Shown in pieces: positions 1-8,357 of a DNA stretch of 8,357 nt. The position numbers were made by a program, and so were the translations under genes. Source of the stretch: Nitrospira sp. Lineage in GTDB: Bacteria > Nitrospirota > Nitrospiria > Nitrospirales > Nitrospiraceae. The stretch's first letter is position 1, and the number at the start of each line of letters is the position of its first letter. Location of the stretch: contig JABMDE010000047.1 in NCBI GenBank assembly GCA_015904055.1, forward strand, positions 13,225 through 21,581. Reading direction: 5' to 3'. The notes under the pieces are model-generated. The model had not been told where the DNA came from. It was given only the letters and a program-made list of their open reading frames with translations, and ran no database searches.

Positions 1-752
1 GGGCGTCGGTTGTCCATGAGGATGTGAGTCTGTCGATCCGGCAGGGTGAAGTCTTCGCGATCGCCGGAGGCAACGGCTGCGGCAAGTCCACGCTGTTGCG
101 TGAAATTATCGGCCTGCTGACGCCTTCGGGTGGAACCATCAAGATTTTGGGAGTCGATAGCCGGCACTTGGGGGAGAGCAATGGGCAGCGGATTCATCGT
201 CGGGTCGGGGTCATGTTTCAGCATGGCGCCCTGTTCAGTTCGCTCACGCTGGCGGAAAACGTAGCTGTGCCGTTGCGCGAGCATACGGATCTGAACCCAG
301 GATTGATTCGTGAGATCGTTGCCATCAAGATCGCCATGGTGGGGTTGCCGACGGACAGCGGCGTGAAATTTCCTAACGAGCTGAGCGGAGGCATGAGACG
401 GCGGGCCGCCCTCGCCCGCGCGATCGTCATGGACCCGGAGCTGCTCTTTCTTGACGAACCGACGGCCGGGTTGGATCCAATGATTGCCGCGGGGTTTGAC
501 GATCTCGTCCTGTCGTTGAAACACCTCTTGGGGTTGACGGTCGTCATGGTGACGCACGATCTGGATTCTCTGTGGCGCATCGCCAACCGGGTGGCGGTGC
601 TGGGCAAGGGCAAAGTGCTGGGGGTCGGAACCATGCAGGAGCTGTCGCAATCCGATGACCCGGTGATCAAAGAATATTTCCACGGTCCACGCGGGCGTGC
701 GGCGCTGGAACAGGCAGCATGGAACGGCCGGCTTGTCAGGGAGCAAGGGTAA
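1..752 (+). CDS. mlaF: MlaF-like ABC transporter ATP-binding protein (5' partial)
   Basis: ATPase subunit of an MCE/Mla phospholipid ABC transporter; it should sit on the cytoplasmic face and drive lipid movement across the envelope. The frame is open from base 3 through the window edge, so the true start lies upstream; the GTG at 24 is internal to the nucleotide-binding domain. Counting that GTG as residue 1, Walker A is GGNGCGKST (15-23), the Q-loop glutamine is Q66, the ABC signature LSGGM is at 120-124 followed by an RRRAALARA stretch typical of MlaF, Walker B LLFLDEP is at 140-146, and the H-loop histidine is H178. All catalytic motifs are intact. It is followed after about 100 bp by mlaD, the usual mlaE-mlaF-mlaD order; mlaE is presumably just outside the window. 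MlaF is favoured over other ABC ATPases because of the downstream MCE protein and auxiliary lipoprotein. Confidence 0.93.
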   Translation, partial: ASVVHEDVSLSIRQGEVFAIAGGNGCGKSTLLREIIGLLTPSGGTIKILGVDSRHLGESNGQRIHRRVGVMFQHGALFSSLTLAENVAVPLREHTDLNPGLIREIVAIKIAMVGLPTDSGVKFPNELSGGMRRRAALARAIVMDPELLFLDEPTAGLDPMIAAGFDDLVLSLKHLLGLTVVMVTHDLDSLWRIANRVAVLGKGKVLGVGTMQELSQSDDPVIKEYFHGPRGRAALEQAAWNGRLVREQG

Positions 753-839
753 GGCGTTGACCGTCAACCGTCATGCGTCAATCGTCAGAACGGCGACTCT
801 TTCTCCACGAGTGACGTGTGATGCTTGTCGAATGACGAA
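753..839. repeat. Head-to-head 7-bp repeat array in the mlaF-mlaD spacer
   Basis: The spacer is almost entirely 7-bp units. Five plus-oriented units of form NNCGTNN lie at 753-787 (for example ACCGTCA twice, TGCGTCA, ATCGTCA). After a 24-bp centre, four units in the opposite orientation (TGACGNN-like: TGACGTG, TGATGCT, TGTCGAA, TGACGAA) run at 812-839 in exact 7-bp phase. The two arms are complementary, so a long imperfect hairpin or cruciform is possible. The second arm ends 15 bp before the mlaD ATG. Function unknown; the same word family recurs in the next two spacers. Confidence 0.8.
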
Positions 840-854
840 ACAGGTACGTTGAGC

Positions 855-1804
855 ATGGAACCAAAAGTGAACTACATCCTCGTCGGTGCCTTTGTCGCTA
901 TCCTTGGCGCGGCGGTGTTGATCGGTCTTCTCTGGCTGGGGAAAACCGACTACCGGGGCATCTATGACCGCTACGAGGCCTACTTTCGCGAATCGGTGGC
1001 AGGCTTGAGTGTGGACTCGACGGTTAAATATCGCGGTGTCGAAAGAGCATTACCTTGAATCCCGATAATCCCGAGGAGGTCAAGTTGACGCTGGATATCG
1101 CCAGTGGCACGCCGGTCAAGACGGATACCATCGCCGTCCTCGTGACACAGGGGCTCACTGGTCTGGCGACGATCAATTTGACCGGAGGCAGCCGGGAAGC
1201 GTCGCGGTTGGAGGTCTTGGAAGGGCAGGTGTATCCGGTCATCAAAACCGGCCCCTCCTTGTTCTTTCGGTTGGATGAAGCGATCTCCCGCTTGCTGTCC
1301 GAGAAGGGATTGAGCAAGCTTCTGGTGGATCTGGACGTAGTGGCCAAAGGGGCAGCGGATGCGCTGGATGAAGAAAATCGTACGGCGTTGAAGCGAACGA
1401 TCACCGATCTTTCTGAGGTCGTGCACTCTGTCGCGGCCCATCGGGCACAGATCGAGGCAGGCCTGAGCGGCGCCGCCCAAAGCGCCGACAATCTTGTCAA
1501 GATTACGGCGGCGTTGAATGAGCAGGTGCCGGTTATGCTGGCGCGGATTAACAAGAGCGCAGCCGCCTTGAATGCGATGACGGACGAACTCGCGCAAACA
1601 AGCAAGGCGGTGCGGGCGGTGGTGAATGACGGCCGGCCTGAATTGGAACAGTTCTCGCGGAAGACTTTGCCCGAAGCCGGGTTATTGGTGACGGAACTGA
1701 GGGAGCTGGCCACGACGCTGACGCGGGTGGCGCGGGATCTGGAACGTGAGCCTGAGTCGCTCGTGTTTGGGCGGAAGCCTGTGCCGCGTGGACCGGGAGA
1801 GTAA
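855..1804 (+). pseudogene. mlaD: mlaD copy 1: MCE-family lipid-binding protein, frameshifted by a net 13-bp deletion
   Basis: MlaD is the membrane-anchored, periplasmic MCE subunit that binds phospholipid for the MlaFE transporter. The start ATG at 855 is chosen because it gives the family N-terminus (MEPKVNYILVGAF), one transmembrane helix at about residues 6-28, then the MCE domain; a TTG at 825 would add 10 residues. The frame runs to a stop at 1056-1058. The rest of the protein continues in another frame to 1804: the end of the MCE domain and a helical, coiled-coil-like tail. Alignment to the second copy (6237-7110) shows 13 bases missing between 1042 and 1043. Restoring them gives 320 codons in one frame. 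The loss hits the conserved VxYxGVxVGxV core of the MCE fold, so it cannot be fixed by simple frame slippage. The product of 855-1058 would be an anchor plus a short stub. Confidence 0.88.
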
Positions 1805-1806
1805 GA

Positions 1807-1897
1807 TACGTCAATCGTATCTCGTGAAGCGTGAAGCGCAGGATAGGAAGGGAGCATGCTCATCTTTGTTCGCGAGATACGCTTCACGAACGACGGG
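1807..1897. repeat. Head-to-head 7-bp repeat array in the mlaD-lipoprotein spacer, copy 1
   Basis: Five plus-oriented units (TACGTCA, ATCGTAT, CTCGTGA, AGCGTGA, AGCGCAG) fill 1807-1841. Four opposite-oriented units (TCGCGAG, ATACGCT, TCACGAA, CGACGGG) fill 1870-1897. The arms give perfect inverted repeats: TCGTGAAGCG (1822-1831) with CGCTTCACGA (1880-1889), or alternatively CGTATCTCG (1816-1824) with CGAGATACG (1873-1881). A hairpin in the mRNA between mlaD and the lipoprotein gene is therefore plausible. It overlaps the start of the lipoprotein gene's ribosome-binding region (1895-1902). Confidence 0.8.
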
Positions 1898-1908
1898 AGA
1901 GGCTGCAG

Positions 1909-2541
1909 ATGAAGTCTTGGACGATCCTGGCGGCTCTTGCGATGTTGGCACTGACGGCGGGCGGTTGTCTTTCCTCCCGCTCGGAGTCACAGCCCACCCA
2001 TACCTATCGCTTGAGTCTTGATTCAGAGCGCACTGAGGTCCGTCCAGCCGACATCAACGGCCCGATCTTGCAGGTCAGCCTGCCGCTGGCCGAGCCTGGA
2101 TTTGAGACGCCTCGGATGGTGTATGTGAAGCGTCCCTATGAGTTGGAGCATTACGCCCTGAATCAATGGGCCGATCAGCCGGCGCGCATGTTCGCGTCCT
2201 TGATGGTACAAGCGCTGGGTTGGACCGGATCGTGGCGCGCCGTCGTCCCATCGCCAGGTTCCATTCGCGGAGATTTCCGCCTTGACTCCTATGGGTTCTC
2301 CTTGCAGCAGGAATTTATGCAGGACCCCAGTCTGGTGAGGGTCATAGTTCGCGCGCAATTGGTCGAGATGAAAGAGTCGCGGGTGGTAGGGTCACGCGCA
2401 TTTGAAGCAGTGGAGCAGGCGCAAAGCAACGACGCATACGGCGGCGTGGTGGCCGCAAATCGGGCGATTGCCGTGCTGCTCGACGACCTGGCCTCATGGC
2501 TCAGGGAATGCATGAAACACTCGCCTGAATGCAGCCGTTGA
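1909..2541 (+). CDS. ABC-type transport auxiliary lipoprotein (PqiC/YmbA-like), copy 1
   Basis: A 210-residue lipoprotein of the ABC transport auxiliary family, commonly encoded beside MCE proteins. Related PqiC is outer-membrane anchored and thought to complete the periplasmic lipid path. The ATG at 1909 is preceded by GGGAGAGG (1895-1902) with 6-nt spacing, and gives a signal peptide of a short charged start and hydrophobic core ending at C20. The lipobox reads A-G-G-C, less canonical than V-A-G-C in the second copy (7222-7854). The mature part begins with an S/E-rich linker, then Y-R-L-S-L strands and the conserved Y-E-L-x-x-Y/W-A-D-x-P-A-R segment typical of the family. It is in the mlaFD operon; family assignment is firm, the exact partner is inferred. 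Confidence 0.85.
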   Translation: MKSWTILAALAMLALTAGGCLSSRSESQPTHTYRLSLDSERTEVRPADINGPILQVSLPLAEPGFETPRMVYVKRPYELEHYALNQWADQPARMFASLMVQALGWTGSWRAVVPSPGSIRGDFRLDSYGFSLQQEFMQDPSLVRVIVRAQLVEMKESRVVGSRAFEAVEQAQSNDAYGGVVAANRAIAVLLDDLASWLRECMKHSPECSR

Positions 2542-2556
2542 GCAGGCGCATATCAA

Positions 2557-2598
2557 GACGTAAAACGTAAAATGTGAAAAGTAAGGCGTGATGTGTAG
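2557..2598 (+). repeat. 7-bp repeat array upstream of the cytochrome c gene
   Basis: Six in-phase units: GACGTAA, AACGTAA, AATGTGA, AAAGTAA, GGCGTGA and a weak TGTGTAG. This is the same NNCGTRA word as in the upstream spacers, but here only one orientation is present and units are more A-rich. It fills most of the gap between the lipoprotein gene and the cytochrome c gene. No rho-independent terminator is visible here, so read-through into the cytochrome gene is possible. Confidence 0.7.
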
Positions 2599-2635
2599 GA
2601 GTGAGGGAGAAAAGAGCAAAAAGAAACAACAACCC

Positions 2636-2986
2636 ATGATGAGCCGGACTCTTGCTGTTGTGTGCCTGTTGACGATGGGCTGTTGGTTTGCGGCACCCGT
2701 AACAGGGCTTGCAGCAGGCGAACGCAATCTAGCCCGAGGCAAGAAGCTCTATGAGAAGTATTGCCTGGCCTGTCATGGCCCGTTGGGCCGGGGGGATGGA
2801 GCCGTGCAATTTGACCCTGCTGTTGCGGACCTGACTTCAAGCGAGGTGCTCATGAAGCCGGACTCCCGCCTCTTGAAGAGCATCCACGAGGGACGACCGA
2901 ATACTGCGATGGATGCCTGGAAATCCAAACTGTCGGACGAGGCCATCCGAGACGTCCTCGCCTATGCGCTGACCTTCCCGCGGTAG
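2636..2986 (+). CDS. Small periplasmic class I monohaem cytochrome c
   Basis: A 116-residue electron carrier. From the ATG at 2636 (a second ATG follows at once) there is a signal peptide with hydrophobic core at about residues 5-22 and a likely cleavage after the LAA near residue 27. The haem-binding motif is C43-L-A-C46-H47 and the probable sixth ligand is M92 in the T-A-M-D-A-W segment, followed by the usual C-terminal helix (LSDEAIRDVLAYAL). Length and layout fit a single-domain cytochrome c. Start choice is uncertain: ATG at 2591 has an AAGG 4 nt upstream and would add 15 mostly charged residues, whereas 2636 lacks a clear Shine-Dalgarno but gives a standard signal peptide. Its redox partner is not visible. 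Confidence 0.87.
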   Translation: MMSRTLAVVCLLTMGCWFAAPVTGLAAGERNLARGKKLYEKYCLACHGPLGRGDGAVQFDPAVADLTSSEVLMKPDSRLLKSIHEGRPNTAMDAWKSKLSDEAIRDVLAYALTFPR

Positions 2987-3004
2987 CGGAGTTGATGAAG
3001 CGGG

Positions 3005-3487
3005 ATGAAAGCGTCATGGAAAACCGGCCTCAGTTTCGGATTGACCTCCGGCGTCATCACGACACTTGGTTTGATGGTGGGGCTGCACTCAGGAACGCAT
3101 TCGCGCACGGTCGTGATCGGCGGGATTCTGACCATTGCGATTGCCGATGCCATGTCCGATGCTCTCGGCATCCACGTATCTGAAGAGTCGAACAACAGCG
3201 GGTCTACGCGGCATGTCTGGGAGGCGACCCTGGCGACCTTCGCCGCAAAGTTCGTCATCGCGATGAGCTTCGTTGTTCCGGTTGTGCTGCGTCCACTCGA
3301 TCAGGCGATTGTGATCAGCGTAGTCTGGGGCATGTTCTTACTGGCGGCGCTCAGTTTCTTCGTCGCGCGGGCCCAAGCCATTCCGGCCTGGAAGGTGATC
3401 GGCGAACATCTCTTTATCGCCCTGTGGGTTGTGGCGATTACGCATGCAGTCGGTAATTGGGCTCAAGGGTTCGTCGAAGCAGAATGA
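3005..3487 (+). CDS. VIT1/CCC1-like integral membrane protein
   Basis: A 160-residue, very hydrophobic protein with about five transmembrane segments (roughly 8-28, 35-55, 78-95, 99-120, 128-150). The N-terminal half, with G-L-T-S-G-V-I-T-T-L-G-L, a G-G-I-L-x-I-A-I-A-D-A-M-S-D stretch and H-V-S-E-E-S, resembles the first part of the VIT1/CCC1 family of iron/manganese transporters, though acidic metal-binding repeats of the full family are not obvious. The assignment is by pattern only; transport of a divalent metal is an inference. ATG at 3005 lies 18 nt after the cytochrome c stop, so cotranscription is likely; the ribosome-binding site is weak. Confidence 0.72.
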   Translation: MKASWKTGLSFGLTSGVITTLGLMVGLHSGTHSRTVVIGGILTIAIADAMSDALGIHVSEESNNSGSTRHVWEATLATFAAKFVIAMSFVVPVVLRPLDQAIVISVVWGMFLLAALSFFVARAQAIPAWKVIGEHLFIALWVVAITHAVGNWAQGFVEAE

Positions 3488-3500
3488 AAAGAGAATTGCG

Positions 3501-4037
3501 GTGAGTAGCGAAACCAGGACAACGCAACAAGAATCCGGTCTTGAGGCGACCTACGATCATCTCCTGACCCTCTGGACCTCAGGGGTGCGGGATTATCACT
3601 CGATGCTCTCAGACTACTTGACGGCCAATTCCATCTTCGTTGCCGTAATTGGACTGATTGTGTCGAGAGAGTCGATGGCTACGTCGCTCACTGTCCTGAT
3701 CCTCCTTCTTTGTATCTTTGGCATTCTGCTCAGTCTTCAAATGGCGATCGTCCTCGGCCGTCTTTCTGGGCAGAATGCACTGTGGGAGTGGCAGTTGAGG
3801 GGAATTGAACTGGCGCCGGAGTGGAAAGGGCAGAAACTCATCACGGGCCTCTATCGACTCCATGAAACGCGACAGATGATCGAAGATTCACGCAACGAGC
3901 CTCCCGTCTTCAAGCCGAATTGGGCGTTTCGCCAGCACCGGCAATGGTGGGCCCATCGCGCCGTCAGTTTTCCCTGGTTCTTCGGCTGTGTCTATGGCCT
4001 GTTCTTCATCTGGGCCGTGACACACCTACAGAAGTAG
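3501..4037 (+). CDS. Uncharacterised three-helix membrane protein
   Basis: A 178-residue protein of unknown function. The GTG at 3501 is preferred because it follows the previous stop by 13 nt; an earlier start would overlap the upstream gene. The N-terminus (about 1-40) is polar and soluble, followed by two transmembrane helices at about 42-55 and 62-84, a cytoplasmic-looking amphipathic, Trp-rich middle (residues 85-155, with W95, W97, W108, W141 and W149-W150), and a third helix at about 156-174. The arrangement of a leading helix, a helical hairpin and a distal membrane helix resembles small membrane families such as RipA- or SLATT-like proteins, but I cannot assign it. It is probably cotranscribed with the VIT1-like gene. 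Confidence 0.75.
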   Translation: MSSETRTTQQESGLEATYDHLLTLWTSGVRDYHSMLSDYLTANSIFVAVIGLIVSRESMATSLTVLILLLCIFGILLSLQMAIVLGRLSGQNALWEWQLRGIELAPEWKGQKLITGLYRLHETRQMIEDSRNEPPVFKPNWAFRQHRQWWAHRAVSFPWFFGCVYGLFFIWAVTHLQK

Positions 4038-4127
4038 TTGTCGGGTATTCCGTGATGAAGCCGAAAAGCAGAGGGTGTTCGTGGGAAAACAATTCGCGGT
4101 TGTAGCCATTCGACATTGAAAGCTTCA

Positions 4128-4135
4128 CAGGAGGT
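4128..4135 (+). promoter_or_regulatory. Strong Shine-Dalgarno of the OsmC-family gene
   Basis: CAGGAGGT lies 4 nt before the ATG at 4140. It is the best ribosome-binding site in the window and decides that start over an upstream in-frame start at 4116. Confidence 0.8.
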
Positions 4136-4139
4136 GAGC

Positions 4140-4574
4140 ATGGACGTTCGAAGCAAGGTGTATCTGTATCACACGACGGTGACATGGACGGAACACCGCA
4201 AAGGTACGATGTCCTGCGACGACAAACCAAATGTAGAGGTAGCGACACCGCCTGAATTCAAGGGACATGAAGGGATCTGGTCGCCGGAGGATCTGTTTGT
4301 GGCCTCGGCAAATATCTGTCTGATGACGACGTTCATCGCTGTCGCGGAGCGGGCCGGTCTGGCCTTCATTTCTTACGAGAGCTCAGCCGAAGGCCGATTG
4401 GAGTTGGTTGAAGGAAAGTTTCAGTTCACCGCCATCACGATCAAGCCGACCATTACGCTGGAGTCAGACATCGATGCAGCCAAGGCGAAAGAGTTGATTG
4501 AAAAAGCCGAAGCCCATTGTCTGATTTCCAACTCGATGAAGGCGAAAGTGACGCTGGAGTCGACGATACGGTAA
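4140..4574 (+). CDS. OsmC-family protein (peroxide-handling type)
   Basis: A 144-residue cytoplasmic protein of the OsmC/Ohr superfamily, which typically reduces organic hydroperoxides with a pair of cysteines. The family signature is visible: G45-I-W-S-P-E-D-L-F-V-A-S-A-N-I-C60 with the first redox cysteine in the long central helix, and A-E-A-H-C127-L-I-S-N-S with the second. An extra C26 is present. The length is normal for the family. The N-terminal part (W-T-E-H-R-K-G-T) matches the OsmC-like subgroup rather than Ohr proper. The start at 4140 is fixed by a strong ribosome-binding site. Substrate is unknown; a thiol peroxidase role is inferred from the two cysteines. Confidence 0.88.
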   Translation: MDVRSKVYLYHTTVTWTEHRKGTMSCDDKPNVEVATPPEFKGHEGIWSPEDLFVASANICLMTTFIAVAERAGLAFISYESSAEGRLELVEGKFQFTAITIKPTITLESDIDAAKAKELIEKAEAHCLISNSMKAKVTLESTIR

Positions 4575-4714
4575 CAGGGGGAGCAACGTATACGAGCGAG
4601 TCTGGAAGGATAGGAAAGACACCTACGTTGGCTCTGGGCCCCCAAACACGCGCGATGAAACAGTGCTCGTCCGATACACACAGTGCAGGATGGTCCTGCT
4701 ATTCCGGAAACGCA
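4575..4714. other. Convergent spacer between the OsmC-family and DUF2283 genes
   Basis: This 140-bp gap separates converging genes. It contains a perfect CGTATACG palindrome (4587-4594) and a small hairpin GCAGGA-TGG-TCCTGC near 4685-4699 without a convincing T-tract. No gene is seen. Confidence 0.4.
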
Positions 4715-4954
4715 TCATCCGGTTTTGGGTAGATGAAACTCAGCCGTCACCGGCAAGTGAAGCGTCTCTCCCTTGGCGACACGGGAAGAGAAAAAGAGGA
4801 TCTCAAGATTCTCAAGATCGTGCGTCTGCGGATTGAGCCGGGCAACCACCCCGTAATCGAGCTCTTCGGAGTCCTGTTCAGGGTAGGGTTTAGTTTTCCC
4901 AAGATAGAGAATATCGCCGGCCTTGTCGTATTCCACCGCCAAGGACGTGTCCAT
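4715..4954 (-). CDS. DUF2283 family small protein
   Basis: A 79-residue protein of the DUF2283 family, whose function is unknown. The diagnostic core is visible: V-E-Y-D-K-A-G-D-I-L-Y-L near residues 7-18, an acidic middle (E-L-D-Y-G-V-V-A-R-L-N), then L-E-N-L-E-I-L-F-F-S-S-R. The start is the ATG at 4954 because a full AGGAGG (4964-4969, read on the minus strand) lies 9 nt upstream; the longer frame to 5005 adds sequence with no family likeness. Members often sit next to toxin-antitoxin genes or in accessory regions, as here beside brnTA. It is transcribed in the same direction as brnTA but about 200 bp away, so a shared transcript is uncertain. Confidence 0.8.
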   Translation of the reverse strand: MDTSLAVEYDKAGDILYLGKTKPYPEQDSEELDYGVVARLNPQTHDLENLEILFFSSRVAKGETLHLPVTAEFHLPKTG

Positions 4955-5114
4955 GTTACCGTTCCTCCTGAAAGTTGCCGAGCCACATACGCCGTCACGA
5001 CCCAATACCGTTCTGCGGAGGGGGATCGGCGACCATTCAGCCCTATATACGAACGGGGAGAAAAGACTCCCGGTCCATTTTCTTCGTCCGTGCTATCTTG
5101 TCGGCCGGATCGGT

Positions 5115-5159
5115 AAATCAACCAGATGAACCAAAGAGACCAGACAGACCAGAAGAACC
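5115..5159 (+). repeat. 9-bp tandem repeat array, left of brnTA
   Basis: Five in-phase 9-bp units: AAATCAACC, AGATGAACC, AAAGAGACC, AGACAGACC, AGAAGAACC. It ends 1 bp before the brnA stop codon (5161-5163). A near copy lies at 5842-5886, on the other side of the brnTA module. Confidence 0.8.
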
Positions 5160-5160
5160 G

Positions 5161-5454
5161 TTACGCGGCTTTGGAGGCGGCCTTTTCTAAGAGTTCATGG
5201 ATCAGTGTTTGATAGGGTTTCCTTTGCTTGGCGGCCATCTTTCGAAGCTGGCTCAATAGCCGCGGCGAGAGACGAATGGCGATCAATTGCTTGGCCATGC
5301 CGCTGGCCGGTCTGCCGACCCGCCGCATGCGCTTCAATTGTGCGTCTGTAGCTTCCGGGATGTCAGAAAAATCAATCTGCGAGTCGGGCATAGGCTTGAC
5401 GTTCCTTGCGACTTGCCTGTCTGGCACTGATAATGCGGATCGTTTCTTTTTCAT
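5161..5454 (-). CDS. brnA: BrnA-like antitoxin
   Basis: A 97-residue antitoxin of the BrnA family; it would bind and neutralise the BrnT toxin and repress the operon through its C-terminal ribbon-helix-helix-like DNA-binding domain. The start is the ATG at 5454 (MKKKRSAL), supported by GGAGGG (5461-5466 on the minus strand) 6 nt upstream. The N-terminal half is basic and flexible; the D-F-S-D-I-P-E-A-T-D-A-Q-L segment (about residues 28-40) is the family's toxin-contacting motif, and R-R-V-G-R-P-A-S-G then Q-L-I-A-I-R-L-S-P-R-L-L precedes the helical C-terminus with the Y-Q-T-L-I-H-E-L-L segment. The first 83 bp overlap the 3' part of brnT, indicating translational coupling. The antitoxin itself looks intact. 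Confidence 0.85.
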   Translation of the reverse strand: MKKKRSALSVPDRQVARNVKPMPDSQIDFSDIPEATDAQLKRMRRVGRPASGMAKQLIAIRLSPRLLSQLRKMAAKQRKPYQTLIHELLEKAASKAA

Positions 5455-5620
5455 GTGTTGCCCTCCGTCTCGTATACACCACAAAGAGGATTCGTCCCGT
5501 CAATGATCGACCGATGCGCTGACGCCGACGTTCGTGTGTCGAGTGTTCTGGGTCGTCGCCATCCAGCGCATCGGAGTCGGCGAAGTTGGCGATGGCCTTC
5601 GGAATGTCCCACGTAAACAC
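5372..5620 (-). CDS. brnT: BrnT-like toxin, probably internally deleted
   Basis: BrnT toxins are RelE-fold ribonucleases. This one starts with GTG at 5620 (MFTWDIPKAIAN, the family start) and ends with the expected T-I-R-I-I-S-A-R-Q-A-S-R-K-E-R-Q-A-Y segment. Family members have about 90-95 residues, with a K-H-G-V-x-F block between the WDxxKAxxN start and the F-x-D-x-x-A-L strand. Here residue N12 joins directly to F13-A-D-S-D-A-L, so roughly 14 residues are missing in frame. The DNA at the join has near-repeats (ATCGCCAAC and TTCGCCGAC) that could have mediated a slip. The remaining central strands and RIISAR motif are intact. I infer weak or absent toxicity. The family alignment is from memory; comparing with close homologues would settle it. 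Confidence 0.8.
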   Translation of the reverse strand: MFTWDIPKAIANFADSDALDGDDPEHSTHERRRQRIGRSLTGRILFVVYTRRRATHEKETIRIISARQASRKERQAYARLAD

Positions 5621-5625
5621 ATTGC

Positions 5626-5656
5626 CGTATATACGCTAATAGCCGCATGATCGCAA
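5626..5656 (-). promoter_or_regulatory. Candidate brnTA promoter with overlapping palindromic operator
   Basis: On the minus strand TTGCGA (-35, 5651-5656) and TATATA (-10, 5628-5633) are separated by 17 nt. The -10 lies inside a perfect palindrome CGTATATACG (5626-5635). A start of transcription 6-7 nt downstream would fall at about 5621, next to the GTG start of brnT (an out-of-frame ATG is at 5622), so the toxin mRNA would be nearly leaderless. BrnA-type antitoxins are known autorepressors, so the palindrome is a candidate operator. Matches are partial (4 of 6 in each box). Confidence 0.45.
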
Positions 5657-5761
5657 GACTGAGGGAGAGTGGGGAACAAGAAAGGGGAGACAAGGCACCG
5701 TGCGGAAGCGAAGCCAGTCCTCGGTTATGTACAGGAGCCTATACGGCGGTGAGTGGATCGG

Positions 5762-5830
5762 TCGGGTGTCAGGACTCGAACTCTGTGCGGGGGATGCCGC
5801 TCTGCCGGATAATTGAAATGAGGGTGCCGA
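5762..5830 (-). pseudogene. Possible degenerate tRNA remnant
   Basis: Read on the minus strand, tRNA-like elements occur in the right order: 5' acceptor-like TCGG (5827-5830), D-arm-like CAATT...GGCAGAGC (5799-5816), T-loop-like GAGTTCGAGTCC (5772-5783), and 3' acceptor-like CCGA (5762-5765) able to pair with the 5' TCGG. The stretch between the D-arm and T-arm is about 10 nt too short for an anticodon arm plus variable loop, the D-loop is too long, the T-stem has an extra A, and no CCA follows. If real, it is a decayed tRNA and could mark an old integration site. Confidence 0.25.
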
Positions 5831-5841
5831 TAGCGAGTTCC

Positions 5842-5886
5842 ACAAAGACTAGATGAACCAAATAGACCGGATAGACCAGAACGACA
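5842..5886 (+). repeat. 9-bp tandem repeat array, right of brnTA
   Basis: In-phase 9-bp units AGATGAACC (5851), AAATAGACC (5860), GGATAGACC (5869) and AGAACGACA (5878), with a weaker first unit at 5842. The AGATGAACC unit is identical to one at 5124 in the left array, and unit order is the same, so the two arrays are copies. Together they flank 5160-5841. Confidence 0.75.
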
Positions 5887-5906
5887 GTTAACGGTCGTCT
5901 TCCATG

Positions 5907-6025
5907 CTGTAGCATCCTGCGCCAGTGGCAGAAATGACGCTGGGGTGTTTCTCACCAACTCTCTTTCCTCCTTGCCGTGACGATCAGACCCAAACCGGCT
6001 AAACCCGCGATGGACTGAAGAGTTT
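5907..6025. repeat. 119-bp direct repeat, left copy
   Basis: Matches 7955-8073 in the same orientation with about 10 differences by eye and no gaps. It contains a hairpin (GCGCCA 5919-5924 with TGACGC 5935-5940): one pair is a mismatch in plus-strand RNA but a G-U wobble in minus-strand RNA. On the minus strand a short frame includes a hydrophobic helix-like stretch, but substitutions do not clearly favour silent sites, so coding is doubtful. The two copies bracket the second mlaD-lipoprotein block. Confidence 0.85.
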
Positions 6026-6092
6026 CCTTTCCATCGGCTGCCTAGCTTGGTGGCATACCACTCGCAAGATCTCCACATGCGAGAGGTTGTCC

Positions 6093-6260
6093 ATGCGTCC
6101 CATCGAAATCGGGCTCGGTTTGTTCATCGGGATTCTATCGGCTGGATTTGCCGGAGGGGTGGGGTTGAAGGACCTCACTTCAGCGGGAAAAGAGGGAGAT
6201 TCGGTCAGCGGGCGGGAAATCTATGTCAACACCTGCAACCGACTACCGGGGCATCTATGA
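6093..6260 (+). pseudogene. Truncated cytochrome c gene, cut inside its haem motif
   Basis: An ATG at 6093 with GAGAGG 6 nt upstream opens a frame with an N-terminal hydrophobic segment (residues about 5-25) and a periplasmic start ending S-G-R-E-I-Y-V-N-T-C48-N-R. That is the usual run-up to a CxxCH haem motif, but after about residue 49 the DNA becomes mlaD copy 2 read in another frame, and translation stops at 6258-6260. The join lies at the AACC at 6237-6240, which is also present at the matching mlaD site (944-947). The haem motif and the whole cytochrome fold are lost. It is not a copy of the intact cytochrome at 2636-2986. Confidence 0.75.
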
Positions 6261-7110
6261 CCGCTACGAGGCCTACTTTCGCGAATCGGTGGCAGGCTTG
6301 AGTGTGGACTCGACGGTTAAATATCGCGGTGTCGACGTGGGGCGGGTGAAGAGCATTACCTTGAATCCCGATAATCCCGAGGAGGTCAAGCTGACGCTGG
6401 ATATCGCCAGTGGCACGCCAGTCAAGACGGATACCATCGCCGTCCTGGTGACACAGGGGCTTACCGGTTTGGCGACGATCAATTTGACCGGAGGCAGTCG
6501 GGAAGCGTCGAGGCTGGAGGTCTCGGAAGGGCAAGTGTACCCGGTTATCAAAACCGGCCCCTCCTTGTTCTTTCGATTGGATGAAGCGATCTCCCGCTTG
6601 CTGTCCGAGAAGGGATTGAGCAAGCTCCTGGTGGATCTGGACGTAGCGGCCAAAGGGGCGGCAGATGTGCTGGATGAAGAGAATCGTACAGCGTTGAAGC
6701 GAACGATCACCGATCTTTCCGAGGTCGTGCACTCTGTCGCGGCCCATCGGGCTCAGATTGAAGCAGGTCTAAACGGTGCCGCCCAAAGTGCCGACAATCT
6801 TGTCAAGATCACGGCGGCATTGAATGAGCAGGTGCCGGTCATGCTGGCGCGGATCAACAAGAGCGCAGCCGCCTTGAATGCGATGACGGACGAACTCGCG
6901 CAAACAAGCAAGGCGGTGCGGGCAGTGGTGAATGACAGCCGGCCTGAATTGGAACAGTTCTCGCGGAAGACTTTGCCCGAAGCCGGGTTATTGGTGACGG
7001 AACTGAGGGAGCTAGCCACGACGCTGACGCGGGTGGCGCGGGATCTGGAACGTGAGCCTGAGTCGCTCGTATTCGGGCGGAAGCCTGTGCCGCGTGGACC
7101 GGGAGAATAA
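6223..7110 (+). CDS. mlaD: mlaD copy 2: MCE protein lacking its membrane anchor
   Basis: Duplicate of the mlaD at 855-1804, homologous from 6237 on. The frame is intact to the stop at 7110, including the 13 bases (6336-6348) missing from copy 1, so the MCE core V-K-Y-R-G-V-D-V-G-R-V is whole. The first 30 residues of MlaD, which contain the only transmembrane helix, are replaced by a five-residue start (M-S-T-P-A) from the cytochrome junction. The 295-residue product would be cytoplasmic and unable to sit in the transporter, so it is probably a non-functional remnant. The ATG at 6223 lies inside the truncated cytochrome reading frame, has no clear ribosome-binding site, and might be reached only by re-initiation after the stop at 6260 or from the upstream site. 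Beyond position 6377, codon changes relative to copy 1 are nearly all silent. Confidence 0.85.
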   Translation: MSTPATDYRGIYDRYEAYFRESVAGLSVDSTVKYRGVDVGRVKSITLNPDNPEEVKLTLDIASGTPVKTDTIAVLVTQGLTGLATINLTGGSREASRLEVSEGQVYPVIKTGPSLFFRLDEAISRLLSEKGLSKLLVDLDVAAKGAADVLDEENRTALKRTITDLSEVVHSVAAHRAQIEAGLNGAAQSADNLVKITAALNEQVPVMLARINKSAAALNAMTDELAQTSKAVRAVVNDSRPELEQFSRKTLPEAGLLVTELRELATTLTRVARDLEREPESLVFGRKPVPRGPGE

Positions 7111-7112
7111 CA

Positions 7113-7210
7113 TCCGTGAATCGTATCTCGTGAAGCGTGAAGCGCAGGACGGAAAGGGAGCATACTCATCGTTGTTTGCGAGATACGAGATACGCTTCAC
7201 GAATAACGGG
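7113..7210. repeat. Head-to-head 7-bp repeat array in the mlaD-lipoprotein spacer, copy 2
   Basis: Five plus-oriented units at 7113-7147 and five opposite-oriented units at 7176-7210 (TTGCGAG, ATACGAG, ATACGCT, TCACGAA, TAACGGG). Copy 1 (1807-1897) has only four units in the right arm; the extra ATACGAG at 7183-7189 accounts for the 7-bp length difference between the two spacers. TCGTGAAGCG (7128-7137) pairs perfectly with CGCTTCACGA (7193-7202). Confidence 0.8.
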
Positions 7211-7221
7211 AGAGGCTGCAG

Positions 7222-7854
7222 ATGAAGTCTTGGACGATCCTGGCGGCTCTTGCAATGTTGGCATTGACGGTGGCCGGTTGTCTTTCCTCCCGCTCGGAGT
7301 CGCAGCCCACCCATACCTATCGTTTGAGTCTTGATTCAGAGCGCACGGAGGTCCGTCCAGCCGACATCAACGGCCCGATCTTGCAGGTCAGCCTGCCGCT
7401 GGCTGAGCCGGGATTTGAGACACCTCGGATGGTGTATGTGAAGCGTCCCTATGAGTTGGAGCATTACGCTCTGAATCAATGGGCCGACCAGCCGGCGCGC
7501 ATGTTCGCGTCATTGATGGTACAAGCGCTGGGTCGAACCGGATCGTGGCGAGCCGTCGTCCCATCGCCGGGCTCCATTCGCGGAGATTTCCGCCTTGATT
7601 CCTATGGATTCTCGCTACAACAGGAATTTATGCAGGATCCCAGTCTGGTGAGAGTCACAGTTCGTGTGCAATTGGTCGAGATGAAAGAGTCGCGGGTGGT
7701 AGGGGCACGCGCATTTGAAGCGGTGGAGAAGGCGCAAAGCAACGACGTCTACGGCGGCGTAGTGGCCGCGAATCGGGTGATTGCCGCGCTGCTCGATGAC
7801 TTGGCCTCCTGGCTTCGTGACTGTGCGCGTCATTCACCGGAATGCAGTCATTGA
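7222..7854 (+). CDS. ABC-type transport auxiliary lipoprotein (PqiC/YmbA-like), copy 2
   Basis: Paralogue of 1909-2541, also 210 residues, with about 14 residue differences by eye, several in the last 13 residues and in the lipobox. The signal peptide ends in a canonical V-A-G-C20 lipobox, better than the A-G-G-C of copy 1, and the ribosome-binding site GGGAGAGG with 6-nt spacing is kept. The frame is fully intact with the conserved family segments. So this gene may still be expressed and functional even though the mlaD copy before it has lost its anchor, and it could serve the transporter encoded at 1-1804. Its promoter is not evident. Confidence 0.85.
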   Translation: MKSWTILAALAMLALTVAGCLSSRSESQPTHTYRLSLDSERTEVRPADINGPILQVSLPLAEPGFETPRMVYVKRPYELEHYALNQWADQPARMFASLMVQALGRTGSWRAVVPSPGSIRGDFRLDSYGFSLQQEFMQDPSLVRVTVRVQLVEMKESRVVGARAFEAVEKAQSNDVYGGVVAANRVIAALLDDLASWLRDCARHSPECSH

Positions 7855-7862
7855 GCAGACTG

Positions 7863-7888
7863 TAGGCAGCTTGCGATGCTCTTGCCTA
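7863..7888 (+). terminator. Weak hairpin after lipoprotein copy 2
   Basis: TAGGCA (7863-7868) and TGCCTA (7883-7888) form a perfect 6-bp stem with a 14-nt loop, 9 bp after the stop codon. There is no T-tract, so it is a poor intrinsic terminator and may be something else. Confidence 0.25.
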
Positions 7889-7954
7889 TCCGGGCGTGCA
7901 TCCCACAGTGACGTTGGAGCCGGTCACCCGCTAACGACATTGCTTCTCTCTCAA

Positions 7955-8073
7955 CTGTAGCATCCTGCGTCAGTGGTAGAAATGACGCTGGGGTGTTTCT
8001 CTCCAACTCTCTTTCATCCTTGCCGTGACGATCAGACTCAAGCCGGCTAAGCCCGCGATGGACCGAAGGGTTT
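7955..8073. repeat. 119-bp direct repeat, right copy
   Basis: Direct copy of 5907-6025, starting exactly 2048 bp further right. The internal stem is perfect here: GCGTCA (7967-7972) with TGACGC (7983-7988). It starts about 100 bp after the second lipoprotein gene. Confidence 0.85.
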
Positions 8074-8107
8074 GCCACTCGTCGCCAGTGGACATGAATG
8101 GGGCAGA

Positions 8108-8185
8108 ATGGGCTGTGGAGAAGGCATGGACCCTATGATGGGACTGGGTGGCAGGATGGGCGGCATGGAGCATAGCGGACAGTAA
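8108..8185 (+). CDS. Short Met/Gly-rich open frame, doubtful
   Basis: A 25-residue frame with seven methionines, one cysteine (C3) and one histidine (H22), of the form M-D-P-M-M-G-L-G-G-R-M-G-G-M-E-H. Such composition is seen in tails of copper- or silver-handling proteins. The frame is open upstream to 8051 but has no other good start and no strong ribosome-binding site. It is either the 3' end of a lost gene, a small peptide, or chance; I favour a gene remnant. Confidence 0.25.
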   Translation: MGCGEGMDPMMGLGGRMGGMEHSGQ

Positions 8186-8290
8186 GGTACATAGAAGAAT
8201 GAAGAGTCGACGATACGGGCGACGAAAAAGGATTTGAACCGGCCGCCGCTGCCGGATATGATGTCGGCTAATCAAATAAGGGAGGTCGGC

Positions 8291-8357
8291 ATGAACGCAT
8301 TCTCAATGATCGGAGCAGGGGTCGCCGTTGGGTTGATTCTGAGCGGCTGCTCGTCGT
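8291..8357 (+). CDS. Lipoprotein, N-terminal part only (runs off the window)
   Basis: An ATG at 8291 preceded by GGGAGGT (8280-8286, 4-nt spacing) opens a frame with a hydrophobic signal segment (residues 6-17) and a canonical lipobox L17-S18-G19-C20 followed by serines. The mature protein lies outside the window, so its role cannot be stated. Confidence 0.72.
   Translation, partial: MNAFSMIGAGVAVGLILSGCSS

Follow-up and report, generated by a model that had tools for sequence, protein, structure and literature searches.

Two damaged mlaD copies on a Nitrospira contig as possible strain-level versions of one locus

The window, that is, the whole analysed stretch of 8,357 nucleotides of a Nitrospira sp. 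contig, opens with an mlaF-like ABC ATPase gene (3–752; forward strand, as are all features below unless stated), the 5' end of which lies beyond the window. Its product matches PF00005 with 112.7 bits, and the top NCBIfam match is MlaF, the score of 176.3 bits being lower than the equivalog cut-off of 441. It is followed by the first copy of mlaD (855–1804) and by an open gene for an ABC transport auxiliary lipoprotein (copy 1, 1909–2541; PF03886, 45.1 bits). Next come the c-type cytochrome gene cytA (2636–2986; PF13442 and PF00034), found at the same position in the gene order in all five relative stretches compared, a gene for a VIT1-family-like membrane protein (3005–3487; PF01988, 31.2 bits, cut-off 28.1), and a gene for an OsmC-like protein (4116–4574; PF02566), the final codons of which are unlike those of the relatives L002, L040, and L042. 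An inserted block on the reverse strand (4715–5620) comprises a BrnA/BrnT-type pair and a DUF2283-like gene, for which the match is weak and below the Pfam cut-off. A second c-type cytochrome gene, cytB, starts at 6093 and is cut off after its first 48 codons, at 6236, exactly where the second copy of mlaD starts. These codons are 89% identical to G002 over 129 bases, and the 49-codon cytB stretch itself had no match in Pfam. The Pfam scan covered 14 translated stretches of the window, a subset of its ORFs.

The remaining part of the window is a second, incomplete unit of the same kind. Copy 2 of mlaD (6237–7110) is followed by an open second copy of the lipoprotein gene (7222–7854; PF03886, 47.8 bits), and by the tail end of an osmC gene including the stop codon, with the remainder absent (7903–7934; 93% over 30 bases to L005, 87% over 30 to L003, and 89% over 28 to L004). 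Then come a second copy of the cytB upstream region (7955–8073), the 3' end of cytC, a third cytochrome gene (8082–8185; 81% identical to G002 over 78 bases), and the first part of a further lipoprotein gene, presumably sodC-like, which runs past the window end (8291–8357). In G004, the counterpart of the cytC tail is the end of an ORF bearing a CxxCH motif, an ORF is present at the site matching the last gene, and identity over 8218–8357 is 83%. Downstream of mlaD copy 2, the pieces are arranged as in related Nitrospira contigs, apart from two large gaps. This order matches the window in five of five relative stretches, the examined stretch of G023 not including the cytC tail and the sodC-like piece. 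In these five stretches, mlaD, the lipoprotein gene, and osmC each match at one place.

Self-alignment of the window matches 944–2545 with 6237–7858 in direct orientation at 92.2% identity (1622 columns, 20 gap positions, start-to-start distance 5293). Identity of 92% over 1.6 kb greatly exceeds what chance could give, and the shared direct block of about 1.6 kb claimed by the sequence-only reading is thus confirmed. Beyond that reading, we observed the cytB remnant on the left of mlaD copy 2, a second direct repeat (5907–6025 and 7955–8073, 92.4% identity), and a run of 141 identical columns at the beginning of the aligned mlaD copies. The only inverted pair of at least 30 bases that was found (71% match) lies within the first unit and does not surround mlaD.

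Both mlaD copies are damaged, in different ways. The first retains the anchor region, but in the alignment to copy 2 it lacks 13 bases between 1042 and 1043, as had been proposed. The frame containing its start (855) therefore ends at 1058, with the remainder open as 1055–1804. Neither of the two pieces, searched separately, matched PF02470. Copy 2 belongs to an ORF at 6223–7110, the ATG of which is inside the cytB remnant in a different frame. Its product matches PF02470 (MlaD) with 64.4 bits (cut-off 25.1), residues 14–91 corresponding to positions 4–81 of the 81 in the profile. The intact proteins of relatives P0001–P0008 are 320 aa long, and copy 2 begins downstream of their N-terminal anchor, as read from the sequence. 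Hence, the earlier description of copy 2 as an intact frame lacking the anchor holds, and it is literally true that each copy carries what the other lacks. We considered and rejected a reading in which the signal part of the cytochrome is fused in frame to mlaD, as the starts at 6093 and 6223 differ by 130 bases and so are in different frames. Both copies are unlikely to function in the usual complex, and the damage looks recent. Among 7998 candidates scored, the MlaD protein had 1818 matches; the best 120 of these included intact 320-aa relatives with up to 97% identity and no identical entry, members of 90% clusters being hidden. The solved structures matched by sequence represent six distinct sequences, all of the MCE type by name. 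Literature searches joining Nitrospira, Mla, phospholipid, and pseudogene yielded no paper.

We also compared rates of change. After the 141 identical columns, a run matched in length in 11 of 20,000 shuffles, the remaining 720 columns of the mlaD alignment contain 40 differences (5.6%). Only five of these 40 change an amino acid, while 25.7 would be expected without selection. Downstream of the 13-base gap, the copies differ with Ks 0.205 and Ka 0.0091 (Ka/Ks 0.044), a signal of purifying selection; Ks between the copies and L001 is 0.243 and 0.257, and the lipoprotein copies have Ks 0.304 and Ka/Ks 0.124. The derived changes in mlaD copy 2 are zero amino-acid versus 15 silent, with a chance of about 2e-7 if the copy were unconstrained; this is not what a gene unconstrained from the time of the junction onwards would show. 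For the lipoprotein gene, the derived changes are 6 amino-acid and 15 silent in copy 2, and 4 versus 14 in copy 1. The low Ka/Ks and the lack of derived amino-acid changes in mlaD copy 2 indicate that the mlaD copies were still functional while they diverged and were broken only late. This speaks against the simple decay of an old duplication in place, and, on the constraint signal, an old duplication with free decay was rejected. Of the alternatives named by the sequence-only reading, decay and assembly error, both are still live.

The junction between cytB and mlaD copy 2 (6236–6238) joins unrelated sequences. They have about one common base at 6236/6237, as judged from the cytB genes of L002, L003, L005, and L040, any part of this strain's own cytB past the junction being outside the window. 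None of the 79 related genomes spans the junction. A near-match search of plasmid records gave no match, nor was the exact 25-base junction pattern found in viral contigs, which has little weight for a chromosomal locus. Codons 13–48 of the cytB remnant differ from L002 by one amino-acid and five silent changes, and therefore the remnant was probably truncated recently. Codons 1–12 differ from L002 by six amino-acid and three silent changes, and codons 13–48 differ from the more distant L040 by eight and ten, respectively. The signal part is variable in both of the relatives compared, so the cytB remnant on its own gives no more than a suggestive date for the junction.

The two units also differ between osmC and cytB. 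In the second unit, the osmC tail and the cytB upstream region adjoin, as in G023, while in the first unit they are about 1.3 kb apart due to an insertion absent from the second. Neither strand of 5164–5620, a part of the inserted block, matched anything in the five relative stretches. That unit 2 is without the insertion fits two strain versions brought together.

Tentatively, we interpret the window as two strain-level versions of one locus recently joined by a non-homologous junction, and favour a real cellular event. Version A would span 1–6236 (mlaF, the mlaD with the 13-base gap, the lipoprotein gene, cytA, the VIT1-like gene, osmC, the BrnA/BrnT block, and the start of cytB), and version B would span 6237–8357 (the later part of mlaD, the lipoprotein gene, the insertion-free osmC tail, the cytB upstream region, the cytC tail, and the sodC-like start). 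We infer another strain as the origin of version B and a cell as the place of the joining. DNA entering from a related strain may have been joined without homology at one side, where a recent end-joining-like event would have linked cytB of A to mlaD of B; at the other side, ordinary homologous recombination would have replaced the intervening DNA. This presumed homologous end falls beyond the window, which counts against the interpretation. The same is true of the 141 identical columns beside the junction, not predicted by a simple import from strain B, of the cytB dating, which is not clean, and of the six derived amino-acid changes in lipoprotein copy 2. No separate version-B locus was seen, as none of the 79 genomes, with at most seven candidates scored per genome, matched across the version-B gaps. 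Finally, units A and B share derived residues, as judged by eye, making B a close sister of A, as an in-genome copy would be too.

It is possible, if somewhat doubtful, that the contig is chimeric, the assembler having joined two co-occurring strains, perhaps passing from A to B within the identical columns beside the junction. Such a chimera would agree with the 141 identical columns followed by 5.6% divergence, with divergence between the units at the strain level, with the junction being unmatched in 79 genomes, and with several rearrangement points inside 2.1 kb; the record may also be of metagenomic origin. However, a k-mer assembler by itself should not create a join with about one common base, which means that the join should exist in some physical molecule. 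Moreover, both lipoprotein copies, cytA, the VIT1-like gene, and osmC are all open, and hence the sequence is not generally poor.

An old in-genome tandem duplication of a unit at approximately 944–6236 seems unlikely. Here, the second unit would have decayed via two large deletions, and mlaD copy 1 via a small one. The order and orientation are indeed head-to-tail, and the mlaD copies share residues absent from P0001–P0008 (by eye), as expected of sister copies. The second unit lacks the insertion between osmC and cytB, but unit 1 could have acquired it after the duplication. Still, the anchor of copy 2 would have been lost at the duplication, yet the copy has zero amino-acid versus 15 silent derived changes. 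Among the 79 related genomes, many of them drafts and each with at most seven candidates scored, 68 matched the mlaD part; two of the 68 had two matches, on different contigs, and none had two on one contig.

Very improbably, unit 2 could be a working pair of an anchorless MCE protein and a lipoprotein, kept by selection after the loss of the anchor, as a soluble or lipoprotein-held MlaD relative beside a dead copy. The accidental or reversible on/off arrangement of mlaD suggested by the sequence-only reading is scarcely credible: the 1.6-kb direct repeats with the identical first stretch could recombine, but, the repeats being direct, a crossover would remove rather than invert the intervening 5.3 kb, irreversibly, while no recombinase family was found in the 14 Pfam-scanned stretches, the sole inverted pair found does not surround mlaD, and the junction is unmatched in the 79 relatives.

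The case is a cautionary one: complementary broken genes on one contig may be mistaken for a switch or for an old duplication, whereas here the rates of change favour strain versions that were united late. Should the join prove real, the window would be a readable case of integration between Nitrospira strains that was illegitimate on one side; should it stem from assembly, gene-loss calls on such contigs, here for mlaD and cytB, would be wrong.

Chimeric metagenome contigs of related strains are a known kind of artefact. Like them, the window has two strain-level versions per contig and identical sequence next to the point of the switch; unlike them, it has a junction where cytB and mlaD share about one base. 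Among natural processes, integration that is homologous on one side and illegitimate on the other has been described (PMC3240628). Similar to this homology-facilitated illegitimate recombination, the second unit is joined without homology at one end and represents, in diverged form, a locus that was there already, whereas the presumed homologous end is beyond the window. Mosaic natural transformation in Bacillus subtilis brings in several discontinuous donor segments close together (PMC13344027). The adjoining short patches of identity and divergence resemble it, but that system is in B. subtilis, and here large stretches are missing too. The gene order itself, mlaF, mlaD, and an auxiliary lipoprotein gene, is that of mlaFED-type phospholipid transport operons (PMC7790496), except that here mlaD is broken in both copies.

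What appear to be two strain-level versions of one locus meet at 6236/6237, unit 1 (version A, 1–6236) ending there and unit 2 (version B, 6237–8357) beginning. In stretches from five Nitrospira relatives (genomes G002, G003, G004, G005, and G023), the genes follow a single order: mlaD, a lipoprotein gene, cytA, a VIT1-like gene, osmC, the cytB upstream region, and cytB, cytA–cytC being c-type cytochrome genes (the best same-strand match was kept per piece). With all matches listed, mlaD, the lipoprotein gene, and osmC have one place each in these stretches. The cytC tail and the start of another lipoprotein gene, which we take to be sodC-like, come next in four of the five; in G023 they lie outside the compared stretch, and both have matches further along the same contig. 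In the window, the first 48 codons of cytB (6093–6236), cut at 6236, are followed by mlaD copy 2 (6237–7110), an open second lipoprotein gene, an intervening stretch (7859–7902), an osmC tail of ∼32 bases (7903–7934), the cytB upstream region once more (7955–8073, 92.4% to 5907–6025), the cytC tail (8082–8185), and, at the window end, the sodC-like start. As the pieces keep the order seen in relatives, 6237–8357 runs through the same locus a second time, with gaps.

By sequence comparison, the window resembles Nitrospira DNA. The copy-2 protein matched 13 loci, all of them Nitrospira or Nitrospiraceae MAGs by title, with the best protein identity in locus L001 (96%) and 93% in L002. The sequence-only reading had described two complementary broken mlaD copies within a shared block, and the alignments agree: 944–2545 and 6237–7858 are 92.2% identical; in copy 1 (855–1804), which has the anchor region, 13 bases of copy 2 are missing between 1042 and 1043, and the frame ends at 1058; copy 2 is open at 6223–7110, matches the MlaD family (PF02470), and starts past the anchor. 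Intact 320-aa MlaD relatives (P0001–P0008, among the matches listed) exist in public data at 93–97% identity. By the standard reported in PMC7790496, neither copy should be functional within the usual complex. The mlaD–lipoprotein gaps (1809–1890 and 7115–7210) hold an element with inverted arms, with many matching places in the genomes of L001–L005. In this it resembles a dispersed REP-type repeat. In L001 (5847–6923), the mlaF match runs into the mlaD match, the window's spacer being absent, and past mlaD the sequence is unlike the window as far as the contig end.

At the junction point, cytB of L002, L003, L005, and L040 runs on with a CxxCH motif, while the window leaves cytB for mlaD with ∼1 base in common, as judged from the relatives' cytB, the window's own ending at 6236. 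In a search of 79 genomes of the genus, with at most seven candidates per genome scored, 6093–6700 had some match in 70 and its mlaD part in 68, two of them (G026 and G060) matching twice, on different contigs; none spanned the junction, apart from a ∼20-base overhang in G003 and G005. Similarly, and with the same scoring limit, some part of 7701–8357 was matched in 26 of the 79, and no match reached more than a few bases across its two gaps. The join would be the product of a real one-sided illegitimate event, a reading that we hold tentatively, at somewhat short of even chances.

That the join is an assembly product is somewhat less likely, and the sequence beside it bears on this. From the junction, the first 141 aligned columns of the mlaD copies show no difference and the remaining 720 carry 40; so long a run arose at the start in 11 of 20000 shuffles and anywhere in 528. 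As L001 differs from copy 1 there at 9 of 137 columns (67 of 861 overall), this is not merely conserved sequence. The identical stretch points to recent homogenisation or to an assembler switching strain, and counts against a plain reading of the join.

An old in-genome duplication seems unlikely. In unit 1, ∼1.3 kb with a DUF2283-like gene and a BrnA/BrnT-type pair separates osmC from the cytB upstream region, while in unit 2 the two lie side by side, like in G023, and so its layout is that without the insertion. A duplication predating the insertion would still be compatible with this layout. The spacing is ∼120 bases in G004 and G005 and ∼1.4 kb, with other sequence, in G002; neither strand of the five relative stretches gave a match to 5164–5620. 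An imperfect 43-base direct repeat (84%; 5121–5163 and 5848–5890), with similar stretches in L002, flanks the BrnA/BrnT genes and may mark how the block arrived. The BrnT-like frame (5375–5620, minus strand) looks shortened at its start, as the Pfam profile is matched only from position 19 of 77. An exact 15-base repeat (0 expected from 200 shuffles; found in 0 of 51 loci compared) links the osmC end (4557–4571) with sequence ahead of the sodC-like gene (8204–8218). As the unit-1 osmC departs from the compared relatives from roughly this repeat onwards, a further rearrangement may be hidden there.

Downstream of the 13-base gap, the mlaD copies have 35 silent and 5 amino-acid differences (Ks 0.205, Ka 0.0091, ratio 0.044), compared to 25.7 amino-acid changes in 40 expected from random mutation with the same spectrum (minimum 16 in 2000 runs). 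Their Ks to L001 is 0.243 and 0.257; between the lipoprotein copies it is 0.304 (ratio 0.124). Polarised with L001 and L002, derived changes number 4 amino-acid and 10 silent in mlaD copy 1 and 0 and 15 in copy 2, with 11 unsortable (Fisher p 0.042, one test); there is a hint of relaxed constraint in copy 1 and none in copy 2. Judged from such counts, both mlaD copies split as constrained genes, with the damage late. With L002 as the sole reference, the lipoprotein copies have 4/14 and 6/15 derived amino-acid/silent changes (10 unsortable), and therefore both look constrained, copy 2 slightly less. As mlaD copy 2 has been anchorless ever since the junction arose, the copies should have diverged long before that event, unless the anchorless copy still works. 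Compared with L002, the cytB remnant agrees with a young junction in codons 13–48 (1 amino-acid vs. 5 silent codon changes) and disagrees in codons 1–12 (6 vs. 3); compared with the more distant L040, codons 13–48 show 8 vs. 10.

The proposal that the two mlaD copies form a recombinational on/off switch is not supported. The observation behind it was correct and careful, and the event itself is of an ordinary kind.
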